DNA of 64,000 nucleotides from Acidocella sp. (GTDB lineage: Bacteria > Pseudomonadota > Alphaproteobacteria > Acetobacterales > Acetobacteraceae). The DNA is taken from the NCBI RefSeq assembly GCF_027352905.1, contig NZ_DAIEIF010000029.1, positions 124,001 through 188,000 on the forward strand, given 5' to 3'. The position numbers were made by a program, and so were the translations under genes. Within the stretch, counting starts at the first letter, position 1. Each line of letters opens with the position of its first letter. This document shows positions 1 to 64,000 of the stretch, in pieces. The notes under the pieces are model-generated. The model was not told the origin of the DNA and made no database searches. It was given only the letters and a program-made list of their open reading frames with translations.

Positions 1-2
1 AA

Positions 3-287
3 AGCCTTACCCGGGTGCTGGGACCTTTGATCCGCGCGGGCTACGTGGCCCAGGTTCCCGGCACGCGGGACCGCAGGCAGCGCCTGCTCACCCTCACCGA
101 GAGCGGAGCCGCGCTGGAACGGCGGCTGTTCGAGGCCCAGCGGGAACGGATGCTGGCAGCTTATCGCGAGGCGGGCGGACCGGCGGTGGAAGGATTCAAG
201 CGTGTGATGCGCGGGCTTATCGGCGAGGCGGGCCGCCAGTGCCTCGAAGGCAAGGAGCTGGTCGGGCCCAAGCCCCGCCAGGGGTGA
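3..287 (+). CDS. MarR-family transcriptional regulator (5' truncated by window)
   Basis: Only the last 94 residues are visible; the frame is open from base 3. The visible part starts in the recognition helix (SLTRVLGPLIRAGYV) and continues through the wing (RDRRQRLLTLTESG), which fits the winged helix-turn-helix of MarR repressors, followed by the C-terminal dimerisation helix. The next gene, an OmpR-type response regulator, starts 7 bases after the stop, followed by a histidine kinase. The same MarR then response-regulator order is known as petP-petR in Rhodobacter, so this could be a PetP-like protein; that assignment is inference from order. Confidence 0.85.
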   Translation, partial: SLTRVLGPLIRAGYVAQVPGTRDRRQRLLTLTESGAALERRLFEAQRERMLAAYREAGGPAVEGFKRVMRGLIGEAGRQCLEGKELVGPKPRQG

Positions 288-294
288 GGCGCGC

Positions 295-1008
295 ATGGGG
301 GCTGAGGCATTGCCGGCGGAGGATGCGCCGCACGTGCTGCTGGTGGATGACGACACGCGCCTCGCCGCTCTGGCGGGGCGCTATCTCGCCGAGCAGGGAT
401 TTCGCGTCACCCGCGCCGCCTCCGCCGCCGAAGCGCGGGCCCGGCTGCGCGCCATGGAATTCGATCTGTTGGTGCTGGATGTGATGATGCCGGGCGAGAA
501 CGGGCTGGAACTCACCCATAGCCTGCGGGGCGAGCGCGCCCCCACCACGCCCATATTGCTGCTCACGGCGCGCGACACGCCGGAGGATATTCTCGCCGGG
601 TTCGAGGCCGGGGCGGATGACTATCTCGGCAAGCCCTTCGACCCGCGCGTGCTGGTGGCGCGGCTGCGCGCCATGCTGCGCCGTGCCCACCCGACCGCCG
701 CCAGCGCCGCCCCCGTGCAGCTCGGCGAGGCGGTGTTCGACGCCGGGCGTGGCGAGCTGGCCGGCCCAGCCAGCCGGGTGCGCCTCACCGGGGCGGAGCT
801 GGCCCTGCTTTCCGCCCTCGCCGCCCGCCCGCATGAAATTTTCTCCCGCGAGATGCTGGCGGCCGCGCTGGGGCTGGATGACGTGAATGAGCGCGCCATA
901 GACGTGCAGGTGACACGTCTACGCCGCAAGATCGAGCCGGACCCGCGCGAGCCCCGCTTTCTCCAGACGGTGCGCGGCAAGGGCTATGTGCTAAAGCCCG
1001 GTCCGTGA
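295..1008 (+). CDS. OmpR/PhoB-type response regulator (possibly PetR-like)
   Basis: A 237-residue two-component response regulator. The receiver domain (about residues 13-128) has the acidic pocket in VLLVDDD, the phospho-acceptor Asp62 in LLVLDVMMPG and the conserved Lys113 in DYLGKPF. A C-terminal winged helix (about 138-235) ends in the typical VQVTRLRRKIEPDP and RGKGYVL motifs of DNA-binding OmpR regulators. It sits between the MarR gene and a histidine kinase gene that starts 7 bases downstream, so the kinase is its likely partner. A link to respiratory or cytochrome bc1 regulation (as for PetR) is inference. Confidence 0.93.
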   Translation: MGAEALPAEDAPHVLLVDDDTRLAALAGRYLAEQGFRVTRAASAAEARARLRAMEFDLLVLDVMMPGENGLELTHSLRGERAPTTPILLLTARDTPEDILAGFEAGADDYLGKPFDPRVLVARLRAMLRRAHPTAASAAPVQLGEAVFDAGRGELAGPASRVRLTGAELALLSALAARPHEIFSREMLAAALGLDDVNERAIDVQVTRLRRKIEPDPREPRFLQTVRGKGYVLKPGP

Positions 1009-1015
1009 GGCCGCG

Positions 1016-2341
1016 TTGAGGCTGCGCATGGGACCGCTGCAGCCGGAACGGCTGTTGCGCAAATTCCTGCCGCGCGGACTGTTCGGCCGCTCGCTGCTTA
1101 TCGTGCTGGTACCGATGGTGGTGCTGCAGGGGGTGGCGCTGCAAATCTTCTACGGCTCGCATCTGGAGACGCTGTCGCGGCGGCTGGCCGGAGCAGTGGC
1201 GGGAGAGATCGCGTTCATGATCGACCAGATCGAGCGCGATCCCACCCGCCGGGGCCTGGTGATGCAGGAGGCCAACATTCACTTCACCTTCGGCACCGTC
1301 TTTCTCAGGAACGAGACGCTGCGCCATCTGCCGCCGCCGGACGCGCCCGGCCCGGTGGACACCGACCTCGCCGCCGCCCTCGCGCAGGATCTGCACCGCC
1401 CGTTCAACGTCGCCTGGCATACCCATCCCGGTCTGTTGCGCGTCAATATCCAGATGAGCGACGGCGTGCTCAGCATCGACGTGCCGCGCAAGCGCCTGTT
1501 CGTCGGCACGTTCTATATTTTCCTGGTCTGGCTCATTGGCTCGGCCCTGCTGCTATTCGTTCTCGCCGCCTTGTTTCTGCGCACCCAGGTGCGGGGAATC
1601 AAGCGGCTGGCGGAGGCGGCGGAGGCGTTCGGCATGGGGCGGGATAACGGGCCGATCCGTCCGGAAGGCGCCATCGAGGTGCGGCGCGCCGCCAGCGCCT
1701 TCAACCGCATGCAGGAGCGGCTGCTGCGTTTTCTCACCCAGCGCACCACCATGCTGGCCGGGGTGAGCCATGATTTACGCACGCCGCTGACCCGGCTGCG
1801 CCTCGCCCTGGCCATGCAGCCTGGCATTCCGCAGGAGGATATGCGGGACATGGAGGGCGATATCGCGGAGATGGAGCGGCTGATCGGCATCTATCTAAGT
1901 TTCGCCCGGGGGGAAGGAGAGGAGCAGGCCGTACCCACGGACCTCACGGAATTGCTGGAGGAGGTTTGCGCGGCGGCGCGGCGGGCGGGGGCGCGGGTCA
2001 GCCTCGCCGCGCCTCACGGCCTCACCGTGACCCTGCGGCCCGAGGCGATGCGCCGGGCACTCACCAATCTCATCGATAACAGCCGCCGCCATGCCGCGGA
2101 GATCATGGTCGGCGCCGCGCGGGCGGGGCGGAACGTGCAAATCTTCATCGATGATGACGGTCCTGGCATTCCCGCCGGCAAACGCGAAACCCTGCTGAAG
2201 CCGTTCGAGAGCGATGACCCCGGCGGGACCGGGCTGGGGCTTTCCATCGCGCGGGACATCATCATCGCCCATGGTGGCGCGATCCGCCTGCTCGACCGGC
2301 CGGGCGGCGGGCTGCGGGTGGCGATCGAGCTGCCATTGTAG
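1016..2341 (+). CDS. EnvZ-type membrane sensor histidine kinase
   Basis: About 441 residues, with a TTG start at 1016 (an ATG at 1028 is the alternative). Two membrane segments (about residues 27-48 and 169-188) bracket a periplasmic sensor domain, followed by a HAMP linker. The H-box is AGVSHDLRTPLTRLRLAL with His252 as the autophosphorylation site. The ATPase part has the N box (LTNLIDNSRRH), the G1 box (DDDGPGIP) and the G2 box (GGTGLGLSIARDI). It directly follows the response regulator and is most likely co-transcribed with it. The signal sensed cannot be read from the sequence. Confidence 0.93.
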   Translation: MRLRMGPLQPERLLRKFLPRGLFGRSLLIVLVPMVVLQGVALQIFYGSHLETLSRRLAGAVAGEIAFMIDQIERDPTRRGLVMQEANIHFTFGTVFLRNETLRHLPPPDAPGPVDTDLAAALAQDLHRPFNVAWHTHPGLLRVNIQMSDGVLSIDVPRKRLFVGTFYIFLVWLIGSALLLFVLAALFLRTQVRGIKRLAEAAEAFGMGRDNGPIRPEGAIEVRRAASAFNRMQERLLRFLTQRTTMLAGVSHDLRTPLTRLRLALAMQPGIPQEDMRDMEGDIAEMERLIGIYLSFARGEGEEQAVPTDLTELLEEVCAAARRAGARVSLAAPHGLTVTLRPEAMRRALTNLIDNSRRHAAEIMVGAARAGRNVQIFIDDDGPGIPAGKRETLLKPFESDDPGGTGLGLSIARDIIIAHGGAIRLLDRPGGGLRVAIELPL

Positions 2342-2355
2342 CCACCCGCTAAAAT

Positions 2356-4239
2356 TCAGGCGGCAGGGCGCTCCGCCGCCTCCAGCGCCGCCGCGGCCTC
2401 CAGCCAGGCGCTCTCGGCGGTCTCGACCTCATGCTTCAGCGCGCCCAGCCGCAGCGTTATCTTCGCGAGCTCCGCCGCCCGCGGCGGGGTGTAGAGGCTG
2501 GCATCCGTCAGCCGGGCTTCCAGCGCCGCCTTTTCCGCAAGCAGCCGGTCCAGCGCCGCTTCGGCCGCCTTGGCCGCCTTTTGCAACGGGGCCAGCCGGG
2601 CCCGCGCCTCGGCCCGCGCGGCCCTGCCGCCCTCCCGCTTCTCCGCGCCGTTCCTCACTGGCGGCGGGGCGGCGCGCTCGCCCAGGCTGGCGGCATAGGC
2701 GGCGAGGTCACCGGGATAGGGCGTCACTTTGCCCTCCGCCACCAGCAGCAGCCGGTCCGCCGCCAGCTCCACCAGATACGGGTCGTGCGAGATCAGGACC
2801 ACCGCGCCCGTATAGTCGGTGAGCGCCCGGATCAGCGCGTCGCGCGCGTCGATGTCGAGATGATTGGTCGGCTCGTCGAGAATCAACAGATGCGGGGCGT
2901 CCCGCGTGGCCAAAGCGAGCAGCAGCCGCGCCTTCTCGCCCCCCGACATCTCTCCCACCGGCGTGTTGACGCGGTCCGCGTCCAGGCCGAACCGCGCCGC
3001 CTGGGCGCGGATCGCCGCCGGGCTGGCCTGGGACAGCGCCCGCGCCAGATGGTCGAAGGGCGTCTCGGTCAGCACCAGATCATCCTCCTGATGCTGGGCG
3101 AAATAGCCGACCCGCAGCCCTTTCGCCCGGAATTCCCGCCCGCGTAGCGGCGCCAAACGCCCGGCCAGCAGCTTGGCCAGGGTGGATTTGCCATTGCCGT
3201 TCTGGCCGAGCAGGGCGATGCGGTCTTCCATATCGATGCGCAGGCTCACGCCGGAGAGCACAACCCGGCCCTCATAGCCCGCCGCCACGCTCTCCAGTTG
3301 GAGCAGCGGCGGCGGCAGCTCCTCCGGCGAGGGAAAGGAGAAGGCGGCGGGCCGCGCCTCCACCACCGATTCGATCTGCGGCAGTTTTTCCAGGGCTTTC
3401 AGGCGGCTTTGCGCCTGGCGCGCCTTGGTGGCCTTGGCGCGGAAACGGTCCACGAAGGCCTGCATATGCGCCCGCTGCGCCGCGATGCGCTCCGCCGCCC
3501 GCGCCTGTTGCAAGGCGCGCTCCGTCTTGATGCGGATGAATTCCGAGAAGCCGCCCGGCGTGAGGGTGAGCTTGCCGTTCTCCAGCGCCGCGATGGCGTC
3601 CACCGTTTTGTCGAGCAGCTGGCGGTCATGGCTGACCAGCAGCATCGCGCCGGCGAATTTGCGCAGGAACCCTTCCAGCCAGAGCGTCGCTTCCAGGTCG
3701 AGATGATTGGTCGGCTCGTCCAGCAGCAGCAAATCGGGCGCGGAGAACAGCGCGGCGGCGAGAGCGACCCGCATGCGCCAGCCGCCGGAGAAAGAGGACA
3801 TGGGGCGGGCCTGGGCGGCCTCGTCAAAACCAAGCCCGGCGAGGATGGCCGCGGCGCGGGCGGGGGCGGCATCGGCCTCGATGATGAGCAGGCGCTCGTG
3901 GATTTCTCCCAGCCTCTCGCCCGGCGTCGCCGGGTCCGCCGCCGCGGCCAGCAGGGCGGCGCGCTCGGCATCGGCGGCGAGCACCACCTCCAGCGGCGTG
4001 ATCTCCCCGGCGGGCGCCTCCTGGGCGACATAGCCGAGCCGCACCCGCGGCCCGAGACTGATCCTGCCGCCATCGGGGCGGAGCTGGCCGGAGATGAGCC
4101 GCAGCAAGGTTGATTTACCAGCGCCGTTGCGCCCGATGAGGCCAACATGCCGCCCATCCTCCAGCACCAGATCAGCATGGTCCAGCAAGGGCCGCCCGGC
4201 GATGGAATAAGACAGCTCCTCCAGGCGCAGCGCACTCAT
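2356..4239 (-). CDS. ABC-F family ATPase (YheS/Uup-like)
   Basis: A 627-residue soluble protein with two ABC ATPase domains and no membrane segments, as in ABC-F ribosome-associated factors. The first domain has Walker [13 protein letters not shown] and signature [14 protein letters not shown]; the second has [11 protein letters not shown] and [14 protein letters not shown]. Both have Walker [12 protein letters not shown] or [12 protein letters not shown] basic linker (about 240-290) and a C-terminal coiled-coil region rich in Ala, Glu and Leu complete the layout. ABC-F proteins act on stalled or idle ribosomes; the exact subgroup is not settled. Its start faces ndk across an 88-base divergent gap. 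Confidence 0.92.
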
Positions 4240-4327
4240 GCGCCCTTCTCTATATAACCACCCGGCTCTTGCCCAGCCCGGGCGGCCCGGCTATGGCCCG
4301 CCAAACCCTGACAGGAGAGCTTGGACC

Positions 4328-4750
4328 ATGGCCATCGAACGCACCCTCTCGATCATCAAACCGGACGCCACCCGCCGCAACCTCACCGGCAAGATCAACG
4401 CCAAATTCGAGGAAGCCGGGCTGACGATCGCCGCCACCAAGCGCCTGCATCTCACCCGCGCCCAGGCCGAGGCGTTTTATGCCGTGCATGCCGCGCGCCC
4501 CTTCTTCAACGACCTCGTCTCCTTCATGATCTCCGGCCCGGTGGTCGCGCAGGTTCTGGCGGGGGAGAACGCCATCGCCCGCAACCGGGAGATCATGGGG
4601 GCCACCAACCCCGCCAACGCCGCCCCCGGCACCATCCGGGCGGAATTCGCCGAATCGATCGAAGCCAATTCCGTGCACGGCTCCGACAGCCAAGAGGCCG
4701 CGCAAGCCGAGATCGCCTTCTTCTTCGCGGAGATCGAGATCGTCGCCTGA
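4328..4750 (+). CDS. ndk: nucleoside diphosphate kinase
   Basis: A 140-residue enzyme that balances NTP and dNTP pools by passing the gamma phosphate through a phosphohistidine. [11 protein letters not shown] at the N-terminus and the active site His117 in NSVHGSDS are the family hallmarks, and the length is normal for a bacterial Ndk. The ATG at 4328 is chosen because the family starts at MAIERT and it has AGGAGAG upstream; an in-frame upstream extension to 4238 has no family similarity. It is followed by an Lrp-type regulator on the same strand after about 80 bases. Confidence 0.97.
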
Positions 4751-4832
4751 TCCGGCGATAAATCCATGGTCAAACGCCCATTGATAATTATACTGCCTCC
4801 TACCCGCTCCGGACGCCCGCCAGGGAGACGCC

Positions 4833-5336
4833 ATGCTGATTGATACCGAAGCCGAGGCCGAGGCGCTGCCGCTGGACGAGATCGACCGCAAGATCATCGC
4901 CGAGCTGCAAGCGGATGGACGGCTGACCAATGTCGAGCTGGCGCGCCGGGTCGGCATTTCCCCCCCGCCTTGCCTGCGGCGGGTGCGCCGGCTGGAGGAA
5001 ACGGGCTATATCAATGGCTACCACGCCGATACGGACGGCCAGAAGCTCGGCTGGCAGATCATTTTTTTCGCCATTGTCGGGCTGGAGAGCCAGAAATTAT
5101 CGGTGCTGGAGGCGTTCGAGGATCTGGTGGCCACCTGGCCGGAGGTGAGGGAATGCCATATGATTCGCGGCGGCGGCGATTTCCTGCTCAAGCTGGTGGC
5201 GCGCGACGCCGGGCATGAAAACCGCCTGACCCAGCGCCTTACCAATGCCCCCAACGTGGCCAGGGTGCAGACCTTGCAGACCATCCGCACCAGCCGCTGT
5301 CTCGCCGGGGTGCCGATAGACCGGCCGCATGGCTGA
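4833..5336 (+). CDS. Lrp/AsnC-family transcriptional regulator
   Basis: A 167-residue regulator with an N-terminal AsnC-type helix-turn-helix (about residues 13-62; DEIDRKIIAELQADGRLTN then CLRRVRRLEETGYI) and a C-terminal RAM ligand-binding fold (about 75-155; ECHMIRGGGDFLLKLVA). GGGAGACGCC precedes the ATG. The stop overlaps the start of the next gene (5329) by 8 bases, so this regulator appears to head the CtaG-Mla run and may control it. The effector amino acid is unknown. Confidence 0.93.
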   Translation: MLIDTEAEAEALPLDEIDRKIIAELQADGRLTNVELARRVGISPPPCLRRVRRLEETGYINGYHADTDGQKLGWQIIFFAIVGLESQKLSVLEAFEDLVATWPEVRECHMIRGGGDFLLKLVARDAGHENRLTQRLTNAPNVARVQTLQTIRTSRCLAGVPIDRPHG

Positions 5337-6243
5337 GGCCGGGCTCGTTCTTCTCACCCTCCTCGTCGGAGGGCTGTGTGGTTTCGTGCCCGCCCGCCTG
5401 CCTTTCATCTTTCCCTTCGTCTTCAATCCTGTCGTCTTTCTCGGCTGCCTGCTCTTCGCCCTCTGGTACTGGCGGGGATGCCGCCGGCTGGGCGCGGCGG
5501 GGCCGGGGCCGGTCCGGCGCGGCTTTTATTATACCGGCGTCGCCGCTCTCTGGTTCGTGCTGCAGACGCATTTCGAATATCTCGCCCAGCACATGTTCTT
5601 TCTCAACCGGGCGCAGGCGATGACCCTCGGCATGGTCACCCCTTTTTGCGCGGGCATTTCCTGGCCCGGCGCGGCGCTGGCGGCGGGCGCGCCCGGCTGG
5701 CTCGTCCGCGCGGCGGTGGGGGCGTGGCGGCCCTGGCGGTGGCTTACCCATCCGCTCGCCGCCATGGCGGTCTTTCTCGTCACCTCCGATATCTGGCTGT
5801 GGCCGCCGGTGCATTTCGCCGCGATGATCGACCCCGTGCTTTATGCGGTGATGAACCTCTCCTGCCTCGCGGGCGGGCTGCTGTTCTGGATGGTGGTGCT
5901 GGACCCCCGGCCCAAGCCGCCTTGCCGCTTCTCCTACCTCGCCCGGGCCGGAACCGGCTTTTTCGTGATGTTTCCGCAAATCGCCCTGGGCGCCTATATC
6001 GCCCTGACGGGACGGGATCTGTTTTCCTTCTACGCGCTTTGCGGACGGCTGTTTCCCAGCATCTCTCCAGCGGGGGATCAGCTTCTTGGCGGGTTGATCC
6101 AATGGATTCCCCCCGGAATGATGAATGTGGCGGCCCTGATCATCACCCTGAACGCGCTCCGCTTGGCCGAGGCGCAAGCGGATGCCGGCTTGGTGCCGCC
6201 ACCCGGCGCCAAGGTGTATGAAGCGAAATGGACGGGGCGCTGA
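5329..6243 (+). CDS. cytochrome c oxidase assembly factor, caa3_CtaG type
   Basis: A 304-residue integral membrane protein with about seven hydrophobic segments. TRP-rich helices with HFEYLAQHMFFLNRAQ and the C-terminal DQLLGGLIQWIPPGMM match the caa3_CtaG family (membrane CtaG of caa3-type oxidases, unrelated to Cox11). These proteins help insert or deliver copper to heme-copper oxidases. No oxidase subunit lies next to it here. The start overlaps the Lrp-type gene by 8 bases and the end overlaps the Mla permease by 16, so it is translated within the same run. Family assignment is good; the target oxidase is unknown. Confidence 0.82.
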   Translation: MAEAGLVLLTLLVGGLCGFVPARLPFIFPFVFNPVVFLGCLLFALWYWRGCRRLGAAGPGPVRRGFYYTGVAALWFVLQTHFEYLAQHMFFLNRAQAMTLGMVTPFCAGISWPGAALAAGAPGWLVRAAVGAWRPWRWLTHPLAAMAVFLVTSDIWLWPPVHFAAMIDPVLYAVMNLSCLAGGLLFWMVVLDPRPKPPCRFSYLARAGTGFFVMFPQIALGAYIALTGRDLFSFYALCGRLFPSISPAGDQLLGGLIQWIPPGMMNVAALIITLNALRLAEAQADAGLVPPPGAKVYEAKWTGR

Positions 6244-7346
6244 CATCCCGCCCACCGGATGAAACGGCGCGTGCGGGGCTGGACGCCGCCCCGGGCCGGG
6301 TGGCCCTGCGGGGCGCCTTGACGGCGCGCACGCTGGGTCCCCTCTGGCCGCAAGCCCTGCGCGCCAGCGCGGCGCAAGGCGGCGCGCTCAGCCTCGATCT
6401 CTCGGGCGTGGAGCGGATGGACGGCTCCGGCGCGGCGCTGATTCTAGCGATGGAGCGCGCCCATGGCGGCCAGGTGGAGATCGCCGGCGCCGCTCCGGCC
6501 GTGCAGGCCTTGCTGAACCAGCTGCGCGCCGTTGCTCCGCCCAAGCCGACGCCGAAAAAAACCGCGCCGCCGCCCGCTTTGCCGTTTGCCGGATTATGGC
6601 AGGCGGCCCGCACGCGAACCGCCTTTCTTGGCGCGACGGTGCTGGCGGTGATCTCGCTGCCCGTGCGTTTACGCATGTTGCGGCGGTCGGATTTCGCCGC
6701 CATCGCCCACCGGGCGGGCGCGCAGGCGCTGGGGCTGGTGCTGATGCTCGGCTTTCTCATCGGCATGATTCTCGCGTTCCAATCAGCGGTGCCGATGCGC
6801 CAGTTCGGCGCTGATCTCTATGTCGCGGATCTGGTGACCATCGCCCTTTGCCGGGAGCTGGGGCCGCTTTTGGTGGCGGTGATCCTGGCCGGGCGCACCG
6901 GCTCCGCCTTCGCGGCGGAACTTGGCACCATGCAGGTGAATGACGAGATCTCCGCCCTCGTCACCATGGGCATCAGCCCGGCGGTGATGTTGGTGCTGCC
7001 GCGTATCGCCGCGGCGATGCTGGTGATGGCGCCGCTCACCGTCGCCATGGATGGGGCGGGCCTCGCGGGCATGGCCGCGGTGCTCAACGCCTTTGGCTAC
7101 CCTTTCGCGGCGATCAAGGGCCATATCGCCTCGGGTTCGGCCGCGAAGGATTTTGTTGAGGGGCTGGTCAAGGGCGTGATCTTCGCCGCGGCGGTGGCGC
7201 TGATCGGCTGCCGGGCGGGGCTGACGGCCAAAGGCGGCCCGCGCGCTGTGGGCGAGGCCGCGACGGCGGCGGTGGTGGGCGGCATCGTCGCCGCCGTGGC
7301 GCTGGATGGGCTGTTCGCCGTCATGCTATACCGGCTGCGGCTGTGA
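6228..7346 (+). CDS. mlaE: Mla-type ABC transporter permease with N-terminal STAS domain
   Basis: A 372-residue permease. Residues about 20-105 form a STAS-like domain (LDLSGVERMDGSGAALIL), and the rest is an MlaE permease with five or so membrane helices and signatures such as GFLIGMILAFQSAVPMRQFG and RELGPLLVAVILAGRTGSA. STAS-MlaE fusions are common in alphaproteobacteria, where E. coli uses a separate MlaB. It works with the ATPase and MCE protein downstream in lipid transport between the membranes. It overlaps the gene before by 16 and the ATPase gene by 4 bases. Confidence 0.93.
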   Translation: MDGALTSRPPDETARAGLDAAPGRVALRGALTARTLGPLWPQALRASAAQGGALSLDLSGVERMDGSGAALILAMERAHGGQVEIAGAAPAVQALLNQLRAVAPPKPTPKKTAPPPALPFAGLWQAARTRTAFLGATVLAVISLPVRLRMLRRSDFAAIAHRAGAQALGLVLMLGFLIGMILAFQSAVPMRQFGADLYVADLVTIALCRELGPLLVAVILAGRTGSAFAAELGTMQVNDEISALVTMGISPAVMLVLPRIAAAMLVMAPLTVAMDGAGLAGMAAVLNAFGYPFAAIKGHIASGSAAKDFVEGLVKGVIFAAAVALIGCRAGLTAKGGPRAVGEAATAAVVGGIVAAVALDGLFAVMLYRLRL

Positions 7347-8077
7347 GCGCGGTCATCGAGGTCAAGGGCGCTACCCAGAGCTTCGGCGCGCGGACCATTT
7401 TCCGCGATGTCAGCTTCGAGATCGCGGCGGGCGAGGTCTTCGTCATTCTCGGCGGCTCGGGCTGCGGTAAATCAACCTTGCTGAAACAGATGATCGCCCT
7501 GCTGCCGCCGAGCGGGGGAGATATCATCGTCGCCGGGCATAGCGTGCGGCGCGAGCCGGAGGCGGTGCGCAACGTGATCGGCGTGATGTTCCAGTCTGGC
7601 GCGCTGTTCGGCTCTATGACCCTTCTCGACAACGTCTCGCTGCCGCTGGCGGTGTTCACCGATCTGCCCGCCAGCGCCTGCGCCGAGATCGCCCGGCTCA
7701 AGCTGGGGCTGGTGGGGCTGGGAGATGCCAGCCTGCTTCTGCCCTCCGAGATCTCCGGAGGCATGAGCAAGCGCGCCGCCATTGCCCGCGCCCTGGCGCT
7801 CGACCCGCCGATTTTGATGCTGGATGAGCCCTCCGCCGGGCTGGACCCGGTGACCTCCGCCGGGCTGGACAAGCTGATTCTCAGCCTGCGCGACACGCTG
7901 GGCACCACTTGCGTGGTGGTGACGCATGAATTGCCCTCGATCATGGCGATCGCCGACCGCTGCGCCATGCTGGATGCCAAGGCGCAGGGGTTGATCGCGC
8001 TCGGCACCCCGCAGGACTTGGCGCGGGATGAGACGCATCCGATGGTTCACGCCTTTTTTCACCGGGAGACGCTCTGA
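7343..8077 (+). CDS. mlaF: Mla-type ABC transporter ATP-binding protein
   Basis: A 244-residue ATPase energising the MlaE-type permease. Walker A is GGSGCGKST, the Q-loop lies in MFQSGALFGSMT, the signature is ISGGMSKRAAIARALAL (the GGM form typical of MlaF) and Walker B is ILMLDEPSAGLDP, followed by the H-loop VTHEL. It starts inside the last codons of the permease gene (ATGA-type overlap) and its stop shares a base with the next start, indicating translational coupling. Confidence 0.95.
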   Translation: MSAVIEVKGATQSFGARTIFRDVSFEIAAGEVFVILGGSGCGKSTLLKQMIALLPPSGGDIIVAGHSVRREPEAVRNVIGVMFQSGALFGSMTLLDNVSLPLAVFTDLPASACAEIARLKLGLVGLGDASLLLPSEISGGMSKRAAIARALALDPPILMLDEPSAGLDPVTSAGLDKLILSLRDTLGTTCVVVTHELPSIMAIADRCAMLDAKAQGLIALGTPQDLARDETHPMVHAFFHRETL

Positions 8078-9063
8078 TGGAGATGAACCGCGCGAGCTTG
8101 CGGGTCGGCGTCTTTGTGCTGGCGGGCGCGGCCTGCGTAGTGGCGCTGTTTTTCTTCCTCTCCGGCGGGTTTTCCCAGAACGGGGTGATTTATGAAAGCT
8201 ATTTCAGCGAATCTGTGCAGGGGCTCGATATCGGCACCGCGGTGAAATATCGCGGCGTGCCGGTGGGCAACGTCACCTATCTCGGGCTGGTGGCGATGGA
8301 GTATGGCGGCTCGTCCGAGGCGGTGGAGCGCCAAAAGCAATACCGGCAGATTCTCGTCCGCTACCGGCTGAATTTCAAGAAGGTCGGATCGGTGGATATA
8401 GGCAGGGCCGTGGCGGCGGGGCTGCGCGCCCAGATCAAGCCGCAAGGCATCACCGGCCTCTCCTACATCGATCTCAGTTTCGTGAACCCCAAAACCTACC
8501 CGCCCGAGACGATCCCCTGGAAACCGGCCTATCCTGTCATCCCCACCATTCCCAGCACGCTCACCCAGGTGCAGGACGCGGCGGAAAAATTCTTCAGTTC
8601 ACTCGATCAGGTGGATCTCGCGCGGTTGAGCGAAAACGTCACCGAACTCCTGGCGACGCTGAACAAGCAGATGAGCTCGGGCGACGCGCATGAGGCGCTG
8701 GCCAATCTCAAGGCGCTTCTGGCCAATCTCAATGAGGCCGTGCGCCAGAGCGATCTGCCCGCCACGGCGGCCAGCATTCGCAACCTCGCGGGCGGGCCGC
8801 AGACGCAGCAGATCCTCGCCAGCCTGGATCGGACCTCGGCCCAGCTCGCCCAGGCCAGTGCCCAATTGCCGGCGCTGGTGGCGTCTTCCCAGGCCGCCAT
8901 CACCCAGGCCAACGAGACCACGGCCGATGTGCAGGCGCAGCTCGGGCCGATTTTGCAATCCATGCAGGCGACGATGAACAATCTGCGGGATCTTTCGGCC
9001 AGCCTGGCCGCTAATCCTGGCCAAATTCTCGCCGCGCCGCCCCCGCCCAAGGAGAGCCCATGA
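8077..9063 (+). CDS. mlaD: MCE/MlaD-family lipid-transport protein
   Basis: A 328-residue protein with one N-terminal membrane anchor (about residues 12-31), an MCE domain (about 38-145; GLDIGTAVKYRGVPVGNV) and a long Ala/Gln/Leu-rich helical region (about 175-320), longer than in the short E. coli MlaD (183 aa). This is the PqiB/YebT-like tube-forming or alphaproteobacterial type of MCE substrate-binding component. It sits between the ATPase and the PqiC-type lipoprotein, overlapping both by 1-4 bases. Confidence 0.92.
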   Translation: MEMNRASLRVGVFVLAGAACVVALFFFLSGGFSQNGVIYESYFSESVQGLDIGTAVKYRGVPVGNVTYLGLVAMEYGGSSEAVERQKQYRQILVRYRLNFKKVGSVDIGRAVAAGLRAQIKPQGITGLSYIDLSFVNPKTYPPETIPWKPAYPVIPTIPSTLTQVQDAAEKFFSSLDQVDLARLSENVTELLATLNKQMSSGDAHEALANLKALLANLNEAVRQSDLPATAASIRNLAGGPQTQQILASLDRTSAQLAQASAQLPALVASSQAAITQANETTADVQAQLGPILQSMQATMNNLRDLSASLAANPGQILAAPPPPKESP

Positions 9064-9674
9064 TGCGATCCCGCCGCCTCGTTCTCGCCGCGCCGCTCGG
9101 CCTGGCTGGTTGCTCCCTGCTGCCCGCCCAAAAATATATTCCCCGCGCCAACTGGCCCTTGCAGCCTCCGCCCCCCGCGTTTCGCCCAACCCCGCCCACC
9201 GGGCCCGTGCTGCTGGTGCGCGCCATCGCTCCCGCCCCGGGGCTGGAGGGGCGCGGCCTGCAAACCTTGGGCGCGGATGGCAGCCTGCATAGTGATTTTT
9301 ACAATCTCTGGGCCGTGCCGCCGGCTGAGGCGGTGACCCAGGCGCTCATCTCCTGGGCGCAGGCGAGCGGGTTGTTCGCGGCGGTGGTGACGCCCGGCTC
9401 GCGCCTGAATCCGGATCTGATCGTCGAGGGTGAACTCACCCAGCTTCTCGCCGACCTCCCCGCCCGGACCGCCCGTGCCGCGCTGACCCTCACCATTATC
9501 AAACCCTCCGGCGCGGTGGGCGGCTATCCGCAGCCTTTGGCCCAGCTGACCCTGGCGGCCCAGGCGCCGCTGCCAGCCAGCGATCCGGCGGCGCAGGCGG
9601 CGGCGGAAAACCAGGCCCTCGCCAATTTGCTCACGCAAGGACTCGCGGCGCTGGCGCGTTACGCCCGCCCTTGA
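9060..9674 (+). CDS. ABC-type transport auxiliary lipoprotein (PqiC/YmbA-like)
   Basis: A 204-residue lipoprotein with a signal peptide ending in the lipobox LAGC, so Cys18 would be lipidated. The mature part (ISWAQASGLFAAVVTPGS then LIVEGELTQLL) resembles the ABC_trans_aux family, in which outer-membrane PqiC supports the PqiAB MCE system. As the last gene of the overlapping Mla run (4-base overlap with the MCE gene), it is the likely outer-membrane partner. No MlaC-like soluble carrier or MlaA is seen here. Confidence 0.85.
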   Translation: MMRSRRLVLAAPLGLAGCSLLPAQKYIPRANWPLQPPPPAFRPTPPTGPVLLVRAIAPAPGLEGRGLQTLGADGSLHSDFYNLWAVPPAEAVTQALISWAQASGLFAAVVTPGSRLNPDLIVEGELTQLLADLPARTARAALTLTIIKPSGAVGGYPQPLAQLTLAAQAPLPASDPAAQAAAENQALANLLTQGLAALARYARP

Positions 9675-9684
9675 GGCGGGGTGG

Positions 9685-12075
9685 TCAAGAGCGCCAGGGT
9701 TCCTCCGGCCAGTCGTGTTTCGGGTAGCGGCCCCGCATGTCGCGCCGCGCATCGGCCCAGCCGCCGCGCCAGAATCCGGCGAGATCGGCCGTGATGGCGA
9801 TGGGCCGCCCCGCGGGCGAGAGCAGGGCGATTTGCAGCGGGACCCGTCCGCCGGCCAGCGCCGGGATGGCGTCCGTGCCATAATACATGTGCGCCCGGGC
9901 CGCCGCGACGGGCACCGGGCCGGAATAGTCGATCCTCACCCGCCCTTTTTTCAAAGGCAGCTCGGCGGGGAGGTCACGGTCCAGCCGCGCCGCCTGGGCG
10001 GGGGTGAGCCGGGCGCGGAGGATCGGGTAGAGATCGAGCTGCTTCACGTCTTTGAGATTGGTCATGCCCGCGAGATAGGGGGCCAGCCAGTCCTGCACGG
10101 TCGCGGCCAGGGCCGCGCGTGAGAGATCGGGATAATCCTGGTCGAGGCCGCGCATCACCGCCACCCGCGCGCAAAGGGCTTCCGCCGCCTCGCTCCATTC
10201 GAGCTGGTCGAGCCGGGTGGAGAGCGCCCGGGCGAGGGTGGTCTGGATTTCCTCCGGCGCGGGCGGGGCGTGGCGGTCGCTTAGCACCAGAGTGCCGAGC
10301 CGTACCCGCTCGCGCACATGCACGGCGCCGCTCACCGGGTCGAAGCCCGTCTCGCGGGTGGTCTGGCAGCGGGCGCGCAGGAAACCGGGCAGGTTTTCCG
10401 CGTCCAGCGCCGCGCCGAGGCGGATTTGCGCGCCGCGCCCATCGAGCGAGGCGACGGCGAGAAGGCGGGAGCGGGCCAGCGGGTCGGCGGGCGAGAGATG
10501 GCCGGAGCCGCCGCCGGAGAGACGGTAGGAGCCGGGCTCGCCCCGTGCCTGAGCGATACGGTCGGGAAACCCGGCCGCCACCACTGGGCCGGGCGAGCCG
10601 GCGGCGGGCAGCGCGCCGAGGCCAAGACGCTGGCGGTAGAGCCGCGCCGCCTGACGCACCCGGGCGAGGACCGCGCGGTCGCCCGCGCTTTTGCCGGCCA
10701 AGGCATCCAGCCGCAACTGCAGCTCGGCCGAGGCGCCGGGCGGCAGCACGTCCCGGTCTTCCAGCAGGGCGGCGATGTCGGCGGCAAGGGCGCGCGTGGG
10801 CGCGTCCGGCGCCGCCAGCATCATCGCGGCGAGACGGGGCGCGGCCCGCAGCCGCGCCATTTCCCGGCCCAGCGGGGTGATGCGCCCCGCCATGTCCAGC
10901 GCTCCCAGCTCCCTCAGCAGGGCCTGCGCCGCTTTCAACGCCCCAGCGGGCGGCGGCTCGGGGAAGGGCAGGGCGGCGGGCTCCTCGCCCCAGGCGGCGC
11001 AGGCGAGGGCGAGGCCGGACAGCTCGTCGGCGGTGATTTCCGGCGGATCGAAGGGGGGCAGGCCGCGATGCAGCGCCTCCGTCCATAGCCGGATGGCGAC
11101 ACCCGGCCCCAGCCGTCCCGCGCGCCCGGCGCGCTGGGCGGCGGCGGCACGGGAGATGCGGCGGGTGACGAGGCGGGTGAGGCCTGAGGAAGGGTCCAGC
11201 GCCGGGGCGCGGCGATAACCGCCATCGATGACGATGCGCACGCCCGGCACCGTGAGCGAGGTTTCGGCGATGGAGGTGGAAAGCACCACCCGCCGCTCCC
11301 GATGCTCGCGCAACGCCAGGTCCTGCGCCTCGCGGGGGAGGTCTCCATGCAGCGGCAGAACCAAGCAGGGACAACTCGCCAGCGCCTGGGCGGTGCGGCG
11401 GATCTCGGCCATGCCGGGGAGAAAGACGAGAATGTCGCCCTCATGCGCGCTCACCGCCTCGCGCACCGCCTTGGCCGCCGTCTCGGGCAGGTCGCGCGGG
11501 GAGGCGATATCCCGCCGGGCATGGATCTGCTCGACAGGATGGACCCGCCCCTGGCTCTCCAAAACCGGCGCGGCGAGGAGGGAGGCGAAGACCCGCGTAT
11601 CGGCGGTGGCGGACATGGCGAGGATACGCAATTCCGGCCTCAGGCCGCGTTGCAGGTCACGCGTGAGCGCCAAGGCGAGATCGGCTTCCAGGCTGCGCTC
11701 ATGCACCTCGTCGAAGATGACGAGATTGATGCCGGTAAGACCCGGATCGGCGAGCAGCCGGGCCGTGAGCAGGCCCTCGGTGATCACCTCGATCCGGGTT
11801 TGAGGCCCGGCTGCGCTTTCCAGACGGGTACGGAAGCCGACGCGCCCGCCCACCGGCTCGCCCAAGAGTTCGGCCATGCGCATCGCCGCGGCGCGCGCGG
11901 CGAGGCGGCGAGGTTCCAATACCAGAATTTTACCGAGCCCGGCCTCCAGCGCCGCCAAGGGCACCAGGGTGGTCTTACCCGTTCCGGGCGGAGCCGCCAG
12001 CACCGCGTTTCCGCCCTCTTTTCGTAAGATGTCGAGAAGCTCAGGCAAAATTTCATGGACGGGGAGCTTGGTCAT
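9685..12075 (-). CDS. hrpB: ATP-dependent helicase HrpB
   Basis: A 796-residue DEAH-box helicase of the HrpB type (usual length about 800-850). Walker A is AAPPGTGKTTLVPL (about residues 27-40), the DExH box is VIFDEVHERSLEADLALAL, motif III is AMSATAD and motif VI is QRAGRAGRLGPG. The C-terminal part includes the HrpB-specific tail (RGRYPKHDWPEEPW). The start MTKLPVHEIL at 12075 is chosen because helicase similarity begins there; the frame stays open upstream only because it runs antisense to the dsbD-like gene. The precise cellular role of HrpB is poorly defined. Confidence 0.95.
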   Translation of the reverse strand: MTKLPVHEILPELLDILRKEGGNAVLAAPPGTGKTTLVPLAALEAGLGKILVLEPRRLAARAAAMRMAELLGEPVGGRVGFRTRLESAAGPQTRIEVITEGLLTARLLADPGLTGINLVIFDEVHERSLEADLALALTRDLQRGLRPELRILAMSATADTRVFASLLAAPVLESQGRVHPVEQIHARRDIASPRDLPETAAKAVREAVSAHEGDILVFLPGMAEIRRTAQALASCPCLVLPLHGDLPREAQDLALREHRERRVVLSTSIAETSLTVPGVRIVIDGGYRRAPALDPSSGLTRLVTRRISRAAAAQRAGRAGRLGPGVAIRLWTEALHRGLPPFDPPEITADELSGLALACAAWGEEPAALPFPEPPPAGALKAAQALLRELGALDMAGRITPLGREMARLRAAPRLAAMMLAAPDAPTRALAADIAALLEDRDVLPPGASAELQLRLDALAGKSAGDRAVLARVRQAARLYRQRLGLGALPAAGSPGPVVAAGFPDRIAQARGEPGSYRLSGGGSGHLSPADPLARSRLLAVASLDGRGAQIRLGAALDAENLPGFLRARCQTTRETGFDPVSGAVHVRERVRLGTLVLSDRHAPPAPEEIQTTLARALSTRLDQLEWSEAAEALCARVAVMRGLDQDYPDLSRAALAATVQDWLAPYLAGMTNLKDVKQLDLYPILRARLTPAQAARLDRDLPAELPLKKGRVRIDYSGPVPVAAARAHMYYGTDAIPALAGGRVPLQIALLSPAGRPIAITADLAGFWRGGWADARRDMRGRYPKHDWPEEPWRS

Positions 12076-12123
12076 GCCGCGTCCGGATACCAGAACGCGC
12101 AATTTTGTGCGATAATTCTGGCC

Positions 12124-14019
12124 ATGGGTAGGAACGTATTGCTTCTTTTGCTGCTGGCGCTTGCGCCACGCCTGTGCTGGGCCGCCGCCAGCCCGCCATT
12201 TTCCTCTCCGCGCGACGAGGTGCGGCTGATTTCCGCCACCAATGAAACCAAAGACGGCAAGATCAAGCTGGCGCTGGAATTCAATCTCAAACCCGGCTGG
12301 CATATTTACTGGCGCAACCCCGGTGATGCCGGCTTCCCGCCCACGGTCAGCGCGAAGCCGCCGGTTGTGCTTGGACCTATTGCGTTCCCACCCCCTGAGT
12401 TTTTGTCTCAGAACGGAGTGGGCGCTTACGTGCTTTCCGGCCATGTGGTGCTGCCCTTCACGGCCAGCCGCGTGGCTGAGAACGGGGTGGCGGTGGAGGC
12501 CCGCTGGCTCGCTTGCGCCGATGTCTGTGTGCCCGAACATGCGAGCTTCACCCTGGCGCTGAGCGGCGGCGCCTCGGCCGAGGCCGGGCTGTTCCCCACC
12601 GCGCCCGCGAGCATCCCCTCTCCTTATGCCGCGCATCTGGCCCCGGATGGCACGCTCACCCTCGCGGGGCTCACGCCCCGTCAGGTCAAAACCGCCCGCT
12701 TTTTCCCGGATGCCCCCACGGTGCTGGTGAATGACGCGCCGCAGAGGCTGAGCTTTGGCCCGGAGGGGATGAGGCTGCGCCTCAAGCTGGCCGGGACGCC
12801 ACCGCCAACCCTTACCGGCATTTTGGAACTCACCGACCCAAGCGGGCAGACCCAGGCCCTCAACCTCACGGCTGCCCCGGCGGCGCCCGCCCATGTGCCC
12901 TGGTGGCTGCTGGCCCTGCTGGGCGGCCTCGTGCTGAATCTCATGCCCTGCGTGTTTCCCGTATTGGCGATGAAAGGGCTGGCCTTCGCCCGGCTGGGCG
13001 GCGCCGCCTATGGCTATATCAGGCGTGAGGCGCTGGGCTACGCGGCGGGGGTCATGGTCTCGATGGCGACGCTGGGAGGGCTGTTGCTGGGCCTGCGCCA
13101 GGCTGGAGAACAGGTGTTTTGGGGCTTCCAATTCCATTCGCCCATTTTTGTCGCGGCGGCGGGCTGGATGATGCTGGCCGCGGGGCTGAGCCTCGCGGGA
13201 GCGTTTCATGTCTCCGTGCCGGGCTTCATCGGTCGCCTGCCGGCCCAGCATAGTTTTTTCACCGGATTGCTGGCGGTGCTGGTCGCCACCCCCTGCACCG
13301 CGCCCTTTATGGGCGCGGCCTTGGCCGCCGCCTTCGCCTTGCCGTTTTTGCCCGCCTTTACCTTGTTTCTCGCTCTTGGGGCTGGTCTCGCCCTGCCCAT
13401 TCTCATTTTGGCGTTTCTGCCGCAATTGGCGGCCTTGCTGCCCCGGCCCGGGCGCTGGATGGCGGTGGCGCAGAAAGTCCTGGCCATCCCCATGTTCGGC
13501 AGCTTCGCCTGGCTGGTCTGGGTGCTTTATCTCCAGGCTGGGCCGCAAGGGCTGATTTTGGCGTTGGTGGGCGCCGCGATTCTTACCCTGGCGGTGCCGC
13601 GCCGCCCGGCTTTCGCACTGGTGCTGGTGGCGCTGCTGCTGTTTCTCCGCCCGGGCGCGGCTGACCAGCCGGGGCTCAGCCTGCCGAACGCGCGGCCCTA
13701 TAGCGCCAGCACGCTGGCCGATTTGCGCGCCGCGGGACGCCCTGTCTTCATCGACCTCACGGCCGCCTGGTGCATCACCTGCCAGGTCAATGAACGCACC
13801 ACCCTATCCGCCGCTCCGGTCCAGACCCTGTTCCGGAACCAGCACGTGGCGGTTCTGGTGGGCGATTGGACGGATCGCAATCCGGACATCACCGCATTAC
13901 TGGAGGAAAATCACCGCGCCGGCGTGCCGCTTTACCTTTATTATCCGCCTGGCGGGGCGCCCAAGCTGCTTCCGCAGATCCTCACCCCTGGTATCGTCGC
14001 GGCAGCGCTTTCCGGTTAA
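12124..14019 (+). CDS. dsbD: DsbD-like protein-disulfide reductase (ScsB type)
   Basis: A 631-residue membrane protein that would pass electrons from cytoplasmic thioredoxin to the periplasm. It has a signal peptide (about 1-23), an N-terminal periplasmic domain with paired cysteines (ACADVCVPEH), a DsbD membrane core with about eight helices and the two redox cysteines in LNLMPCVFPVL and VATPCTAPFMG, and a C-terminal thioredoxin-like domain with CxxC in AAWCITCQVNE. The longer N-terminal domain fits the ScsB/DsbD_N2 subgroup. The start at 12124 gives a clean signal peptide. It is divergent from hrpB with a 48-base gap. The substrate proteins are unknown. Confidence 0.9.
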   Translation: MGRNVLLLLLLALAPRLCWAAASPPFSSPRDEVRLISATNETKDGKIKLALEFNLKPGWHIYWRNPGDAGFPPTVSAKPPVVLGPIAFPPPEFLSQNGVGAYVLSGHVVLPFTASRVAENGVAVEARWLACADVCVPEHASFTLALSGGASAEAGLFPTAPASIPSPYAAHLAPDGTLTLAGLTPRQVKTARFFPDAPTVLVNDAPQRLSFGPEGMRLRLKLAGTPPPTLTGILELTDPSGQTQALNLTAAPAAPAHVPWWLLALLGGLVLNLMPCVFPVLAMKGLAFARLGGAAYGYIRREALGYAAGVMVSMATLGGLLLGLRQAGEQVFWGFQFHSPIFVAAAGWMMLAAGLSLAGAFHVSVPGFIGRLPAQHSFFTGLLAVLVATPCTAPFMGAALAAAFALPFLPAFTLFLALGAGLALPILILAFLPQLAALLPRPGRWMAVAQKVLAIPMFGSFAWLVWVLYLQAGPQGLILALVGAAILTLAVPRRPAFALVLVALLLFLRPGAADQPGLSLPNARPYSASTLADLRAAGRPVFIDLTAAWCITCQVNERTTLSAAPVQTLFRNQHVAVLVGDWTDRNPDITALLEENHRAGVPLYLYYPPGGAPKLLPQILTPGIVAAALSG

Positions 14020-14102
14020 AAACCCGTAAGCCCCATTGCGCCCTGTCCGGTTACGCCGCAAGTTCTGTTGTTTTAAAATGACAGTTCTCTAAGGAATTTA
14101 GA

Positions 14103-14762
14103 ATGCAAGATGGCTCCGGCGCGGCGCTGGGCGGACCGCGCGCGAAACTCGACGCGGATTCCATTCGCGCCACCTATTCACGATACGCCAAATCCTATGA
14201 CAGCTGGTTCGGCATGGTCTCCCGCCCGGCCCGCAAACGGGCGGTGGCGGCGGTAAACGCCGCCGCGGGTGATACGGTGCTGGAAGTGGGAGTGGGAACC
14301 GGTCTCGCCCTGCCGCTCTACGCGCCGCAGAAACGCGTGACCGGTATCGACCTCTCGCGGGAAATGCTGGAGGTGGCGCGCCAGCGCGTCGCGGCGCTCG
14401 GCCTGCGCCACATCGAGGGGCTGATGGAAATGGACGCCCAGGCCACCAGCTTCGCGCCGGGCAGTTTCGACGTGGCGGTGGCGATGTTCGTCGCCTCCGT
14501 GGTGCCGGACCCACGCGCCCTGGTGCGCGAATTGCGCCGGGTGGTCAGGCCCGGCGGCACCATTTTGTTTGTCAACCATTTCGCCCGGGAATCCGGCCCG
14601 GTATGGTGGGTGGAGCGGGCGATGGCCCGCGCCTCGCAACGGCTGGGCTGGCACCCGGATTTCCGGCTGGAGCATATGTTCGGCCCTGGCGATTTAACCC
14701 GGGCCAGCATCCAGCCCACCCCGCCGCTCGGCCTCTTCCGGCTGGTCGTGCTGCCCAATTAA
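14103..14762 (+). CDS. pmtA: phosphatidylethanolamine N-methyltransferase (PmtA type)
   Basis: A 219-residue SAM-dependent methyltransferase. Motif I is VLEVGVGTGLALPLY, motif post-I is VTGIDLSREML, and later motifs are FDVAVAMFVASVVPDP and RPGGTILFVNHF. The N-terminal YSRYAKSYDSWFG and the closing RLVVLPN resemble the Rhizobium/Rhodobacter PmtA family, which methylates PE stepwise to phosphatidylcholine using SAM. The specificity is inferred from these motifs; a related small-molecule methyltransferase cannot be excluded. It stands alone between dsbD and the moxR gene. Confidence 0.75.
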   Translation: MQDGSGAALGGPRAKLDADSIRATYSRYAKSYDSWFGMVSRPARKRAVAAVNAAAGDTVLEVGVGTGLALPLYAPQKRVTGIDLSREMLEVARQRVAALGLRHIEGLMEMDAQATSFAPGSFDVAVAMFVASVVPDPRALVRELRRVVRPGGTILFVNHFARESGPVWWVERAMARASQRLGWHPDFRLEHMFGPGDLTRASIQPTPPLGLFRLVVLPN

Positions 14763-14830
14763 GGGCGGCAGTCTTCGCTTGACGAAGAGCGGGGTTTCGC
14801 GAAGATGAAAGAGAACCCGAGGGAACCGTA

Positions 14831-15673
14831 ATGCGCTTTGAAGGAACCAGGAATTTTGTCGCCACCGAGGATCTCAAAGTCGCGGTCAACGCGGCGGTGG
14901 CGCTACAGCGCCCGCTGTTGATCAAAGGCGAGCCCGGCACGGGCAAGACGGTTCTCGCCCAGGAGATCGCGAACGCTTTCGGGCGGAAGCTGATCTCCTG
15001 GCACATCAAATCCACCACCAAGGCTCAGCAGGGGCTTTATGAATATGACGCTGTCTCTCGCTTGCGGGATTCGCAGCTTGGCGATGAGCGTGTGCATGAC
15101 ATTTCCAATTATATCGTCAAAGGCAAGCTCTGGGAGGCTTTCGAAGCCGAGACCGCTCCGGTTTTGCTGATCGATGAGGTGGATAAGGCGGATATCGAAT
15201 TTCCCAACGATCTGCTGCTCGAACTCGACCGCATGGAATTCCATGTCTACGAGACGCGTCAGACGATCCGCGCCCGCCAGCGCCCGATCATCCTCATCAC
15301 CTCGAACAATGAGAAGGAATTGCCGGACGCCTTCCTGCGCCGCTGTTTCTTCCATTACATCAAGTTCCCCGACCGCGAGACGCTGGCCCGTATCGTCGAC
15401 GTGCATTATCCCGGTATTTCCCAGCATCTGCTGCATGAGGCGCTGACCAGCTTCTTCGCGCTGCGCGATCTGCCGGGGTTGAAAAAGCGGCCCAGCACCT
15501 CGGAGTTTCTCGACTGGCTGAAGCTGCTTCTCGCCGAGGATATCGGCCCGGAGGCGCTGCGCGAGAGCAACGCCGCCAAGGTAATCCCGCCGCTCTACGG
15601 GGCGCTGCTGAAGAACGAGCAGGATGTGCATCTGTTCGAGCGCGTCGCCTTTCTGGCCAAGCGCGGCGGCTGA
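14831..15673 (+). CDS. MoxR-family AAA+ ATPase
   Basis: A 280-residue AAA+ protein with Walker A IKGEPGTGKT (residues 32-41), Walker B VLLIDEVDKAD, sensor 1 LITSNNEKELPDAF and arginine finger RRCFF. MoxR ATPases typically work with a von Willebrand A protein as a chaperone or metal-insertase pair, and exactly such a gene starts 3 bases after this stop. A CbbQ/NorQ-type role is possible, but no Rubisco, nitric oxide reductase or CODH genes lie in view, so the client is unknown. Confidence 0.92.
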   Translation: MRFEGTRNFVATEDLKVAVNAAVALQRPLLIKGEPGTGKTVLAQEIANAFGRKLISWHIKSTTKAQQGLYEYDAVSRLRDSQLGDERVHDISNYIVKGKLWEAFEAETAPVLLIDEVDKADIEFPNDLLLELDRMEFHVYETRQTIRARQRPIILITSNNEKELPDAFLRRCFFHYIKFPDRETLARIVDVHYPGISQHLLHEALTSFFALRDLPGLKKRPSTSEFLDWLKLLLAEDIGPEALRESNAAKVIPPLYGALLKNEQDVHLFERVAFLAKRGG

Positions 15674-15676
15674 GCC

Positions 15677-16867
15677 TTGTTTTTCGGGTTCTTCCTGGCG
15701 TTGCGCGCGGCGGGGGTAAAAGCCTCCTTGCGCGAATTCCTGCTTTTACAGGAGGCGATGCGGGAGAATCTGGCTGATTTCAGCCCGGAGCATTTCTATT
15801 ATTTGGCCCGCGCCGTTCTGGTGAAGGATGAGCGATTTCTCGACCGGTTCGATACGGTGTTCGCCCAGCATTTCAAGGGAATTCTGGCGGAAACGGCGGA
15901 ATTGCCCGGCGAGGTCGCGGTGCGGGAATTGCCGGAGGAATGGCTGCGGCGGCTCGCGGAGAAATATCTGACCGAAGAGGAAAAGGCCCAGGTGAAGGCG
16001 CTGGGCGGGCTGGATAAGCTGATGGAGACGCTGCGCCAGCGCCTGGCGGAGCAGAAGGGCCGCCACCAGGGCGGCAGCAAATGGATCGGCACCGCCGGCA
16101 CCTCGCCTTTTGGCGCCTATGGGTACAATCCGGAGGGCGTGCGCATCGGCCAGGAGGGCACGCGCAGCAAATCCGCCGTTAAGGTATGGGACAAGCGGGA
16201 ATTCAAGAACCTTGCCGGGGACGCGGAGCTGGGCACCCGCAACATGAAGATCGCGCTGCGCCGCCTGCGCCGCTTCGCGCGGGAGGGGGCGGCCTCCGAG
16301 CTTGATCTTTCCGGCACCATCGGCGCCACGGCGCGCAATGCCGGTTATCTCGATTTGCAGATGGTGCCGGAGCGCCATAACGCCGTGCGGCTATTGCTGC
16401 TGCTGGATATTGGCGGTTCGATGGATGAGCATGTCTATCTTTGCGAGCGGCTTTTCACGGCGGCGCGGGCGGAATTCAAGCACCTCAAGCAGCTTTACTT
16501 CCATAACTGTCCCTACGACTCGCTTTACAGCGATGCGCGCATGCGCCGCCAGGATGCCACTCCCACCGCCGAGATTCTCCACCGCTATGACCGGGGTTGG
16601 AAGCTGGTTCTGGTGGGTGACGCGGCGATGAGCCCGTATGAGCTGGTGACCCCTGGCGGCAGCAGTTCAAGCTGGAATGCCGAATCAGGGCAGGTCTGGC
16701 TGCAACGCTTGCTGGACACCTTTCCCAAGGCAGCCTGGATCAACCCTGTCGCGGAGCGCTATTGGGCTTCCACCCAGACGACGCGCATGATCCGCGAGAT
16801 GATGGAGGGGCGGATGTATGGGCTGACGCTGGAAGGGCTGGACCAGGCGGCGAGGAAGTTAATGTAG
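15677..16867 (+). CDS. VWA-domain protein (CoxE-like), partner of MoxR
   Basis: A 396-residue protein starting at a TTG (15677) directly behind moxR. The N-terminal helical half includes a Gly-rich stretch, and the C-terminal half is a von Willebrand A domain whose MIDAS site reads LLLDIGGSMDEH (Asp244, Ser248), with Gly in place of the middle Ser as often in CoxE-type proteins. FHNCPYDSLYSDA and LVLVGDAAMSPYEL continue the domain. Such proteins bind a client through the metal site while MoxR supplies ATP hydrolysis. It ends over the convergent usg gene, overlapping 9 bases. Confidence 0.88.
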   Translation: MFFGFFLALRAAGVKASLREFLLLQEAMRENLADFSPEHFYYLARAVLVKDERFLDRFDTVFAQHFKGILAETAELPGEVAVRELPEEWLRRLAEKYLTEEEKAQVKALGGLDKLMETLRQRLAEQKGRHQGGSKWIGTAGTSPFGAYGYNPEGVRIGQEGTRSKSAVKVWDKREFKNLAGDAELGTRNMKIALRRLRRFAREGAASELDLSGTIGATARNAGYLDLQMVPERHNAVRLLLLLDIGGSMDEHVYLCERLFTAARAEFKHLKQLYFHNCPYDSLYSDARMRRQDATPTAEILHRYDRGWKLVLVGDAAMSPYELVTPGGSSSSWNAESGQVWLQRLLDTFPKAAWINPVAERYWASTQTTRMIREMMEGRMYGLTLEGLDQAARKLM

Positions 16868-17119
16868 CGTCAGCAGCGCGGCGGCATTATGCCAGCGCGG
16901 CGGTGAGATGATCTCCGTATGGCCGACACGGACGGAATGGAGCTTACCGTCCAGATGGCTGGTCCAGAAATCGAGAAATTTGTGCAAGGCGGGGAAGCGC
17001 GGCGCCAGGTCCAGCTCCTGCCAGATATAACTTTGCAGCAGACCGGGATGGTCTGGCATATGATAGAGGATTTCAGCGGTGGTCAGGCGGTAATCGCGCA
17101 TCTGCAAGGCAAGGGACAT
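16859..17119 (-). CDS. usg: Usg family protein
   Basis: An 86-residue protein with the conserved run YRLTTAEILYHMPDH, QELDLAPRFPALHKFLDFW and GKLHSVRVGH, nearly the full length of the alphaproteobacterial Usg family, whose function is unknown. The ATG at 17119 has GGAG about ten bases upstream; an in-frame GTG at 17128 is the alternative. The gene is divergent from groES and shares the roughly 270-base upstream region that carries the CIRCE operator. Confidence 0.9.
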   Translation of the reverse strand: MSLALQMRDYRLTTAEILYHMPDHPGLLQSYIWQELDLAPRFPALHKFLDFWTSHLDGKLHSVRVGHTEIISPPRWHNAAALLTLH

Positions 17120-17221
17120 GCTTGGCACACTCCATGTGGTTGTTTAATAAGCCCCGGGTTTAAAGAGTCTGCCACAATTTCCCCCTCGCGACGCAACCAA
17201 AAACTCAACGAATCCATAAAC

Positions 17222-17248
17222 TTGGCACTCCCACGGGCAAAGTGCTGC
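17222..17248 (+). promoter_or_regulatory. degenerate CIRCE-like inverted repeat
   Basis: The arms are TTGGCACTC and AAGTGCTGC with exactly nine bases between them. The left arm differs from the CIRCE half-site TTAGCACTC at one base and the right arm from GAGTGCTAA at three. It lies 37 bases before the left arm of the strong CIRCE copy, with a candidate -35 box between the two. It may be a second HrcA contact or a decayed copy. Confidence 0.4.
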
Positions 17249-17254
17249 CTGTTC

Positions 17255-17283
17255 TTGACTTTTCGGCAAGGAAACGCTAAGTC
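17255..17283 (+). promoter_or_regulatory. candidate groESL promoter
   Basis: TTGACT (17255-17260) and TAAGTC (17278-17283) are separated by 17 bases. The -35 is near consensus and the -10 is weak. The position just before the CIRCE operator would let HrcA cover the transcription start. This is inference from spacing only. Confidence 0.4.
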
Positions 17284-17284
17284 C

Positions 17285-17311
17285 CTGGCACTCTCAAGCC
17301 GGGAGTGCTAA
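17285..17311 (+). promoter_or_regulatory. CIRCE operator (HrcA binding site) upstream of groESL
   Basis: CTGGCACTC, nine bases, GAGTGCTAA. The right arm is a perfect CIRCE half-site and the left arm has two differences from TTAGCACTC. CIRCE is the DNA operator of the HrcA repressor, which controls groESL in many alphaproteobacteria; it is released on heat shock. It lies 75 bases before the groES start. Confidence 0.9.
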
Positions 17312-17385
17312 CAGCCGCGGCGCCACGTTCTGGGCCGGACGGGCTGGAAAGCTTTTAAGACAATAATGTTTAGGAGCGATCAAAC

Positions 17386-17676
17386 ATGGCGAATTTCCGC
17401 CCCCTGCACGACCGCGTTCTCGTCCGCCGCGTCACCGCCGAAGAGAAGACCGCCGGCGGTATCATCATTCCGGACACCGCCAAGGAGAAGCCTCAGGAAG
17501 GCGAGATCATCGCCGCTGGCCCTGGCGCCCGCAATGAAACCGGCGCGCTGGTGCCGCTGGACGTGAAAGCGGGGGACCGCGTGCTGTTCGGCAAATGGTC
17601 CGGCACCGAGGTCAGGGTCAACGGGGAGGACCTGCTGATCATGAAGGAATCCGACATTCTCGGCATTATTACCTGA
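17386..17676 (+). CDS. groES: co-chaperonin GroES
   Basis: A 96-residue 10-kDa chaperonin that caps the GroEL ring. [13 protein letters not shown], the mobile loop region [17 protein letters not shown], and the closing [13 protein letters not shown] are family hallmarks at the normal length. TTTAGGAGCG precedes the ATG. It is the first gene of the groESL operon, under the CIRCE site, and groEL follows after 68 bases. Confidence 0.98.
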
Positions 17677-17693
17677 TAATCCCCCTGTCCTGA

Positions 17694-19400
<1,707 letters not shown>

Positions 19401-19424
19401 TCCGCCCGCTCCGGCTGAAACAGG

Positions 19425-19453
19425 AAACCCCCGGCATCACTGCCGGGGGTTTT
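19425..19453. terminator. strong rho-independent terminator between groEL and hsp20
   Basis: A perfect 12-bp stem: AAACCCCCGGCA pairs with TGCCGGGGGTTT around the loop TCAC, with a T run on the plus strand and an A-rich flank that gives T residues on the minus strand. It can serve both groEL (plus) and the convergent hsp20 gene (minus). Confidence 0.9.
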
Positions 19454-19475
19454 GCGTTGGGGGTCGTCTTCCGCG

Positions 19476-19949
19476 TCAACTGGCGGGCTTGACCTCGATT
19501 TTCTTGGTGGCGGCGCTGGGCGCGACTTTCGGCAGGGTCACGGTCAGCACGCCTTTATCAACCGAGGCGGTGATGCCATCGCGGTCGATGCCCTCCGGCA
19601 GGGCGAAGCGGCGCTGGAAGGCGCCATAGCTGCGCTCCATGAGATAATAGTTTTTATCCTCCGTCTTGGTTTCATTCTTTTTTTCGCCTTTGATGACCAG
19701 GACATTCCCATCCAGGGACACGTCCACGTCCTGGGTGGAGAGGCCCGGCAATTCGGCGGTGATAGTGAAGGCTTTATCGGTCTCGGCAATATCGACCGAG
19801 GGCCATTTGGGCGCGTTATCCCCGGTGAGCAGGCTCCAGGGGACAAAATTCTGGTTGAAGCGCTCGAACACCCGGTCCAATTCGTCGCGGAAACTGCGCC
19901 AGGGGGCAGGAGTGTTACCGGGTCGGGTGCTCACATCCGTATTGGCCAT
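19476..19949 (-). CDS. Hsp20/alpha-crystallin small heat shock protein
   Basis: A 157-residue holdase chaperone. The alpha-crystallin domain spans about residues 45-145 (PSVDIAETDKAFTITAELPG, then VSLDGNVLVIKGEKK and GVLTVTLPK), with the C-terminal tail KKIEVKPAS. The ATG at 19949 is chosen because AAGGAG lies eight or so bases before it; an upstream extension to 20018 has no family similarity. It converges with groEL. The upstream region holds an FNR/FixK-like site rather than a recognisable CIRCE or ROSE thermometer, suggesting oxygen-linked control. Confidence 0.95.
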   Translation of the reverse strand: MANTDVSTRPGNTPAPWRSFRDELDRVFERFNQNFVPWSLLTGDNAPKWPSVDIAETDKAFTITAELPGLSTQDVDVSLDGNVLVIKGEKKNETKTEDKNYYLMERSYGAFQRRFALPEGIDRDGITASVDKGVLTVTLPKVAPSAATKKIEVKPAS

Positions 19950-20279
19950 GATTGTTTTTCTCCTTCTGGTTACAGTCTGGGACAGCGGTGGAAAGAGATA
20001 AGCCGATAGGCTCCTCATCCTTCCGTCCCGCTAGAGAGATATTTAGGAGGCGCCCGGCGGCGTGCCATGATCCTGATCAAATGGCCCTATCCGCCCGGCG
20101 AGATTGAAACCTGCTAGCTGAAACCTAGTTAAATCGATTATGCCAGGAAGACGCCCCGCTGTTGAAAAATTGATAAGCGGGGATAGTGCCGTTTGATTGG
20201 ACGATGCCATTGCCAACCCGGCGGCCAGCGATCTTTATTAAAGGCGATACGTTTCTTTCATCCGCGGAGGACCAGGAGA
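19950..20279. other. intergenic region between hsp20 and the aldo-keto reductase gene
   Basis: About 330 bases without a supported gene. It contains the hsp20 leader and the FNR-like site. A direct repeat TGAAACCT occurs twice 14 bases apart near 20105-20126. A 7-bp inverted repeat CCCCGCT/AGCGGGG (20154-20182) has a 15-base A/T-rich loop and could be a weak hairpin. No small ORF here has a plausible start and recognisable product. Confidence 0.7.
20039..20080 (-). promoter_or_regulatory. candidate FNR/FixK-type site and -10 region of hsp20
   Basis: On the minus strand TTGATCAGGATCAT (20080-20067) matches the FNR/FixK consensus TTGAT-N4-ATCAA at 9 of 10 positions. Downstream, TAAATAT (20045-20039) is a possible -10. 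If so, the start would be near 20032-20033 and the site centred at about -41, the position used by FNR-type proteins at class II activated promoters. The -10 match is weak. Confidence 0.5.
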
Positions 20280-21263
20280 ATGCAACAACGGACACTTGGG
20301 CGCGGCCTCACCGTCTCGGCGATCGGCCTGGGCTGCATGGGCATGTCGGAATTTTACGGGGCGGGGGATGAGGCGGAATCCATCGCCACCATCCACCGCG
20401 CCCTCGATCTCGGCGTCACGTTTCTCGACACCGCGGATATGTACGGCGTGGGGCGCAATGAGGAGCTGGTCGGCCGCGCCATCAAGGGCAAGTGGGATGG
20501 TATCGTGCTTGCGACCAAGTTCGGCAATATGCGTGGCGCGGACGGCGCCTTCCTTGGCGTCAATGGCCGGCCGGAATACGTGCGCGCGGCGTGCGAGGCC
20601 AGCCTGCGCCGCCTCGGCGTCGAGACCATCGATCTTTACTATCAGCACCGTGTCGACCCCAACACGCCGATCGAGGAGACGGTGGGCGCGATGGCGGAGC
20701 TGGTGCGCCAGGGCAAGGTGCGCCATCTCGGTCTTTCCGAGGCCGCGCCGGAAACCATCCGCCGCGCGCACAAAACCCATCCGATCACGGCCCTGCAGAC
20801 TGAATACTCGCTATGGAGCCGGGATGTGGAACAGGCGGTGCTGCCCACCGTGCGGGAGTTGGGGATCGGCTTTGTCGCCTATAGCCCGCTGGGCCGGGGC
20901 TTTCTGACCGGGCAGATCAAGCGGATCGAGGATTTGGCGCCGGATGATTATCGCCGCAACAACCCCCGCTTTCAGGGGGAAAACTTCCAGCGCAATCTCG
21001 ACCTCGTGACCGCGGTGGAGACGATGGCGCGGGAAAAGAGCTGCACGCCCGCGCAGCTTGCCCTGGCCTGGGTGCTGGCGCGCGGCCAGGATATAGTGCC
21101 TATTCCCGGGACCAAGCGGCGCAAATATCTGGAGGAAAATCTCGGCGCGCTCAATGTCACGCTCAACCAGGAAGACCAGGCCCGGCTCGATAAGATACTC
21201 CCCCCGGGAGCCGCGGCGGGAGAGCGCTATGCCGCGCCGCAAATGCAAGCCCTGAATAAATGA
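20280..21263 (+). CDS. aldo/keto reductase (AKR13-like)
   Basis: A 327-residue NADPH-dependent oxidoreductase with a TIM-barrel AKR sequence. The catalytic tetrad is visible as Asp and Tyr in [11 protein letters not shown], Lys in VLATKFGN and His in [14 protein letters not shown]; the C-terminal [17 protein letters not shown] holds the cofactor phosphate-binding loop. The N-terminal [20 protein letters not shown] fits the AKR subgroup that includes pyridoxal-type and general aldehyde reductases. AGGAG precedes the ATG at 20280. The substrate is unknown. Confidence 0.93.
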
Positions 21264-21332
21264 GCGCTCCGGTCAGCCGCGCCGCAAATCTGAGGTCATT
21301 GCCGGCCGGGCGCGGCTCACTATAACGCGATC

Positions 21333-21656
21333 GTGACCCTCATCGCCTATATCGGCGCCGCCTTTGCCGAGATTGCCGGTTGCTACGCCTTCTGGGCTTG
21401 GCTGCGCCTCGGCAAAACCCCGCTTTGGCTCGTGCCGGGAGCGGCCTGCCTGGCCTTGTTCGCATGGGCGCTGACGCTGGTTGATGCCAGCCAGGCCGGG
21501 CGCGCCTACGCGGCTTACGGAGGCGTTTATGTTTCTGCGGCGATTCTCTGGCTCTGGTTTATCGAGGGCGCCAAGCCGGATCGCTGGGATCTCATCGGGG
21601 CCGCCGTCACCCTCTGCGGCACCGCCATCATCCTGTGCGGTCCCAGAGCGGCCTAG
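21333..21656 (+). CDS. YnfA/UPF0060-family small membrane protein
   Basis: A 107-residue protein with four hydrophobic helices and the family motifs [31 protein letters not shown] and [13 protein letters not shown]. YnfA proteins are small-multidrug-resistance-like membrane proteins. The start is GTG at 21333. Same strand as the aldo-keto reductase before it and the radical SAM gene after it. Confidence 0.93.
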
Positions 21657-21733
21657 CCGCCCAGCGCGGTTTGAAATTATCTCCCTCCGCCTGTACACAC
21701 GGCCTCGACATCACTCCGAAAGCACCGATCCGC

Positions 21734-22729
21734 GTGGATAAACCGACTTTCTCCGAGCGCATGGACATATTGGGCGCGGGGCTGCGCTTCGCCGCGAAGG
21801 CCATTTTCACCCGCTACACCCCTCTGCTCGCCCAGGTGGTGGTGACGCGGCGCTGTAACCTCGCCTGTGGCTATTGCAATGAATATGACGATGTGTCTGC
21901 CCCGGTGCCGCTGGCCGACCTGCTGGCGCGGGTGGACCATCTGGCCGCGCTCGGCACCGCCTCCATCACCTTCACCGGCGGTGAGACCCTGCTCCACCCC
22001 GAGCTGGACCAGGCGATCCGCCATGCCCGCCGCAAGGGCATGATCGTCACCATGATCACCAATGGCTTCAAGCTCTCCCGCAGCTGGATCGAGCGGCTGA
22101 ACGCGGCGAGGCTCCAGGGCATGCAGATCAGCATCGATAACCTCGTGGCCGATGAGGTTTCCATGAAAAGCCTGGGCTCGGTGGAGGGTCGGCTCAAATT
22201 GCTGGCCGAGCATGCCCGCTTCAAGGTCAACATCAATTCCGTGCTCGGCGTGACCGGCGAGCGCACCCGGGATGTGGTGACGATCGCCGAGACGGCGGCG
22301 AAATACGGGTTCCAGCATTCCGTGGGGGTGCTGCACGATCATTCTGGCGCGCTGAAGCCGCTGAGCCCGGCGCAGATGGCCGCCTACCGGCAGGTGACGG
22401 AGATCTCCCCCTCCCTCGTGCACACGTTGAATTACCGGCTGTTCCAGAAAAACCTCATGCATGGGCGGCCGAATGATTGGAAATGCCGGGCCGGCGCGCG
22501 CTATCTTTATGTGACGGAGGATGGGCGGGTGCATTGGTGCTCCCAGCAGCGGGGCTACCCGGCGGCGCCGTTGCTGCAATACGGGCGGGACGATATCCGC
22601 CGCGAATATCATACCCGCAAGGGCTGCGCGCCCAACTGCACGCTGAGCTGTGTGCACCAGATGAGCCTGTTCGACGCATTTCGCGGCGCCCAGCGCGAGC
22701 CGGACCTCACCCCCGCCCCGGCGGAGTGA
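21734..22729 (+). CDS. radical SAM protein with C-terminal SPASM-like cysteines
   Basis: About 331 residues. The radical SAM cluster motif is RRCNLACGYCNEYD (CxxxCxxC, about Cys41, 45 and 48), followed by the GGE motif FTGGETLLHPELD. A C-terminal cysteine set (KCRAGARY, HWCSQQRG, KGCAPNCTLSCVHQ) looks like an auxiliary Fe-S cluster domain as in SPASM/twitch enzymes. The start is uncertain: GTG 21734 or ATG 21761. No precursor peptide or partner enzyme is adjacent, so the substrate is unknown. It converges with the ureF gene. Confidence 0.88.
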   Translation: MDKPTFSERMDILGAGLRFAAKAIFTRYTPLLAQVVVTRRCNLACGYCNEYDDVSAPVPLADLLARVDHLAALGTASITFTGGETLLHPELDQAIRHARRKGMIVTMITNGFKLSRSWIERLNAARLQGMQISIDNLVADEVSMKSLGSVEGRLKLLAEHARFKVNINSVLGVTGERTRDVVTIAETAAKYGFQHSVGVLHDHSGALKPLSPAQMAAYRQVTEISPSLVHTLNYRLFQKNLMHGRPNDWKCRAGARYLYVTEDGRVHWCSQQRGYPAAPLLQYGRDDIRREYHTRKGCAPNCTLSCVHQMSLFDAFRGAQREPDLTPAPAE

Positions 22730-22737
22730 ACCCAGCT

Positions 22738-23415
22738 TCAATTCGAGAATAATTGCTGTTTTTGCAGCGGGTGACGCATCATCGCGATATCGGCGAGCGG
22801 GGTGAAGCCGCCGATTTCCTCCACAGGCGGGACCGGCGCGGCGATGAGCTCCGCCAGGCGCGGCTGCAAAGCCTGCAGCGCCGCCTGCGCTTCTAGCGCG
22901 CCGATGAGACCCAGCCGCAGCGCGGCGGTGCCAAGCGCCTGGGCGGTGGCATGGGCGCTCACCGCCAGGCTTAACGGTAAGTCGAGGCCCGCCCCGGCCA
23001 GCGCCAGCCCCATCGCCACCGGCAGATGGCCGGGCGCTTTGCCCGCCGCGGCGAGGGCTTGGTAGGCGGCGGCGCCCGGCGTGTCCAGCCGGGCATGGGT
23101 GGCGAGAAGGGCCGCCCCGGCCCGGCGCGACCCCTCCCGCGCGGGGGCGGCCAGAGTGAGCGCCTCGGCGAGTTCATCCAGGGCCAGCAGCGCCGCCTCG
23201 TCCCCCGCCGCCAAGAAGGCGTGGGCGGTGAGCGGCCGGTCCTGCGGCGCCCAGCGATGCTCCATCTGGCCGCGCAGAAAATCCGGCCAATCCGCGCGGG
23301 CGAGCAAGCCGTCCGCCATCAGGCTCTCCACCCCCCACGAAAAAGCGAAGCCGCCGGCGGGGAATTGCCCATCCGCGAATTGCAGGGCGCGCAGCAAGGC
23401 GAGCCCGGCGCTCAT
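22738..23415 (-). CDS. ureF: urease accessory protein UreF
   Basis: A 225-residue helical protein with the UreF signatures LRALQFADGQFPAGGFAFSWGVESL and HLPVAMGLALAGAGL (given in part), at normal length. UreF acts with UreD and UreG to load nickel and CO2 into urease, acting as GTPase-coupling factor. The start overlaps the end of ureE by 4 bases. No ureA, B, C, D or G lies within the window, so this pair is separated from the structural genes or is an orphan. Confidence 0.88.
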   Translation of the reverse strand: MSAGLALLRALQFADGQFPAGGFAFSWGVESLMADGLLARADWPDFLRGQMEHRWAPQDRPLTAHAFLAAGDEAALLALDELAEALTLAAPAREGSRRAGAALLATHARLDTPGAAAYQALAAAGKAPGHLPVAMGLALAGAGLDLPLSLAVSAHATAQALGTAALRLGLIGALEAQAALQALQPRLAELIAAPVPPVEEIGGFTPLADIAMMRHPLQKQQLFSN

Positions 23416-23861
23416 GGCGGAAGCCGGGCTTTCCCCGCCTGCTCCAATTCCCGTAGCCGCGCGAGATAGGTCTCGCGCGGCTGATCGAGGGCGACCAGCA
23501 GGCAGCCTTCCGCGAAGCGCACCCGCCAATGCAGATTGCCGGCGAGATAGCCAAGCTCCAGGCCGCCATCGCCCAGCGGCTCCACCCGCAGCCACTCCTG
23601 CGCGCCGAGCCTCACCACCACGGCGCGGGCATCGCAAAGATGCAGCACGTCGCCATCCGCCAGGGCGGCCTCACGCGGCAAAGCGATGAAACAGGGCGTG
23701 CCGTGATCGGTTCTGGCGCGGAAGCGGCGGCGGGAGAGATCCTCGGCCCTTACCGCCAGCGTTTCCACCCGCCCGCCATGATGGCCGAGTTCATGCAGCC
23801 TCGCGGCCCAGCCAGGGTCGGCGCGGTTGCCGAGAATGCGGTCGAGAACCAGCTCCTCCAT
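23412..23861 (-). CDS. ureE: urease accessory protein UreE
   Basis: A 149-residue nickel metallochaperone. The N-terminal beta domain includes RRRFRARTDHGTP and ADGDVLHLCDARAVVVR; the C-terminal metal-binding domain has LGYLAGNLHWRVRF with the conserved His of the GN-x-H motif. There is no long His-rich tail. The ATG at 23861 is one base past the pepA stop, suggesting co-transcription with pepA. The call rests on motifs; the rather divergent sequence makes it less certain than UreF. Confidence 0.8.
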   Translation of the reverse strand: MEELVLDRILGNRADPGWAARLHELGHHGGRVETLAVRAEDLSRRRFRARTDHGTPCFIALPREAALADGDVLHLCDARAVVVRLGAQEWLRVEPLGDGGLELGYLAGNLHWRVRFAEGCLLVALDQPRETYLARLRELEQAGKARLPP

Positions 23862-23862
23862 C

Positions 23863-25359
23863 TCAGCTTTCAAAGCCGCGCGCGAAGAGATCGAGCAGGC
23901 GCACGCCAAAGGCGGTGGCGCCCTTCGGCGTCAGCTCGCCATCCTTGGCGGCCCAGGCCATGCCGGCGATGTCCAGATGCGCCCAGGGCACCCCATTGAC
24001 GAAGCGCTGAAGAAATTGCGCGGCGGTGACGGAGCCGGCGGCGCGGCCGCCGCCGATATTCTTCACGTCGGCGATGGCGGAGTCCAGCTCCTTGTCATAG
24101 GCCTCGCCCGGCTTGGCCAAGGGCATGCGCCAAAGTTTTTCGCCCACCGCCTCGCCCGCCTCGGCCAGCTTGGCGGCGAGTTCATCGTGGTTGGAGAATA
24201 GGCCCGCATATTCATGGCCGAGCCCGACGATGATGGCGCCGGTGAGGGTGGCTAGATCCACCATGTATTTCGGCGAAAAACGCTGCTGGGCGTAATAGAG
24301 CACATCGGCAAGGACGAGCCGGCCCTCGGCGTCGGTGTTGAGAATCTCGATCGTCTTGCCCGAATAGCTCTTCACGACGTCGCCAGGGCGGGTGGCGCTG
24401 CCGGAGGGCATGTTCTCGACGAGGCCAACGAGGCCGACCGCGTCGATGCGGGCCTTGCGCCCGGCCAGCGCCGCCATCAGCCCGGCGACGGTGCCCGCCC
24501 CGGCCATGTCCCATTTCATATCCTCCATGCCGGCGGCGGGCTTGAGTGAAATTCCGCCCGAATCGAAGGTGACGCCCTTGCCGACGAAAACCAGCGGGTC
24601 CTTGGGCTTGCGGCCCTCCTTCTTGCCATCCTCCTGGCCGGAGGCGCCCAGCCATTGCAGCACGGCCATGCGCGGCTCGCGCGCCGAGCCTTGCGCCACG
24701 GCGAGCAGGCTGCCGAAGCCGAGTTTTTCGAGATCCTTGCGGTCGAACACCTCAATTTTCAGGCCTAGTTTCTTCAATCCTTCCAGCCGCTCGGCAAACT
24801 CCGCCGGGTAGAGAACATTGGCGGGTTCGGTGACGAGACCGCGGGTGAATTCCACGCCCTCGGCCACGGCGGCGGCGGTTTTCCATTCGCTCTCCGCCTC
24901 CTTGGGCAAGGAGGCGAGAAGCTTGAGCTTCTTGAGTTTGGGTTTATCCTCCGGCTTTTCAGCGGTGCGATATTTGTTGAAGCGGTAGGCCCGCAGCCGC
25001 GCGCCCAGGGCTATGGCTGCCACTTGCCCGGAGGTGTAACCCCCCGCGATGATCACCGCCTCCGCCTCCTTGGCGAGAGCGGCGGCGATGGTTCCCCCCA
25101 GTGTCTCGGCCTGGCGCAGCGTTTCCGGCTTGCCCGCCCCCGCCAGCAACACCCGCCGGAACGGCCCAATGCCGTAGAGGTTGAGGCTTTGCCCGGCCTT
25201 GCCCTTGAACTCGGCCGCTGTCATCGCCTGGGTCAGCGCGCCGCCCAGGCTCGCATCCAGCGCCGCCGCCTCGCCGGTCAAATCCTGATCCTCGCCCACC
25301 GGCAGCGCCACCACGCCGTCCTTAGGCAGCGATAATTTTCCGAACGCGATCTCGATCAT
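23863..25359 (-). CDS. pepA: leucyl aminopeptidase (M17)
   Basis: A 498-residue cytosolic aminopeptidase. The M17 metal and catalytic motifs are VGKGVTFDSGGISLKP, KWDMAGAGTV and the signature NTDAEGRLVLADVL, all in the C-terminal half; the N-terminal half is the usual variable domain. The ATG at 25359 with GGAG eight bases before it is preferred to 25383. It heads the pepA-ureE-ureF run. PepA also binds DNA in E. coli, which cannot be judged here. Confidence 0.96.
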   Translation of the reverse strand: MIEIAFGKLSLPKDGVVALPVGEDQDLTGEAAALDASLGGALTQAMTAAEFKGKAGQSLNLYGIGPFRRVLLAGAGKPETLRQAETLGGTIAAALAKEAEAVIIAGGYTSGQVAAIALGARLRAYRFNKYRTAEKPEDKPKLKKLKLLASLPKEAESEWKTAAAVAEGVEFTRGLVTEPANVLYPAEFAERLEGLKKLGLKIEVFDRKDLEKLGFGSLLAVAQGSAREPRMAVLQWLGASGQEDGKKEGRKPKDPLVFVGKGVTFDSGGISLKPAAGMEDMKWDMAGAGTVAGLMAALAGRKARIDAVGLVGLVENMPSGSATRPGDVVKSYSGKTIEILNTDAEGRLVLADVLYYAQQRFSPKYMVDLATLTGAIIVGLGHEYAGLFSNHDELAAKLAEAGEAVGEKLWRMPLAKPGEAYDKELDSAIADVKNIGGGRAAGSVTAAQFLQRFVNGVPWAHLDIAGMAWAAKDGELTPKGATAFGVRLLDLFARGFES

Positions 25360-25450
25360 CGGCGGGTCTCCATGCTTTATCATTGGCCAAGTTTACCTTA
25401 CCATTCCCGCGCCTGTTGGCCAGGAGGCGCTGCGAGGCTAGGAACACGCC

Positions 25451-26206
25451 ATGCAGGATTTGCTCAGCCTCGCGGCGCGGCTGGCGGGCGAGGCCGCCGC
25501 GCTCATCAACGATATCCGTGAGGGCGGGTTCGCCGTGAGCCAAAAAACCGATCTTTCCCCGGTGACGGTGGCGGATCATCAGGCCGAGGCGCTCATCACA
25601 TCCGGCTTGCGCGCGGCCACGCCCGATATTCCGGTGGTGGCCGAGGAGGAGGTGGCGGCGGGGCGGGTCACCCAGCCCGGCCCGCGCTTCTGGCTGGTGG
25701 ACCCGCTGGATGGCACGCGCGAGTTCGCCGCCGGGCGGGACGAGTTCGCGGTGTGCATCGGGCTGATCATGGACGGCGCGCCGGTACTGGGGGCGGTGGC
25801 CGTGCCCGCCCAGGGGGCGCTGTATTTCGGCATGAAGGGGCAGGGGGCATGGCGCCGCCAGGGCGAGGCGGAACGCCGCATCGCCGCCCGGCGCGTCCCC
25901 GGAACGGGGCTGACCGTGTTCGCCTCCCGCCATTACCGGGACGCGCCAGAGCTGAAAGCTTGCCTGGCGCGGCATAAGGTGGCGCGCCTCGTCAATATCG
26001 GCTCGGCGTTGAAATTCCTAAGGCTAGCGGAAGGCGAAGGGGATTTCTATCCCCGGCTCGGCCCCACCATGGAATGGGATACTGCCGCCCCCCAGGCGGT
26101 GCTGGAGGCAGCGGGCGGGGTGGTGCTGACGAGCGAGCGCGCCCCCCTGCGCTACGGCAAGCCCGGCTGGATCAACCCGGATTTTTTCGCCTGGGGATTG
26201 CTTTGA
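25451..26206 (+). CDS. cysQ: 3'(2'),5'-bisphosphate nucleotidase CysQ
   Basis: A 251-residue inositol-monophosphatase-fold phosphatase that removes the phosphate from PAP produced in sulfate assimilation. The metal-binding motif is WLVDPLDGTREFAAGRDEF (EE upstream in VVAEEEVAAG), and the C-terminal motif is GPTMEWDTAAPQAVLEAAGG. The length is normal. It is divergent from pepA with a 91-base gap, and the small lipoprotein gene follows after 43 bases. Confidence 0.93.
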   Translation: MQDLLSLAARLAGEAAALINDIREGGFAVSQKTDLSPVTVADHQAEALITSGLRAATPDIPVVAEEEVAAGRVTQPGPRFWLVDPLDGTREFAAGRDEFAVCIGLIMDGAPVLGAVAVPAQGALYFGMKGQGAWRRQGEAERRIAARRVPGTGLTVFASRHYRDAPELKACLARHKVARLVNIGSALKFLRLAEGEGDFYPRLGPTMEWDTAAPQAVLEAAGGVVLTSERAPLRYGKPGWINPDFFAWGLL

Positions 26207-26249
26207 TTTTGCCGTTTTACCGCCACTGAACGCGTCCCATCTTGTCAAC

Positions 26250-26618
26250 ATGAAACGCTTACTGGTCCTGTCATTGCTCGCGGGCGGCTTGACCGGCTGT
26301 GTCTACGGTCCCGATTACGGCTATTCTTCCGGCTATTACGCGCCTAGCGGATATTATGATGGCGGCCCGGCCTATGATGGCGGCCCGGCCTATTATGGCG
26401 GCCCGGCCTATTATGGCGGCGGGGCCACCTATATTGGCGTGGATGGCGGCGGCTGGCATGGCCACGACCATGATCACCATGATCATGACGGCCCTCCCCC
26501 CGGCGGCTGGCATGGCGGCGGCCCGCCCCCTAGAGGACCACCTCCCGGCGGACCCCAGCCCGGTGGCTGGCATGGCGGTGGCGGCACCGTGCCCATCAGC
26601 AACGGCCATATCAAATAG
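26250..26618 (+). CDS. small Tyr/Gly- and His-rich lipoprotein, unknown function
   Basis: A 122-residue protein. Its signal peptide ends in the lipobox LTGC (Cys17), so it would be a lipoprotein. The mature part has a Tyr-rich segment with four copies of a six-residue YxGGPA repeat, a His/Asp cluster (WHGHDHDHHDHDG) and a Pro/Gly stretch with repeated GGWHGGG. The His/Asp cluster could bind metal ions, but nothing shows it. Not recognised as a named family. Confidence 0.75.
   Translation: MKRLLVLSLLAGGLTGCVYGPDYGYSSGYYAPSGYYDGGPAYDGGPAYYGGPAYYGGGATYIGVDGGGWHGHDHDHHDHDGPPPGGWHGGGPPPRGPPPGGPQPGGWHGGGGTVPISNGHIK
26355..26426 (+). repeat. 18-bp in-frame tandem repeat, four copies
   Basis: The unit is TATGATGGCGGCCCGGCC. 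Copies 1 and 2 are identical, copy 3 differs at one base and copy 4 at two. It encodes the YDGGPA/YYGGPA repeats of the lipoprotein and could vary in copy number by replication slippage without shifting the frame. Confidence 0.9.
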
Positions 26619-26634
26619 CGCTCCGCGCAAATGC

Positions 26635-27431
26635 TTATGCCGCCGCGCGCGCGCCTCTCACCCCCGCCGCCAGCGCCCGCACCTCGCGCAGCACCGCCCC
26701 CGCCCCTTCCCGCACCAGGGTTTCGATCAGCGCCGAGGCGACGATGGCGGCATCCGCATGCGCTACCACGGTCGCGGCTTGTTCGGGCGTGCGCACGCCA
26801 AACCCCACCGCGATGGGCAAATCGGTGACCGCGCGGATGCGGGGAATGTCGCGTGCCAGATCCGCGGCGGAGGCGGTGCGCGTGCCGGTGATGCCGGTGA
26901 TCGAGACGTAATAGACAAAGCCGGAGGACCCGGCGAGGACCTGCTGCAGCCGGGCGTCGGAGGTGGTGGGGGCGACCAACCGGATCAGATCCAAACCATG
27001 CGCGGCGGTATCCGGCAGGATGAGGTCGGCCTCCTCGGCGGGTAGATCGACGATGATCAGCCCGTCCACCCCCGCCGCCGCGGCATCCGCGCAAAATTCC
27101 GGCACGCCATAAGAGAGGATGGGGTTGAGATAGCCCATCAGCACCAGGGGCGTGTGCCCGTTCTGCTGGCGGAACTCCCGCACCAGCCCCAGCACCCCCT
27201 TCAGCGTCGCCCCGGCGAGCAATCCGCGTCGCCCGGCGGCCTGGATGGTGGGGCCGTCGGCCATCGGGTCCGTGAAGGGCATGCCGATCTCGATGATATC
27301 CGCGCCGCCCGCCGCCATGCCGCCCAGCAAGGCGAGCGAGGTGGCGCGGTCCGGATCATAAGCCTCGACGAAGGGAATCAGCGCGCCCCGGCCCTGCTGG
27401 CGCAGGGCGGCGAAGACGCCGGCGATCCGGC

Positions 27432-27435
<4 letters not shown>
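26635..27435 (-). CDS. trpA: tryptophan synthase alpha subunit
   Basis: A 266-residue TIM-barrel subunit that cleaves indole-3-glycerol phosphate to indole. [20 protein letters not shown] carries the first catalytic Glu, and [16 protein letters not shown] the Asp-containing second motif; [15 protein letters not shown] is also typical. It overlaps trpB by 4 bases and would be translated with it. trpF, often upstream in alphaproteobacteria, is not next to the pair here. Confidence 0.97.
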
Positions 27436-28649
<1,214 letters not shown>

Positions 28650-28746
28650 CACCCGCTTGTACCCCAGCGCCGCGCCAGGATAAAGCTGGAGAGCACCATT
28701 TCCCTTGATCCGCCGGCGCGGGCGCGCTACGAAAGACGCGGGTTAT

Positions 28747-28761
28747 TGAGAACGATTCGCA
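28747..28761 (+). promoter_or_regulatory. Fur/iron-box-like palindrome
   Basis: TGAGAACGATTCGCA matches the 7-1-7 Fur motif TGAGAAT-N-ATTCTCA at 12 of 14 defined positions. It lies 16 bases before the ATG of the ferritin-like gene, close enough to overlap its promoter. Iron control of that gene by Fur or an Irr-like regulator is inferred; trpB lies on the other side. Confidence 0.6.
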
Positions 28762-28777
28762 TTTAACGGAGGGCGGC

Positions 28778-29308
28778 ATGTTCGAACAAGGCGCGGTCGG
28801 TGACAATCAGTTTCTCGCGGATGTGCAGGCTTTGCGCGCCTCGGCCCAAGCGTTGATTGCCGCCGGAGCCGCGCCGGCCGCCTTGCTGCAAACCGCCATG
28901 GCGGCCGAGATCGCTTGCGTGTTGCGTTACAGCCTCATCAGCGTATCAGCCGATGGGCTGGAGAATGAATGGGTGGCGACCGAATGCGCCGCCCAGGCGG
29001 CGGATGAACGCCAGCACATGACGCGGCTGGCGGAGCGGATCACGCAACTCGGCGGTAAACCCGATTATTTTGCCTCCGCCCTCTCCTTGCGCCGTCAAGC
29101 CCCGGAGGCCGCCCGGGGCTGCCTGCCGCGCCTGTTCGCGGAAAATCTCGCCGCCGAGCAATGCGTGATCGAACTCTACCGGGACTTATCCAGCCATTTC
29201 GCCGGACGCGGCGATGCCGGCACCCGGGCCTTGCTCGATGACATCCTCGCGGATGAGGAAACCCATACCAGCGATCTGGAAGATCTGCTGACGACGCAGC
29301 TGCTCTAA
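28778..29308 (+). CDS. ferritin-like (bacterioferritin-type) di-iron protein
   Basis: A 176-residue four-helix protein. The predicted di-iron ligands are Glu44 (MAAEIACVLRYS), Glu77 and His80 (AADERQHMTRLAERI), Glu128 region (AENLAAEQCVIELY) and Glu160/His163 (ADEETHTSDL). The bacterioferritin heme methionine is not at the expected place, so it may be a non-heme ferritin or Dps-like member. GGAGG lies before the ATG, and a Fur-like box just upstream fits a role in iron storage. Confidence 0.82.
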   Translation: MFEQGAVGDNQFLADVQALRASAQALIAAGAAPAALLQTAMAAEIACVLRYSLISVSADGLENEWVATECAAQAADERQHMTRLAERITQLGGKPDYFASALSLRRQAPEAARGCLPRLFAENLAAEQCVIELYRDLSSHFAGRGDAGTRALLDDILADEETHTSDLEDLLTTQLL

Positions 29309-29312
29309 AGCC

Positions 29313-30791
29313 TCAGCCCTCGCCCTGGGGCCGCTCGAAGGCGTCCTTGCCGTCGAAGCGTTGCAGCTTCTCGATATGCATCCAGGTGAATTTCGCGCCG
29401 ATGCGCTGCACGAGATAGGAGATCTCCGGCTGGCCCTCGCTGCTGCTGCCCGCCAGCGAAATGGGGTGCTTGAGCATGAAACGGGCGGCGAAATGATCAA
29501 CCAGGAAGGTCTGCCCGCCCGTGGGCGGATAGACGGTCACACCCCGGTTGGAGATGCCCGTGAGGTTGAACGGGCTGTACTCGGCGATGGCGGTGAGCGT
29601 CTTGCCCAGCGCCTCGGCGTCGAGATCGGTCTCCAGGAACACGTCGATACCGACCAGCTCCCGCGTGGTGGGCTCCATATGGGCGGTCAGCTTCGGCCAG
29701 GCGGCGAGCTCCAGTTTTTTATACACGCGCGACTTCATCGCCGAGACGCGGCCGAGATTGGCGATGATCTGGTCCGTGAAGGCGGCGGTGCCGACGCCAT
29801 GGCCGCGCGGGGCGAGGTCGCCGGTGAGGTTGCGCCCCTCCGCCAGCGTGACATAGAGCGCCTGCTCCACCGTTTCCGCCACCCCGAACGCGCCGATATG
29901 GCGCAGCAGCATGATGGCGGCGGAGAGCAGGGCGGTGGGGTTGGCGAGATCCTTGCCCGCGATATCCGGGGCGGAGCCGTGCACCGCCTCGAAAATCGCC
30001 ACCTGATCGCCAAGATTGGAGGAAGGCGCGATGCCCAGCCCGCCCACGAGCCCCGCCGCGAGGTCGGAGATGATGTCGCCGTTCATGTTGGAGGTGACGA
30101 TAACGTCATAGGCCTCCGGGCGGATGACGAGCTGATGGGCGCAATTATCGATGATGACTTGGCCGGCCTTGATGCCGGGATATTCGCGGGCGACCTTCTC
30201 ACCCATGCGCTTCATCATGCCCTCGGTGAGCTTCATGATATTGGCCTTGTGGGCCACCGTCACGCTCTGCCGGTCCTCGGCCAGGGCCACGCCATAGGCG
30301 GCGCGGATGATGCGCTCGCAGCCCGGCGCGGTCATCAGCTTCAGGCATTGGGCGACGGTGGTGGTCTGCATGTGCTCGATGCCGGCATAAACGTCCTCGA
30401 CATTCTCGCGGACGATCACCATGTCGATGCCCCGGCCGGAAAAGGGGGTCTGGATGCCAGGCAGTTCCCGCACGGGCCGGATATTCGCATAAAGCTCGAA
30501 ATATTTGCGCATCGTCACGTTGGCGGATTTGCCGCCATAGCCGATGGGGGTTTCCAGGGGTGATTTGAGCGCCAGCTTATTGGCGGCGATGCTATCCAGC
30601 GTCTCGCGCGGCACGCCGGTCACCACCCCGCGCTCGAAGGCGCGCGCCCCGGCCTCGGCGAATTCCCATTCCACCGGCGCGCCCGCCGCCTCGAGAATCC
30701 GCATCGTTGCCTGCATGACCTCGGGGCCGATGCCGTCCCCCGGCAAAGCCGTGACTTTGGTTTTGGCGGTCTGCGTGGCATCAGCGGTCAT
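29313..30791 (-). CDS. icd: isocitrate dehydrogenase (long form)
   Basis: A 492-residue enzyme of the TCA cycle, oxidising isocitrate to 2-oxoglutarate. [11 protein letters not shown] opens it; the isocitrate-binding region is [22 protein letters not shown] (cited in part) and the metal Asp motif is [19 protein letters not shown]. It carries an extra C-terminal domain of about 150 residues, as in the Rickettsia and Thermus forms of around 480-500 residues. Cofactor choice (NAD or NADP) is not decided here. It ends 5 bases after the convergent ferritin-like gene. Confidence 0.93.
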
Positions 30792-31387
30792 GAGGGGCTC
30801 CGTGGGTCTGGATGGCCGCCTTATAGCCTGCCGCCGCCGCCCGGCCTATAGGCCGGGTCGTCAAACCGCCATCGCGCCGGCCGTTAGCCTGCCGAGCACC
30901 GAGGCGCAGGCAAAACCAATCAGATGAAGCTGGGCCGGATCGGACCGCAGGAGCTGACGGAGCTGGTACGCACCCGTCGTCTCGGCGCTGTGGAAATCGG
31001 TGACGTCGACATGTCACCTCCAAGCGTCCGTCGCGCTTCTCCAAGACGTTCCTGCAAGCTCTGAAGCAATATTACACGCCAACCCTGCGCACGGCGGAGA
31101 TCGTCATCTGGGTGCCCGCCCCGATCAAGTCTTAGGAGCAAGAGGTGGCTATCTGTCCGCCCCTAGAGCGGTTCGCGGGTTTGACTGGAATCGTTATTGG
31201 GGATTCCGGGGCGGCGTGAAGTGTGCTTCATAGGTTTCCGGCAGGGGGCGGAGGCGAAGATGTTTTGGCGTCAAGGGCAGGCGTATTTTCAAGACCTGCG
31301 GGATCGCTTTTGGCGTTTGGGTTCCCCCAATAACGTGAGTGGGGCGCAGATGGAGCGGTTTGGCGAAACATCCGATTCGGCCGCACA
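30792..31387. other. gene-poor region with debris, outer edge of the islet
   Basis: About 600 bases between icd and the frameshifted gene without an intact gene. It holds the two remnants listed separately. The base composition is mixed, with stretches less GC-rich than neighbouring genes. No promoter, terminator or repeat could be supported. Confidence 0.6.
30924..31135 (+). pseudogene. degraded coding remnant, not recognised
   Basis: One frame opens with MKLGRIGPQELTELV and reads to GDVDM; the continuation looks protein-like only in a second frame (RFSKTFLQALKQYYTPTLR, AEIVIWVPAPIKS then stop), which has no start of its own. A shift near 31017-31025 would join the two. I do not recognise the family. 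It lies at the outer edge of the low-GC islet and is probably a broken gene or gene fragment. Confidence 0.35.
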
Positions 31388-31391
31388 TTAA
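31197..31391 (+). mobile_element. probable remnant of an IS630-type transposase N-terminus
   Basis: A 64-codon frame contains GQAYFQDLRDRFWRLGSP followed by AQMERFG, which resembles the start of IS630-family transposases (GQAYSQDLRDRV..., then a helix-turn-helix with RFGVS). The rest of a transposase is absent and no inverted repeats are obvious, so this would be a decayed fragment. It overlaps the end of the frameshifted nuclease-like gene on the other strand by 4 bases. Confidence 0.4.
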
Positions 31392-32178
31392 TTTCTAGCA
31401 CCGAACATAGGTCCTCGCACATCCAGCGACAGTTCACTGGCGAATGCCGCGTCCCATGGCCGTTTGAGAAAGCAGAAGCCGGCGAGGGAGCCCGAGAAGG
31501 TGATACCTTCATCCGCCATGTAGCGCGTCACGGCGTTGCGGGACCAATCATCCTCGCGGAAACAACCGCGTTTGTAGAAATCCGCGAAGTCCTCCAAACT
31601 ATCCTTGTGGAACGCGCCGTTGGAGCAGAGCAGTAGCCGGACCGGGCCGCGCTCGCTCGCGTCTAGCAGCGCGACCTTGTGTTCGACCTCGACCGTCCGT
31701 TGGATGAAGGTCCAGCGCGCCTTGATCTCCTGGCCGGAAATCGCCGCGCCCGCCCCGGCGCGACTTACTACCAGGCGGGCATTGTCGGGGAAGTCCGTCG
31801 CCAGGCTTTGGACCGCCGCCATGAGGCGTCATCGTCCATCCATTTCGGGGCAACGGTTTTTACGTCGATCCAGGAGCGCGTCCCGTCCGGCCATTCCAGC
31901 CCGAAGTCGATTGACTTGTCGGTATTCTTCAAGGGCGGCTCGTACCGGATTGCGGCCTCGCTTGAATCGAGGCGCAACAGCGCCGCCGCCGCAGCCAGTT
32001 CATTGGCATCCTCGACAATCGGGCGCACCTGGCCGCCCGCGCGCCAGCGTGTGACAGCCGCCGAAAACCGCGCAGTAAGCTTTTCGGCGTTCTGGAAGCG
32101 CGGATCGGCACGCAGCGCCGGGAATACCTGCTGTTCAATATCCGCTATCAAGGGTTCAATGTAATCGAGGGCGTTCAC
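31388..32178 (-). pseudogene. frameshifted gene with possible PD-(D/E)XK nuclease motif
   Basis: The first part starts at a GTG (32178) with GGAAG just upstream; the frame ends early at about 31768. The second part, in the next frame, runs from about 31812 to 31388. Adding one base near 31805-31815 joins DDDASWRR to QSLATDFPDNARLVVS and gives about 263 residues. KSIDFGLEWPDGTRSWIDVK has the Asp...DxK spacing of a PD-(D/E)XK nuclease core. The ATG at 32211 would overlap the upstream gene by 20 bases. It may be a real mutation, a sequencing error or programmed shifting; the family is not recognised. Confidence 0.5.
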
Positions 32179-32191
32179 GGTCTTCCGGCCA

Positions 32192-32893
32192 TCAAGCGGT
32201 GGCGATCTCATGCGCCGCTCGCAAATGAAATTCGACCTGATATTCAAACAGGGAGACATTCGGTACGACCGACACCGCGTAGCGGAGATTTTGACTGATG
32301 GTCTTGGCGACGATGACGCCAGATACCATGCGCTCTCGGCCAATCGTTTGCTGCACCCAGCCCATGTAGCGGGCCAACTGGCCCACGGCGCGGTCAGGGC
32401 TGTTCGCCCGCTTCAATTCAAAGACGACAAAATCTCCATTCTGATCAAGTGCCAGAATATCAATCGGCCCAACGGCTGTCGGAAATTCGATGCCGTCGCG
32501 TCCGGTCGGATCGACGTAGAGTCGCAACCGCTTTTCCGGCACTTTGACCTTTTCCAGATTGGCAGCCAGAAAGTCTCGCAACTGGGATTCCAGCGTGAAC
32601 GCTGCTTCGGAGGTTTCGGCCGACTCGAAATCATCTTCTTCGCCGACGCCGAAAACTTCCTCGACTTTAGCAAGATCGGACGCAGCCCCCGGCTTGATGA
32701 GCCGGATTTCGGATGGCGTTTCCTGCATCGTCCAGCCCTTGCGCTTGAGAGCGGCGCGTAGTTGATGGGACGTGCTGCTGCTGGGATCGAAGTCAGGCAA
32801 AACATCGGGGTTTTGTCGCAGATATTCCTTCAAGGGTTGAACCTCGAAACCACCATTGTCCTGCGGCAACACGACGATATGTCTTTGGATCAT
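32192..32893 (-). CDS. NucS-like endonuclease domain protein
   Basis: A 233-residue protein. Residues about 100-225 resemble the NucS/DUF91 C-terminal nuclease domain: Glu102 in TLESQLRDFL, Asp145 in GPIDILALDQNG, Glu159 and Lys161 in FVVFELKRAN, then GQLARYMGWV. The N-terminal 90 residues (mentions a KGWTMQETPSEIRL stretch) are not recognised. It sits in a low-GC islet directly 3' of tRNA-Ser and is followed on the same strand by the frameshifted nuclease-like gene, 13 bases away. Function may be DNA cleavage in repair or defence; no direct evidence. Confidence 0.7.
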   Translation of the reverse strand: MIQRHIVVLPQDNGGFEVQPLKEYLRQNPDVLPDFDPSSSTSHQLRAALKRKGWTMQETPSEIRLIKPGAASDLAKVEEVFGVGEEDDFESAETSEAAFTLESQLRDFLAANLEKVKVPEKRLRLYVDPTGRDGIEFPTAVGPIDILALDQNGDFVVFELKRANSPDRAVGQLARYMGWVQQTIGRERMVSGVIVAKTISQNLRYAVSVVPNVSLFEYQVEFHLRAAHEIATA

Positions 32894-33195
32894 CTTTCCT
32901 CCGACTAAATCGAATGAAATAAGCCCCTACATAGTGAAAACGGCCACAATTTCCCACGGGTCGTATGGTTTAAGTTCTTACGCGGCTACGGGGACTGATT
33001 CAATTGCAGCGTAATGGGTGGCTTCAGCCCCAGCGGCGAGGTATTGCAGACGCTGCCAGGGACTGCCACGACGGCGGCTAATCTGCCAATATTAGGTCGC
33101 AACGCCAATAGCCAGGATAAAAAATAGAAAAAATGGCTGAAAACCTCGATCGTTACGCTAGTCTACCTTGGTTTCCTGGGGTTTTTAGGTAGTGG
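32894..33195. other. intergenic region between tRNA-Ser and the NucS-like gene
   Basis: About 300 bases, clearly A/T-richer than the core genes, probably containing the promoter of the NucS-like gene. No integrase, direct repeat of the tRNA 3' end, or clear hairpin terminator was found. The stretch 33101-33165 is especially A-rich. Nothing else supported. Confidence 0.6.
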
Positions 33196-33286
33196 TGGCG
33201 GAGAGACAGGGATTCGAACCCTGGGTACGCTATTAACGTACACACGCTTTCCAAGCGTGCGCCTTAAGCCGCTCGGCCATCTCTCC
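33196..33286 (-). tRNA. tRNA-Ser (anticodon GGA)
   Basis: A 91-nt class II tRNA. The acceptor stem GGAGAGA pairs with TCTCTCC, followed by discriminator G and an encoded CCA. The anticodon stem-loop reads CACGC-TTGGAAA-GCGTG, giving anticodon GGA. The long variable arm (TGTACGTTAATAGCGTACC) and the T arm GGGTTCGAATCCC are typical of tRNA-Ser. Its 3' end faces the low-GC islet, the usual orientation of a tRNA integration site. Confidence 0.97.
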
Positions 33287-33400
33287 TCCGGAGCTGCGGC
33301 TCTCATTACCCAAAGCCGGGCGCGCTGCCAAGTGCGGGCGGCGGCGGTCGCGGGCGCCGTTTTTATTGCCAAGCCGCCCTGCCCGGCGCAAAACCCTAGC

Positions 33401-33811
33401 ATGGAGCATACAAGTCTGGCCAATGTCGTCCGCGCTACCCGGCGCATGTTCATCCGCGACCTCGTGCTTGCCGCGCGGATCGGCGTGTATGCGCAGGAGC
33501 ATGGCCGCAGCCAGCGGATAAGGGTGAATGTCGATCTCGCGGTGGAGGATGATGGCGCCGCCAATTTGTCCCGGCCGGCAGTTGGGGCCGACGACCTCCG
33601 GCGCGTCGTGGACTATGGCTTGCTGGTGGAGGCGGTACGGCGTATCGCCACGGGAAGGCATATCCAGCTTGTTGAGACCTTCGCCGAGCGGGTCGCGGAG
33701 GCTTGCCTTGAGGATCAACGGGTGCGCGTGGTCCGGGTGACCGTGGAAAAGCTCGACGTATTTGCCGATGCGGCCAGTGTGGGTGTGGAAATCGAGCGGC
33801 GGAATATCTAA
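33401..33811 (+). CDS. folB: dihydroneopterin aldolase
   Basis: A 136-residue folate-pathway enzyme converting dihydroneopterin to 6-hydroxymethyl-dihydropterin. FIRDLVLAARIGVYAQEHG is the FolB opening, DLRRVVDYGLLVEAV and HIQLVETFAERVAEACL carry the catalytic region, and VRVTVEKLDVFADAASVGVEI closes the fold. The ATG at 33401 is chosen as the family start. No other folate gene is adjacent; uvrC follows about 200 bases downstream on the same strand. Confidence 0.9.
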   Translation: MEHTSLANVVRATRRMFIRDLVLAARIGVYAQEHGRSQRIRVNVDLAVEDDGAANLSRPAVGADDLRRVVDYGLLVEAVRRIATGRHIQLVETFAERVAEACLEDQRVRVVRVTVEKLDVFADAASVGVEIERRNI

Positions 33812-34003
33812 GTTTTCCACCGGCGAAACCATGGCGGATCAAAGGCTTTCCGGACACTCTGAAACTAATGACGAAATGATGACGTTTTGTTAAATTTAAG
33901 AAAATTCAAAAGCTTAACTGATAATAATGTCGACTCGCGCTCCCCTCATTCAAGGAGCCCTGCGGCGAGGATCAAGGACGCCGTTCACAAAATATCCCCA
34001 AGG

Positions 34004-34012
34004 TTATCCACA
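34004..34012 (+). promoter_or_regulatory. DnaA-box consensus sequence at the uvrC start
   Basis: TTATCCACA, a perfect match to the E. coli DnaA box (TTATNCACA), lies 8 bases before the chosen uvrC ATG; the surrounding 33860-33930 is notably A/T-rich. A single box is not an origin. It may regulate uvrC or be chance. Confidence 0.4.
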
Positions 34013-34019
34013 GGGAAGG

Positions 34020-35891
34020 ATGGCCGGTTTGGCTAAGATAACCGCGGGGGTCACGGTGATCGAAGCCGCTCTCGAAACCATGCCGGGCAATCCGGGTGTG
34101 TATAGAATGCTGGATGAGAAGGGGGACGCGCTTTATGTGGGCAAGGCGCGTAACTTGAAAAAACGTGTCGCGGCCTATACCCAGTTGAGCCGCCTGCCCG
34201 AGCGGCTGCGGCGCATGGTCGCGGATACGGTGGCGATGGAGATCGTCACCACCCATACCGAGGCCGAGGCCCTGCTGCTTGAGGCCAACCTCATCAAGCG
34301 CCTGAAACCGCGTTACAATATCTTGCTACGGGACGATAAATCCTACCCATGGCTGATGCTGACGGCGGGGCAGGACTTCCCCCGCATTGCCAAGCATCGG
34401 GGGGCGCGGGACAAGACGAGCCTGTATTGGGGGCCGTTCGCCTCCGTCTGGGCCGTGAACCAGACGGTGCAGGCATTGCAACGGGTGTTTCTCCTGCGTA
34501 CCTGCGCCGATACGGTGTTCGCCAACCGCACGCGCCCCTGCCTGCTCTACCAGATCAAACGATGTTCCGCTCCCTGCGTGGGGCGGGTGAGCCGGGAAGA
34601 TTATCGGGCGCTGGTCGCGCAGGCCCAGGATTTCCTGGAAGGAAAAACCGACTCGGTGCAGAAGCAGCTCGCCGCCGCGATGCAACAAGCAGCGGAAAAC
34701 CTGGAATTCGAGCGCGCGGCGGCGCTGCGTGACCGTATCCGGGGCTTGGCCCATATTCAAAGCAATGAGGTGGTCAACCCGGCCAGTCTGGGCGATGCGG
34801 ACGTGATCGCCCTCTATCAGCAGGCCGGGCTCGCCTGTGTGCAGGTGTTTTTCATCCGGGGCGGACGTAACAACGGCAATCGCAGCTTTTTTCCCGCCAA
34901 TGCGCGGGAGGACGGTCCGGCGGAGGTGCTGGCCGCCTTCGCCGCCCAGTTCTATGATGACAAGCCTCCCCCCCCCCGTATCCTTCTCAGCCATGCCCCC
35001 GCCGACCGCGCCTTGCTGGAAGAGGCGCTCAGCCTGAAGGCGGAGCGGCGGGTGCACCTGCTCGTGCCGCAGCGCGGAGAAAAATACGAGGTGGTGCGCC
35101 ACGCCGCCACCAATGCGCGCGAGGCGCTGGAGCGCAAGCTGGCCGAGAGTGCCGGGCAGGCGCGGCTGCTGGCGGCGGTGGGTGAATTATTCGGTCTAGC
35201 GGAGCCGCCGCGCCGGATCGAGGTTTATGACAACTCCCACATCATGGGCAGCAATGCGTATGGCGTGATGGTCGTGGCCGGACCGGAAGGGCCGATGCGC
35301 TCCGCCTACCGGAAATTCGCGATTAAAAGCGTCCTCACCCCTGGCGATGATTTCGCGATGATGCGCGAGGTTTTGAGCCGCCGCTTCGCCCGCGCGCTGG
35401 AGGAGGACCCGGACCGCACGGGAGGTAATTGGCCGGATCTGGTGCTGGTCGATGGCGGCGCCGGCCAGCTTGCCGCGGCACGGGCGGTGATGGCGGATCT
35501 CGGCCTCGCTGACATTCCGCTCGCCGCCATTGCCAAGGGGCCGGACCGTGACGCCGGGCGGGAATGGTTTTACCTGGAAAACCGCGCGCCGTTTCAGCTG
35601 CCCCCGCGTGATCCGGTGCTATACTTTCTCCAGCGTCTGCGCGATGAGGCGCACCGTTTCGCCATCACTACCCACCGTGCCGCCCGCAGCCGCAAACTCA
35701 CGGTTTCAGAGCTGGACGAGGTGCCGGGCATCGGCGCGGCGCGTAAAAAAGCGTTGCTGCTGCATTTCGGCTCGGCCAGAGGCGTGAGGGCGGCCGGGCT
35801 GAAGGATCTGGAGGCGGTGGATGGCATCAACCGCGCGACGGCGCGGGCGGTGTATGGATATTTCCATCCGGGCGTGCGGATGGAAGATTGA
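34020..35891 (+). CDS. uvrC: excinuclease ABC subunit C
   Basis: A 623-residue UvrC making both incisions in nucleotide excision repair. The N-terminal GIY-YIG nuclease reads [20 protein letters not shown]; a UVR motif is in [17 protein letters not shown], the C-terminal endonuclease V-like domain has [19 protein letters not shown] and [12 protein letters not shown], and a helix-hairpin-helix pair ([20 protein letters not shown]) ends it. An in-frame ATG at 33927 exists, but AT-rich promoter-like DNA lies there and 623 residues fits the family; AGGGAAGG precedes 34020. Start confidence is moderate. Confidence 0.95.
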
Positions 35892-35918
35892 ACTGAGCGT
35901 GAACCAAGCGGAGATCAT

Positions 35919-37499
35919 ATGACGGATGATTGGGCGAAGCTGAAGACATTGGCCTCGGACGCGCCGGATATGCGAACGCTTTTCGCCGCCGACCCGCAGC
36001 GCTTCGCCCGCTTTTCCGCCCAGGCGGCGGGGATTCTGCTCGATTTTTCCAAGACCTCGCTAACCGGGCAGAGCCTGGCCGCGCTGCTCGCTTTGGCGCG
36101 CGCCGCCGGGGTGGAGGCGCGGCGGGATGCGATGTTCGCCGGCGAGCCGATCAACATCACCGAGAACCGGGCGGCGCTCCACACCGCCTTGCGCGCCCCG
36201 GCGGAGGCCCGCATCCTTGTCAACGGCCGCAACATCGTGCCCGAGGTGCAGGAGACGCTGCGCCGGTTTCTCGATTTCGCCGAAGCCGTGCGGGCCGGGC
36301 GGACAGCCGCCACAGATGGCCGCCCCTTCAGCGATGTCGTCAATATCGGCATTGGCGGCTCGGATCTCGGCCCCGCCATGGTCACCGCCGCTCTGGCGCC
36401 CTATCATGACGGGCCGTGCCTGCACTTCGTCTCCAATGTGGATGGGGCGCATCTGGCCGATACGCTGCGCGGCCTCGACCCGGCGCGGACCTTGTTCATC
36501 ATCGCCTCCAAGACCTTCACCACGGTCGAGACGATGACCAATGCCGGCTCAGCGCGGCGCTGGCTGGCGGCGGCGCTGGGGGAGGGGGCGGTGGGGGCGC
36601 ATTTCTGCGCCGTTTCCACCGCGCTGGAAAAATGCGCCGCCTTCGGGATCGCCCCGGAGCGTATTTTCGGGTTCTGGGACTGGGTGGGCGGCCGCTACTC
36701 CGTCTGGTCCGCCGTCGGCCTGCCGGTGGCCATCGCCATCGGCGCCGCATCGTTCCGGGCGTTCCTCGCGGGGGGATGGGCGATGGATGAGCATTTCCGC
36801 GCCGCGCCGCTGGAGCGCAACCTGCCCGTATTGCTGGCCCTGGCGGGAGTGTGGCATCGTGACGCGCTGGGCTACCCCGCCCGCGCCATCCTGCCCTACG
36901 ACCAGCGCCTGGCGCGGTTTCCCGCCTATCTCCAGCAACTGGACATGGAATCCAACGGCAAGCGCGTCACCCGGGGGGGGCAGCCGGTTTCCTGCCCCAC
37001 CGGGCCGCTGGTATTCGGCGAGCCGGGCACCAACGGCCAGCATGCTTTCTACCAGCTTCTCCACCAGGGTACGGATGTGATTCCCTGCGAATTCTTCATC
37101 GCCGCGCGGGGGCATGAGGCGGAGATGGAGGCGCATCACAAGCTGCTCGTCGCCAACTGCCTCGCCCAGGCCCAGGCGCTGCTGCAGGGGCGGGACCTTG
37201 CGCAAGCCGGCGGCAATCCGCACCGGGTCTTTCCCGGCAACCGCCCCTCTCTCACCATCGCCTATGAGGTCTTGGACCCCGCCACTTTAGGCAAGCTGAC
37301 CGCGCTCTACGAACACCGCATCTTCACCGAGGCGGCGCTATGGGATATCAATGCTTTCGACCAATGGGGGGTGGAGCTGGGCAAGGAACTCGCCACCAGG
37401 CTCTTGCCCGCCCTGAACGGCCAGTCCGGCCCGGCCCTAGACGGTTCCACCGCCGGGCTGCTCGCCTACCTTGCCGGCCTGGCTCACTCGGCGGCTTGA
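35919..37499 (+). CDS. pgi: glucose-6-phosphate isomerase
   Basis: A 526-residue enzyme interconverting glucose-6-P and fructose-6-[49 protein letters not shown] and the active-site [15 protein letters not shown] are the PGI signatures, at near usual length (about 540). GGAG lies before the ATG. It follows uvrC by 27 bases and its end overlaps the convergent receiver gene by 16 bases. Confidence 0.97.
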
Positions 37500-37855
37500 C
37501 GCTGATGCAGCGCCTCAACCCGGCTCAGCAGTTCCGAAAACACGAAGGGCTTGACGATGTAGTCATCCCCGCCGGAATCGAGCCCCGCCATCCAGTCCGA
37601 CAGATCGCCGAGGGCCGAGAGAAAAAGAACAGGAGTGGTCACCCGCTGCTCGCGCAATTGGCGCAGCAGCGTCGCGCCATCCACCCCTCCCGGCAATTGG
37701 CGGTCGAAGATCATCACATCGAAGCGCCCGTTCAGCGCCCGGGCGAGGCCGTTCTCTCCATCCAGGGCATGGATCACCTCATGCCGGGCTTCCGTCATTC
37801 CCGCCGTGACCACCCCGGCCACCGTCTCGTCATCCTCGATCAGCAAAATGCGCAT
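37484..37855 (-). CDS. stand-alone response regulator receiver protein
   Basis: A 123-residue protein consisting of one receiver domain and no output domain. [12 protein letters not shown] forms the acidic pocket, Asp51 in [10 protein letters not shown] is the phospho-acceptor, and [16 protein letters not shown] has the conserved Lys. It stops where OmpR proteins would continue into the DNA-binding domain, and no such domain follows. It is divergent from a soluble histidine kinase gene, its probable partner. It could relay phosphate or act by protein contact. Confidence 0.9.
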
Positions 37856-37905
37856 TGAAACCGACTCCCTTGGCTCTTCATGGCTCTCATTTGCCCGATG
37901 TGACT

Positions 37906-37941
37906 ATGCGGTTGATTGCGGGGCAAGTGAACTTACCGCAT
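37906..37941. promoter_or_regulatory. inverted repeat between the divergent receiver and kinase genes
   Basis: ATGCGGT (37906-37912) and ACCGCAT (37935-37941) are a perfect 7-base inverted repeat 22 bases apart in the 128-base divergent region. It could be an operator for either gene. No known family's site was recognised. Confidence 0.3.
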
Positions 37942-37983
37942 GATTGCTTTTGTTCAATCAGCGCCCATTTCTTCCAGGACACC

Positions 37984-38664
37984 ATGAGGCAAACGGCACG
38001 GATGAAGGCAGGCGATGAGGACGAGCTGGAGCGGCTGGCCGCTCACCTCGCCCATGATTTCAGTAATTTGCTCACGGGGATTCTGGGCAACCTCGAATTG
38101 CTGGAGCGTCGCGCCGCCCGGACGGGCATCCAAGGGCTGGAAGCCTATACCAAGGGCGCCCGCCAGGCGGCGGAACGCGCGGCGGAGCTGACCCAGCGGC
38201 TGATGGTGCTCTCCGGCCGGCTCGCGCAGCCGCCCCAGGCGTTGCAGCTGGCGCCGCTCCTGCGCCAATTCGTGGCCTCGCCGGCAGGGCAGGGAATCGG
38301 GCTCGCGGCGCCGCCCCCTGAAACTATGGCCGTGCGGGCCGATCCGGATGAATTGCTGGCGGCGCTGGCCGAGCTGGCGTGCAACGCCCGCGAGGCGGCC
38401 GGAAGCGGCACGCTCGAAGTGATGACGGCGGCGCGCGAAGTGGTTATCACCCTGCGCGATGCAGGGCCGGGCATGACGCCCGATATGCTGGCGCGGGCGC
38501 GGCACCTTTTTTTTACCACCCACGCGAACGGTGCCGGGCGCGGGTTGGGTCTCGGCATCGCGGCGCGTATCGCCAAGCGCGCCGGCGGCTGGCTGGATTT
38601 GGAAAGCGCCCCCGGCCAGGGCTGCGCGGCTCGCCTCGTGCTGCCGCTGCCGGGGGCGGATTGA
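37984..38664 (+). CDS. soluble histidine kinase (HisKA-HATPase)
   Basis: A 226-residue kinase with no membrane segment. The H-box is AHLAHDFSNLLTGILGNLELL with His24, the HDF[SN]NLL form found in cytosolic or hybrid kinases. The ATPase part has the N box (LAALAELACNAREA), the G1 box (LRDAGPGMT) and the G2 box (GRGLGLGIAARI). AGGA precedes the ATG at 37984; the frame is open further upstream but without similarity. It lacks a visible sensor domain, so an adaptor or partner receptor is likely. The divergent receiver protein is the probable target. Confidence 0.85.
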   Translation: MRQTARMKAGDEDELERLAAHLAHDFSNLLTGILGNLELLERRAARTGIQGLEAYTKGARQAAERAAELTQRLMVLSGRLAQPPQALQLAPLLRQFVASPAGQGIGLAAPPPETMAVRADPDELLAALAELACNAREAAGSGTLEVMTAAREVVITLRDAGPGMTPDMLARARHLFFTTHANGAGRGLGLGIAARIAKRAGGWLDLESAPGQGCAARLVLPLPGAD

Positions 38665-38665
38665 G

Positions 38666-38980
38666 TTATTCGGTTTCCAGCCTCGCCAGCATGGCGGCGC
38701 GGGCGGCGGCGGGCAGATCCGCCAGCGCCGCGTTCAGCCTGGCCGCCTTGCGCCGCAACTCGTAAAGCTGGTCCAGGAGGGATAGCACCACCGGCATGGC
38801 TGCCTCGTCTATCTCCAGCTCATGCCGCAAGGTGTGAATGAGGCGGATGCGGGCCACGTCCACCTCCTCGAACCGCCACGCGCCGGGACCGCCCCGCGCC
38901 CGTACCCAGGCGGCCTCGATCCATTGGGTGAGTTCCGCCTCGTCCAGCCCGGCGATAGGCAAGGCATCCAACGTGATCAT
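38666..38980 (-). CDS. cbpM: chaperone modulatory protein CbpM
   Basis: A 104-residue protein that binds the J domain of CbpA and inhibits it. The MerR-like helical outline ([17 protein letters not shown], then [23 protein letters not shown], given in part) fits the CbpM family. Its start overlaps the cbpA stop by 4 bases, the same order as in E. coli cbpA-cbpM. It converges with the histidine kinase gene. Confidence 0.85.
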
Positions 38981-39873
38981 CGCAGCCCCTCCCGCGGATT
39001 GAAGCCGGGCTGATCCCAGCTTGCCAGAAAGTCTTTCAGCCGGTCATCCACCGGGCCGATCACCACTTTCAGCTTGACATGCAAATCCCCCGCCGCGTGC
39101 CGGCCATGCGCTGGCACACCCCGCCCGCGCAGGCGCATTTCGGTGCCCGTTTCGGAACCAGGGCGCACCGTCATCGCCACCTCGCCCGACGGGGTGGGGA
39201 TGATGATTTTGCCGCCGAGCACCGCTTCCTTGAGCGTTATCGGCACTTCCATATGGATGTTGCGGCCGATGCGGCGATAGAACGGGTGGGGCGCGACATG
39301 GATCTCGATGAGGGCGTCGCCGGCCGGGCCGCCATTGAAACCCGGCTCGCCCTTGCCGCGCAGCCTTAAAATATCGCCCTCCTCGGTGCCGGGCGGGATT
39401 TTCACGTCCAGCGTGCCGCCATCGGGCAGGGTTATCCGCCGCGTCGCGCCGCCCACCGCGTCGAGAAAGCTCACCTCCAGGCTGTAGTGATGATCAGGCC
39501 CCTTTGCCGGCCCGCGCGGGCGCTGATTGAAAATATTGGCGAAAAGGTCCTCGAAATCGGCCCCGCCCATGCCGCCGGTGGAATAGGCGTAACGCTCGCC
39601 CGCGCCGGTCTCGGCATATTGCCGCCAGGACGGGCCGGCCGCCTTCTCCGCGCCGGTGGCGTCGATCTCGCCGCGATCATACCGCGCGCGCTTGTCGGCG
39701 TCGCTCAGCAGATCGTAAGCGCCGGATATGGTCTTGAATTTTTCTTCCGCCTCCTTGTTACCAGGGTTGAGTTCGGGGTGATATTTTTTGGCGAGCTTGC
39801 GGTAGGCGGAGCGGATCTGCTCCGCGCTCGCCTCCTTTTTCACGCCCAGAGTTTTGTACGGATCGTCTGCCAT
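38977..39873 (-). CDS. cbpA: DnaJ-type chaperone CbpA, with an HPE variant in the J domain
   Basis: A 298-residue J-protein: J domain (about residues 3-68), a Gly/Phe-rich linker, and two DnaJ C-terminal substrate-binding folds, without the zinc finger, as in CbpA. The usual HPD motif reads HPE here ([12 protein letters not shown]), confirmed by the codon GAA on the minus strand. HPD Asp is normally needed to stimulate DnaK ATPase, so the change is odd; charge is kept. The start 39873 is preferred to 39879. It is co-transcribed with cbpM. Confidence 0.92.
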
Positions 39874-40048
39874 GCTCATCCTAAATTATGGATATCATTC
39901 GTCCATGCCAAGATTGGGCGCGCAGGGTCGATTTAGCAACGGGGCGCCCACCGGTTACTAAAACGACACGGGATGCTCACTGGCATCTCCTGGCGGTCTT
40001 GCCTTTATAGCGGGGACATACCGGTTCCATTTCTCGAAGGAGACAGGC

Positions 40049-40957
40049 ATGAACCAGGACCTCAAGGACAGCCAAGGCCGGCAAACCTCCGTCCAATCGC
40101 CGCGCGAGGAGCCGCCTTTTCCCCGTCAGCGCCAGCCTTGGCCGGGGCTGGCCAAGGATATGACGCCGCCGCCCGATCATGGCGAAAAATCCTATGTCGG
40201 GCGCGCGCGCCTCACCGGGCGGCGGGCGCTGATCACCGGCGGTGATTCCGGGATTGGCCGCGCCGCCGCCATCGCCTATGCCCGCGAGGGGGCGGATGTG
40301 GCGATTTCCTATCATCCCAACGAGCAGGCGGACGCCGATGAGGTGATCGATCTGATTCGCGCGGCGGGGCGCAACGCCGTGGCCCTGCCGGGCGATATCC
40401 GCGACGAGGCGTTCTGCCAGCAACTCGTGCGGAACGCGGCGGATAAACTGGGCGGGCTCGATGTGCTGGTCTCCAATGCCGGCAGGCAGCAGGTCCGCCA
40501 ATCCATTCTCGACATATCGAGCGAGGATTTCGACGCGACGATGAAAACCAACCTCTATGCGATGTTCTGGATCACCAAGACGGCGATCCCGCTGATGAAA
40601 CCCGGCGCCTCGATCATCTGCACCACCTCGGTTAATGCCTATAATCCGGCGGCGGATCTGCTGGACTACGCCATGACCAAGGGCGCCATCATGATCTTCG
40701 TCAAAGCCCTGGCCAAGCAGATGGTGGAGCGGGGCATCCGCGTGAACGGCGTCGCCCCTGGGCCGTTCTGGACGCCGCTTCAGATTTCGGGCGGACAGAC
40801 CCAGGAGAAGCTGGAGCAATTCGGCGGCCAGACGCCGATGGGGCGCCCCGGCCAGCCCGCGGAATTGGCGCCGGTTTATGTTCTCCTGGCCTCGGAGGAG
40901 GCGAGCTATCTAACCGGCCAGATCATCGGTGCCTCCGGCGGCACCGGCATCCCCTGA
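40049..40957 (+). CDS. short-chain dehydrogenase/reductase (YghA-like)
   Basis: A 302-residue NAD(P)-dependent SDR. The cofactor motif is [18 protein letters not shown] is in LVSNAGRQ, and the catalytic Ser, Tyr and Lys are in [21 protein letters not shown]. The 45-residue N-terminal extension rich in Pro and Gln is typical of the YghA/stress-type SDRs. AAGGAGAC precedes the ATG. It lies 62 bases upstream of ku, same strand. Substrate unknown. Confidence 0.93.
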
Positions 40958-41019
40958 GCCAGCCACAAAAAATCCGGCGAAGCCGTTGCGCCGCCGTTTC
41001 GCCGGCTTACATCTTCTCG

Positions 41020-41970
41020 ATGGCGACGCAACGCAAAACCAAAGCCGCCGCCCCGGCGCAACCGGCGCAACCGGCGAAACCGGCGAAACCGGGGAGGACC
41101 GGCAGCCGGGCGGCCAGGCCGGCCGCCCGGCGCGAGACGGCGCGGGCGGCGGGCCGCAGCCTCTGGACCGGACAAATCCGGCTGGCGCTGGTGAATATTC
41201 CCGTGCAGCTCGTCGCCGCGCTCAACAGCAGCGCCAAGCTCACCTTTCATCAGGTAGATAAAAAATCCCACAAGCGAATCCGCTACGAAAAGGTGGCGCC
41301 CGGCATAGGCCCGGTGAAGGCGGAGGATATCGTCAAGGGTTATGAGATGAGCAAGGGCAATTATGTCCTGCTGACGGATGAGGACCTCGACCATATCAAG
41401 CTGGAGGCCAGGCGGACCATCGATCTCGTTCAGTTTGTCGATCATTGCGAAATCGATCCTATCTATTTCGATAAGCCCTATTACGTGCTGCCGGATGGAA
41501 ACCTGGCCCTGGAAGCCTATGCGGTGGTGCGCGACGCGATGCGCGCCACCGGCAAGATGGGCATCGGGCAGTTCGTGATGCGCGGGCGCGAATATATCGC
41601 CGCGCTGAAGCCCTGCGGGCGGGGGTTGATGCTGGAGACGCTGCGTTTCGCCGATGAGGTGCGCCGGGCCGCCCCCTTCTTCGCCGATATCGGCGAGGTG
41701 GAGGCCGATCCCGAATTGATGGAGCTGGCCGAGGATCTGATCCGTAAAAAGACCAAGCCCTTCGATCCTGAAGCGTTCCGGGACGATTATACCGAGGCGC
41801 TGCGCGAATTGATCGAGGCCAAGGCCAAGAATAAGGTGAGCGTGGACGAGGCGCCGGAAAGCCAGCCGGAACGCGGCAATGTCGTGGATCTGGTGGAGGC
41901 GTTGCGCCGGAGCGTGCGCGCCAACGAGGCGGAGGCCAGCCCGCCGAAGCGGGGCCGGCGTGCCGGCTAA
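41020..41970 (+). CDS. ku: Ku protein (non-homologous end joining)
   Basis: A 316-residue bacterial Ku that binds DNA double-strand ends. The core runs from about residue 47 (SLWTGQIRLALVNIPVQ) through KRIRYEKVAPGIG and FDKPYYVLPDG to the C-terminal NVVDLVEALRRSV and a basic tail. The first 46 residues form an unusual extension rich in Ala, Pro, Lys and Arg with PAQ/PAK repeats. It overlaps ligD by 11 bases, so ends binding and sealing are coupled in one operon. Confidence 0.96.
   Translation: MATQRKTKAAAPAQPAQPAKPAKPGRTGSRAARPAARRETARAAGRSLWTGQIRLALVNIPVQLVAALNSSAKLTFHQVDKKSHKRIRYEKVAPGIGPVKAEDIVKGYEMSKGNYVLLTDEDLDHIKLEARRTIDLVQFVDHCEIDPIYFDKPYYVLPDGNLALEAYAVVRDAMRATGKMGIGQFVMRGREYIAALKPCGRGLMLETLRFADEVRRAAPFFADIGEVEADPELMELAEDLIRKKTKPFDPEAFRDDYTEALRELIEAKAKNKVSVDEAPESQPERGNVVDLVEALRRSVRANEAEASPPKRGRRAG
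41053..41088 (+). repeat. 9-bp tandem repeat in the ku N-terminal extension
   Basis: CCGGCGCAA twice, then CCGGCGAAA twice, in frame, encoding the PAQPAQPAKPAK stretch. It suggests slippage-driven growth of the basic/proline-rich tail. Confidence 0.85.
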
Positions 41971-44389
41971 GGATCAGCTCGCCACCTACCGGGCCAAGCG
42001 GCGTTTCAGCGAAACCGCCGAGCCCAGCGGCGAGGCCCGGCTCAAGCCCGGGGCCCGTTATCTCATCCAGAAACACGCCGCCCGGCGGCTGCATTATGAT
42101 TTCCGCCTGGAGTTGGATGGCGTGCTGCTCAGCTGGGCGGTGACGCGCGGGCCCAGCTACGACCCGCACGACAAGCGCCTCGCCGTTCGCACCGAGGATC
42201 ATCCGCTGGATTACGGCGATTTCGAGGGCACGATCCCCAAGGGGCAATATGGCGGCGGCACGGTGATGCTGTGGGATACCGGCACATGGGAGCCGCTGGG
42301 CGACCCGCGTGAGGGGCTGAAAAACGGCAAGCTCGCCTTCGTCCTGCATGGGAAGCGCCTCCACGGCAAATGGGCGCTGGTGCGGATGCGCCCGCGCGAG
42401 AAGGAGACGCGGGAAAACTGGCTCCTCATCAAGGAGCACGACGAGTATGAGGGCAGCGAGCCGGATCTGCTCGAACGTGAGGTGACATCAGTCAAAACCG
42501 GGCGGACGATGGAACAGATCGCCGCGAACGCGCCGGTATGGCGGCGCTCCGACCCGCCCGCCTTTATCGCCCCCGCCTTGGCGACGCTGGTTGAAACGCC
42601 GCCCGCCGGCGATGGCTGGCTGTTCGAGATCAAATATGACGGATACCGCGCCATCATCGCCGCCGATGGGCAGGAGGTGCGGATTTATACCCGCTCCGGC
42701 CTGGATTGGACCGCCCGCTATCCCGCCATCGCCGAGGCGGTGGCGGCGCTCGCTTTGCCCGCGGCGCTGCTGGATGGGGAAATCGTTGTCATCGGCAAGG
42801 ATGGGGTGACGGATTTCGGCATGCTGGTCGGCGCGCTCGAAGGGCGGATCAACGCGCCCATCTCATGCTTTCTTTTCGATGTGCTGGTTTATCAAGGCGA
42901 GGATGTGCGCCCCCAGCCCCTGCGCCAGCGGCGGGCGCTGCTGGAGCGCCTGCTGGGCCACCCGCCCCGCAACGCCCCGCTGCAATTGAGCGAGAGCTTC
43001 ACCGGCGATGGCGCGACGCTGTTCAAGACCGCCTGCCAGCACGGGCTGGAAGGGCTGATCGCCAAGCGGGCGGAGGCGCCGTACCGCTCCGGCCGGCACA
43101 TGGATTGGCTGAAACTGAAATGCCATCACGGCCAGGAATTCGTCATCATCGGCTTCGCACCCTCCGATAAACCCGCACGCCCGTTCTCATCGCTGCTGAT
43201 GGCCGTGCGCGAGGGGAAGGAGTTGCGCTATGCCGGGCGGGTGGGGTCCGGTTTTTCCGATGAAACGTTGCGGCGCCTGGCGGCGTGGCGGGAACGGCAT
43301 CGCCGCAAGCAACCGCCCTGCGAGGTGCCCGCACCCATGCGCCGCGGCGTGGTATGGGTGAAGCCGGAGCTGGTGGCCGAGATCGCCTTCGCGGATTGGA
43401 CGCCGGACGGCATGATCCGCCATGGCCGGTTCGTCGGGCTGCGCGAGGACAAGCCGGAGGAGGAGATCGAACGCGAGATGCCCCAGCCGCCCAAACCCCA
43501 GCCCGCAGCCGAGCCCGCTTTGCGCATCACCCATCCCGAGCGGATCGTCTATCCCCAGGCGGGGCTTAGCAAAAAAGAGCTCGCCCTTTATATCCAACGC
43601 GCCGCCCCGCTGATGTGGCCGTTCGTCCGGGACCGCTTTCTCTCCCTGGTCCGCTGTCCGGAAGGCGTGGGCGAGACCTGCTTTTTTCAGCGTCACCGCG
43701 TGCCGGGTTTCGGCGAGGATTGGGGCGAGCAAGCCTATACCAGCGGCAAGGGCCATACGGAGCGTTATCTCTACCCTGTTTCACCCCAGGCCCTGCTGGT
43801 GGCGGTGCAGATGGGGGTGATGGAATTCCACCTCTGGGGTTCGCGCCGGGACAAGCCGGACGTGCCGGACCGGCTGGTCTTCGATCTCGATCCCGACCCC
43901 GGTCTTGCCTTTGCCGAGGTCCGCTCCGCCGCCGCCCGCTTGCGGGACGTGCTGTCGGCGCTGGGCCTCGCCAGCCTGCCCATGCTGAGCGGTGGGAAGG
44001 GCATTCATGTGATCGTGCCGCTCCGCCGCCAATATGATTTCGCTGTGGTCAAGGAGTTTTGCGGCAATGTCGCGCGGCGTCTGGCGGAGGACGCGCCAGC
44101 CCGCTTCACCGCCACCATGAGCAAGGCCCAGCGCCACGGCAAGATTTTCATCGATTTCTTCCGCAATGAGGCGGGTTCCACCGCCATCGCCCCTTATTCT
44201 CCCCGGGCGCGGGAGAGCGCCAGCGTGGCCTGGCCTTGCGGCTGGGACGAGCTGGACGGTTTTGCCGAGGCGCATGAGGTTACCATACCCAGAGCCATGG
44301 AGCTTTTGGCCGCGTATAAAGACCCCTGGGCGGACGTGCCCGCCCAGCGCCTCACCAAGGCGTCTCTGCGGGCGGTGGCGGGAGATTAG
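41960..44389 (+). CDS. ligD: multifunctional DNA ligase D (PE-LIG-POL)
   Basis: An 809-residue enzyme for end joining with all three activities. The N-terminal 3'-phosphoesterase (about 8-175) has HAARRLHYDFRLELDGVL; the ATP-dependent ligase (about 205-500) has the adenylation lysine K225 in EIKYDGYR; the C-terminal primase-polymerase (about 515-805) has DLDPDP and LSGGKGIHVIVPL. The order is as in Pseudomonas LigD. The start is GTG at 41960 inside the ku end. It converges on the DUF72 gene with a 4-base overlap. Confidence 0.96.
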   Translation: MPAKDQLATYRAKRRFSETAEPSGEARLKPGARYLIQKHAARRLHYDFRLELDGVLLSWAVTRGPSYDPHDKRLAVRTEDHPLDYGDFEGTIPKGQYGGGTVMLWDTGTWEPLGDPREGLKNGKLAFVLHGKRLHGKWALVRMRPREKETRENWLLIKEHDEYEGSEPDLLEREVTSVKTGRTMEQIAANAPVWRRSDPPAFIAPALATLVETPPAGDGWLFEIKYDGYRAIIAADGQEVRIYTRSGLDWTARYPAIAEAVAALALPAALLDGEIVVIGKDGVTDFGMLVGALEGRINAPISCFLFDVLVYQGEDVRPQPLRQRRALLERLLGHPPRNAPLQLSESFTGDGATLFKTACQHGLEGLIAKRAEAPYRSGRHMDWLKLKCHHGQEFVIIGFAPSDKPARPFSSLLMAVREGKELRYAGRVGSGFSDETLRRLAAWRERHRRKQPPCEVPAPMRRGVVWVKPELVAEIAFADWTPDGMIRHGRFVGLREDKPEEEIEREMPQPPKPQPAAEPALRITHPERIVYPQAGLSKKELALYIQRAAPLMWPFVRDRFLSLVRCPEGVGETCFFQRHRVPGFGEDWGEQAYTSGKGHTERYLYPVSPQALLVAVQMGVMEFHLWGSRRDKPDVPDRLVFDLDPDPGLAFAEVRSAAARLRDVLSALGLASLPMLSGGKGIHVIVPLRRQYDFAVVKEFCGNVARRLAEDAPARFTATMSKAQRHGKIFIDFFRNEAGSTAIAPYSPRARESASVAWPCGWDELDGFAEAHEVTIPRAMELLAAYKDPWADVPAQRLTKASLRAVAGD

Positions 44390-45258
44390 CCAAGCATTTC
44401 CTCAAGCCGCTGCGCATCGAAGGGGGCGCGGACTTTTATGTCGTTATCAAAATAGACGTAAACATCCCGCGCCCGCTTGCGCCCGCGCGGCGCGCCCGGC
44501 ACGAATTCCGATTCCGGCGCCTCGCCGCCCTCCGCCCAGGCGCGTACCCTCCGGCTCCAGCTTTTCAGCGCCGCCTCGTCATAGCCGCTCGCATAGAGCT
44601 CTTCCGAACCGTGGAGGCGGCAATAGACGAAATCGCTGGTCAAATTCATCAGGCGCGGCCAATCCACCGTATCGGCGCAGACCAGGGCGATATCATGCCG
44701 GGCGAGCAGCCGGATGAAATCGGGGTCGCGAAAGCTTTCATGGCGAATTTCCACCGCGTGGCGTAGCCGCAGCGGGGGCGGGGTTTCCTCATCCGGTTGT
44801 TTCAGCCGGGAATCGTGGCGGCGGCCGAGCGCATGCGCCGCGCCGCTGTCATGAGGCAGAAGGGAAAGAAACGGCTCGAACCGCGCCGCGTCGAAGGCCA
44901 TGTTCGGAGGAAATTGCCAGAGAAATGGGCCGAGCTTGCGGCCCAGGCGCAGCACGCCTGAGGCGAAAAAATTGGCGAGCGGCGTTTCCACCTCGCGCAA
45001 GCGGCGGATATGGGTGATGAAGCGCGGCCCCTTTACCGCGAAGACGAAATCCTCCGGCACGGCCTCCCGCCACGCCTCGAAATTTTGGGGGCGCTGGGTG
45101 CCGTAAAACGTGCCGTTGATTTCCAGGGTGCGAAAGATGGAGGCGGCATAGCTCAACTCATCCTTCTGCTTGAGACCTTTGGGATAGAAGACCCCGCGCC
45201 AGGGGGCGTAACGCCAGCCGGAAATGCCGATGCGAATCTCGCCCCGCCGCCGCGCCAT
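44386..45258 (-). CDS. DUF72 (YecE-like) protein
   Basis: A 290-residue TIM-barrel-like protein of the DUF72 family (IGISGWRYAPWRGVFYP, EINGTFYGTQRP, FAVKGPRFITHIRRL, LWQFPPN). Its biochemical function is not known. It starts immediately after the lactonase-like gene (the stop TGA abuts ATG), so it is the last gene of the minus-strand run 51.1-44.4 kb, and its end overlaps ligD convergently by 4 bases. Confidence 0.9.
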   Translation of the reverse strand: MARRRGEIRIGISGWRYAPWRGVFYPKGLKQKDELSYAASIFRTLEINGTFYGTQRPQNFEAWREAVPEDFVFAVKGPRFITHIRRLREVETPLANFFASGVLRLGRKLGPFLWQFPPNMAFDAARFEPFLSLLPHDSGAAHALGRRHDSRLKQPDEETPPPLRLRHAVEIRHESFRDPDFIRLLARHDIALVCADTVDWPRLMNLTSDFVYCRLHGSEELYASGYDEAALKSWSRRVRAWAEGGEAPESEFVPGAPRGRKRARDVYVYFDNDIKVRAPFDAQRLEEMLG

Positions 45259-46137
45259 TCATGCCACGCGCCAATGGCGCTTCTGTCCGCGCCGGTTGAC
45301 CTGTAGGCGGAACAACCCGCCCGCCTGTGGCTCCCTGGCGATTTGCGCGGCGTCCAGCCCGTCCCGGGCGCTGGAAATATAGAGCCAGTCCAGATCCGGC
45401 CCGGCAAAGCAGCACATCGTGGGCTGGCTCACCGGCAGGCTCACCCGCTCCACTAGCTGGCCCGACGGGTCATAGCCATGCAAGGCCCACCCGCCATGAA
45501 TGGCGCACCAATAAATACCCGTCTCGTCGAGCGCGGCGCCGTCCGGAATGCCCTCTCCCTCTACGATCGCGAATATTTGCCGCTCCCCCAGTCGGCCGGA
45601 TCTGACATCGTAAGCGTAACGGTAAATGGTTCTCTCCTCGCTGCGGGAGAGAAACATGCCGCGCTCATCGGCGCTCCAGGCCATACCGTTGGTGATAAAG
45701 GAAAAATCCGGATAGGCCCGCAGCCCCTCGCGGCTGGTGTAGCTGTAAAGCGCGCCGGTCCGCGTGGTTTCCACACCGGCGGGCGGGTCGGTCATCGTAC
45801 CCACCCAGAACCGGCCCTGGCTGTCGCAACCGCTTTCATTGAAGCGGATAAGCCTGGTGTCGAAGGGCGGCGGCGCGACCATCTCCAGCGCGCCGCTTGT
45901 CAGATCGAGCCAGTGCAGCCCGTTGCGCAGGGCGAGAAAAGCCCGCCCCTTACCGTCCAGCGCGAAACCGCCGAGATCGGCCGGCAGTTCCCAACGCCGC
46001 GTCTCGCCGCTGGCATGGTCGAGCGCGTACAAGGCGGGGGCCTTGATGTCGGCCCAATAGAGCCTGCCTTCCTCCGGGACCCAGAGGAGGGATTCGCCGA
46101 TGATCGCCTTGGCGTTGGTCACCAGTTCCAGCTTCAA
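45259..46137 (-). CDS. SMP-30/gluconolactonase family protein
   Basis: A 292-residue six-bladed beta-propeller. GESLLWVPEEGRLYWADIKA (given in part) holds the metal Glu, FNESGCDSQGRFWVGTM the Asn region, and NGMAWSADERGMFLS and GIPDGAALDETGIYW the Asn/Asp metal ligands. It probably hydrolyses a sugar lactone. The start is TTG at 46137 with GGGAGAGG before it, overlapping the GMC oxidoreductase stop by 4 bases. Next to a GMC sugar oxidoreductase, a role in lactone hydrolysis after oxidation is likely. Confidence 0.9.
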   Translation of the reverse strand: MKLELVTNAKAIIGESLLWVPEEGRLYWADIKAPALYALDHASGETRRWELPADLGGFALDGKGRAFLALRNGLHWLDLTSGALEMVAPPPFDTRLIRFNESGCDSQGRFWVGTMTDPPAGVETTRTGALYSYTSREGLRAYPDFSFITNGMAWSADERGMFLSRSEERTIYRYAYDVRSGRLGERQIFAIVEGEGIPDGAALDETGIYWCAIHGGWALHGYDPSGQLVERVSLPVSQPTMCCFAGPDLDWLYISSARDGLDAAQIAREPQAGGLFRLQVNRRGQKRHWRVA

Positions 46138-47765
46138 AGCTCGCCTCTCCCGGCCATCGCCTTGATGCGGTCCGCCGTGCGCAGGGCGATCGCCTGAATG
46201 GTGAGGGAGGGATTGACCCCGCCGGTGGTGGGAAACACCGATCCGTCGCAAACCCAGAGATTGGGAATGTCCCAGCTGCGGCAATCGGCGTCGACGACGC
46301 TGTCCTCCGGAGTGAAGCCCATGCGCGCCGTCCCGGCGAGATGATTCGCATCCTCGCGCTGGGGAAAAATATCCTCCGCGCCGATGGCTTCCAGGCTGCG
46401 GGTCATCTCGGAAATGGCATGGCCGATCAGCTTCCTGTCATTCTCGCCCCAGCTGAAGGTGATGCGCGGAATGCGCAGCCCATATTGGTCTACCTCATCT
46501 GCGAGGGTGACCGTGTTGGCGGCGTCCGGCAGCGTCTCGCCCACCATTTTCAGCCCGACCTGATGGTTATAGTTCAGCATGTCCTGCCGCAGCGCCTCGC
46601 CCCATAAACCCCGCGCCCCGGTCTGGATGAACCCCCATTCGATCGGCAGGGGCCCCTGCGCCATCCAGCAATACCCGCCAAAAAAATCCTTGCGGTCGTC
46701 ATAATTCCAATGCTCGGTGATGGTGAAGGAGGGGGGCCCCTTGTACCAGCGCACCTCGTCGCGCATGCGGCCGAACACCGCCTGGTTGCTCTGCGTCATG
46801 AAATATTTGCCGACCAGGCCAGAGCGGTTGGCCAAACCGTGCGGATGCCGGCTGGTGGCGGAGTTCAGCAGCAGGCGCGGCGTCTCCACCGCATAGCCCG
46901 CCACCACCACGTTGCGGGCGCGCTGAAAATGCCAGGCGCCTTCCCGGTGAAAATGCACCCCGGTGGCGCGGTCACCCTTCACCTCGATCCGTCCGGCCAT
47001 CGCCAGGTCACGGATCTCCGCCCCGGCGGCAAGCGCGCGGGGGATCCAAGTGTTCAGCGTGCTCTGCTTAGCGTTGGTGGAACAGCCGAACCGGCAGAAG
47101 CCGCGATACACGCAAGGCGGTGATTTGCCGCGCGGCGCGGAGACGGTGGCGAGCGGCGTCTCCGTCCATTGATAGCCAAGGGCCTCCGCCCCCAGGGCGA
47201 GCAGCCGCCCGGCTGAGTTGATCTCATGCGCCCGGTAGGGGTAGCGCGGGCGTTTGGGTCCCCAGGGGTAGGTGACCGGACCCGAGATCGCCAAGGCCAG
47301 CTCCGCCTCCCGGTAATAGCGCCACATCTCCCGCCAATCGAGGGGCCAGTCCGCGCCATAGCCCAGGACAGAGCGGCTCCTGAACCACTCCGGACGGAAG
47401 CGCAGCGAAACCATGGCGAAATGCACCATGCTGCCCCCCACCGCCTTGCCGCTATTCTTGCCCCCCATTTGCAGGGGAGTGCCGCCATCCACGATCCGCC
47501 GGTCGTTCCAGTAGAGCTTTTCCTGCTCCGTCTCATCCGAGGCGAAATCGTCGAGCGGGCGGAAATAGGCTCCCGCATCCAGCGCCACCACGGAAAACCC
47601 CATCTCGGCCAGCCGTCCGGCCAGGGTGCCGCCCCCCGCCCCGGTGCCGATGATGAGAAAATCCACCTCGTCATCGAGGCTATATTCGCGCATCGGCACC
47701 CAGCCTCCCGGCACGAATACATCCGGGGCGCGCCCGGCGATGGCGCGCGGTGCCTCAGGCGACAT
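46134..47765 (-). CDS. GMC-family FAD-dependent oxidoreductase
   Basis: A 543-residue flavoprotein. The FAD Rossmann motif is FLIIGTGAGGGTLAGRLAE near residue 37, GKAVGGSMVHFAMVSLRFRP is the GMC N-terminal signature, and NLWVCDGSVFPTTGGVNPSLT the C-terminal one. Three-subunit gluconate/sorbitol-type dehydrogenases pair such a subunit with a Tat-exported small subunit; the small-subunit-like gene is directly upstream and overlaps by about 11 bases. No Tat signal or cytochrome c subunit is seen, so it may act in the cytoplasm. Substrate unknown, sugar or alcohol likely. Confidence 0.92.
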   Translation of the reverse strand: MSPEAPRAIAGRAPDVFVPGGWVPMREYSLDDEVDFLIIGTGAGGGTLAGRLAEMGFSVVALDAGAYFRPLDDFASDETEQEKLYWNDRRIVDGGTPLQMGGKNSGKAVGGSMVHFAMVSLRFRPEWFRSRSVLGYGADWPLDWREMWRYYREAELALAISGPVTYPWGPKRPRYPYRAHEINSAGRLLALGAEALGYQWTETPLATVSAPRGKSPPCVYRGFCRFGCSTNAKQSTLNTWIPRALAAGAEIRDLAMAGRIEVKGDRATGVHFHREGAWHFQRARNVVVAGYAVETPRLLLNSATSRHPHGLANRSGLVGKYFMTQSNQAVFGRMRDEVRWYKGPPSFTITEHWNYDDRKDFFGGYCWMAQGPLPIEWGFIQTGARGLWGEALRQDMLNYNHQVGLKMVGETLPDAANTVTLADEVDQYGLRIPRITFSWGENDRKLIGHAISEMTRSLEAIGAEDIFPQREDANHLAGTARMGFTPEDSVVDADCRSWDIPNLWVCDGSVFPTTGGVNPSLTIQAIALRTADRIKAMAGRGEL

Positions 47766-48396
47766 GGCGGTTATGGCGATAGGCTTTGAGATCGCCTTCG
47801 CTTTTCGCTTCCGCCGCCTCCCAGGGGTCGTGGCGGTTGGTGTCCAGGCGGACATAGCCTCGCGGGCTGGCCGGGCCGCCGAAACCGATCTCGCTCCAGG
47901 CGGTGGGGTGGCCGTAATAGGCCTCGACGATATCGGGCAGCAGCCGCTTGGCAAAGAACAGCCCCGGCGGCACGCGTTGCCATGGCGCGCCGGCTGGCTC
48001 GCCCTTTTGCATCGCGGTGAGCAGCGCATCCGCCGTCCGGTCATCCAACGCCGCGAAACCCTGGCCATGGCGCATAACCGCCTCCGCCTCCAGCGCCGCC
48101 AAAGCCAATTTCCAGGCGTCGCCGTCCCATGGCATCGGCTCGATGCGCGTGCCCGCCGCGCCCATGCGCAGCATCTTCGCGTCGATCAGCGCGGCGATGG
48201 GCACGGGCGGCCGTCCCGGCGGCTGCGGTATGATGCGCTGGCTGACGCGATCCAGGACCGCCCATTCCGCCATGCTGAAAAATCGCGGCTCACGGGGCAC
48301 GGCCAAGCGCAGATCAACCGCCTGGCGCGTGGCCTCATTCCAAGAGGGGCCGGTGCGCTTCGTCAGAACGTCATAACCAGGGAAACGTCGGTTCAT
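47755..48396 (-). CDS. gluconate 2-dehydrogenase subunit 3 family protein
   Basis: A 213-residue protein with the subunit 3 outline (FSMAEWAVLDRVSQRIIPQP, VPPGLFFAKRLLPDIVEAYYGHP, GFGGPASPRGYVRL). In known systems this subunit carries the Tat signal and binds the GMC flavoprotein; here no twin-arginine signal is visible at the N-terminus, which is unusual. It lies between the ThDP enzyme and the GMC gene in one run. Confidence 0.82.
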   Translation of the reverse strand: MNRRFPGYDVLTKRTGPSWNEATRQAVDLRLAVPREPRFFSMAEWAVLDRVSQRIIPQPPGRPPVPIAALIDAKMLRMGAAGTRIEPMPWDGDAWKLALAALEAEAVMRHGQGFAALDDRTADALLTAMQKGEPAGAPWQRVPPGLFFAKRLLPDIVEAYYGHPTAWSEIGFGGPASPRGYVRLDTNRHDPWEAAEAKSEGDLKAYRHNRHVA

Positions 48397-48399
48397 GCC

Positions 48400-50184
48400 T
48401 TATTTGCTCCCGGGCAGGATGGAAGCCAGAACTTCCCGGGCGGTGTTCCTGATCACCGAGCCCCTCTCCGGCTCGCGGATGAGCGAATGCAGGAAGTTGC
48501 GGGCATCCTTGGCCGAAATATGCGGCGGCAAGGGCGGCACGTTCGGGTCGGTCCGCACTTCCAGAATGACGGGGCGGTCGGCGCTCAACGCTTCATCCCA
48601 GGCCCGGCCCAGCTGGTCGGGATGATCCACGTAGATCCCCTTCAGCCCTAGTAATTCGGCATATTTGGCATAGGGAAAATCCGGGATGGATTGGGTGGAA
48701 AGCGTCTTCGCCTCGCCGAGCTGCACCCGCTCCTCCCAGGTGACCTGATTCAGATCCTGGTTGTTGAGCACGAGCACGATGAAGCCCGGCGTTTTCCATT
48801 TGCGCCAGTATTTCTTCACCGTGATCATCTCGTTGATGCCGTTCATCTGCATCGCGCCGTCGCCCATGAAGGCGATGACCATACGCTCCGGAAAGGCGAA
48901 TTTCGCGCCGATGGCGTAGGGCACGCCCGCCCCCAGCGAGGCCAGGCTGCCGGAGAGGGAGCCCTTCATGCCCCGCCTCATTTTAATGTCGCGGCCATAC
49001 CAATTGGCGACGGAGCCGGAATCGCCGGTCATGATCGTGTTTTCCGGCAGGCGGGGAGAAAGCTCCCAGAACACCCGCTGGGGATTGACCGGGCTGGCCG
49101 GCTGCATGGCGCGGTCCTCCAGCGTCTTCCACCAGGCCGCCACGTTCTTTTCGATCTCGTTGCGCCAGCCGAGGTCTTTCTTCTGTTCGAGCATCGGCAA
49201 GAGCGCGCGCAAACTGGCGGCGCTGTCGCCGATCAGGTTGACCTCCATGGGATAGCGCAGGCTGAGATTGGCGCCGTCTATGTCGATCTGCACCCCCCGT
49301 GCCGAACCCGGCTTGGGAAGAAATTCCGAATAGGGGAAGGCGGAACCGATCATCAAGAAGGTGTCGCAACCCTTCATCATGTCCCAGCTCGGCTTGGTGC
49401 CGAGCAGGCCGACACCGCCGGTGACGAAGGACAGCTCATCGGGCACCGCCGCCTTGCCAAGCAGCGCCTTGGCCACCCCCGCGCCGAGACGGTTGGCGAC
49501 GGCGATGACCTCATCCGTGGCATGCAGCGCGCCCGCGCCCACCAAGATCGCGACCTTCTTGCCCGCGTTGAGGATGGCGGCGGCCTCGCGCAGCCCGTCC
49601 GCATCCGGGACGAGGGCGGGTTTGGCGAAGCCGATGCCGGTATGGGTGGCGCCATGGGCCACCGGCGGGTCGGAATAAGGCAGTTCCTGAAGATCATTGG
49701 GCAGGATGACGCAGGTGACCGTGCGTTTCTCATGAGCGATGCGCACCGCCCGGTCGATGAGATGGCGCACCTGGGCCGGCACGCTCGCCGTCATCACGAA
49801 TTCGGACGCGACATCCTTGAACAGATTTTGCAGGTCGACTTCCTGCTGGTAATGCGCGCCCAAAGCGGTGCGGGCCTGTTGGCCGACAATGGCGACCACA
49901 GGCGTATGGTCCATCTTGGCGTCATACAACCCGTTGAGCAGATGGATGGCGCCGGGGCCGGAGGTGGCGTAGCACAACCCCACCTCGCCGGTGAATTTGG
50001 CATGGGCCGAGGCCATGAAGGCCGCCATCTCCTCGTGCCGGACCTGGACGTATTCTATTTTGTCCTGGGCTTTTTCCAAGGCGATATCCAGCCCGCCGAC
50101 GCCATCGCCAGGATAGCCATACACCCGTTTCAGCCCCCATTCAGCAAGGCGTTTCCACACGAATTCCGAAACATTCAGAGCCAT
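48400..50184 (-). CDS. thiamine-diphosphate enzyme, pyruvate oxidase/PoxB-like
   Basis: A 594-residue ThDP-dependent enzyme. The catalytic Glu51 is in VQVRHEEMAAFM; ATSGPGAIHLLNGLYDAK, GDSGSVANWYGRD and the ThDP motif GDGAMQMNGINEMITVKK...NNQDLNQ are present. The architecture fits the acetolactate synthase/pyruvate oxidase group, with closest style to PoxB-like pyruvate dehydrogenase (quinone) or stress-type ThDP proteins. AAGGAG lies before the ATG at 50184. Substrate not certain. It is 4 bases before the subunit 3 gene. Confidence 0.88.
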   Translation of the reverse strand: MALNVSEFVWKRLAEWGLKRVYGYPGDGVGGLDIALEKAQDKIEYVQVRHEEMAAFMASAHAKFTGEVGLCYATSGPGAIHLLNGLYDAKMDHTPVVAIVGQQARTALGAHYQQEVDLQNLFKDVASEFVMTASVPAQVRHLIDRAVRIAHEKRTVTCVILPNDLQELPYSDPPVAHGATHTGIGFAKPALVPDADGLREAAAILNAGKKVAILVGAGALHATDEVIAVANRLGAGVAKALLGKAAVPDELSFVTGGVGLLGTKPSWDMMKGCDTFLMIGSAFPYSEFLPKPGSARGVQIDIDGANLSLRYPMEVNLIGDSAASLRALLPMLEQKKDLGWRNEIEKNVAAWWKTLEDRAMQPASPVNPQRVFWELSPRLPENTIMTGDSGSVANWYGRDIKMRRGMKGSLSGSLASLGAGVPYAIGAKFAFPERMVIAFMGDGAMQMNGINEMITVKKYWRKWKTPGFIVLVLNNQDLNQVTWEERVQLGEAKTLSTQSIPDFPYAKYAELLGLKGIYVDHPDQLGRAWDEALSADRPVILEVRTDPNVPPLPPHISAKDARNFLHSLIREPERGSVIRNTAREVLASILPGSK

Positions 50185-50199
50185 CACGAAACTCCTTTC

Positions 50200-51054
50200 T
50201 CAATCCTCGGGGTGAGCGCGCAGCAGGGCGAGCGCGGCGAGTCCGGCCATGGCCAGGCCGGTAAAGCTCGGCGGGGCGGGAATGGGGGGGCCATCCACCA
50301 TGTTCTGGCGCCAGTTGTGCCAGCCGCCCATGGCGCGGGAGACGCCGTAAATATGAAAGCCGGAACCGGCGATGCCGAGCAGGGCGGTGAGGCGCAGCCA
50401 GAACCGCGTGAACCGGCGCTCTTTGCGGGAATTGCCAAACGTCGCCTTGCCCATCAGGGCGCCCGCCACGGGTGGCAGCGTGACCGGCAGGAACATGGCG
50501 GGATTTTGGAAGGCACCCCGGAAATGGAGCAAGCCCGCCTCACCGGAGGTGGCGAACAGCCCGACAGAGGTGACAAGGGAGGTGACCCGCCCAGCATTGA
50601 GGCCAAAGATGCGGGGGGTTTCGCCAGGCGGGGTGTCGCGCACGCGCTCCGCCAGCAGCCCGAACAAACCGGAAAGAAGAATGGCGGCAGGCGCGCCGAT
50701 GGGGCCGGAGTAAAACAAATTCTGCCAGGAAAGCCCGCCTGGTTTCTTGAGCGTGTTGTAGAGATGAAACCCGATGCCGGCGATGCCGGTGGCGGCGGTC
50801 AGGCCGAACAGCCGGTCCCGCTGGCGGTGGCGCCGCTGGCGGTCGTCATTATGCCCGTGCAGGCTGGTGCTCAGCGCCGCGATGGAGGTGAGGATCGGCG
50901 TCACCATGGCCGGATTGTAGAAACCGCCGCGGTAATGCTCCATCGCGCTATCCGCCAATACCGAGGCCGCGAGCATGGCGGAACCCCGGTTCAGTCGTTT
51001 CGCGGCTTGGACGGCGGGCTGGGTTTCAGGCGCAGCGCGCGAAATTCGCGGCAT
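50200..51054 (-). CDS. internally duplicated membrane protein, unknown function
   Basis: A 284-residue protein with several hydrophobic helices and a clear internal repeat: HYRGGFYNPAM (40-50) matches HFRGAFQNPAM (177-187), and TAATGIAGIGFHLYN (86-100) matches TALLGIAGSGFHIYG (223-237), about 137 residues apart. Not recognised as a named family. The ATG at 51054 has GGAG upstream. It starts the minus-strand run with the ThDP enzyme 15 bases downstream and may help its role in the membrane. Confidence 0.8.
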   Translation of the reverse strand: MPRISRAAPETQPAVQAAKRLNRGSAMLAASVLADSAMEHYRGGFYNPAMVTPILTSIAALSTSLHGHNDDRQRRHRQRDRLFGLTAATGIAGIGFHLYNTLKKPGGLSWQNLFYSGPIGAPAAILLSGLFGLLAERVRDTPPGETPRIFGLNAGRVTSLVTSVGLFATSGEAGLLHFRGAFQNPAMFLPVTLPPVAGALMGKATFGNSRKERRFTRFWLRLTALLGIAGSGFHIYGVSRAMGGWHNWRQNMVDGPPIPAPPSFTGLAMAGLAALALLRAHPED

Positions 51055-51156
51055 AATGATCTCCGGGCCGTAATAGGAAGGGAAACTCCCGCTAGGGATG
51101 AAATATGGAAGGAAGGGAAACGCGAAACATGCCCGCAAGGTTAAGTTTGGCTCATC

Positions 51157-51372
51157 TCACCCGGCCGCGCAGGGTGAGAATCCCGCCGCCTCGATGGCTT
51201 CCGCCGCCCGCCCGGCATCGATCTCGGCTCCGATCATCACGCGTCCGGTTTTTAAATCCGCCACAATATGCGCATGCGGATCGATTTTCCGCACCGCCTC
51301 GGTGATGGCGCGAACCGAATCGTCATCGCGCATATCGGGAACTTTGAATTGCAAAGGTGTGGATTCGGCCAT
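51157..51372 (-). CDS. heavy-metal-associated-like small protein lacking CxxC
   Basis: A 71-residue protein with the ferredoxin-like HMA outline (LQFKVPDMRDDDSVRAITEAVRKI, then AHIVADLKTGRVMIGAE and AAEAIEAAGF, cited in part). The position where copper chaperones have MxCxxC reads DMRDDDSV, so the metal cysteines are missing. The ATG at 51372 has AAGGAGA upstream. It is divergent from the PPC-domain gene and upstream of the duplicated membrane protein. Metal binding is doubtful. Confidence 0.65.
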   Translation of the reverse strand: MAESTPLQFKVPDMRDDDSVRAITEAVRKIDPHAHIVADLKTGRVMIGAEIDAGRAAEAIEAAGFSPCAAG

Positions 51373-51537
51373 GGACTGATCTCCTTCCGCTGAAGAGATC
51401 ATGCCGATGAGGGGGGCTTCAACAAAACCTACGGGAATTTAACCAGAAGTTTTCGTCCGGCTCATCCGTCGTCCAGTTTTGGCGGTTGGCGCTTCTCGTG
51501 CCAGCGCCCATCTCTGTCAAACGCCTAAGCGTTCGGG

Positions 51538-51996
51538 ATGAGATCCATGCCAGCCAGATTATTGCACGAAGTCAATGGCCAACGGACCTACTCCGTGGTT
51601 CTGAGGACAGGAGAGGAGGTCATGCGGTCTCTCGCCGATTTTGCCAAGCGCGAGGCGATCTCGGCCGCGCAGATTTCCGCCATCGGCGCCTTCAGCGAGG
51701 CGGTCATCGGCTATTTCGATTGGACCGCCAAGGGTTACATTAAAATACCCGTGCCGGAGCAGGTGGAGGTCGCCTCGCTGCTCGGCGATATCGCCCTCGG
51801 CGAAAACGGCGAGCCGGCTCTGCATATTCATTGCGTGTTGAGCCGCCGCGATGGCAGCGCCCGCGCCGGCCATCTTCTCCAAGGTCTGGTGCGGCCGACG
51901 CTGGAGGTCATTCTCACCGAGAGCCCCGCGCATCTACGCAAGCGCCACGACCCGGAAAGCGGGCTGGCGCTCATCGATCTCGCGGCTCGGCCATGA
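51538..51996 (+). CDS. PPC/DUF296-domain DNA-binding-like protein
   Basis: A 152-residue protein with the PPC (DUF296) fold: YSVVLRTGEEVMRSLADFAK, ISAIGAFSEAVIGYFDW, LHIHCVLSRRDGSARAGHLL and RPTLEVILTES. In plants the domain joins AT-hooks; bacterial copies stand alone and are of unclear role. The start may be 51538 or the ATG at 51547. It overlaps the hydroxyacid oxidase gene by 4 bases. Confidence 0.88.
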   Translation: MRSMPARLLHEVNGQRTYSVVLRTGEEVMRSLADFAKREAISAAQISAIGAFSEAVIGYFDWTAKGYIKIPVPEQVEVASLLGDIALGENGEPALHIHCVLSRRDGSARAGHLLQGLVRPTLEVILTESPAHLRKRHDPESGLALIDLAARP

Positions 51997-53147
51997 GTAA
52001 GGAGCTTACCCGCATTCTCGATCTCGACCAGTTTCAGATGGTGATGAAGGCGCGTCTGCCCCGCGCGGTTTACACCTATGCCGCCGCAGGCTCGGAGAGC
52101 GAGGCCAGCCTGCGCGCCAACCGCGCCGCGCTGGACCGCTGGCGGCTCGTCACGCGCGTGCTGGCGGGGGTGGAGAAACGGGATCAGCACATCACGCTTT
52201 TCAACCAGCGCTATGCCTCGCCTTTCGGCATCGCGCCGATGGGCGGGGCGGCGCTGATCGCCTATCAAGGCACGGTTGAAATGGCGCGCGCCGCCCGCGC
52301 CGCGGCCATCCCCTTCATCCTCAGCGCCAATACCATCATCCCGCTTGAGGAAGTGGTGAAGGCCAACCCGGATATGTGGTTTGCCGCCTATCAGTCCCCG
52401 GAGGAGGAGGCCATACACGGCATGGTGCGGCGGTTAAGGGCCGCGCGCGTATCGGTGCTGGTGGTCACGGCGGATGTGCCCATCGGCTCCAACCGGGAGG
52501 AGGATGTTCGCCACGGTTTCGCCTTGCCCATCCGTCCTAATCTACGGCTTGGCCTGGATGTGGCGACCCATCCCGGCTGGGTCGCCCGCACGTTTCTGCC
52601 CACATTGCTCAGGCGCGGGCAACCCCACCTCGTCAATCTGGAGCCCTGGGGAGGGCCCGGCCTGTTTTCGCGTAAGGTGAAAACCGTCGCCTCGCATGAG
52701 GGGCTGAACTGGAGTCACATCCGCCTCTTGCGCCGGCTTTGGGAGGGTATGCTGGTGATCAAGGGTATTCTCTCCCCGGCGGATGTCGCCCTGGCGAAGG
52801 AGGCCGGGGCGGATGGCGTCATTCTCTCCAACCATGGCGGGCGGCAACTGGATTATGCGGTCGCGCCGATGGATATTCTCGAGGAGGCGCTGGACCAGGC
52901 GGGGCCGATGCCGGTGATGCTGGATGGGGGCTTTCGCCGGGGCACGGATATCGTCAAAGCCTTGGCCCTGGGGGCCGCGGCGGTCTTCATCGGCCGGCCC
53001 TTCCTGTTTGCCGCCGCTTATGCCGGGGAGCGGGGGGTGAGCCACGCCATCCATTTGCTGCGCCGTGAACTCGATAAGGACATGGCTCTCTTGGGCACGC
53101 GCCGTCTGGAGGAACTCGCCCCCGCTTTTCTACGCAAAGTCGCGTGA
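51993..53147 (+). CDS. FMN-dependent alpha-hydroxyacid oxidase/dehydrogenase
   Basis: A 384-residue TIM-barrel flavoprotein of the lactate/glycolate oxidase family. The catalytic His281 and Arg284 are in LSNHGGRQLDYA; FGIAPMGGAALIAYQGT, SANTIIPLEE and LVIKGILSPADVALAKEAGAD form the FMN and substrate site. No membrane segment or cytochrome domain is seen. It overlaps the PPC gene by 4 bases (ATGA) and so is co-translated. The hydroxyacid oxidised is not known. Confidence 0.93.
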   Translation: MSKELTRILDLDQFQMVMKARLPRAVYTYAAAGSESEASLRANRAALDRWRLVTRVLAGVEKRDQHITLFNQRYASPFGIAPMGGAALIAYQGTVEMARAARAAAIPFILSANTIIPLEEVVKANPDMWFAAYQSPEEEAIHGMVRRLRAARVSVLVVTADVPIGSNREEDVRHGFALPIRPNLRLGLDVATHPGWVARTFLPTLLRRGQPHLVNLEPWGGPGLFSRKVKTVASHEGLNWSHIRLLRRLWEGMLVIKGILSPADVALAKEAGADGVILSNHGGRQLDYAVAPMDILEEALDQAGPMPVMLDGGFRRGTDIVKALALGAAAVFIGRPFLFAAAYAGERGVSHAIHLLRRELDKDMALLGTRRLEELAPAFLRKVA

Positions 53148-53190
53148 GGCCGCCTGCCCGCAGAGAGGTTTGATCCTTGACCATCATGAC

Positions 53191-54390
53191 CTACCGGCCC
53201 AGCCAGTTTTGCAAAACCTCCTCGGTATCTCCGCCCAGCTCCGGAGGAGGCCGGGTTTCAATGGGGGGCACCGCCGACATTTTCACGGGATTGCCGACGA
53301 TCTCTATCTCGCCCCAAGCCGGGTCGTTCAGGGTTCGAATCATATCGCGCGCCGCCAGATGCGGGCATTTCAGCACGCCATCCACATCCTGGATGACCGA
53401 GGCGGGCACCCCGCCTTCCGCGAAGATCGTCTCCACCTCGGCGCCGGTTCTTTCCAGAAACCATGGATTGATGATGCGGTTGAGATCCTCCTTGTGGTCG
53501 CAGCGGGACACCCCGCTGACGAAACGTGGATCATCGAGCAATTCCGGCTTGCGCAAAATTTCGCAAAACCGGCGCCATACATGCTCCCCCAGCACCGCGA
53601 CGGCCACAAATCCATCCTTGACTCTATACGCGCCGAAGGGCGAGGCCACAGCGTGGATGCCCGGCTTCGACAATTTCTTGAACGCCGAAAAAATGGCGAC
53701 GGAGATCTCGTTCATGATCAAGGCGGCATCGTAGAGCGAGATATCGACGAGCTGGCCTTTTCCCGTCACCGTTCTTTGGAACAAGGCGAGCATGGCGCCA
53801 TAGGCCGCCACGATGCCGGAATTGATGTCCGCGAGCGAAAACCCCAGATAAACCGGGCTCTCATCCTGCCTGTCCGGACGGTACATCAGCCCGCTCAGGG
53901 CCTGGCCGATAATATCGAAAGCCGGGCGGTCGATATAGGGGCTGGGGAGGATGTGTTTTTGGCCAAAGCCTGAAATGGCCACATAGATCAGCCGCGGGTT
54001 TTCCACGCTCAGGGTTTCATAGCCGATGCCCAGACGGTCCATCGCGCCGGGGCGTAGATTCTCCACGACGATATCGGCTTTGCGGGCGAGGGCCAGGAAT
54101 GTCTCCTTCCCCTCCTTCGTTTTCAAATCCAGCGTGATGCTTTTTTTGTTGCGGTTGACGCGCAGGAAGGAAAGGGCGCGGGGAGCGTTGTTCTCATCGG
54201 TCCGCAGCGGGCTGGTGGTCCTTGAAAAATCCCCGGCCGGGGATTCCACCTTCACCACCTCGGCCCCCGCATCCGCCAGCCACATCGTACAGAACGGGCC
54301 GGCGACGAAATTCTCGATGGTCAGAACCCGCACACCCTCGAGCGGCCGGAGATGGGATGAGTGGCTGGCCGCCGCGCTCATATTTGCCAT
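53191..54390 (-). CDS. family III CoA-transferase (CaiB/BaiF)
   Basis: A 399-residue CoA-transferase. The catalytic Asp159 is in PYIDRPAFDIIGQALSGLM, and LTIENFVAGPFCTMWLADAGAEVVKVE and ADIVVENLRPGAMDRLG are family motifs (cited in part). It moves CoA between acids in catabolism of carnitine-like, aromatic or dicarboxylic compounds. It lies 5 bases downstream of an acyl-CoA dehydrogenase gene, forming a two-gene unit that mirrors the pair on the plus strand. Confidence 0.95.
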   Translation of the reverse strand: MANMSAAASHSSHLRPLEGVRVLTIENFVAGPFCTMWLADAGAEVVKVESPAGDFSRTTSPLRTDENNAPRALSFLRVNRNKKSITLDLKTKEGKETFLALARKADIVVENLRPGAMDRLGIGYETLSVENPRLIYVAISGFGQKHILPSPYIDRPAFDIIGQALSGLMYRPDRQDESPVYLGFSLADINSGIVAAYGAMLALFQRTVTGKGQLVDISLYDAALIMNEISVAIFSAFKKLSKPGIHAVASPFGAYRVKDGFVAVAVLGEHVWRRFCEILRKPELLDDPRFVSGVSRCDHKEDLNRIINPWFLERTGAEVETIFAEGGVPASVIQDVDGVLKCPHLAARDMIRTLNDPAWGEIEIVGNPVKMSAVPPIETRPPPELGGDTEEVLQNWLGR

Positions 54391-54395
54391 TGTCG

Positions 54396-55541
54396 CTAGC
54401 CTAGACGCATTTCCTGGGCGATCATGGTGCGCTGGATTTGTGACGTACCGCCGCCGATGGTTGCCTGCATTCCCTCGCGGAAATGACGCTCCATGTCGAA
54501 TTCCGGCAGCGTCCCGTAGCCGCCCATGATCTGGATGCCCTGGCGGGACACCGTCTGCAACGTCTCGCTGGCGAAAAGTTTTGCCATGGCCACCTCTTTG
54601 CGGCAATGCTCTCCTTTCGAGGCCATATCGGCGGCCCGGTAAGCCATCAGCCGCGCGGCGTCCACCTGGGTCTGCATATCGGCCAGCATGTGCCGGATCA
54701 CCTGGAATTCGAAAATCGGCTTCTCGAACTGCACCCGCTGCTGCGCGTATCGGAGGGCGTCGCTCACCGCCCCCTGGGCAGCGCCAACATAGCCCAGCGC
54801 GACGCAAACCCGTTCGAGCAGTAAATGCTCGCCACCAATGATCTTCCAGCCATCGCCGGGCTTGCCGAGCATATTGCCGGCCGGCACGCGAACGTTGTCG
54901 AGAAAAATCTCATTGGTGATAATCGAGCGGCGCGCCAAGGTGTTCAGCGGCCGGATGGTCAGGCCGGGCGCGGTGTTCGGGATCATCAGAACGGACAGCC
55001 CCTTGCGCTTGTCCTCGGTCTTCTCGGTGCGCACCAGCATGAGAATGACCGTGTTCTTGATGCCCGAGCCGCTGCACCACATTTTCTGGCCGTTCACAAC
55101 ATAATGGTCGCCTTCCAGCCGGGCGAAAGTGCGGGTGTTCGCCGCGTCAGAACCCGCATCCGGTTCTGAAATCGAAACGGCGAATCGCAGCTCACCCGCG
55201 AAGAAAGGCTGCAGATATTCGCGCTTCTGGTCGGGCGTGCCGTGCAGCGCGATGTTCATGGCCGTGAAGGTCGGCAGGGTTATGGCCACGCCAAAATCAA
55301 CGCCATGTTTGCTCAACATCTCGACCATGAGCGCGTAATCGAAGATGCTCATGCCATCGCCGCCCACCTCTTCGGGAAAGATCAGCTGGAGCCATCCCAT
55401 CCGCGCGATTTTTTGATAGGCTTCATCTGGATGCCGGCGGTCCATATCGCATTGGCGGATATATTCGCGGCCGATTTCCTGGTCGACAAAACGCTCGACC
55501 GAATCCCGCCACATGATTTGTTCCGAATTCAAAAAATTCAT
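54396..55541 (-). CDS. acyl-CoA dehydrogenase
   Basis: A 381-residue FAD enzyme. FAVSISEPDAGSDAANTRT is the first signature and IQIMGGYGTLPEFDMERHFR the second. The catalytic base of medium-chain enzymes would be in the GGGTSQIQR segment, but there Gly replaces Glu; instead Glu243 in HLLLERVCVA sits where isovaleryl-type enzymes have their base. It is upstream of the minus-strand CoA-transferase. Substrate probably a branched or unusual acyl-CoA (inference). Confidence 0.95.
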   Translation of the reverse strand: MNFLNSEQIMWRDSVERFVDQEIGREYIRQCDMDRRHPDEAYQKIARMGWLQLIFPEEVGGDGMSIFDYALMVEMLSKHGVDFGVAITLPTFTAMNIALHGTPDQKREYLQPFFAGELRFAVSISEPDAGSDAANTRTFARLEGDHYVVNGQKMWCSGSGIKNTVILMLVRTEKTEDKRKGLSVLMIPNTAPGLTIRPLNTLARRSIITNEIFLDNVRVPAGNMLGKPGDGWKIIGGEHLLLERVCVALGYVGAAQGAVSDALRYAQQRVQFEKPIFEFQVIRHMLADMQTQVDAARLMAYRAADMASKGEHCRKEVAMAKLFASETLQTVSRQGIQIMGGYGTLPEFDMERHFREGMQATIGGGTSQIQRTMIAQEMRLG

Positions 55542-55756
55542 TATCCTGACCTATTGCTTGTGACGGCGTTCCCCGCGCCAAAATTCCGCTCGAACAGGCG
55601 GGTCCCGCCTCGCTTGTTTGAATTTCGGGCAGAAAAAGTCTAAAGCAGCAAAACCCGGCAAGACGACTGATTTTTGCATTCCAGCCATGCGTAGAGTTTG
55701 ATTACTACAGCGGTTGATCCATGATGCCTTGGGTGATCAATATAAGAAGTCCGGGA

Positions 55757-56992
55757 ATGCCAAAGCCAGAAAACACCGGCCCGCTGGCGGGCGTGAAAAT
55801 CGTCGACCTCACCAGCGTGGTGATGGGACCCTTCGCCAGCCAGATCATGGCGGATCTGGGGGCGGATGTCGTTAAAATCGAATCATTCGAGGGCGATGTG
55901 TTGCGCAGGATCGGGCCGAGCCGCAGCAATGGCATGGGGCCGCTTTTCCTTGCGCTCAACCGGAACAAGCGCAGCCTGTCGCTCGATCTCCGGCGCCCGG
56001 AGGCGCAGGAAATTTTGCGGAAATTGTTACGAAACGCCGATGTTTTTCTTTCCAACCTCCGCCCGGCTTCCATCGAGCGCCTCGGCCTTGGCTATGAGGC
56101 CCTCGCCGCGATCAATCCGCGCATCGTCTATTGTGCCGGCTATGGGTTTGGCGAGGGCGGGCGTTATGCCGGCAAACCCGCTTTCGATGATCTCATCCAG
56201 GGCGGCGTGTCGCTGCCGTCATTGCTTGGCCGTATCATCGGCGAGCCGCGTTATCTGCCCACCAATCTATGCGACCGCGTCACCGGGCTGACCATGGTAT
56301 ACGCCATCACCTCGGCGCTTTACGCGCGTGAGCGCAGCGGGCGCGGCCAGGCGGTGGAGGTGCCGATGTTCGAGACCATGACCCAGTTCGTCCTTTCGGA
56401 CCACATGTACGGAATGAGCTTCGACCCGCCGCTCGGCCAGGCGGGCTATCCGCGGCTGGTCTCCCAGTCGCGCCACCCCTACCGGACCCGTGATGGCCAT
56501 ATTTGCGTGGTGATCTATCTCGAAGCGCATTGGGTGAATTTCTGCAAACTCATCGGCCGGGAGGATATGCTGGCCGATCCCCGCTTCGATACCATGCAGA
56601 ACCGCTCTCATAATATCGATGCGCTGCTCGAATTTCTGAGGGAGAGCATGCTCACCCGCACCACGGCGGAATGGCTGGAGCAATTAGGGAAGGCGGATAT
56701 TCCATCCATGCCTCTGCACACGCCCGAAACGCTGTTCGATGATCCGCATCTCGCCGATATCGGCTTTTTCAAATGGATCGACCATCCCTCGGAAGGAAAA
56801 ATCCGTAGCATGGGCATTCCCATGCAATGGTCCGAGTCGCAACTTTCAATCCGCCACCATGCGCCGCTGGTGGGTGAGAATACGGATGAGATCCTCACGG
56901 ATGTCGGCTACACACAAGCCGAAATCGATGCGATGCTGGCGGCGGGGATCGTAAAATCTTCGAAACAAACAAAAGACGCAGGTGAGGGCTGA
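55757..56992 (+). CDS. family III CoA-transferase (CaiB/BaiF), second copy
   Basis: About 411 residues. The catalytic Asp144 is in YAGKPAFDDLIQGGVSL; GVKIVDLTSVVMGPFASQIM and ADVFLSNLRPASIERLGLGY fit the family. The start is uncertain (55757, or 55721). It is divergent from the minus-strand acyl-CoA dehydrogenase across about 200 bases and precedes a second acyl-CoA dehydrogenase by 3 bases, making a CoA-transferase/dehydrogenase pair. Sequence differs clearly from the first copy, so the substrates may differ. Confidence 0.94.
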   Translation: MPKPENTGPLAGVKIVDLTSVVMGPFASQIMADLGADVVKIESFEGDVLRRIGPSRSNGMGPLFLALNRNKRSLSLDLRRPEAQEILRKLLRNADVFLSNLRPASIERLGLGYEALAAINPRIVYCAGYGFGEGGRYAGKPAFDDLIQGGVSLPSLLGRIIGEPRYLPTNLCDRVTGLTMVYAITSALYARERSGRGQAVEVPMFETMTQFVLSDHMYGMSFDPPLGQAGYPRLVSQSRHPYRTRDGHICVVIYLEAHWVNFCKLIGREDMLADPRFDTMQNRSHNIDALLEFLRESMLTRTTAEWLEQLGKADIPSMPLHTPETLFDDPHLADIGFFKWIDHPSEGKIRSMGIPMQWSESQLSIRHHAPLVGENTDEILTDVGYTQAEIDAMLAAGIVKSSKQTKDAGEG

Positions 56993-56995
56993 ACC

Positions 56996-58150
56996 ATGCG
57001 CGGCGACCGGGATTTCGGGTTTACGGACGAGCAACTGATGTTGCGAGATACCGTGCGCGATTTCGTGCGCAAGGAGATCCCCGACGCGAAGGCGCGCGAG
57101 TACGACCATAAGAAAATCGCGCCGCTCGATGTGTTCGACAAGATGGCGGCTCTGGGCTGGCTCGGCATCGCGATTCCGGAGGAATATGGCGGCTCAGGCC
57201 TGGGTTTCGTCGAGCTTGGCATCGTGCAGGAGGAGCTCTCATACGGCCTCCTGGAGCTAGCCGTGTTATATTACCGGGCGACGGTGCATGGCGCGCATTC
57301 ATTGATCACCTATGGGTCGGAGGCGCAGCGCCGGAAATATCTGCCTTTGATCGCGGCGGGCAAATTCAAATCCTCCATGAGCCTCACCGAGCCGGATGCC
57401 GGCTCGGATGCGGCGGGGATTCGCACCCGGGCCGTGCGGGATGGCGACCATTTCATCATCAACGGCGCCAAGATCTTCAATTCCCAGATCGACCTCGCGG
57501 ACCGGACCGTGCTGGTGACCCGCACCGACCCCAGCGCGCCGCCCCATAAAGGCATCAGCCTGTTTTTCGTCGACCCGAAAAGCCCCGGCGTGACCATCGA
57601 GCGGATCGAGACGCTGTGCTTCCGCTCCGTGGGAACCAACCGGGTGACTTATGAGAATGTCAGGGTGCATCAGGATGATCTGCTCGGCACTCTCAATGGC
57701 GGCTGGAAACATCTGATGACCAATCTCAACAAGGAGCGGTTTTCGCTGGCGGCGCAGGTGACGGGCGCGGCCCAGGCCGCGCTCGATTGCGCGCTCAAAT
57801 ACGCGCAGGACCGGGTTCAGTTCGGCCAGCCCATCGCCAAATTCCAGGTCATCCAGCACAAGCTCGCGGATATGCAGATGGCGGTGCACGCGGCGCGGCT
57901 GCTCACCTACGACCTCGCCCGCCGTCTCGATGCGGGGGTGGACTGCCGCAAGGAGGCGTCGATCGCCAAGGTGATGACCTCGGAAATCTATTCCCGGGTG
58001 GCCGATGAAGGGATGCAAATTCTCGGCGGCTATTCCATGACGCCGGATTTCCAGATGGAGCGTCACTACCGGGATTCGCGTCTCATGCGGATCGGCGGCG
58101 GCTCAAGCGAGATTCTGCGCAATTCCATCGCCAAGGATCTCGGCTTGTAA
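56996..58150 (+). CDS. acyl-CoA dehydrogenase, second copy
   Basis: A 384-residue flavoprotein. SSMSLTEPDAGSDAAGIRT and GMQILGGYSMTPDFQMERHYR are the family signatures. As in the minus-strand enzyme, the C-terminal GGGSSEILR lacks the medium-chain Glu, and Glu247 in LNKERFSLAA is the likely base (isovaleryl type). It starts 3 bases after the CoA-transferase and is the last gene of this pair; crcB follows on the same strand. Confidence 0.95.
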   Translation: MRGDRDFGFTDEQLMLRDTVRDFVRKEIPDAKAREYDHKKIAPLDVFDKMAALGWLGIAIPEEYGGSGLGFVELGIVQEELSYGLLELAVLYYRATVHGAHSLITYGSEAQRRKYLPLIAAGKFKSSMSLTEPDAGSDAAGIRTRAVRDGDHFIINGAKIFNSQIDLADRTVLVTRTDPSAPPHKGISLFFVDPKSPGVTIERIETLCFRSVGTNRVTYENVRVHQDDLLGTLNGGWKHLMTNLNKERFSLAAQVTGAAQAALDCALKYAQDRVQFGQPIAKFQVIQHKLADMQMAVHAARLLTYDLARRLDAGVDCRKEASIAKVMTSEIYSRVADEGMQILGGYSMTPDFQMERHYRDSRLMRIGGGSSEILRNSIAKDLGL

Positions 58151-58267
58151 CCCCAGCGCCTTGAACCGCCCTCACCCCTGCCATAATGAAAAATGGGTAG
58201 GGCGCGCGCCCCGGGCCGCTGCTCCGGCTCAGGGGCGGCCCGCGCCTCGCAAAGGGGGGTTGGCCGG

Positions 58268-58696
58268 ATGCGGGAAACATTGCTCGTCGCGCTGGGCGGA
58301 GCCATCGGCAGTGTCGGGCGGTACTGGCTGGCCCTGGCCGCGCTGCCCATCAGCCGCGCCTTGCCCATGGGCACCATCCTCATCAACATTCTCGGCTCCT
58401 TCGCCATCGGCGCTTTCGGCTCCCTCACGGTGAGCCATGGCCGGTTTCCGGCGCCCGAGCCCGCCCGCATCTTTGTCATGGTCGGCATCTGCGGCGGCTT
58501 CACCACCTTTTCCTCCTTCAGCCTCCAAACGCTGGACCTGCTGCGCGCGGGCGCGTTGGGGCGGGCGATGCTGAACATTGGCCTCTCGGTCCTCCTGTGC
58601 CTAGGGGCGGTGGCGGCCGGCTTCGCCCTCGGCAGCCATTTCAGCGGCGGCCCGGCTGAAATCAGCCAGACGGTGATCGAGGAGGAAGCCTCTTAA
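58268..58696 (+). CDS. crcB: fluoride exporter CrcB (Fluc)
   Basis: A 142-residue membrane protein with four helices. [37 protein letters not shown] and [20 protein letters not shown] are the Fluc motifs, including the conserved Asn and the FxxF of the anion path. It exports fluoride. The ATG at 58268 is chosen on the family start. No fluoride riboswitch could be recognised upstream. The antiporter gene follows after 14 bases. Confidence 0.93.
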
Positions 58697-58710
58697 ACGG
58701 GGAGCGCGCC

Positions 58711-59913
58711 ATGCAGGATTTTCTTACTTCCATGCTCGAATTGCTGATGATCGCCATCGTGGTGGCGCTCCTCGCGCGGCGCCTGCGCTTGCCTTATAGC
58801 GTGGGGCTGGTGGTCGCCGGGACGGGGCTGGCCCTCAGCCCTTTCCACCCAGGGCTGGCACTCACGCGGAGCGTGATTTTTGATCTCATTCTTCCGCCCC
58901 TGCTGTTTGAGGCGGCGATCCACATCCGTTGGTCGGCCCTGCGCCAGGACGCGCTGCCCATCCTCACCCTCGCCGTGCCGGGCACGCTGCTCACCGCCTT
59001 GGCGCTTACCCTGGCCGGGTATTATGGGCTGGGCTGGCCGCTCCAGCCCGCCTTGCTGTTCGGCGTGCTCATCGCCGCCACCGATCCAGTCGCGGTCATC
59101 GCCATGTTCAAGGATAACGGGGTGCATGGGCGGCTGCGCCTGCTGGTGGAAAGCGAAAGCCTGTTGAATGACGGTGTCGCCGCCGTGGCGTTCGCGCTGG
59201 CGCTGGCCTGGGTCGAGGCGGCGGGCCAGGCCAGCCTGCCGCCGGCGCAAATCGCCTGGCTGCTGGCGGTCATGGTGGGTGGCGGGGTTATCGCCGGCGC
59301 CCTCTGCGCGGGGTTCGCCCTGCTCGTCATGCGCCGCGCCGCCGATGCCGTAATAGAGGGCGCGCTCACCATCGTCCTGGCCTATGGCTCCTTCCTGCTC
59401 GCCGAGCAATTCCATGCCTCAGGCGTGCTCGCCACCGTCACGGCCGGGCTGTGCGCCGGCAATCTCGGCCTCGCGCGGGATGGCAGGCTGAGCCTTCAGG
59501 GGCGGGAATTCACCCTGGCGCTCTGGGATTTTCTCGCCTTCATCGCCAATTCCTTCGTCTTTCTGCTCATCGGTCTCGCCGTGGCGGGCATCCCGTTCCG
59601 GGAACTGGGATATGTCCATCTCGGCCTGATCATCGCCATGGTGCTGCTTGGCCGCGCTCTCGCCGTCTATCCGCTCTGCGCTCTCTTTCGCGGCAGCCCC
59701 CGGGCGGTTCCGCCCGCCTTCCAGCATGTACTCTGGTGGGGCGGGCTGCGCGGCGCCCTCGCGCTCGCCCTTGCGCTCGCCTTGCCCGTCGGCCTCGTGC
59801 TGCGGAACGAGGTGCTCATCGCCACCTTCGCCGTCGTCGTGTTCTCGGTGGTGTTTCAGGGCCTCACCATGCCCTGGCTGCTGCGCGCCTTGCGCATCAT
59901 CCGGGCAAGGTAA
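58711..59913 (+). CDS. cation:proton antiporter (CPA1/NhaP type)
   Basis: A 400-residue membrane protein with about twelve helices. The ion-binding region reads VLIAATDPVAVIAMFKDNG and the ESESLLNDGVAAVAFALAL motif is typical of CPA1 Na+/H+ exchangers. It lacks the long cytoplasmic tail of eukaryotic NHEs. It lies 14 bases after crcB, so fluoride and pH or sodium resistance could be linked. The ion exchanged is inferred. Confidence 0.93.
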   Translation: MQDFLTSMLELLMIAIVVALLARRLRLPYSVGLVVAGTGLALSPFHPGLALTRSVIFDLILPPLLFEAAIHIRWSALRQDALPILTLAVPGTLLTALALTLAGYYGLGWPLQPALLFGVLIAATDPVAVIAMFKDNGVHGRLRLLVESESLLNDGVAAVAFALALAWVEAAGQASLPPAQIAWLLAVMVGGGVIAGALCAGFALLVMRRAADAVIEGALTIVLAYGSFLLAEQFHASGVLATVTAGLCAGNLGLARDGRLSLQGREFTLALWDFLAFIANSFVFLLIGLAVAGIPFRELGYVHLGLIIAMVLLGRALAVYPLCALFRGSPRAVPPAFQHVLWWGGLRGALALALALALPVGLVLRNEVLIATFAVVVFSVVFQGLTMPWLLRALRIIRAR

Positions 59914-59931
59914 GCCTTTCCACGCTTGCGT

Positions 59932-60528
59932 TCACACCATATCCAGCCGGCCGCTTTCCACGTTGAAATGCAGCCCGGCCAGGGTCAGCCTGCCATCCAT
60001 CACCCGCTCCTTGATCCAGGGGAAGGTGAGGAGATTGGCCAGCGAGACCCGCACCGCCTCATGCTCGCAGGCCTCGCATTGCGCCTCGAACTCCGCCCCG
60101 TTCAGGTCCGGCGAATCGCAGACCCGTTGCCGCGCGGCGCTGGCGATCTCCATCCAGGAATCGATGAAGTCCCGGTTGCCGCCGCCCGGCCCCATCATCA
60201 GCGCCTGGATGCCGCCGCACCGGCTATGACCCATGACGATGATGCTGCGCACGTTCAAGGAATTCACCGCGAATTCCAGCGCCGCCGAGGTGCCGTGTTT
60301 TTTGTCGTCCGGGGCGTAGGGCGGGACGAGCGCGCTGACATTGCGGACCACGAAGATCTCTCCCGGCGCGCAATCGAAGATCATTTCCGGCGCCACGCGC
60401 GAATCGGAGCAGGCGATGACCATGGCCCGCGGTTTCTGCCCCTCCTTGGCCAGCAAGGAATAAACCTCGGCGTGCTCCTGCCAATAGCCGTGGCGGAACC
60501 GCTCATACCCCTCAAGCAACGATTTCAT
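59932..60528 (-). CDS. beta-carbonic anhydrase
   Basis: A 198-residue zinc enzyme interconverting CO2 and bicarbonate. The zinc and catalytic residues are Cys40 and Asp42 (VIACSDSRVAPEMIF) and His101 and Cys104 (IVMGHSRCGGIQAL). The ATG at 60528 with GGAGGGG just upstream is preferred to 60555. It overlaps mazG by 4 bases and is translated from the same transcript. Confidence 0.96.
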   Translation of the reverse strand: MKSLLEGYERFRHGYWQEHAEVYSLLAKEGQKPRAMVIACSDSRVAPEMIFDCAPGEIFVVRNVSALVPPYAPDDKKHGTSAALEFAVNSLNVRSIIVMGHSRCGGIQALMMGPGGGNRDFIDSWMEIASAARQRVCDSPDLNGAEFEAQCEACEHEAVRVSLANLLTFPWIKERVMDGRLTLAGLHFNVESGRLDMV

Positions 60529-61313
60529 AACCCCTCCCTCTTGGCCTTCGCCCATAAGGCTTCCATCTCGTCCAACCCCGCCTCGCGCGGCGTCTTGCCC
60601 GCCTGGGCCAGCAATTCCTCCACCCGGTTGAACCGGCGGATGAATTTCTCATTCGCTCCTTCCAGGCAGGTTTCCGCATCCTGTCCCAGCTTGCGGGCGA
60701 GATTGGCGAGCACGAAGAGCAGATCCCCCAGCTCATCGGCGATGCGTTCGGGCGCTGCCGCCGCCAATTCCGCCCGCAACTCGCGGGTCTCCTCGTCCAG
60801 CTTCTCCAGCACCGCGGCGGCGTCCGGCCAGTCGAACCCCACCCGCGCGGCGCGGGCCGAGAGTTTCTGGGCGCGTTTGAGGGCGGGCAGCGCCTCGGCC
60901 ACGCCATCCAGCGTCCCGGTTTGGGCGAGGCGCCCGCGCTCGGCTTCCTTTTGCGCCTCCCAGGCGGCGCTCTGCCCAGCGGCGCCGCGCGCCGCCTCCG
61001 CCGCGAAGACATGGGGGTGGCGGCGGATCATTTTCTCCGTCACCCCCGCCGTGACATCGTTGAAATCGAACCAGCCGCGCTCCTGCGCCAACCGGGCATG
61101 ATAAACGACCTGGAACAATAAATCGCCCAGCTCGTCCTTCAGCCGGGCCGGATCGCCGGAGGCGATGGCCGCCCGCACCTCATAGGCCTCCTCGATGGTA
61201 TAGGGCGCGATGGTGGGGAAATCCTGCTCCTTGTCCCAGGGGCAGCCCGTCTCCGGATGGCGCAGCGCCGCCATGACGTTGATGAGGGCCTGAATCGGTG
61301 CTTCATTCGGCAT
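60525..61313 (-). CDS. mazG: nucleoside triphosphate pyrophosphohydrolase MazG
   Basis: A 262-residue protein with two MazG helical domains. The first has CPWDKEQDFPTIAPYTIEEAYEVRAAI and LKDELGDLLFQVVYHA; the second ADELGDLLFVLANLARKLG. The EExxE and ExxD metal ligands are recognisable. It hydrolyses NTPs to NMP and PPi, cleaning the nucleotide pool or modulating (p)ppGpp. It is upstream of the carbonic anhydrase gene with a 4-base overlap. Confidence 0.96.
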   Translation of the reverse strand: MPNEAPIQALINVMAALRHPETGCPWDKEQDFPTIAPYTIEEAYEVRAAIASGDPARLKDELGDLLFQVVYHARLAQERGWFDFNDVTAGVTEKMIRRHPHVFAAEAARGAAGQSAAWEAQKEAERGRLAQTGTLDGVAEALPALKRAQKLSARAARVGFDWPDAAAVLEKLDEETRELRAELAAAAPERIADELGDLLFVLANLARKLGQDAETCLEGANEKFIRRFNRVEELLAQAGKTPREAGLDEMEALWAKAKREGL

Positions 61314-61341
61314 GAGCGATACTTACTGGCGAGTAAAGCAA

Positions 61342-61830
61342 ATGACCAGCGCCCATGATTTCACCTTCGTCACGCTGGCGGGCGCGCCTTATCCGCTCCG
61401 CGCCCTGGCGGGGCGTCCCATCCTGGTGGTGAACACGGCCAGCCGCTGCGGCTTCACCCCGCAATATGCCGGGCTGCAAAATCTCTGGCGCGTTTACGGC
61501 CCGCGCGGATTGGCGGTGGTGGGCGTGCCCTGCAACGATTTCGGCGGGCAGGAGCCGGGGGAGGCGGCGGAAATCGGCGCGTTCTGCGAGAGAAATTACG
61601 GCGTCACCTTCCCCCTGATGGCCAAGGCGCGCGCCGCGGGGGAGGCGGCGCATCCGTTTTTCCGCTGGGTGGCGGCGGAGAAAGGGTTTCTCGCCCGCCC
61701 GCGCTGGAATTTCTATAAATATCTCATCGGCAAGGACGGCGCGTTGCGGGATTTTTTCATCTCCCCCACCCGGCCCGAATCCCGGCGGGTGCGCAACGCC
61801 GTCGAGGCCGCGCTCACAGCCCCAGGCTGA
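61342..61830 (+). CDS. glutathione peroxidase
   Basis: A 162-residue peroxidase of the Cys type. The peroxidatic Cys36 is in [13 protein letters not shown], with the Gln in [10 protein letters not shown] and the Trp/Asn in [11 protein letters not shown] completing the active site. Fully standard at this length. An in-frame start at 61312 exists, but the family begins near 61342. Its end overlaps the convergent NUDIX gene by 17 bases. Confidence 0.95.
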
Positions 61831-62245
61831 AGGCCAGGGCAATGATCCGCCGCGCCTCCTCCCAGAGCGCGTATTCGTCGAAGGCGGCGGGATGGACCCA
61901 GGCCAACTCGGTCACGTCATCGCCGGGCCGGGGCTCGCCCCCGGCATAGCGGGCCACGAAATCCAGGATCGTGTAATGGTACTCAACCCGCCCCTCCCTG
62001 TCGCAGTGGATGGAATCGACATGCCCGGCCAGAAGCAGCGGGCCGCATTCCAGCCCGGTCTCCTCGCGCAATTCCCGCCGCGCGGCCGCCTCCGCCGTCT
62101 CGCCCAGCTCCTGCTTGCCGCCGGGCAGGGACCACAAGCCGAGCGCGGGCGGCCTGCCCCGGCGCGCGAGCAGCACCTCCGCGCCCTTGAGCAGCACGAC
62201 GCCCACGCCCACCCGGGGCGCGGCGGGATAGGCGCCACCGCTCAT
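61814..62245 (-). CDS. NUDIX hydrolase (MutT-like)
   Basis: A 143-residue hydrolase of nucleoside diphosphate-linked compounds. The Nudix box is [20 protein letters not shown] followed by ETGLE, a complete GX5EX7REUXEEXGU match. WSLPGGK precedes it. It follows recG directly with a 4-base overlap (ATGA). The substrate, possibly a damaged nucleotide, is unknown. Confidence 0.93.
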
Positions 62246-64000
62246 CCCGCCCGCACCGTCTCGATCGCCTCGCGCTGGTCGAAGAGATGCAGAAGCAGGC
62301 GCACGGCCTGGCCGCGCGGGGTTTGCAGCCGGGGATCGCGTTGCAGCAGCAGCACCGCCTCCTGCCGTGCCATCGCCAGCAGCCCGGCATCGGTCTCCGG
62401 GTCGGCGAGCAGATAGCCCGGCAGGCCGGATTGGCGCGTGCCGAGATATTCTCCCGCGCCGCGCAGCCGGTAATCCTCATCGGCGATAGCGAACCCATCA
62501 TCGGTATCGCGCAAAATCCTCAGCCGCTCGCGCGCCGCCACGCCCAGCCCGTCCTCGTGCAGCAGCAGACAATAGCTACGCGCCTGGCCGCGCCCCACCC
62601 GCCCGCGCAGCTGATGGAGCTGGGCCAGACCGAACCGCTCCGCATGCTCGATCACCATCACATTCGCCTCCGGCACATCCAACCCCACCTCGATCACCGT
62701 GGTGGCGACGAGGATGCGCGTCTGCCCGGCGGCGAAACCGCGCAGCGCCGCCTCCCGCGCCGCCGGCTCCATCCGGCCATGCGCCATCGCCACCGCCCCG
62801 CCGAATCTCTCCCGCAGCGCCGCGAAGCGCCGCTCCGTCGCGGTGACATCCAGAATTTCCGACTCCGAAACCAGCGGACATACCCAATAGACCCGCCCGC
62901 CTCCGGCGATGGCGCGGGCGATGGCCTCTTCGACCTTGGGCAGATCGGCCAAACGGTGCAGGGTGGTCGTCACCCTCTCGCGCCCCGCCGGCTTCTCGGT
63001 GATGCGGGAGACCTCCATCTCCCCCCAATGGGTGAGCAGCAGCGTGCGGGGAATGGGGGTCGCGGTCATCACCAGCAAATCCGCCACCCCCTTGGCGCTC
63101 AGCGCCAGCCGCTGGTCCACGCCGAAGCGGTGCTGCTCATCCACCACCGCGAGGCCGAGATCGCGAAACCCCACCTCCTTCTGGAAAATCGCATGGGTGC
63201 CGATGAGAATGGGCAGCGTGCCTGCCGCCGCGCCCTTGAGAACCTCCCGCCGGGCCGCGCCCTTCACATTGCCGGTGAGCAAGGCCACCGGCACGGGGGC
63301 CAGACGCTGGAACAGGGCGTAATGCTGGCGGGCGAGAATCTCGGTGGGGGCCATCAGCGCCGCTTGCGCTCCGGCTTCCACCGCTTGCAGGCAGGCGAGC
63401 AGCGCCACCAGCGTCTTGCCGGATCCGACATCGCCTTGCAGCAGCCGGCGCATGCGGTGGGGGGCGCCCATATCGGCCTCGATCTCCGCCAGCGCCCGCA
63501 ACTGCGCGGCGGTGGGGGTCAGGCCGGAGGCCTTCAGCGCCGCCGCGCGCAGGCGGCCATCGCCGCTCATCGCCCGGCCGGGCTGGCGCCGCCGCAGCCC
63601 CCGCGCGATGGCGAAGGTGATCTGCCGGGCCAGCAATTCATCATAGGCGAGGCGCTGGCGCGGTTCCGGCCCCGGTACCGCGCCGGGCGCGTGCAGCGCC
63701 CGTAAGGCCGCGCCAAATCCCGGCCAGGAGCGGCGGGCCAGCAGCGCCGGGTCCTGCCATTCCGGCAAATCGGGCAGGCGCGCCAGCGCGCCCAGCGCCG
63801 CCCGCCGCATCGTCCGCGGCGTGATCCCCGCCGCCAGCGGCCAGACAGGCTCGATCCAGGGAAAATCCGCCTCCTGGGCCTGGCTCGCCACCTGTTCCGG
63901 ATGCGCCATCACTAGCCGGTCCTGGAACCGCTCCAGCCGCCCGGAGATGATCAGCCGGGAGCCGGACGGAAATTGCGGCAGCCGCGCCGCGTGGAACAGC
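62242..64000 (-). CDS. recG: ATP-dependent DNA helicase RecG (5' end outside window)
   Basis: The C-terminal 585 or so residues of RecG, which regresses stalled forks. The part at the right edge is the wedge domain ([20 protein letters not shown]). The helicase has Walker [15 protein letters not shown], the Walker B/DExH region [14 protein letters not shown], motif [13 protein letters not shown] and motif [29 protein letters not shown] is a RecG signature. The frame remains open to 64000, so the N-terminal end is cut by the window. NUDIX follows with a 4-base overlap. Confidence 0.96.

Follow-up and report, generated by a model that had tools for sequence, protein, structure and literature searches.

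A widespread gene cluster suggests a cytoplasmic, quinone-linked route of sugar oxidation with a membrane protein as putative electron acceptor

The window, i.e., the entire stretch of 64,000 nucleotides of Acidocella sp. DNA that was analyzed, encodes a run of six genes on its minus strand at 44386-51054. These are listed below in the order of the run, with the neighboring genes last.

51054-50200, minus strand: membrane protein of 284 aa with approximately 8 predicted helices in two repeats of 4 and without a Pfam or NCBIfam match
50187 (GTG start) or 50184 (ATG start) to 48400, minus strand: ThDP/FAD PoxB-like enzyme of the PRK08273 type (NF006129)
48396-47755, minus strand: gluconate 2-dehydrogenase subunit 3 family protein of 213 aa (PF13618, 80 bits, cut-off 23.4)
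47765-46134, minus strand: GMC catalytic subunit of 543 aa (PF00732/PF05199)
46137-45259, minus strand: SMP-30/gluconolactonase family protein with a TTG start (PF08450, 221 bits)
45258-44386, minus strand: DUF72 protein (PF01904, 238 bits)
51157-51372, minus strand: small HMA-like protein of 71 aa (PF00403, 25.7 bits, cut-off 24.8)
51538-51996, plus strand: PCC-domain protein, divergent from the operon (PF03479, 103 bits)
51993-53147, plus strand: FMN alpha-hydroxy-acid oxidase/dehydrogenase (PF01070, 383.7 bits), with a 4-base overlap with the PCC gene

The initial annotation described a one-strand run of six genes that lie 0-15 bases apart or overlap, and this is borne out by the sequence and by the Pfam and NCBIfam assignments. 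From the membrane protein gene to the DUF72 gene, the successive spacings are 12 or 15 bases, 3 bases, an 11-base overlap, a 4-base overlap, and 0 bases, and the DUF72 gene, as the last of the run, overlaps the end of the convergent ligD gene (44389) by 4 bases. The GMC start was placed at the internal ATG at 47765 rather than at the longest-ORF start at 48068 because alignment with relatives supports the former. The gene for the small HMA-like protein, 102 bases upstream of the membrane protein gene, may belong to the operon as its first member; no relative of this protein was detected near other clusters in a tally of 80 loci, which is a weak test given the short query.

The membrane protein, subunit 3, and GMC were found together in Pseudomonadota, Deinococcota, Acidobacteriota, and Actinomycetota (the last with a half-size membrane protein), and the gene set, found in at least four phyla, is carried on plasmids as well as on chromosomes. 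The recurrence of this core trio across genera and phyla indicates linkage beyond that expected by chance. Deinococcus peraridilitoris shares the gene order, as does Granulicella apart from an inserted cyclase gene, and subunit 3 and GMC are fused in Deinococcus D7000. Both the membrane protein and subunit 3 were present in 66 of 68 loci, a tally restricted to loci with at least 4.5 kb of upstream sequence (14 of 82 fell short of this); neighbor thresholds (bit score, distance, and coverage) were set by hand in the 80-locus, 68-locus, and oxidase/dehydratase tallies. Among 397 genomes of the host phylum, the membrane protein was identified in six, and these are the six with a subunit 3 above 200 bits; it was detected in none of the 52 other genomes of this sample with subunit-3 matches. 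The two genes are adjacent in five of the six and are separated by the ThDP gene in the genome of the window. It is thus the membrane protein that consistently accompanies the dehydrogenase.

When all six genes were sought elsewhere, the core trio recurred but DUF72 did not, with no homolog near any of 80 relatives (tblastn E <= 1e-4, >=30% identity, flanks of 10 kb or less). DUF72, which had been counted as part of the set, was thus rejected as a functional partner and looks like a hitch-hiker. A single annotated DUF72 gene is located approximately 2 kb from a Nitrobacter plasmid cluster. The divergent pair encoding the PCC-domain protein and the alpha-hydroxy-acid oxidase (51538-53147, plus strand) is probably a functional part of the system, and a PCC-domain gene lies near the cluster in 9 of the 80 loci.

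Two absences noted initially, of a Tat signal on subunit 3 and of a cytochrome c in the operon, were both confirmed. No Tat signal was detected on subunit 3 in the window by a rule-based motif scan. With this one rule applied to all 30 subunit-3 loci read in the phylum sample, a Tat-like signal was present in 0 of 6 loci linked to the membrane protein versus 20 of 21 distant loci; in the 21st, a Tat motif is evident although the rule did not flag it. Three further loci of intermediate score lack an N-terminal Tat signal. Of the 52 further genomes with subunit-3 matches, 24 yielded loci, and these were read for Tat. In L116 and L117, the flagged positions lay within a long open frame, approximately 200 residues ahead of subunit 3, and were not counted as Tat. 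Among relatives, the rule flagged 6 of 77 subunit-3 sequences (those of length 195-232 out of 82), all at residues 29-57 and none N-terminal, and 1 of 82 GMC sequences (residue 32), and all were judged to be non-signals. No N-terminal Tat-like signal was seen by eye in subunit 3 of three other phyla. Judged from these motifs, the apparent lack of Tat is a property of the subfamily and not a local loss. Likewise, no CxxCH motif was found among the window proteins scanned, which comprised those of the operon and the HMA-like, PCC, SDR, Ku, LigD, and alpha-hydroxy-acid-oxidase proteins. A PF13442 search of the genome returned four places, one of which encodes a triheme protein on another contig (C33:73439-75082). 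The initial annotation had raised the possibility of a cytochrome elsewhere that belongs to the enzyme; one such gene thus exists, but no sugar-dehydrogenase gene was recognized by eye around it and it does not clearly belong.

The best solved relatives of GMC are fructose dehydrogenase and FAD glucose dehydrogenase (7w2j, 6a2u). The motif C218-x5-C224-x3-C228 and the catalytic pair H475/N518 are invariant in 83 of 83 GMC sequences, and the three cysteines align with those of fructose dehydrogenase, within the [3Fe-4S] dehydrogenase group, suggesting that GMC may bind a [3Fe-4S] cluster. The position beside the cluster ligand that is Cys in fructose dehydrogenase is Cys in 0 of the 83. No Cys is shared by all subunit-3 sequences, and 14 of 78 are free of Cys altogether. 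For these reasons, an intersubunit disulfide such as that reported for the Burkholderia cepacia enzyme (PMC9727119) is not to be expected here, which fits a location in the cytoplasm. No solved chain was found in the PDB with the subunit 3 profile, and a Foldseek search with its model gave nothing at E <= 0.001, with none of the known small subunits in the 50 matches listed. These blanks tell against a close structural likeness to known small subunits, even though the Pfam match is clear.

The membrane protein family (50 members) has no Pfam match better than E 0.015. Its two halves align as repeats (probability 99.1%, E 8.5e-19) and the AlphaFold2 model has a pLDDT of 90.8; by its predicted architecture, the protein is a duplicated four-helix unit. 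His40, His97, His177, and His234 are invariant in alignments of 73 and 50 sequences, and both His of the repeat unit are kept in 31 of 31 aligned homologous repeats, single-repeat homologs included. Counts of K+R favor an N-in orientation (14.9 versus 7.5 per protein, with net charges about equal), and in this predicted topology the four His would face the periplasm together with the conserved loops. Polar and aromatic residues are conserved in the predicted outer loops, and A-R-R precedes helix 1 directly (residues 18-20) in 32 of 73 sequences. Foldseek returned no match to the model at E <= 0.001, the family profile yielded only two chance-level matches among PDB sequences (E 0.26 and 0.32), and no match was found in a phage collection. 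The top VIA-align matches were 3d19/3dby, which we take to be a two-bundle metalloprotein, but their Z scores (11.2 and 10.9) lie within the chance range for helical bundles and this likeness was not used as evidence. An interpretation of two small Deinococcus D7000 genes as separate halves of the membrane protein was discarded, since only the second shows homology. With this duplicated unit and its four invariant His, the membrane protein would be the foremost candidate for the electron acceptor that the operon otherwise lacks.

The ThDP enzyme meets the NCBIfam model NF006129 (1032.6 bits, cut-off 724) and falls below the cut-off of the PoxB model NF006591 (358.5 versus 792 bits); its nearest solved chain is 3ey9, ‘pyruvate dehydrogenase [cytochrome]’ (E 5.4e-82). 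The ThDP gene is present at 56 of the 68 loci and is not nearby in 12. Nine distinct genomes that lack it at the locus were searched, and all encode it elsewhere, with 60-68% identity in eight and 45% in one. In at least one genome, the off-locus ThDP gene is approximately 10 kb from GMC. The suggestion that this PoxB-like enzyme provides an alternative electron route was not upheld, since the membrane protein is the constant partner, and the ThDP enzyme is better read as a later pathway step. A literature search for the gene set recovered a single paper (PMC4596401), in which the four-gene core of Asaia bogorensis (Asbog_02184-02187) was reported in 2015 and interpreted as a putative pyruvate oxidase operon that is ‘unique’ to that species, encodes a membrane protein with 7 helices, and is induced in co-culture. 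The initial statement that the set matches no known pathway thus stands insofar as no described pathway was found, but the core itself has been published. Three Asaia loci in our dataset (L025, L026, and L029) carry the four core genes plus the oxidase.

An enolase-type gene is present at 45 of the 68 loci and matches acid-sugar dehydratases, although below every named cut-off, and its best solved relative, 3cyj, carries a family name only. No enolase-type dehydratase was found in the genome of the window with a query that gave matches in other genomes. The alpha-hydroxy-acid oxidase is nearest to lactate dehydrogenase models, under their cut-offs. Among ThDP-bearing clusters, a relative of this oxidase lies near 7 of the 14 that lack the enolase-type gene and near 0 of the 49 that have it (Fisher 6.2e-6, although the loci are not independent; 16 of 93 loci with under 4.8 kb left out), and near 5 of 12 versus 0 of 28 when grouped by a hand-made genus label (p 0.0012). 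Neither gene is nearby in 7 of the 14. Elsewhere in the genome, an oxidase with 47% identity was found in one of six dehydratase-bearing genomes searched, and only 32-36% matches in the other five; of four genomes whose locus carries neither gene, one has an oxidase at 53%, one at 37%, and two have none. A dehydratase is encoded elsewhere in 3 of 10 genomes without it at the locus. The exclusion therefore holds at the level of the locus only.

SMP-30 lies near 16 of 80 loci (nearest structure regucalcin 4gn7, E 4.4e-38), GH15 in 27 of 94 (a raw count with no background rate), and aldose 1-epimerase and beta-glucosidase genes near some clusters. The gene families thus support the initial view of a sugar-oxidation-like gene set.

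The EcfG site pattern GGAAC-N16/17-(C/G)GTT was absent upstream of the operon in the window, and the whole host genome has 34 sites versus 90 for a reversed control pattern; EcfG control of this operon was therefore rejected. Among relatives, the motif occurs in 9 of 66 upstream regions versus 0.51 expected from random windows, and all nine stand 64-90 bases before the ThDP match. Averaged over the 30 arrangements of the -35 letters, with the true one counted in, the number of hits was 0.6; the true arrangement gave 9 of 67, the runner-up 3, and other spacings 0-1. The motif in relatives thus looks real; a literature search for EcfG together with these genes found nothing.

We propose that the membrane protein, subunit 3, and GMC form one membrane-bound, quinone-linked dehydrogenase of the aldose type, with its catalytic part in the cytoplasm and electrons passing to the membrane protein, and we give this core and the pathway around it an even chance of being correct. 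A sugar would be oxidized on the FAD of GMC and its electrons handed to a [3Fe-4S] cluster, in the manner of FAD glucose and fructose dehydrogenases, and from there to the eight-helix membrane protein, in place of an exported triheme cytochrome c, where two b-type hemes are probably held by the four invariant His and quinone would be reduced. The lactone would be opened by SMP-30, and the resulting sugar acid converted to a 2-oxo acid, by the enolase-superfamily dehydratase in most relatives and by the divergent alpha-hydroxy-acid oxidase here. Oxidative decarboxylation of the 2-oxo acid by the PoxB-like ThDP/FAD enzyme would again deliver electrons to quinone. This succession from sugar to lactone, sugar acid, 2-oxo acid, and decarboxylation is suggested by the usual partners of the trio, namely the PoxB-like enzyme plus the dehydratase-like enzyme or the oxidase.

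Several observations count against this reading. The predicted position of the His faces away from a cytoplasmic dehydrogenase, and without a significant fold match nothing ties the membrane protein to a known cytochrome b. The fold and profile blanks for subunit 3, the rarity of SMP-30, the restriction of the oxidase/dehydratase exclusion to the locus, the 7 of 14 clusters with neither of these two genes nearby, and the triheme cytochrome c elsewhere in the genome weigh in the same direction, and the substrate of GMC may be a non-sugar or may be oxidized at a different carbon.

Among the alternatives, it is unlikely that the complex is periplasmic, exported by an unusual route (e.g., together with the membrane protein, which has an Arg-rich stretch ahead of its first helix) and delivering electrons to the periplasmic His. 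The Asaia authors leaned toward such a location (PMC4596401), and the predicted topology has the conserved face outside. Conversely, neither subunit 3 nor GMC bears an N-terminal Tat-like signal in the rule-tested loci, the disulfide reported for B. cepacia (PMC9727119) is not expected, and Arg ahead of the first helix, as in the A-R-R motif, is ordinary for an N-in protein.

It is comparably improbable that the membrane protein works with the dehydrogenase as a transporter or as an exporter of its product and that GMC reduces quinone directly. Some membrane-associated GMC enzymes pass electrons directly to quinone, and both the missing cytochrome fold match and the conserved outer-loop residues are compatible with transport. 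However, the membrane protein and subunit 3 occur one-to-one across the phylum sample, and the four invariant His of the repeated four-helix unit, with the same pair retained in single-repeat homologs, make a redox-like pattern.

Somewhat less probable still is a pyruvate oxidase operon in which the ThDP enzyme oxidizes pyruvate (formed from lactate by the alpha-hydroxy-acid oxidase) and the remaining proteins are accessory. The PoxB-like family, the affinity of the oxidase to lactate dehydrogenase models, and the published reading with co-culture induction (PMC4596401) favor it, but the constant core does not include the ThDP enzyme, which itself scores below the PoxB cut-off, an acid-sugar-dehydratase-like gene replaces the oxidase in most relatives, and SMP-30, GH15, or epimerase genes accompany some of them. 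It is very unlikely that an ordinary subunit-3/GMC dehydrogenase uses the one triheme cytochrome c of the genome, given its remote contig, the lack of Tat on subunit 3, and the membrane protein in the cytochrome’s place in relatives.

Under the preferred reading of a cytoplasmic, quinone-linked dehydrogenase, the cluster seems to encode a so far unrecognized pathway of sugar breakdown. A broader and more tentative proposal, which we consider less likely than not, is that the membrane protein founds a new electron-carrier family, built from a duplicated two-His four-helix unit, that makes an exported, cytochrome-c-dependent dehydrogenase cytoplasmic and quinone-reducing; with the ThDP enzyme and the dehydratase or oxidase, this would constitute a complete and previously unreported respiratory sugar-shortening pathway with its oxidations feeding the quinone pool, under stress control in some Alphaproteobacteria. 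In current annotations, the genes carry unconnected labels (hypothetical protein, GMC oxidoreductase, and thiamine-requiring protein). Should the preferred reading hold, a membrane protein family without a Pfam entry would gain a function, the well-studied dehydrogenases used in biosensors would have a cytoplasmic branch with a different electron acceptor, and a testable route of sugar oxidation without phosphorylation would emerge, the middle step of which is directly testable through the exchange of dehydratase and oxidase at the same locus.

Compared with known systems, the cluster shares with Asaia bogorensis the same four genes (ThDP enzyme, membrane protein, subunit 3, and GMC). Relative to that account (PMC4596401), the set is widespread rather than unique, its membrane protein has approximately 8 helices in two repeats rather than 7, and it gains a sugar context as well as a third enzyme that is exclusive at the level of the locus. 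Like the B. cepacia FAD glucose, fructose, gluconate, and 2-ketogluconate dehydrogenases, it has adjacent genes for a GMC protein with [3Fe-4S]-type Cys and a PF13618 small subunit. Unlike these three-subunit enzymes, the small subunit is without Tat, the operon has an eight-helix membrane protein and no triheme cytochrome c gene, and the Cys beside the first cluster ligand is missing. The ThDP/FAD enzyme shares its family with the pyruvate oxidases of the PoxB/YdaP type, but differs from PoxB in its PRK08273 affiliation, its sub-threshold score, and its association with a dehydrogenase. Finally, the enolase-type partner of most relatives resembles L-talarate/galactarate, arabinonate, and gluconate/galactonate dehydratases.

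Six minus-strand genes proposed to form a sugar-oxidation operon were confirmed on the sequence, with families assigned from Pfam and NCBIfam.

Genes of the proposed operon and its upstream neighbors
51054-50200, minus: membrane protein, no Pfam or NCBIfam match
50187 or 50184-48400, minus: ThDP enzyme, Pfam and NCBIfam family assignment
48396-47755, minus: subunit 3, Pfam and NCBIfam family assignment
47765-46134, minus: GMC, the catalytic subunit, Pfam and NCBIfam family assignment
46137-45259, minus: SMP-30, Pfam and NCBIfam family assignment
45258-44386, minus: DUF72, Pfam and NCBIfam family assignment
51372-51157, minus: small HMA-like protein, upstream of the six-gene run
51538-53147, plus (divergent): PCC protein and FMN alpha-hydroxy-acid oxidase, upstream, with a mutual overlap of 4 bases

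In gene order, the first two junctions have gaps of 12 or 15 and 3 bases, the next two overlap by 11 and 4 bases, and the last two genes abut with a gap of 0 bases. The closest GMC relatives were from an Acetobacteraceae MAG (87%) and, as the nearest named species, Acidocella facilis (86%), which makes Acetobacteraceae the probable family of the window's 2.3 Mb genome. Ku and LigD genes (window 41020-44389) end against the operon; in a close relative (L014) they are on the same strand, after SMP-30.

A class-wide search identified subunit 3 in two other genomes (50% and 47% identity), and in both cases the membrane protein and GMC adjoin it; two more distant matches were also found. A scan of the genome collection yielded 232 GMC relatives, the best 80 of which were examined as loci (many cut by contig ends). 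Of these 80, 77 have subunit 3, 73 encode the membrane protein, 58 have ThDP, 16 SMP-30, and 9 PCC; DUF72 was found near none. An upstream tally took 82 loci, of which 14 were left out as short; of the other 68, 66 have subunit 3 together with the membrane protein and 56 have ThDP. An extra gene in 45 of the 68, mostly placed between ThDP and the membrane protein, encodes an enolase-superfamily protein (PF13378, PF02746) that is closest to acid-sugar dehydratases, yet scores under their cut-offs; its best solved relative, 3cyj, is named only by family. Annotated plasmids of Lichenicola, Komagataeibacter, Nitrobacter, and Deinococcus peraridilitoris carry ThDP first, then the enolase-like gene, the membrane protein, subunit 3, and GMC. 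ThDP is reversed on Burkholderia and Paraburkholderia plasmids, and a cyclase gene is inserted on a Granulicella plasmid; Croceicoccus and Methylocystis plasmids lack the enolase-like gene. Some genomes carry the module twice, with two GMC loci each in Acidisoma sp. L85 (L015/L017), MAG G5_19 (L016/L019), and Rhodopila globiformis (L066/L082).

Among 397 Pseudomonadota genomes, the membrane protein was detected in six, and a second search (the same sample, by listed handles) found that these six are also the genomes where subunit 3 scores >200 bits, the next best scoring 90 bits. The two genes are neighbors in five of the six; in the window's genome ThDP lies between them. None of the 52 other genomes in this sample with subunit-3 matches encoded the membrane protein. 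The membrane protein is therefore tied to this subunit-3 subfamily, in the way expected of a subunit.

Hydropathy and a predicted model indicate about eight helices in the membrane protein, the halves of which align over 114 columns (probability 99.1%, E 8.5e-19). Eight residues do not vary across 73 sequences: His40, His97, His177, His234, Arg42, Arg179, Met50, and Met187. A single-repeat form (154-157 aa) is encoded beside subunit 3 and/or GMC in Frondihabitans and on two Deinococcus plasmids. Both His are kept in all 31 homologous repeats aligned; two further rows of the alignment, outside the 31, are unrelated proteins. We infer that two His, placed on the first and third helices of each four-helix unit, could supply what bis-histidine haem b needs. 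The Lys plus Arg count per loop favors an N-in orientation (14.9 vs. 7.5), which would put the His on the periplasmic side, with net charge about equal. Predicted periplasmic His fit badly with a cytoplasmic dehydrogenase, and the reading is weakest on this point. On the Deinococcus sp. D7000 plasmid (L148:5464-8061), subunit 3 and GMC are fused (865 aa) and preceded by the single-repeat membrane protein; a small Cys-containing membrane-like protein lies between SDR and the membrane protein on both Deinococcus plasmids (L148:4619-5017, L149:4619-5008).

The claims that subunit 3 lacks a Tat signal and the operon a cytochrome c were both upheld. Subunit 3 of relatives begins straight at a conserved Y-P-G-Y-D-V-L motif. 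A simple rule requiring a hydrophobic stretch after a twin Arg, applied to 30 subunit-3 loci of the phylum sample, detected a Tat-like signal in 0 of 6 membrane-protein-linked homologs vs. 20 of 21 distant ones (control loci L119-L139); the 21st has an evident Tat signal by eye. An N-terminal Tat signal was also absent from three intermediate-score homologs among the 30 loci read (L116-L118), which are another, non-Tat kind. By eye, none was seen on subunit 3 of Granulicella, Frondihabitans, and D. peraridilitoris, or on the D7000 fusion. The small subunit of known enzymes acts as a Tat hitch-hiker, according to PMC9727119. CxxCH was found in none of the window proteins scanned. A genome-wide search located PF13442 at four places in the window's genome, one being a 547-aa triheme cytochrome c (G000 contig C33:73439-75082; L145:3940-5583) beside which no sugar-dehydrogenase gene was recognized by eye. 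In L116-L118, the non-Tat subunit 3 stands beside a GMC with four cysteines, and the L116 genome (which also holds L010) has an open frame with an alpha/beta-hydrolase-like stretch (by eye) ahead of subunit 3. On a Sphingomonas plasmid (L103), an alpha/beta hydrolase gene adjoins a related GMC.

Among solved structures, GMC is closest to fructose dehydrogenase and FAD glucose dehydrogenase, a group described with a [3Fe-4S] cluster in PMC9727119. C218-x5-C224-x3-C228 of GMC aligns with the fructose dehydrogenase cysteines, and these three residues, like H475 and N518, are invariant in 83 of 83 GMC homologs. Cys212/218/222 are the cluster ligands of the glucose enzyme. Position 219 is Cys in fructose dehydrogenase and never Cys in the 83 homologs. 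For the glucose enzyme, PMC9727119 describes a disulfide that joins the small subunit to a Cys close to the cluster ligands. A fourth Cys occurs in most Tat-type GMCs of the control loci and also in the non-Tat L116-L118 GMCs, and is therefore weak as a location test. L024 (13928-15502) and L090 (11641-13218) each carry an additional GMC oxidoreductase of a different type <5 kb from the cluster, and in both loci the enolase-like gene and the oxidase are missing from the vicinity.

Of the 77 loci that extend 4.8 kb or more upstream, 63 have ThDP nearby. The oxidase was nearby in 0 of 49 ThDP loci with the enolase-like gene vs. 7 of 14 without it (Fisher 6.2e-6, with loci that are not independent); when grouped under hand-made genus labels, the figures are 0 of 28 with the enolase-like gene vs. 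5 of 12 without it (p = 0.0012). The window adds an eighth oxidase-bearing case, and no enolase-like relative was found in its genome with a query that found matches in other genomes. Either enzyme would convert a sugar acid to a 2-oxo acid, which is the kind of substrate that the ThDP enzyme takes. The exclusion holds at the locus only: the dehydratase is elsewhere in 3 of 10 genomes without it at the locus, and a 47% oxidase is elsewhere in 1 of 6 with the dehydratase at the locus. Four genomes have neither gene at the locus; the oxidase is elsewhere in one at 53%, in one at 37%, and in two not at all. All nine distinct genomes searched that lack ThDP at the locus have it elsewhere (at just 45% in one), although for one or more of them it is ~10 kb from GMC, not far away. 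GH15 glucosidase/trehalase-like genes (27), sensory-rhodopsin-transducer-like proteins (13), and classical SDRs (35) were counted, with no background rate, among 94 loci; none was found in the window. Aldose 1-epimerase comes after the Frondihabitans gene set. Collectively, these findings point to an aldose as the putative substrate. The transducer-family loci are L009, L044, L049, L064, L069, L072, L074, L075, L076, L095, L098, L148, and L149; in L095 and L098 the protein adjoins ThDP.

An EcfG-type promoter (consensus from PMC6599016 and PMC7083833) was present at the right spacing in 9 of 67 upstream regions of relatives, far over controls, and all nine are from Alphaproteobacteria, judged by the titles or organism names of their records. 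From these nine, we conclude that in some members of this class the genes are probably part of the general stress response. No EcfG site was found upstream of the operon, and the window's genome gave no sign of such stress control.

PMC4596401 reports this core from Asaia bogorensis: it calls the genes a putative pyruvate oxidase operon, "unique" to the species and co-culture-induced, and leaves the location open. No other description was found in the literature searched. Within that literature, the breadth, membrane-protein link, repeat and histidines, Tat contrast, locus-exclusive third gene, and stress promoters are new. Unlike gluconate-type dehydrogenases, the window's system lacks two defining features, the Tat signal and cytochrome c, and for this reason is not counted as one; it probably works like a gluconate-type dehydrogenase with another acceptor.
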